A DNA stretch of 13,226 bases from an uncultured Bacilli bacterium. Lineage in GTDB: Bacteria; Bacillota_I; Bacilli_A; RF39; UBA660. The notes below the pieces were generated by a model that was not told the origin of the DNA, did not search any database, and saw nothing but the letters and a program-made list of their open reading frames with translations. How positions within the stretch are numbered: position 1 is the first letter of the stretch; every line of letters begins with the position of its first letter. The DNA lies in the NCBI GenBank assembly GCA_949746915.1, contig CATKEA010000120.1:1-13226 (forward strand), in the 5' to 3' direction. A program made the translations under genes and the position numbers. Positions 1-13,226 of the stretch are shown piece after piece.

Positions 1-10
1 GGATGATAAT

Positions 11-640
11 ATGGATCAAGAGATAATTTCAATGTTTAAAGAAAAAAATAGATCGATATTAATTCAGAATTTGAAGTTTGATACTGAGCGAAATATTGAT
101 TCTCTTTTAGAAACTTTAAAAAATATTGTTATGAATGATTTTGATATTGCTAGAAGGAATATTAGATTAATATTTGATGATTATGATTGCGAGATTTCTG
201 ATGATAAAATCTCTAATATTCTTTTTGATGCACAGAATGAAAGTTATAAAATTATTGAAGAAGTTGTATGTAGTAAAAAAGAATCTATTATTACAGATAT
301 AGACGAGTTGAGTTTCGAAGAGGAGTCCATGAATAATTATTATTCATTGATTGATGGAACTACAAAAGTTATTCAAGAAAAGTTAGGAATTAATATGTTT
401 GAAGGTATTATTTCTAATATGAATAAAGAATTTTTTAAATTTATTAGTAAAATAAAAGATGAAAATATTAAAGGTTTAGTTCAAAATAGAATTAGTGATT
501 ATATTAATATTCGTCTTTATAAAAAATTAGAAGATAAAATATTGTCTACTATTAGAATACGTGATAATAACTTGATAAATAAAGGAAAAGAAAGTTATGA
601 TAAGTATCAGGAAATAAGTAAAAAGACAACTCAAGTTTAG
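11..640 (+). CDS. Uncharacterised helical protein, possibly 5'-partial
   Basis: I do not recognise this 209-residue protein. It is strongly charged (many Lys, Glu, Asp, Asn, Ile), has no signal peptide or membrane segment, and reads as mostly alpha-helical, so a cytoplasmic protein is likely. The proposed ATG has a weak GGATGAT sequence just upstream. The frame is open to the window edge with no stop before the ATG, so the true start could lie outside the window. The gene ends in TAG and is followed within 10 bases by a rho-independent terminator, so it is the last gene of its transcript and is not in an operon with spoVT. No domain supports a function. Confidence 0.75.
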   Translation: MDQEIISMFKEKNRSILIQNLKFDTERNIDSLLETLKNIVMNDFDIARRNIRLIFDDYDCEISDDKISNILFDAQNESYKIIEEVVCSKKESIITDIDELSFEEESMNNYYSLIDGTTKVIQEKLGINMFEGIISNMNKEFFKFISKIKDENIKGLVQNRISDYINIRLYKKLEDKILSTIRIRDNNLINKGKESYDKYQEISKKTTQV

Positions 641-648
641 TTTTTTTT

Positions 649-697
649 GAATATAATGAGTAAATTACAATTGTAATTGAAAGTTATATTCTTTTTT
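649..697 (+). terminator. Rho-independent terminator after the first gene
   Basis: The outer arms GAATATAA (649-656) and TTATATTC (684-691) pair perfectly. Between them lies a perfect 16-base palindrome (663-678). The outer 3' arm runs straight into six T (692-697). The structure is AT-only in character but has the right order for a + strand terminator. Confidence 0.7.
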
Positions 698-726
698 GTA
701 TAAAAAATAGTTAAGTGATAACACTA
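697..726 (+). promoter_or_regulatory. Possible sporulation-type (sigma-G/F-like) promoter of spoVT
   Basis: TGTATA (697-702), a 17-base spacer and AACACTA (720-726) resemble the sigma-G -35 and -10 elements known for forespore genes; the -10 matches 5 of 7 positions of CATACTA. No good vegetative promoter was seen just upstream of spoVT. In B. subtilis spoVT is under sigma-G, which is why I looked. In DNA this AT-rich the match could be chance. Confidence 0.25.
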
Positions 727-750
727 TTAAATAGAAAGCGAGGTTTATTA

Positions 751-1266
751 ATGAAAGCAACAGGTGTAGTAAGACGAATTGATGATTTAGGAAGAATTGT
801 TATTCCAAAAGAATTAAGAAGGACTTTGAAAATTAGAGATGGAGAATTTTTAGAAATATTTGTAGAGTCTGATAGTGTTATTTTGAAAAAATATTCTTCT
901 TTTTCTGATATAAAAAATGTATGTGATAGAATTGTATCATCAGTAAATCTTGATGGCAAAACATTAGTTATTGTAGATAATGATAAGGTTATTTCTTCTA
1001 CTAATTCTTTGCTTATTGATAAAAAAATATCTGATTATTGTAGTAGTGTTTTAGAAAATAGAGAAGTTAAAATAGAAAATGATAACGAAACTATTGAATT
1101 ATTTGATTTGGAAGTATATAAGCAAAATTTTATTGTTTCTCCTATTATTAGTAATTCAGATTTAGTTGGTGGTGTAATTATTTTTTCTAAAGAGATGGAA
1201 GTTAATGATTTTGATAAGAATATTTGCGAGTTTTTAGTTAAATTTTTAATAAAAAATATTGAATAA
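751..1266 (+). CDS. spoVT: SpoVT-like AbrB-family transition/sporulation regulator
   Basis: This 171-residue DNA-binding regulator matches B. subtilis SpoVT (178 aa) along its whole length. Residues 1-50 form the AbrB/SpoVT swapped-hairpin domain, opening MKATGVVRRIDDLGRIVIPK and continuing ELRRTL..GE.LEIF. The rest is the GAF-like C-terminal domain, ending with the recognisable block SPIISNSDLVGGVIIFSK. SpoVT controls forespore (sigma-G) genes and germination traits in Bacillus. I chose the ATG at 751 because the family always starts MKATG and a good ribosome binding site, AAAGCGAGG (735-743), sits 7 bases upstream; an earlier in-frame ATG at 715 lacks both. It occupies the place held by abrB next to metS in B. 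subtilis. The metG promoter overlaps its stop codon. Confidence 0.93.
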   Translation: MKATGVVRRIDDLGRIVIPKELRRTLKIRDGEFLEIFVESDSVILKKYSSFSDIKNVCDRIVSSVNLDGKTLVIVDNDKVISSTNSLLIDKKISDYCSSVLENREVKIENDNETIELFDLEVYKQNFIVSPIISNSDLVGGVIIFSKEMEVNDFDKNICEFLVKFLIKNIE

Positions 1267-1287
1267 TGCTATGTAACATGTTATAAT
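1259..1287 (+). promoter_or_regulatory. Extended -10 promoter of the metG T-box transcript
   Basis: The -35 TTGAAT (1259-1264), a 17-base spacer and TATAAT (1282-1287) preceded by TGT (1279-1281) make a near-ideal extended -10 sigma-A promoter. Its -35 box covers the last codon and stop of spoVT. Transcription should start near 1294, just ahead of the T-box stem I. Confidence 0.75.
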
Positions 1288-1293
1288 TTTTGA

Positions 1294-1517
1294 TATATTT
1301 AAATGCACTGATGGAAAGAGTAAAGTTGATTTATTAAAGAGAGCATATGTGTGGTGTAAATATGTATAATGATACTTTATAAATGGTTCTATGAGCATAT
1401 TTATCGATATGTAGGTAAGTACGTTATTCGCGTTAAGAATTAGAGTTGTGCATTTTTTTGCAAAATAAGGTGGTACCGCGATATATTCGTCCTTAGTGAT
1501 GAATATATCTTTTTTTT
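1294..1517 (+). promoter_or_regulatory. T-box leader (tRNA-Met sensing riboswitch) of metG
   Basis: This leader senses uncharged tRNA and lets transcription continue into metG when charged tRNA-Met is scarce. The T-box core, AATAAGG then TGGTACCGCG, is at 1464-1480. The antiterminator is visible as TAAGG (1466-1470) pairing with CCTTA (1491-1495). It competes with the terminator stem at 1480-1509. Stem I begins in the purine-rich GATGGAAAGAGTA at about 1310-1322. The likely specifier codon is ATG at 1391-1393, followed by A as in other T-boxes. The specifier is an inference from the downstream gene and its position; the core motif and terminator are seen directly. Confidence 0.9.
1480..1517 (+). 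terminator. T-box conditional terminator
   Basis: GATATATTC (1480-1488) pairs perfectly with GAATATATC (1501-1509), followed by eight T (1510-1517). The loop holds the CCTTA half of the antiterminator, so the two structures exclude each other. Confidence 0.88.
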
Positions 1518-1535
1518 GATAAGGAGAGATTTAAA

Positions 1536-3095
1536 ATGGAAAAATATTATATTTCAACAGCTATAGCATATACTTCTGCAAAACCTCATATAGGGAATAC
1601 ATATGAAGTTATACTCGCTGATAGTATTGCCAGATATAAAAGGCTTAAAGGATTTGATGTATACTTTCAAACTGGTACTGATGAGCATGGTGAAAAGATT
1701 GCTCAAAAAGCAGAGCAAGCTGGTGTGACTCCACAAGAATATGTTGATGATATTCATGAAGAAATAAAAAATATTTGGGATCTAATGAATACTAGTTATG
1801 ACAAGTTTGTTAGAACTACTGATTTAAATCATGTTAAAGTTGTTCAAAAAATATTTAAAAAATTGTATGAAAAGGGAGATATTTATAAAGGAAAATATGA
1901 AGGTCTTTATTGTACTCCTTGTGAAGCTTTTATTACTGAAAGTCAATTGATTGATGGAAAGTGTCCTGATTGTGGGAGAGATGTTCAGTTAGCTAGTGAG
2001 GAAGCATATTTTTTTAAGTTATCTAAATATCAGAAGCAATTAGAGGATTATATTGAGTCACATCCAGATTTTATTCAACCTGAATCTAGGAAGAATGAAA
2101 TGATTAACAACTTTTTGAAACCTGGTCTTCAAGATTTATGTGTATCTAGAACATCATTTGATTGGGGAATTAAGGTTGATTTTGATCCAAAGCATGTTGT
2201 ATATGTATGGCTTGATGCACTTACTAATTACATTACTAATATTGGATATAGTGTTGATAATTCAACAGATGAATTTAAAAAATACTGGCCAGCTGATTTA
2301 CAGCTAGTTGGTAAGGATATTATTAGATTTCATACATTGTATTGGCCAATTTTTCTTATGGCATTAGATTTGCCATTACCAAAACAAGTATTTGGGCATC
2401 CGTGGTTGTTATTTGGAGCAAATAATGAAAAAATGAGTAAGTCACGTGGTAATGTTATTTATGCTGATGATTTGGCAAAAGATTTTGGAGTAGATGCCAT
2501 TCGTTATTATGTCTTACATGAAATTCCTTTTAGTAATGATGGAACGATTACTTATGATTTATTAATTGAAAGAATAAATAGTGATCTAGTTAATATTCTA
2601 GGAAATTTAGTCAATAGAACTATTTCTATGGTAAAAAAGTACTTTGATTCTTCAATAACGAATAAGGGTAAGTTTTCAGAATATGATCAGGATCTTATAA
2701 ATTATATTAATGAGTTAGATAGTAAAGTAGAAAAAAGAATGGATAAGCTGGAAATTGGTGCTTCTTTGGATGAAATATTTAATGTATTACGAAGAAGTAA
2801 TAAATATATTGATGAGACGATGCCATGGGTTTTAGCCAAGGATGAAGTAAAAAAAGCTGAGCTTGAATCTGTTTTATATAACTTGTTAGAAGCAATTCGT
2901 GTTTGTGGTATCTTATTAAAGCCATATTTACCAGAAACTTCTGATAGTATTTTAAAACAAATTAATAGTGATGATGTATCATTGGTATATAATGATGCTA
3001 ATGTATATTCTGTTTGTGATCCTTTTATATTATTTTATAGAATAGATAAGGATAAAAAGTTAAAAGAATTAGAAGAAAATAAAAAAGTTAGTTAA
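1536..3095 (+). CDS. metG: Methionyl-tRNA synthetase
   Basis: This class I aminoacyl-tRNA synthetase charges tRNA-Met for initiation and elongation in the cytosol. The HIGH-type motif PHIGN is at residues 17-21 and the KMSKS loop at 299-303. The zinc knuckle has Cys126, Cys129, Cys143 and Cys146 in the CxxC...CxxC pattern. The anticodon-binding helical domain follows from about 350. At 519 residues it is shorter than B. subtilis MetS (about 660 residues), and I see no C-terminal OB-fold tRNA-binding domain. The ATG has AAGGAGAG (1521-1528) 7 bases upstream, just after the T-box terminator. It has its own promoter, leader and terminator, so it forms a single-gene transcript upstream of tatD, as in the metS-yabD order of Bacillus. 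Confidence 0.97.
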   Translation: MEKYYISTAIAYTSAKPHIGNTYEVILADSIARYKRLKGFDVYFQTGTDEHGEKIAQKAEQAGVTPQEYVDDIHEEIKNIWDLMNTSYDKFVRTTDLNHVKVVQKIFKKLYEKGDIYKGKYEGLYCTPCEAFITESQLIDGKCPDCGRDVQLASEEAYFFKLSKYQKQLEDYIESHPDFIQPESRKNEMINNFLKPGLQDLCVSRTSFDWGIKVDFDPKHVVYVWLDALTNYITNIGYSVDNSTDEFKKYWPADLQLVGKDIIRFHTLYWPIFLMALDLPLPKQVFGHPWLLFGANNEKMSKSRGNVIYADDLAKDFGVDAIRYYVLHEIPFSNDGTITYDLLIERINSDLVNILGNLVNRTISMVKKYFDSSITNKGKFSEYDQDLINYINELDSKVEKRMDKLEIGASLDEIFNVLRRSNKYIDETMPWVLAKDEVKKAELESVLYNLLEAIRVCGILLKPYLPETSDSILKQINSDDVSLVYNDANVYSVCDPFILFYRIDKDKKLKELEENKKVS

Positions 3096-3104
3096 TATAT
3101 TTTT

Positions 3105-3143
3105 CTCTCTAAATTTAATAAAATTTAAGTTTAGAGAGTTTTT
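3105..3143 (+). terminator. Rho-independent terminator of metG
   Basis: CTCTCTAAA (3105-3113) pairs with TTTAGAGAG (3130-3138), followed by five T (3139-3143). It starts 9 bases after the metG stop codon. Confidence 0.88.
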
Positions 3144-3159
3144 GTTTGTAATTCGTTAA

Positions 3160-3188
3160 TTTACTACTTTTATTATAAATGATATAAT
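3160..3188 (+). promoter_or_regulatory. Extended -10 promoter of tatD and the 3D-domain gene
   Basis: TTTACT (3160-3165), a 17-base spacer and TATAAT (3183-3188) preceded by TGA (3180-3182). The transcript would begin near 3195, only about 10 bases before the tatD ATG at 3205, so the leader would be very short. The same TTTACT-17-TGn pattern recurs before the signal peptidase gene. Confidence 0.65.
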
Positions 3189-3204
3189 TAATATGGTGAT
3201 AATT

Positions 3205-3966
3205 ATGTTTATAGATACACATTTACATTTAAGTTATAAGTATGGTGAGACTCCTTCTAAATATATAATGGAATCTAATGCGAATAATGTTAAATTACTG
3301 ATTGTTAGTGCTTGTGATAAAGAATCAATGATTGAAAGCGATAGATTATTAGAAGAGTATCCTTCTTTGTATTATTCATTTGGATTTCATCCAGAATTTG
3401 CATCAAGTATTAGTAATGATGATATTAATCATCTTGTAAATAGTATAAGTAATAAAAGAGAAAAGATAGTTGCAATTGGAGAGATTGGGTTAGATTATCA
3501 CTATGGTAATGAAAATATCCAAGAGCAAAAAAATTTATTTGAACGACAATTACAAATAAGTGTAGATTTATCTTTACCAGTCGTTATTCATTCAAGGGAT
3601 GCTACCCAAGATACTTATGATATACTTAGTAAATATAATGTATTTGGTGTAATTCATTGTTTTAGTGGAAGCTTAGAAATGGCATTGAAATATATTGATT
3701 TAGGTTTTTATATAGGTATAGGTGGTGTTGTAACATTTAAAAATAGTAAACTTCAGGAGGTAGTAAAAAATATTCCGCTTTCTAAAATTGTTCTTGAAAC
3801 AGATAGTCCTTACTTAGCACCATCTCCTTACAGAGGAGAAGTCAATTCTTCTAAATATATTCCAATAATTGCTTCTAAAATTGCAGAATTAAAGGAGATT
3901 AGTATTGAAGAAGTGATGCATGTAACTACTTCTAATGCAATAGCTTTGTTTGACTTGAAAATATAA
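3205..3966 (+). CDS. tatD: TatD-family metal-dependent DNase
   Basis: This 253-residue TIM-barrel hydrolase is equivalent to B. subtilis YabD/DayD, a metal-dependent DNase acting in the cytoplasm. The metal ligands are all visible: HxH at residues 6-8 (DTHLHL), Glu93 in GEIGLDYHY, His129 in VVIHSRD, His151 in VIHCFSG and Asp200 in ETDSPYLAP. I start at ATG 3205 because GGTGAT (3195-3200) lies 4 bases upstream and the family begins with MFIDTH-type sequence right at the N-terminus; an ATG at 3193 would add four residues but has no binding site. It shares a transcript with the 3D-domain gene 38 bases downstream. The full set of ligands suggests an active enzyme. Confidence 0.94.
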   Translation: MFIDTHLHLSYKYGETPSKYIMESNANNVKLLIVSACDKESMIESDRLLEEYPSLYYSFGFHPEFASSISNDDINHLVNSISNKREKIVAIGEIGLDYHYGNENIQEQKNLFERQLQISVDLSLPVVIHSRDATQDTYDILSKYNVFGVIHCFSGSLEMALKYIDLGFYIGIGGVVTFKNSKLQEVVKNIPLSKIVLETDSPYLAPSPYRGEVNSSKYIPIIASKIAELKEISIEEVMHVTTSNAIALFDLKI

Positions 3967-4004
3967 TTGTGCTATATTGTTTATGTAATAATAGAGGTGT
4001 TAGT

Positions 4005-4589
4005 ATGAAGAAGTTAACTTCTATCTTAACGATTAGATTTTTTTATATTTGTTTTGTTTGTTTATTATTATTGATAATTGCAAATGGTAATAAGAGATAT
4101 GTTAATGTTGTTAATAATATTAATGGTGTGAAATCGTTAGAGGCTTCTAATATTGTTACAAAATATGTATTTAAAGAAGAAATAAAGCCAGTTTATGCTA
4201 AAAATATGTCTGAAGTTAAGTTATATGGTTCTAATGGACCTGTTGTTTTTTATGGGGAGATGACAGGATATGGACCTGATTGTGTTGGGTGTAGTGGTAC
4301 TGTTAGCTGTCCACCAAGTCCTAATATTAAGGAATCTGTTATGTTTGAAGATTCTGTGTATGGAAAAGTACATATTTTAGCAGCTGATTCTGCTATTCCT
4401 TGTGGAAGTATCATTCGTATTAAAAATGTTACATTTTCAGATAAGGCAATTTATGGAATAGTATTAGATAGAGGTGGCGTTGTTAAAGGAAATATTATTG
4501 ATTTTCTTGTTGAACGAGAGTCTTATGCAGTTTCAAATATTGGTAGACAAAAAAATGTTTCTTTTGAAATTATTAGATGGGGTTGGTAA
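4005..4589 (+). CDS. Exported 3D-domain (YabE-like) cell-wall protein
   Basis: This 194-residue protein has an N-terminal membrane segment (about residues 8-27) and a C-terminal 3D domain, a double-psi beta-barrel linked to peptidoglycan-cleaving lytic transglycosylases. The domain starts at MTGYGP (86-91). Its three aspartates are Asp128 (AADSAIPCGS), Asp155 (VLDRGG) and Asp166 (IIDFLV). It has cysteines at 93, 96 and 102 in a CVGCSG..SC cluster and at 133. Position after tatD makes it the counterpart of yabE, but it lacks the G5 and DUF348 domains of that long protein, so I do not give it the symbol. I choose ATG 4005 because GAGGTG (3994-3999) is 5 bases upstream; an in-frame ATG at 3969 lacks a binding site. 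It probably trims the wall during growth or sporulation. Confidence 0.85.
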   Translation: MKKLTSILTIRFFYICFVCLLLLIIANGNKRYVNVVNNINGVKSLEASNIVTKYVFKEEIKPVYAKNMSEVKLYGSNGPVVFYGEMTGYGPDCVGCSGTVSCPPSPNIKESVMFEDSVYGKVHILAADSAIPCGSIIRIKNVTFSDKAIYGIVLDRGGVVKGNIIDFLVERESYAVSNIGRQKNVSFEIIRWGW

Positions 4590-4601
4590 ATCCCTTTTTT
4601 T
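4579..4601 (+). terminator. Small terminator overlapping the 3D-domain gene stop
   Basis: GGGGTT (4579-4584) can pair with AATCCC (4589-4594, one G-T pair) around a GGTA loop, followed by seven T (4595-4601). The 5' arm is inside the coding region. It separates the housekeeping transcript from the TasA-like cluster. Confidence 0.6.
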
Positions 4602-4652
4602 ATTTTGATTTACTATATCGACAAATTTTAACAATATCTTTTTTGTAATTTG

Positions 4653-4680
4653 TTGCTTTTGTTTCCTTTATTATGATAAT
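4653..4680 (+). promoter_or_regulatory. Candidate promoter of the TasA-like cluster
   Basis: A promoter is expected here because a terminator precedes the cluster. Candidates are TTGCTT (4653-4658) with GATAAT (4675-4680, 16-base spacer), or TTTGTT (4649-4654) with TATGAT (4672-4677, 17-base spacer). Neither is strong, and neither has the TGn extension seen at the other promoters in the window. The weaker match may mean that an activator is used. Confidence 0.35.
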
Positions 4681-4703
4681 ATTAGTATAGGGAGGCTTGT
4701 ATC

Positions 4704-5405
4704 ATGAATAATAAGTCTAGTGAAAAATTTATTTTATCAGTATTAATTGTTTTAGTTTTAGTTGTATCTGTTGTAGGAATCAGTTTTGCTTTTTTTACTT
4801 ATGCTAAAGAAGGTAAAACAGAGAATACTATTCATTCAGGTACGTTAATATTAAATTTTAATGAACATACAAACGGTATAAGTTTGCAAAATGCTTTTCC
4901 AGTATCAGATGATGAAGCTTTGGCAAGTAGTGAACAAAATAGCTATTTTGACTTTTCTGTTGAATATACAATTGTTGGTCAAACATCAATAACTTATGAA
5001 ATTGATATTGTTGATATAACAGGTAATATTATGTCTGGCTATTCAAAATTAGATAGTAAGAATTTGAAACTTGCTTTGTATAATAATGATAGTAAATCTT
5101 TTATTGTTACACCTAGTTATTTTAGTGACATAGAAAAGAAGGCAGCTGGTAATAATAAAGATGGATATAAGCTACATGAGAAAGCTGTATCTACGACGGG
5201 AAATGATCAATATAGATTGTATATGTGGATTCCTGAATATGATGCAGTTGGTAATAAAGTTTCTATGTCAGATATTTTGAGTCCTACTGAAAAAAATAGT
5301 GATGGAACACCTGTTATTTTACAGAAGGGTATTAGTAATCAAACTTTTTCAGTAAAAATTAATATTCAGGCTTTAGATACTGCATCTTTAGTTACTAATG
5401 ATTAG
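4704..5405 (+). CDS. TasA/camelysin-like secreted protein 1 (SipW-type signal peptide)
   Basis: This 233-residue exported protein is the first of three related proteins. The N-terminus is a SipW-dependent signal peptide: a basic start, a hydrophobic core at about residues 10-27 ending GISFA|FFTYAKEGKTENT, then the hallmark HSGTLILNF. In TasA the matching ending is followed by AF and an ASGTLDL block, and cleavage is done by SipW. The mature part is beta-rich with no cysteine. It shares NGIxxxNAxP, YFDF and a YRLYMWI...FSVKINIQA ending with the two downstream proteins. TasA-family proteins form biofilm or surface fibres in Bacillus; fibre formation here is inferred. GGGAGG (4690-4695) lies 8 bases before the ATG. 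Confidence 0.85.
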   Translation: MNNKSSEKFILSVLIVLVLVVSVVGISFAFFTYAKEGKTENTIHSGTLILNFNEHTNGISLQNAFPVSDDEALASSEQNSYFDFSVEYTIVGQTSITYEIDIVDITGNIMSGYSKLDSKNLKLALYNNDSKSFIVTPSYFSDIEKKAAGNNKDGYKLHEKAVSTTGNDQYRLYMWIPEYDAVGNKVSMSDILSPTEKNSDGTPVILQKGISNQTFSVKINIQALDTASLVTND

Positions 5406-5415
5406 AGGTATGATT

Positions 5416-6255
5416 ATGATGGAAAATAGATATATGACTCAAAAGGCAATGTTTTTAGAAAGAGAAGAATCAAAGAAACACAGAATTTTAATAATTATAT
5501 TTTTGATTTTGTTGTTATTATTATTAGTTTTAATTATATTTGGTGTTAGAACTGGTGATTTAGTCGATAATAACAATCCTTATAATCCAGGTGGAAATTT
5601 AGATCCAACTCCTACTGTTAGTCCGACGACTTCACCATCACCATCAATTTCTCCAACTACTAGTCCAGATCCTATTGATCCAACACCAACAACGGATCCT
5701 ACAACAAGTCCAAAGCCTACAACTTCTCCTACGACTTCTCCAAAACCGACTGGTACAGATAAACCAGGTAGTGATATTGTAAAATTTTATTATAGTGATA
5801 CTACTGGTGTTGGGAATGGTATTTCTATTATAAATGCAGTTCCAACTGATGATTCTGTTGGAAAATTGTTGGTTGGTGATAGAAATTATTTTGATTTTTA
5901 TATTACATCGACAACTGTTAAAAGACCTATTTCTTATAATATAATTGCAACAAAAAGTGATGGAAGTACTTTAGATGAGAATAGTGTAAAGGTGTATTTA
6001 ACTAAAGTAAGTGGAATGAATGAAATTGAAATAGCTAATTGTTATAATGGTAATAAGGTAAAAACTTATGGTGAGTATGGTAATGTCGATTATGGTTTTG
6101 TAGCTGGAAAATCTTTATATAAAGAAACAATAGCAGCAAATACAAAAAATTATAAAAGTTCATATCGTCTTAGAATTTGGGTTAATGATACTGCTATTAA
6201 TTGGGAGAATAAAGACTTCTCATTAAAAATTAATGTTTATGCTGTTGAAGAATAG
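5416..6255 (+). CDS. Membrane-anchored, stalked TasA-like protein 2
   Basis: This 279-residue protein has a charged cytoplasmic N-terminus of about 23 residues and one transmembrane helix (24-44). A Pro/Thr/Ser-rich stalk (about 63-119) follows, built from repeated TTSP, SPKPT and DPTPT units. The C-terminal domain (from about 121) matches the neighbouring TasA-like proteins: NGISIINAVP, NYFDFYI, ISYNIIATKSDGST, YRLRIWV and FSLKINVY. The hydrophobic segment lacks the SFA/FF or SLA/VF junction and the TGTL block of a SipW substrate, so it is probably uncleaved and stays in the membrane. I infer an anchor or base for fibres made by proteins 1 and 3, comparable in role to B. subtilis TapA but not in sequence. 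ATG 5416 is preceded by AGAGG (5404-5408), 7 bases away; the earlier ATG at 5398 overlaps the previous gene. Confidence 0.82.
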   Translation: MMENRYMTQKAMFLEREESKKHRILIIIFLILLLLLLVLIIFGVRTGDLVDNNNPYNPGGNLDPTPTVSPTTSPSPSISPTTSPDPIDPTPTTDPTTSPKPTTSPTTSPKPTGTDKPGSDIVKFYYSDTTGVGNGISIINAVPTDDSVGKLLVGDRNYFDFYITSTTVKRPISYNIIATKSDGSTLDENSVKVYLTKVSGMNEIEIANCYNGNKVKTYGEYGNVDYGFVAGKSLYKETIAANTKNYKSSYRLRIWVNDTAINWENKDFSLKINVYAVEE

Positions 6256-6266
6256 TGGTGATAGAA

Positions 6267-6908
6267 ATGAAGACAGAAAATAATAAAAAATTATCAAGAA
6301 GAAAAGAATTATTATTATTAATATTGCTAGTTTTTTCTTTAGTAGTTGTCGTTTTTGGAGCTTCTTTAGCGGTTTTTAGCTATTTAGGAAAAGGACAAAC
6401 TTATAATTCTTTAAAGACAGGAACTTTAAATTTTGCTTATTCTGATGCTGTTGGGGGATCAAATGGTATATATATTGAGAATGCAGTTCCAATAAGTGAT
6501 GAAGAAGGAAAAAAACTTTTTGGAAATAGAGAGTACTTTGATTTTGTTATAACTGCATCTACTACCTCTTCACCACTTAGTTATGAGGTTATCGCTACCA
6601 AAAATAGCGTTAGTACACTTAATGATAGTGATATAAAGATGTATTTAACTATCATAAATGGGAGTAATGAAGTAGAAACTCCTATTACTTCTAATAATGG
6701 GATAATTAGTTTATATAGCGATTTGCATGATACTAATAGTGTAGACTTTTCTGGTAAGTCTATATATTTCGAAACGATAGATCCTTTAGTTGGATCTTAT
6801 AGTAAAAGGTTTAGATTAAGAATGTGGATTGATGACAGAGAGTATGATGAAGATTATTTACGTGGAAAAACTTTTTCAGTACGTGTTAATGTAACTGCAA
6901 CTAATTAG
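6267..6908 (+). CDS. TasA/camelysin-like secreted protein 3 (SipW-type signal peptide)
   Basis: This 213-residue exported protein carries a SipW-type signal peptide: basic MKTENNKKLSRRK, a hydrophobic core, then GASLA|VFSYLGKGQTYNS and the block LKTGTLNF. The mature domain is closer to protein 2 than to protein 1: NGIYIENAVPISDEEGKKL, EYFDFVIT, LSYEVIATKN, a DIKMYLT strand and the ending FRLRMWIDD...FSVRVNVTA. There is no cysteine. GGTGAT (6257-6262) lies 4 bases before ATG 6267, so I prefer this start to the in-frame GTG at 6255, which overlaps the preceding stop codon. It is the last gene of the three-gene unit and is followed by a small hairpin. It is probably a second fibre or surface subunit; no function has been shown. 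Confidence 0.84.
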   Translation: MKTENNKKLSRRKELLLLILLVFSLVVVVFGASLAVFSYLGKGQTYNSLKTGTLNFAYSDAVGGSNGIYIENAVPISDEEGKKLFGNREYFDFVITASTTSSPLSYEVIATKNSVSTLNDSDIKMYLTIINGSNEVETPITSNNGIISLYSDLHDTNSVDFSGKSIYFETIDPLVGSYSKRFRLRMWIDDREYDEDYLRGKTFSVRVNVTATN

Positions 6909-6914
6909 TAAAGT

Positions 6915-6938
6915 ACCTGTAATATTGCAGGTCTTTTT
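6915..6938 (+). terminator. Weak terminator/attenuator between the TasA-like genes and sipW
   Basis: ACCTG (6915-6919) pairs with CAGGT (6928-6932), plus one T-G pair, followed by C and five T. The 5-6 bp stem is short, so read-through into the signal peptidase gene is plausible. Confidence 0.5.
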
Positions 6939-6947
6939 ATTTATAAA

Positions 6948-6976
6948 TTTACTTACGAGAAAAAATGTGTTATGAT
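6948..6976 (+). promoter_or_regulatory. Extended -10 promoter of the sipW operon
   Basis: TTTACT (6948-6953), a 17-base spacer and TATGAT (6971-6976) preceded by TGT (6968-6970). It has the same -35 and spacing as the tatD promoter. It allows the signal peptidase unit to be expressed apart from its presumed substrates. Confidence 0.65.
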
Positions 6977-7011
6977 ATTTTTAGATATTATAGAAGGATA
7001 GGTGATTTTAT

Positions 7012-7617
7012 TTGAAAAAAAGTATTTTGAGATCTTTAAATATTTTATCAACTATCTTTATGCATTCTATTGTTGTATTAACTGTTCTTATTGTTTTGGC
7101 AGTTGTTGTTTATTTTGTTGATCAAGGTATTGGTAAGAAAAATGGTTTAACAAGGGCCCCTTTATTTGGAGCTTATGTAATCATAACTGGTAGTATGGAA
7201 CCCAATGTTAAAGTATTTGATGCTGTACTTACAATAAGAGAAAGTAAAGAAGATATAAAGGTTAACGATATAATTACATTTGTTTCTCAAAATCCACATC
7301 ATAATGGGGCTACAATTACTCATCGTGTTGTAGGTATTGTTAAATTAGATGATGGTAAGATTAGTTATCGTACAAAAGGTGATAATAATCCAATACCTGA
7401 TTCATCTTTGGTTAATTATGAAAATATTGTTGGAAAAGTAATTTTAAAAATACCTAAAATTGGGTATTTGCAGTCTTTGATTTCTAATAATAAGTTGTTA
7501 GTATTAATTGTTATTCCATGTATATTTATTATTTTCTCTGATTTGTTTGGTTATCTAAAACGAAAATTGGATGAAGATACTGATAATACAAATTCTACTG
7601 AAGGTAAGGTGGCTTAG
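7012..7617 (+). CDS. sipW: SipW-type (ER-type) signal peptidase I
   Basis: This 201-residue membrane serine protease removes signal peptides at the outer face of the membrane. It belongs to the S26B (SipW/ER-type) branch. The nucleophile is Ser61 in TGSMEP. The general base is His104 in THRVV, where other bacterial type I enzymes have Lys. Acidic residues Asp124 (KGDNN) and Asp130 (IPDSS) follow. Membrane helices lie at about 18-37 and 160-179. In B. subtilis SipW processes TasA and TapA, so proteins 1 and 3 upstream are the obvious substrates. The start is a TTG: GGTGAT (7001-7006) lies 5 bases before it and it gives the typical MKKS N-terminus. The gene abuts the next one with no gap. Confidence 0.92.
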   Translation: MKKSILRSLNILSTIFMHSIVVLTVLIVLAVVVYFVDQGIGKKNGLTRAPLFGAYVIITGSMEPNVKVFDAVLTIRESKEDIKVNDIITFVSQNPHHNGATITHRVVGIVKLDDGKISYRTKGDNNPIPDSSLVNYENIVGKVILKIPKIGYLQSLISNNKLLVLIVIPCIFIIFSDLFGYLKRKLDEDTDNTNSTEGKVA

Positions 7618-8313
7618 ATGAAAACTTTTATAAAGCAATATCTATCTATTATAAATTACGCAATTATTGGGATTGTTTTTGGCTATGCCTCTTTTTATTT
7701 ATTTTTAAATCTTTATCATTATCAAGATATTAGAAGAACATATGATATTAATGGTACAGTCGCAGATGAGATTTTGGTAAAGAATGTTGATTCTAGATTA
7801 AAAGTTATTGAGGATAATATTAATTCATTTGATGTTAACAAATATCGAGGAAGTATTGATGCTTCTAAACTTAATCTTGTTTCGGCTAATTTAAAGGTTT
7901 GTCTTAATTATTATAATAATGATGTTTATAAGGAACTAAAGAAAAAATCAAGTATTAATATTATAGATGTATATCGCTTAAGAGAGGCATATGAAAATGA
8001 GGTACTTAATGGTTGTATTGTAAAAAATTTGTATTGGGTTTCAGATATAGAAAAAACGGACTTTGATGCATTAAAGCAAAATTCTTTTTTATTAAAGACC
8101 TATTTTAAGGATATTTTAGCTACTACCAGTTATTTAAAAAAGGATCTTTTAAATAATACAGCTTATAGTTTTTCAACAGAAATTTTTAGTAAGGAAATTA
8201 AAAATATTTCAAAAGATGGATTTTATGAGGTTATGAATTCCTATAATAGTAGTTTAAATATAGTTGAATACATTTCAAATTGGTTAAAACAGGAAGCAGA
8301 GGCTGGTGTTTAG
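7618..8313 (+). CDS. Unknown single-pass membrane protein linked to sipW
   Basis: I do not recognise this 231-residue protein. It has a short N-terminal tail and one hydrophobic helix (about 11-33). The rest is a hydrophilic, probably helical domain predicted outside the membrane. That domain has two cysteines, Cys95 and Cys133, which could form a disulfide. Its ATG follows the sipW stop codon directly, and AAGGTGG (7606-7612) lies inside the end of sipW, so the two are translationally coupled. The next gene starts one base after its stop. Constant linkage to a signal peptidase and to TasA-like proteins suggests a role in secretion, assembly or chaperoning of the surface subunits, but nothing in its sequence proves it. 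Confidence 0.78.
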   Translation: MKTFIKQYLSIINYAIIGIVFGYASFYLFLNLYHYQDIRRTYDINGTVADEILVKNVDSRLKVIEDNINSFDVNKYRGSIDASKLNLVSANLKVCLNYYNNDVYKELKKKSSINIIDVYRLREAYENEVLNGCIVKNLYWVSDIEKTDFDALKQNSFLLKTYFKDILATTSYLKKDLLNNTAYSFSTEIFSKEIKNISKDGFYEVMNSYNSSLNIVEYISNWLKQEAEAGV

Positions 8314-8314
8314 A

Positions 8315-8755
8315 ATGAAGAAAATTATTAATGTTTCTCTTATATTTATTAAGTTTTTATTTCTTTTGACAAGTTTTGTTCTTACATTTAATATTGTTCT
8401 TAGAATGTATGAGCGGTTAGGGAAAAATTATATCGAGTCAATACCTGTTTTTATACCTTATATAATATTATTTTTTCTTTTTTCAATTAATTTTATTTTA
8501 AGGCAAAAGAGAGTTAATAATAGTATGTTTTATAATATTACTTGTTGTTTAGTATTTGCTATGTTAATTTTTTGTGGTTATCGTGCTATGACTGATAAAT
8601 ACATGTTACTTTATATAAGACTTGGTGATTATCATATAAATTTCAATTATTATGCTGATATTATTGCACCTATGAAGGTTATGTTGTATCTTTTAAGTGT
8701 TTCTAATATTTTATTGATGTTTATTGGTAAAAATGATATTAAGGAAAATGAATAA
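8315..8755 (+). CDS. Unknown four-helix membrane protein linked to sipW
   Basis: This 146-residue protein is not one I recognise. It is very hydrophobic, with four probable membrane helices at about 6-28, 42-62, 72-91 and 118-138. A polar stretch around 92-116, containing YIRLGDYHINFNYY, lies between the last two helices. Translation probably starts at ATG 8315, one base after the previous stop and 6 bases after GGTG (8305-8308); the in-frame GTG at 8306 overlaps the upstream gene without a better site. It is the last gene of the sipW unit and is followed by a terminator. An accessory role with the signal peptidase or in fibre export is inferred from position only. Confidence 0.75.
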   Translation: MKKIINVSLIFIKFLFLLTSFVLTFNIVLRMYERLGKNYIESIPVFIPYIILFFLFSINFILRQKRVNNSMFYNITCCLVFAMLIFCGYRAMTDKYMLLYIRLGDYHINFNYYADIIAPMKVMLYLLSVSNILLMFIGKNDIKENE

Positions 8756-8759
8756 ATAT

Positions 8760-8789
8760 AGATGTTAAGATTGTTATCTGCATCTTTTT
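8760..8789 (+). terminator. Terminator of the sipW operon
   Basis: AGATG (8760-8764) pairs with CATCT (8781-8785), and inside it AGAT (8768-8771) pairs with ATCT (8776-8779) around TGTT. Five T close it (8785-8789). It starts 4 bases after the last stop codon. Confidence 0.65.
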
Positions 8790-8813
8790 ATTTGGTATTA
8801 TATGTGATATAAT
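8785..8813 (+). promoter_or_regulatory. Extended -10 promoter of rsmA
   Basis: TATAAT (8808-8813) preceded by TGA (8805-8807) is a strong extended -10. The -35 at 17 bases is TTTTTA (8785-8790), which is poor and overlaps the preceding terminator T-run. The start of transcription would be near 8820. Confidence 0.55.
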
Positions 8814-8836
8814 CTACTAGAAATGGGAGTGGTATT

Positions 8837-9631
8837 GTGGATTTAAAAGATTTTAAGTTTAAAAAAAATTATGGTCAAAATTTTTTGAGAGAAAAATCTA
8901 TTGTAGAAAAGATTGCTGATAGTGCTGAAATTGCCGAAAATTCTTTAGTAATAGAAATAGGGCCTGGTTCTGGCATGCTTACTATTCCATTGGTAAAAAG
9001 AGCTAAGCAGGTTCTTTGCTATGAAATTGATGTAACTTTAAAAGATATACTTAATGATAATTTATCTAATTATGATAATGTAGATGTTATATATGATGAT
9101 TTTCTTAATCGTAATGTTCGTGATGATATAGAGAAATATAGTTATGATAATTTATATGTTGTTAGTAATCTTCCTTATTATATTACTACTCCGATTATTA
9201 CCAAAATAATAGACGATAAGCTTGATGTTTCTAAAATAGTTGTAATGGTTCAAAAAGAAGTTGGAGATAGATTTGCTGCTAAAGTTGGTAGTAAGGAATA
9301 TAATTCATTAACTGTTTTTTTAAATTATTATTTTAATATAAAGAAATTGTTTGTGGTTAGTAGAAATTGTTTTGTTCCTAAACCTAATGTTGATAGTATT
9401 GTTGTTCAACTTAGTAGGAAGGAAGAGGTTATTAGTGTTAATAATTTGGATGTTTTCTTTAAATTAGTTAGGGATAGTTTTACTTATAAAAGAAAAACTT
9501 TACGAAATAATTTAAAAAATTATAATCTTGATAAAATTAATGTGGTTTTGAGGAAATATAATTTAGATTTAAATGTTAGAGCAGAAGATTTAAGTCTTGA
9601 TATGTTTGTTGATATAAGTAATAATCTTTGA
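8837..9631 (+). CDS. rsmA: 16S rRNA (adenine1518-N6/adenine1519-N6) dimethyltransferase RsmA (KsgA)
   Basis: RsmA uses S-adenosylmethionine to dimethylate two adjacent adenines in the 3' hairpin of 16S rRNA, a late step in small-subunit assembly. The family signature YGQNFL is at residues 12-17. The SAM-binding motif I EIGPGSG is at 40-46. The catalytic NLPYY is at 111-115, followed by ITTPIITKII. The C-terminal small domain contains the conserved FTYKRKTLRNNL. The length, 264 residues, is slightly below the usual 270-290. The start is GTG 8837, with GGGAG (8825-8829) 7 bases upstream. In B. subtilis rnmV lies directly upstream of this gene; here the sipW unit does. It ends in TGA, which confirms use of the standard code. 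Confidence 0.96.
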   Translation: MDLKDFKFKKNYGQNFLREKSIVEKIADSAEIAENSLVIEIGPGSGMLTIPLVKRAKQVLCYEIDVTLKDILNDNLSNYDNVDVIYDDFLNRNVRDDIEKYSYDNLYVVSNLPYYITTPIITKIIDDKLDVSKIVVMVQKEVGDRFAAKVGSKEYNSLTVFLNYYFNIKKLFVVSRNCFVPKPNVDSIVVQLSRKEEVISVNNLDVFFKLVRDSFTYKRKTLRNNLKNYNLDKINVVLRKYNLDLNVRAEDLSLDMFVDISNNL

Positions 9632-9638
9632 TTTACTA

Positions 9639-9663
9639 ATATTATTTTTTGTAATATCTTTTT
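9639..9663 (+). terminator. Weak AT hairpin after rsmA
   Basis: ATATTA (9639-9644) pairs with TAATAT (9652-9657), followed by C and five T (9659-9663). With only six A-T pairs, termination would be partial at best. Confidence 0.35.
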
Positions 9664-9669
9664 AATTTG

Positions 9670-9701
9670 AAACATAGTATGTAGAGGGTGATACTATGTT
9701 T
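9670..9701 (+). promoter_or_regulatory. Hairpin sequestering the yabG start codon
   Basis: AAACATAGTAT (9670-9680) and ATACTATGTTT (9691-9701) are perfect 11-base inverted repeats. The 10-base loop holds most of the ribosome binding site, AGAGGGTG (9683-9690). The start ATG (9696-9698) is in the 3' arm. The arm runs into further T residues, so the element could act on translation, on transcription termination, or as a protein site in DNA. The pairing is seen directly; the regulatory role is inferred. Confidence 0.6.
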
Positions 9702-9980
9702 TTTAATGAGGGAGATATTGTTAGTAGAAATTCGTATTCTAATGATACTCTGTTTAAAATTATTAGAATTGATGGAGATTTAGCATATCTTAAAGGTTTA
9801 GATGTTCGACTTTATGCGGATAGTATGATCAGTGATTTAAAAAGAGAAGAGGAACCAAGACGTGATGATAACAGTTTTTTAGAGAGAATCTCTGAATCTT
9901 TTATTTTGGATCGCAGTGAATATTTTTATTTACCAGGTAAAGTTTTGCATATAGATACTGAGTGTAGATTAAGTAAGTAG
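9696..9980 (+). pseudogene. yabG: YabG N-terminal fragment (truncated sporulation protease)
   Basis: The 94-residue product matches only the start of YabG, the coat-processing sporulation protease of about 290 residues in B. subtilis (peptidase family U57). Recognisable parts are GDIVSRNSY near the N-terminus, YLKGLDVRLYADSMISDL in the middle, and the join to the catalytic region, EYFYLPGKVLHID. After that the frame reads TECRLSK and stops. The 70 bases beyond show no YabG-like sequence in any frame, so the protease domain is missing rather than shifted. It sits directly after rsmA, exactly the Bacillus order. The ribosome binding site AGAGGGTGAT (9683-9692) is strong but folded in a hairpin. 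It may be a dead remnant, or a retained N-terminal domain with some residual use. Confidence 0.72.
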
Positions 9981-10052
9981 AAAATATATCACCCTTAAGC
10001 CCTTATAAATAAAGAGAAAATGAAATTTTTATAGTTACTTTTTATTGTATGT

Positions 10053-10088
10053 AAACACTAAATTTTTTGAAAATTTGGTGTTTTTTTT
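10053..10088 (+). terminator. Strong terminator after the yabG fragment
   Basis: AAACACTAAATTTT (10053-10066) pairs with AAAATTTGGTGTTT (10070-10083, one G-T pair) around a TTG loop. The T-run covers 10081-10088. This is the strongest terminator in the window and closes the conserved gene block. Confidence 0.87.
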
Positions 10089-10117
10089 GAAGATTCTGCA
10101 CAGGTGATTAGGGGGTG

Positions 10118-10539
10118 ATGCTCTTTAAGTAACTAATTTTATCTATAGTAGATTATTTAATTTATATTTATATACAGTAATTGTTCTAAGTCTATTATCC
10201 ATTTTTGTAAGTGAACTAGTACAAAAAGTTTAAATAAAGGAAAAATCAAAATTTGATAAGTTAAATGAGATTAAAAAGTACTAGGAAGCTTGGCATTATT
10301 TAGCTGTAGAAGAAGAGCAACACAAGGAAATTAACACTGGGGAGCTGTAGGTATTGTAACAAATAATAAAACAATAATTGTACATCCATCTAGTAATGGA
10401 ATAGGTAGGTGAAGTAAGTGTAATTGGGATGGTACTACATAATAAAAGTAAAAATAAGTAGTGATAGTGTAGTATTTGTTTAGAAAATGATTCTAATTAA
10501 TGGAATATGTGCATTGAGCAACTTAAATATATCAAATAA
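10118..10539 (+). pseudogene. Degraded gene for a membrane or secreted protein
   Basis: Coding-like pieces follow each other in shifted frames. The first reads NLYLYTVIVLSLLSIFVSEL, a membrane or signal segment (about 10160-10230). The same frame continues across stops at 10231 and 10282 as EKSKFDKLNEIKKY and EAWHYLAVEEEQHKEINTG (to 10347). A shift then gives WGAVGIVTNNKTIIVHPSSN and GIGR (10338-10409). Another gives IKVKISSDSVVFV (10442-10480), and a last piece ENDSN, stop, WNMCIEQLKYIK (10483-10536). GGGGGTG and an ATG (10111-10120) stand in front but run to a stop after four codons. The pieces look like one ancestral gene with several frameshifts. The GIVTNNKTIIVHPSS part vaguely recalls NlpC/P60-type proteins, but I cannot assign a family. 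Confidence 0.42.
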
Positions 10540-10714
10540 TTAAAAAATGTTAATCGATTATTTTTGATGATGGTCATTTAGTTTAGAATATTTTTCTCAA
10601 CAATAAATTATATCATTTAAGTAGTTATTTTGTTTATTAGTATGTAATTTTACATTATAGTATTAACTATTTGTAAATTAATTTGCTTACAATATAGATT
10701 TTTTATTGGTATTT

Positions 10715-10723
10715 TGTTATAAT
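10715..10723 (+). promoter_or_regulatory. Extended -10 promoter before the CxxC mini-ORF
   Basis: TGT followed by TATAAT (10718-10723) is a good extended -10. No convincing -35 lies 16-18 bases upstream. Initiation would be near 10730. Confidence 0.4.
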
Positions 10724-10745
10724 GAAAATAAGAAAGAGTTAATTT

Positions 10746-10850
10746 ATGAAAACTAGGATATGTAGATATTGTAATGAGAAAATAGGAAAATATATATTGA
10801 TGGTATGGATTTGTGTTAATAAGAGTAGAAAATTATTGTGTATGAACTAA
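10746..10850 (+). CDS. Possible 34-residue CxxC peptide or remnant
   Basis: An ATG with AAGAAAGAG (10730-10738) 7 bases upstream opens a 34-codon frame ending in TAA. It begins MKTRICRYCNEKIGKYILMV and carries two further cysteines (Cys23 and Cys32). The CxxC near the start followed by separate Cys residues looks like a small zinc-ribbon whose second pair has drifted. An extended -10 element precedes it. It may be a real small protein or the start of a decayed HNH/zinc-finger gene; the decayed surroundings favour the latter. Confidence 0.3.
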   Translation: MKTRICRYCNEKIGKYILMVWICVNKSRKLLCMN

Positions 10851-10879
10851 TGGTTCATTTAATTCGATTACTAATGAAT

Positions 10880-10938
10880 TGAAAAAACTATAGTTTTTGT
10901 AGTAACATAATTGCATAATACATATTGTAGTTTTTTCA
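10880..10938. repeat. Inverted repeat upstream of the 11024 gene
   Basis: TGAAAAAACTA (10880-10890) is the exact reverse complement of TAGTTTTTTCA (10928-10938). The left copy also lies in a 16-base palindrome, AAAAACTATAGTTTTT (10883-10898), giving two alternative hairpins. It could be a regulatory structure or an old terminator; no T-run follows the larger hairpin. Confidence 0.4.
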
Positions 10939-11023
10939 GTATTAATTTGGTATCAACATTATTTATAAGTGTGTATGGCTTATTATAATATTTTATATAT
11001 ATGACTTAAATAGGAGAATAAAT

Positions 11024-11872
11024 ATGAAAAGAATAGTAAAAGTAAAAAAAATAATTATGCTAGTATTAGTATTTATGTTGGTGTCTAATATGAATGTTAG
11101 AGCAGAAAATTTGGATTTAAGTAATATAAAATTATTAGATGAGTCTTCCGAGTTAAGTAAAGAATATGCTGCTAAGAATAATAGATTATTATATGAAGAA
11201 GATTCTTTTGTAGAAACTAGTATTCATTATGTTAATAATGAAGTAGTTGAAGTGAAGGAAAGAAATATTACTGAATCAGAATATGATAACTCTATAATAG
11301 AAACAAGGACCAAATGTGATTTTGCTAATGCTGATGATTGTTGGGAAACAGCATCTAAGAGAGTAACAATAGCTGCATGGAAGGTTGGAAGTTCTAGTTG
11401 CCCGAGTTATAGAATTCAAATAGATAATGTATGGAAAAAAATACCTAATGTTAAATCTTTTGATGTAATTGCACTAAGATATAATGATAAATTTTCTGCA
11501 CATGGAGCAATAGCACATCAGACATATAAAATTGATGGTGTTGAGCATGATATTACATACAGTCCAGATGGTACCAATACAAAAAGATTTTCTAATGGGA
11601 TAGGTGTATCAATGAATATTGTTGACGCAGTTACATCTGATTTACATCTAAGTCTATTGGTAGAAGGTACAGCTTCAAGTGGAGTAATCGGATTTGGTGG
11701 GACATATCAACATGCTACTAGTAATGTGACTTTGACTCAATCTCAAAATTATACTATTTCTACATCTGGTTTAGGTGGAATACTTGCATTTAATTCATCA
11801 GTTATTGGTAAGTATGATGGTATGCAAGGCGTTGGTGGTTTATTTCATAGTACTGGATGTATTGTTAGATGA
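11024..11872 (+). CDS. Secreted protein of unknown function
   Basis: This 282-residue protein has a classical signal peptide, MKRIVKVKK then a hydrophobic core, with likely cleavage VRA|EN at residues 27/28. After a charged linker (about 28-95) comes a beta-rich domain with TIAAWKVGSSSCPSYRIQ, a WKKIPNVKSFDVIAL strand pair, the block NTKRFSNGIGVSMN, and the ending YQHATSNVTLTQSQNYTIS, GLGGIL and YDGMQGV. I recall similar YQHA...YDGMQGV endings in unnamed secreted proteins of Bacillota, but no function. Several cysteines occur (two near 98-107, one in SSSCPSY and one in the final HSTGCIVR), so disulfides are possible. AGGAGA (11012-11017) is 6 bases before the ATG. The gene lies in the accessory region beyond the yabG fragment and ends in TGA. 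Confidence 0.82.
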   Translation: MKRIVKVKKIIMLVLVFMLVSNMNVRAENLDLSNIKLLDESSELSKEYAAKNNRLLYEEDSFVETSIHYVNNEVVEVKERNITESEYDNSIIETRTKCDFANADDCWETASKRVTIAAWKVGSSSCPSYRIQIDNVWKKIPNVKSFDVIALRYNDKFSAHGAIAHQTYKIDGVEHDITYSPDGTNTKRFSNGIGVSMNIVDAVTSDLHLSLLVEGTASSGVIGFGGTYQHATSNVTLTQSQNYTISTSGLGGILAFNSSVIGKYDGMQGVGGLFHSTGCIVR

Positions 11873-11966
11873 CATTTTAAGAAGACTTGTATAATGTATT
11901 TTAGTTATTAGTCCTTTATATATAAAGAGTAAAACCATTGGGTTAGTTTTAGGAGATAAAATAAAG

Positions 11967-12857
11967 ATGAATAATATAAAATTTAAGTTAAAAACCAATA
12001 TTTGTAAAATGCATAATATAGGCCAACGAAGTGCAAAAAAGTCATTAAATTTAATCCCTGCTTTATTCGTTGCTGTTTTCCTGTTTATGACTGGTATTTC
12101 GATGGTTTATGCTAAAACCAGCAGTAAAATTAAGTCAAATACTAATTTATTTTCGTTTAATGAATTAGAAACTATGAAAAACAATGTATCCTATGTATAT
12201 GAGCCAAAGGAATTATGGCAAAATAAAGATAGGTATGGTGTTTCTGAAGACTGTATAGGAGTTTATAGTATAAATATTAATGGTATATTGAGAATAAGTA
12301 AAATTAATCGTAATTTAGAGATTTATTCTATCAATGAATTAGAAAGTAAAATCGGAATAAAATTACTAAAGGGAAAAAATATCGAATATAAATACTTTAA
12401 TGTTTTTAATACCTCTATGCAAAATGAAAAATACAACTATTTTATCAATAATCCAGCAATTATTTCTATAACAATGAGTAACTATGAAAATTTCGATTGT
12501 AATAACTTTATTTATTTATTTAATAAAAAGACATCACAGAAAAAAGTTGACGAGTATAATAAATGTATAAAAGATGCAAATAGTAATCAGCCAAATAGAA
12601 GGCTAAATGTAAAAGTAATGTTTGCAACACAATACGCATCTAAATATCAATTAGAAGATTTTGTACTTTATTTGGCTAATTTTCAAAATGAAGAGGTAGA
12701 GATATATAATTCGAAAAAATTAAATAATAAGATATTTGTAACATCTTTAGATGAATATATATTTGTTTATGACAATATTGCATATATTATAGATAATAGT
12801 AATAATGATTATTCAAAGGAAGAGTTATTAAATGAGATTGAATTACTAGAATATTAG
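11967..12857 (+). CDS. Secreted or lipid-facing protein of unknown function
   Basis: This 296-residue protein starts with an unusually long basic N-region (about 25 residues), then a hydrophobic core (about 28-46) and a likely signal peptidase site VYA|K at 49/50. The mature part is rich in Asn, Lys, Tyr and Ile and has three cysteines (in SEDCIG, FDCNNF and YNKCIK). No motif identifies a family. AGGAGAT (11951-11957) lies 9 bases before ATG 11967; an internal ATG at 12009 would shorten the N-region but has no binding site. It follows the 11024 gene by 94 bases in the same direction, with no terminator between, so co-transcription is plausible. A weak TATAAT (11890-11895) in the gap may add a promoter. 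A terminator follows it. Confidence 0.8.
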   Translation: MNNIKFKLKTNICKMHNIGQRSAKKSLNLIPALFVAVFLFMTGISMVYAKTSSKIKSNTNLFSFNELETMKNNVSYVYEPKELWQNKDRYGVSEDCIGVYSININGILRISKINRNLEIYSINELESKIGIKLLKGKNIEYKYFNVFNTSMQNEKYNYFINNPAIISITMSNYENFDCNNFIYLFNKKTSQKKVDEYNKCIKDANSNQPNRRLNVKVMFATQYASKYQLEDFVLYLANFQNEEVEIYNSKKLNNKIFVTSLDEYIFVYDNIAYIIDNSNNDYSKEELLNEIELLEY

Positions 12858-12900
12858 CCGTGAAATATCACAAAAGTGTAAATAAACTGTATAAAATATT

Positions 12901-12934
12901 GAGAGTACTAAAATGCAGATAGTACTCTTTTTTT
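12901..12934 (+). terminator. Rho-independent terminator after the 11967 gene
   Basis: AGAGTACT (12902-12909) pairs perfectly with AGTACTCT (12921-12928), extended by one G-T pair, and runs into seven T (12928-12934). Confidence 0.85.
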
Positions 12935-12943
12935 ATGTGTTTT

Positions 12944-12977
12944 AAACAGTTTAAATTGGAGAAATTTTAAATTGTTT
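12944..12977 (+). repeat. 12-bp hairpin directly upstream of a GGAGG site
   Basis: AAACAGTTTAAA (12944-12955) pairs with TTTAAATTGTTT (12966-12977), with one G-T pair and a 10-base loop. The 3' arm ends exactly one base before GGAGG (12978-12982), so the structure could influence access to that site. It could equally be a chance AT fold. Confidence 0.4.
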
Positions 12978-12988
12978 GGAGGAAAATA

Positions 12989-13198
12989 ATGGTAATAATA
13001 CCAAAGAGAAACAAAAGCAAGTATAATCTTTATAAATTATATAAGATATAATTATCAAAACAGGTGTATTTAATGTTTGTTCAATTTGAGTTAGATAGAT
13101 ATAGGAAGCACATCAATAAATATGCTTAGCGATTAATACTTGGTTATAAAATTAGATGGCAACTAATTTGTAATAATAATTGAATTTGGTATAAATAA
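12989..13198 (+). pseudogene. Short basic peptide or stop-interrupted gene remnant
   Basis: ATG 12989 has a strong GGAGG (12978-12982) 6 bases upstream and encodes MVIIPKRNKSKYNLYKLYKI before TAA at 13049. The same frame continues without shift as LSKQVYLMFVQFELDRYRKH and INKYA to TAG at 13127, then RLILGYKIRWQLICNNN to TGA at 13181. A second ATG at 13073 with AGGTG upstream starts the middle piece. The amino-acid texture stays protein-like across the stops, which suggests a decayed basic protein; a genuine 20-residue peptide is the alternative. No family is recognised. Confidence 0.3.
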
Positions 13199-13226
13199 TA
13201 AATTTAACTTATATTAATTTTAGAAA

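Follow-up and report, generated by a model that had tools for sequence, protein, structure and literature searches.

A SipW-like peptidase locus in an uncultured Bacilli bacterium and the genome-wide set of TasA-like domain proteins that it may serve

Introduction

Three related TasA-like proteins, a SipW-like signal peptidase and two membrane proteins are encoded side by side in the window (the whole stretch of 13,226 nucleotides analysed here), and the locus raises the question of whether it makes up a surface system of its own or is one part of a system spread over the genome. In Bacillus subtilis, the operon order is tapA-sipW-tasA, and in TasA fibres the donor strand of one subunit completes the beta-fold of its neighbour. 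A sequence-only reading of the window had proposed a self-contained fibre or biofilm-matrix system; it had the right parts and nearly the right names, but it drew the boundary too tightly.

Results

All six open reading frames (ORFs) lie where they had been placed by the sequence-only reading, as a block of a single direction flanked by a gene for a 3D-domain protein and by rsmA (the names rsmA, tatD and metG were assigned by reading translations). Two terminator-like hairpins on the + strand, one after the 3D-domain gene at the upstream border of the locus (4579..4594) and one found by a hairpin scan in the gap between p3 and sipW (6915..6932), enclose p1-p2-p3, and the second precedes sipW-mem5-mem6, in agreement with the two adjacent gene units that had been described. 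Between 4500 and 9000 there are three terminator-like sites, as compared with 0.8 ± 1.0 in shuffled sequence; the third is on the − strand, inside p2. The order p1-p2-p3-(terminator)-sipW-mem5-mem6 differs from tapA-sipW-tasA, as had been pointed out, and a stalked membrane-anchored member and two extra membrane proteins further distinguish the locus from the B. subtilis system.

The first gene, p1 (4704..5405, + strand), encodes a secreted TasA-like subunit of 233 aa whose hydrophobic signal ends GISFA/FFTY (the slash marks the junction, placed by us after residue 29), and p3 (6255..6908, + strand; true start probably the internal ATG at 6267) encodes another, of 217 aa, with the junction GASLA/VFSY. 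Both signals are followed by the (S/T)GTL block that had been ascribed to them (HSGTL in p1, KTGTL in p3). By analogy with TasA, the residues from the junction region to this block (p1 residues 30-48, 4791..4847; p3 residues 40-58, 6372..6428; both + strand) are proposed to contain a donor strand together with the GTL block, and the p3 model has strands at residues 46-53 and 56-63. Between the two genes lies p2 (5398..6255, + strand; true start probably internal, at 5416 or 5419), in which a membrane segment and a Pro/Ser/Thr stalk accompany the same domain as in p1 and p3, the stalked anchor of the earlier reading; its sequence has neither an S-x-A junction nor anything corresponding to the residues that separate junction and GTL in p1 and p3. 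In a database of the ORFs of 86 loci and the window, p3 matched p2 at E 2e-34 and p1 at E 7e-14, and, as judged from these alignments, the three proteins are homologous beyond chance, which upholds the duplication that had been claimed. The motifs NGIxxxNAxP and YFDF are common to all three; the third motif of that claim, YRLxxW, holds for p1 (YRLYMW) and p2 (YRLRIW) only, p3 having FRLRMW.

The label TasA/camelysin-like survived in its first half. The proteins resemble the camelysin/TasA family PF12389 (Peptidase_M73) in length and in their SipW-type signal and junction, but p1, p2 and p3 gave no match to its profile over the curated cut-off; there was no match anywhere in the own genome, while B. 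subtilis as a control does match, and the profile matched both Bacillus TasA/camelysin-like proteins scanned (E 1.6e-85 and 2.7e-50). When full-length profiles were compared with those of the Bacillus proteins, only 58 columns aligned (probability 10%, E 0.003), from the signal to the GTL block and the next strand, with junction and GTL weakly in register. Mature domains compared with ten Bacillus TasA/camelysin-like proteins scored 12.9, no better than controls: ten column-shuffled profiles gave 8.5 to 13.9, a reversed one gave 17.4, and of three unrelated families two scored above 12.9 (13.2 and 16.3). Camelysin membership by sequence was thus not supported, since PF12389 gave no match and the profile-profile alignment was limited to the signal/junction block. 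When the p1-p3 profile was searched against the sequences of solved structures, the 8 sequences at E≤10 included no TasA chain; the best two, 6nav (E 0.004) and 8tib (E 0.007), a similar pair aligned from the hydrophobic N-terminus, were judged to be chance matches.

Structural comparison of the p3 model placed TasA first in both rankings, with the TasA fibre structure 8aur among the matches; the match is moderate, and other beta-sandwich proteins come next. This ranking, and the absence of a sequence link between the mature part and TasA, would suit a non-polymerising adhesin or other beta-sandwich domain, with SipW merely releasing or maturing surface and secreted proteins. We regard such a domain as improbable, given that TasA leads both rankings and that junction and GTL block are in register, albeit weakly (at the probability of 10% above), with the Bacillus proteins; released proteins would, moreover, be lost without attachment to p2 or something similar.

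The sipW gene (7012..7617, + strand, TTG start) encodes an ER-type signal peptidase I (S26B), as judged by its match to TIGR02228 (88.4 bits, cut-off 51.85) and its Ser/His catalytic residues. Ser61 (7192-7194) and His104 (7321-7323), both named by the earlier reading, and Asp124 are invariant in 29 of 29 aligned sequences, namely that of the window and 28 picked from 49 listed. Because the product reached 85.9 bits against the Bacillus SipW equivalog NF046067, whose curated cut-off is 190, we consider it SipW-like rather than the Bacillus equivalog. One SipW-type gene and no LepB were found in the own genome, which is 87% complete; LepB is present in a genus sister, and the notion of SipW as the sole type I signal peptidase was dropped on that account.

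The locus is like the B. subtilis TapA-SipW-TasA system in that an ER-type signal peptidase is encoded beside its putative substrates, in the S/T-x-A junction, which has an aromatic residue no more than two positions after it and then a GTL block, and in that a TasA fibre subunit is the best structural match of the subunit model. It is unlike that system in lacking a TasA-family sequence match and in the number of further ORFs with the domain. A profile of the domain gave at least 42 matches in the own genome at E≤1e-3 and 46 at E≤1 (in this and several other genomes, 51 of the candidates of each were scored, and counts may be low), and when matches were fetched and read, 35 ORFs outside the window started with the TasA-like domain, two others (L149:3984 and L165:2070) being excluded as matches of the membrane segment only. 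These 35 ORFs, in a genome 87% complete with one SipW-type gene found, speak against the claim that the system is self-contained. By class, 32 have a junction like GTSYA/LWQ...TTGC, two resemble p1/p3 and one is divergent. An S/T-x-A junction before an aromatic residue, which we take to be the SipW-type motif and which also occurs in the Bacillus TasA/camelysin-like proteins retrieved here, was present in p1, p3 and 33 of the 34 readable ORFs outside the window, and absent from p2 and from L162. Because ORFs with both ends (n = 23) run from 388 to 1045 aa, with one exception of 149 aa, the domain is mostly an N-terminal module; in one ORF (L147), the first start codon falls after the beginning of the domain. 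Scanning of 23 members for C-terminal modules gave eight with DUF285 leucine-rich repeats over cut-off, one with a GH3 enzyme and one with DUF6273, and 13 without a match over the curated cut-off.

How such proteins would stay on the cell is not obvious from their C-termini: neither LPxTG nor, by a simple hydropathy rule, a second membrane segment was seen in any of the 24 of 35 ORFs that are complete at the 3' end, the other 11 being truncated there by the end of a contig. Anchoring by sortase was rejected because, although four sortase matches exist, LPxTG is missing from all 24. A cut by SipW at the conserved junction would lose these proteins from the cell unless they were bound to something. 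Among 19 members with both ends complete, the 20 residues after the junction carry 3.23 bits, as compared with 2.58 in the rest of the domain and 2.21 in the signal. A best-conserved segment at this position is the pattern that would be expected of a donor strand fitting a shared groove; recent duplication or an effect of signal-peptidase recognition may be other causes.

These observations bear on a more conventional explanation, a dedicated TasA-type fibre operon in which SipW serves p1 and p3 only, these polymerise on p2, and the other domain proteins are uncut and membrane-anchored, uncut N-terminal segments being a common protein anchor. Contiguity of p1, p2, p3 and sipW in the window and at two related loci (L007 and L009) favours it, but the junction is kept in nearly all of the outside ORFs (33 of 34 readable), and in the 19 with both ends complete no other part of the domain is as well conserved as the segment behind it. 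Loci of relatives, described below, also argue against such an operon, which we consider unlikely.

Species genomes scanned with sipW yielded 161 relatives, the best 80 loci being kept, and 54 loci were examined (L004-L057; L001-L003 were left out as duplicates). Metagenome assemblies make up many of the related records, and the titles of several point to animal gut. At 35 of the 54 loci, tatD upstream and rsmA downstream were both in range of sipW, and at 35 there were TasA-like genes upstream of sipW; zero to four TasA-like genes adjoin it. Both mem5 and mem6 accompany sipW at 11 of 54, including the reversed L005, where the TasA-like gene is downstream of sipW. The expectation that all six genes recur together held for one further genome in one piece (L007) and for another whose set is divided between two contigs (L008 and L009) in the same bin, but most sipW loci are without mem5 and mem6. 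Three loci (L014, L037 and L047, the sipW of the last recognised by eye) have three TasA-like genes, sipW, one more TasA-like gene, mem5 and mem6. At eight loci in the conserved slot (L010-L012, L015-L018 and L021), sipW has neither a recognised TasA-like gene nor mem5/mem6 beside it, and five loci outside the slot (L052-L056) had no TasA-like gene at the threshold used. A peptidase without adjacent substrates had been named in advance as evidence against the earlier reading, and the eight slot loci bear this out in part; their genomes do have TasA-like genes elsewhere. Together with that of L013, these nine genomes have 1 to 20 domain matches each, which include tandem genes (L111 and L112) with clear SipW-type junctions. 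That sipW at the eight slot loci has no recognised substrate next to it, with candidates elsewhere in the genome, counts against a dedicated fibre operon. With TasA-like genes elsewhere in the bare-slot genomes and a further 35 in the own genome, function more probably resides in the genome-wide repertoire than in the six genes as a unit.

The repertoire is not equally large throughout. By our rule, neither of the two TasA-like genes upstream of sipW has a junction at 14 loci, and the ten genomes of this type that were searched have 2 to 5 domain matches in all, so that a large repertoire belongs to part of the wider family of the window and not to all carriers of sipW. The family was compared over 37 genomes, those of 36 relatives and the own one: of 21 with a strong sipW match (E<1e-50), 16 had at least four domain matches, as against 1 of the 16 others, 13 of these 16 having weaker SipW-like matches; the profile was built near sipW, the threshold is post hoc, ancestry is shared, and the genome counts were entered by hand and may be low. 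With the same qualifications, the seven genomes with strong mem5 had more domain matches than the other 14 with strong sipW (Mann-Whitney p 0.006).

As the sequence-only reading had it, the two membrane proteins cannot be named: mem5 (7618..8313, + strand; one N-terminal membrane segment and a predicted helical ectodomain) and mem6 (8306..8755, + strand; about four membrane segments) match no Pfam or NCBIfam family at E≤1. Across 12 sequences, mem5 has two invariant cysteines (95 and 133) and mem6 has invariant P51, N77, C81, R93 and D97. Modelled from 12 sequences (pLDDT 79), mem5 is predicted as a helical bundle; its structural matches, to rhodopsins, vinculin tail and designed bundles, were dismissed as unspecific, and its profile found two sequences only among solved structures, with E near 1. 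In 196 genomes the mem5 profile had 18 matches, 14 of them strong (E<1e-20); mem6 adjoins mem5 in all 14, and sipW lies upstream in 13 of the 13 whose contig extends far enough, and in 10 of 13 the two are separated by a single small gene (161-211 aa), TasA-like or unassigned. The four weak matches (G029, G051, G197 and G097) were excluded from this count; G029, the best of them, has neither sipW nor mem6 beside mem5. The six genes might be chance neighbours at a conserved chromosomal slot, with mem5 and mem6 from another pathway: the linkage is perhaps inherited by position, given that tatD and rsmA are so often both in range (35 of 54), and most sipW loci lack the pair. Since mem5 and mem6 occur together by sipW in every assessable strong match (13 of 13), though the slot often holds sipW alone, mere neighbourhood is very improbable.

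Discussion

From the observed gene content and homology we infer, with a confidence only somewhat above even, that the locus is a SipW processing and anchoring hub in which p2, an anchored acceptor, holds both plain TasA-like subunits and multidomain proteins through donor-strand complementation, its clients being encoded at scattered places in a small genome. The TasA-like N-terminal domain would be the common connector of the surface system. The single SipW-like peptidase would cut after S-x-A and free the mature N-terminus, as its gene and the motif suggest, and the roughly 20 residues freed in this way, as far as the (S/T)G(T/C) block, would, as in TasA, act as the donor strand that completes a neighbour's beta-fold. 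In this arrangement p1 and p3 would be plain subunits. With its domain, anchor and stalk but no donor segment, p2 would be a natural base, able to accept a donor strand and unable to give one. The 35 other ORFs, homologous in this domain, would be further substrates held through it, on the fibre or on p2-type bases, and the linked mem5 and mem6 may act as membrane accessory factors, assisting either SipW or the assembly step.

A bolder and more tentative form of this hub, which we would not expect to hold in full, is sortase-independent plug-and-socket display. Cleavage by SipW would expose a donor strand as universal plug on dozens of surface proteins, among them leucine-rich adhesins, enzymes and plain fibre subunits; p2 would be a plugless stalked socket in the membrane, and with a single peptidase and a single anchor a reduced-genome bacterium could exchange its entire coat. 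Donor-strand display of multidomain surface proteins is a testable proposal. If it is true, TasA-type strand exchange would be a general means of attaching and exchanging multidomain surface proteins, beyond the biofilm fibre, and would be used at large scale in some uncultured Bacilli; it would explain the retention on the cell of many surface proteins without sortase motifs and would give the conserved, unnamed mem5 and mem6 a testable role beside SipW.

Other known systems share single features with the one proposed. The donor-strand principle is that of the Pyrobaculum bundling pili (7ueg, presumably AbpA) and of the type 1 pilus subunit FimG, Fim being assembled by the chaperone-usher route; both were among the top Foldseek matches of p3, with low TM-scores and from other organisms. 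DUF285 (PF03382), which we take to denote BspA-like leucine-rich surface proteins, is the C-terminal module in the eight repertoire members noted above, and unlike in plain DUF285 proteins it is fused here to an N-terminal TasA-like domain whose junction is of the SipW type.

In the genomes of L010 and L012, two related sipW loci, the slot between tatD and rsmA, which is the usual chromosomal place of sipW in relatives, holds this ER-type signal peptidase gene alone, and four tandem TasA-like ORFs are found at a separate locus (L111 and L112). Several of the four have clear SipW-type junctions, in which a hydrophobic signal ends in S/T-x-A before an aromatic residue. No bacterial LepB-type signal peptidase was found in the window's own assembly, which is 87% complete; one is present in its genus sister.

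Despite four sortase-family matches over the cut-off in the own genome (contigs 253, 109, 102, and 175), no LPxTG motif was found in its TasA-like ORFs, as read in the 24 outside the window that are complete at the 3' end. The GH3-bearing TasA-like member L156 shares a contig with one of these matches. Another member, L147, is a 1045-aa ORF on contig 98 whose in-frame TasA-like start precedes the first ATG, GTG, or TTG.

Downstream of rsmA, the window encodes a 94-aa protein (9696-9980) whose match to the sporulation protease YabG (PF05582) is limited to the first ∼60 residues of this protease. A scan of both strands revealed no ORF of at least 60 aa in the following ∼1 kb (9981-11023). The next two ORFs (11024-11872 and 11967-12857) gave no confident family match in family-profile scans; each contains a hydrophobic segment, and the first has a related ORF in L021, another related sipW locus (E = 1e-12). 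Elsewhere in the window, a T-box leader (RF00230, 104.2 bits) occupies 1299-1497, with a methionyl-tRNA synthetase gene, named by reading of its translation, directly 3' of it.
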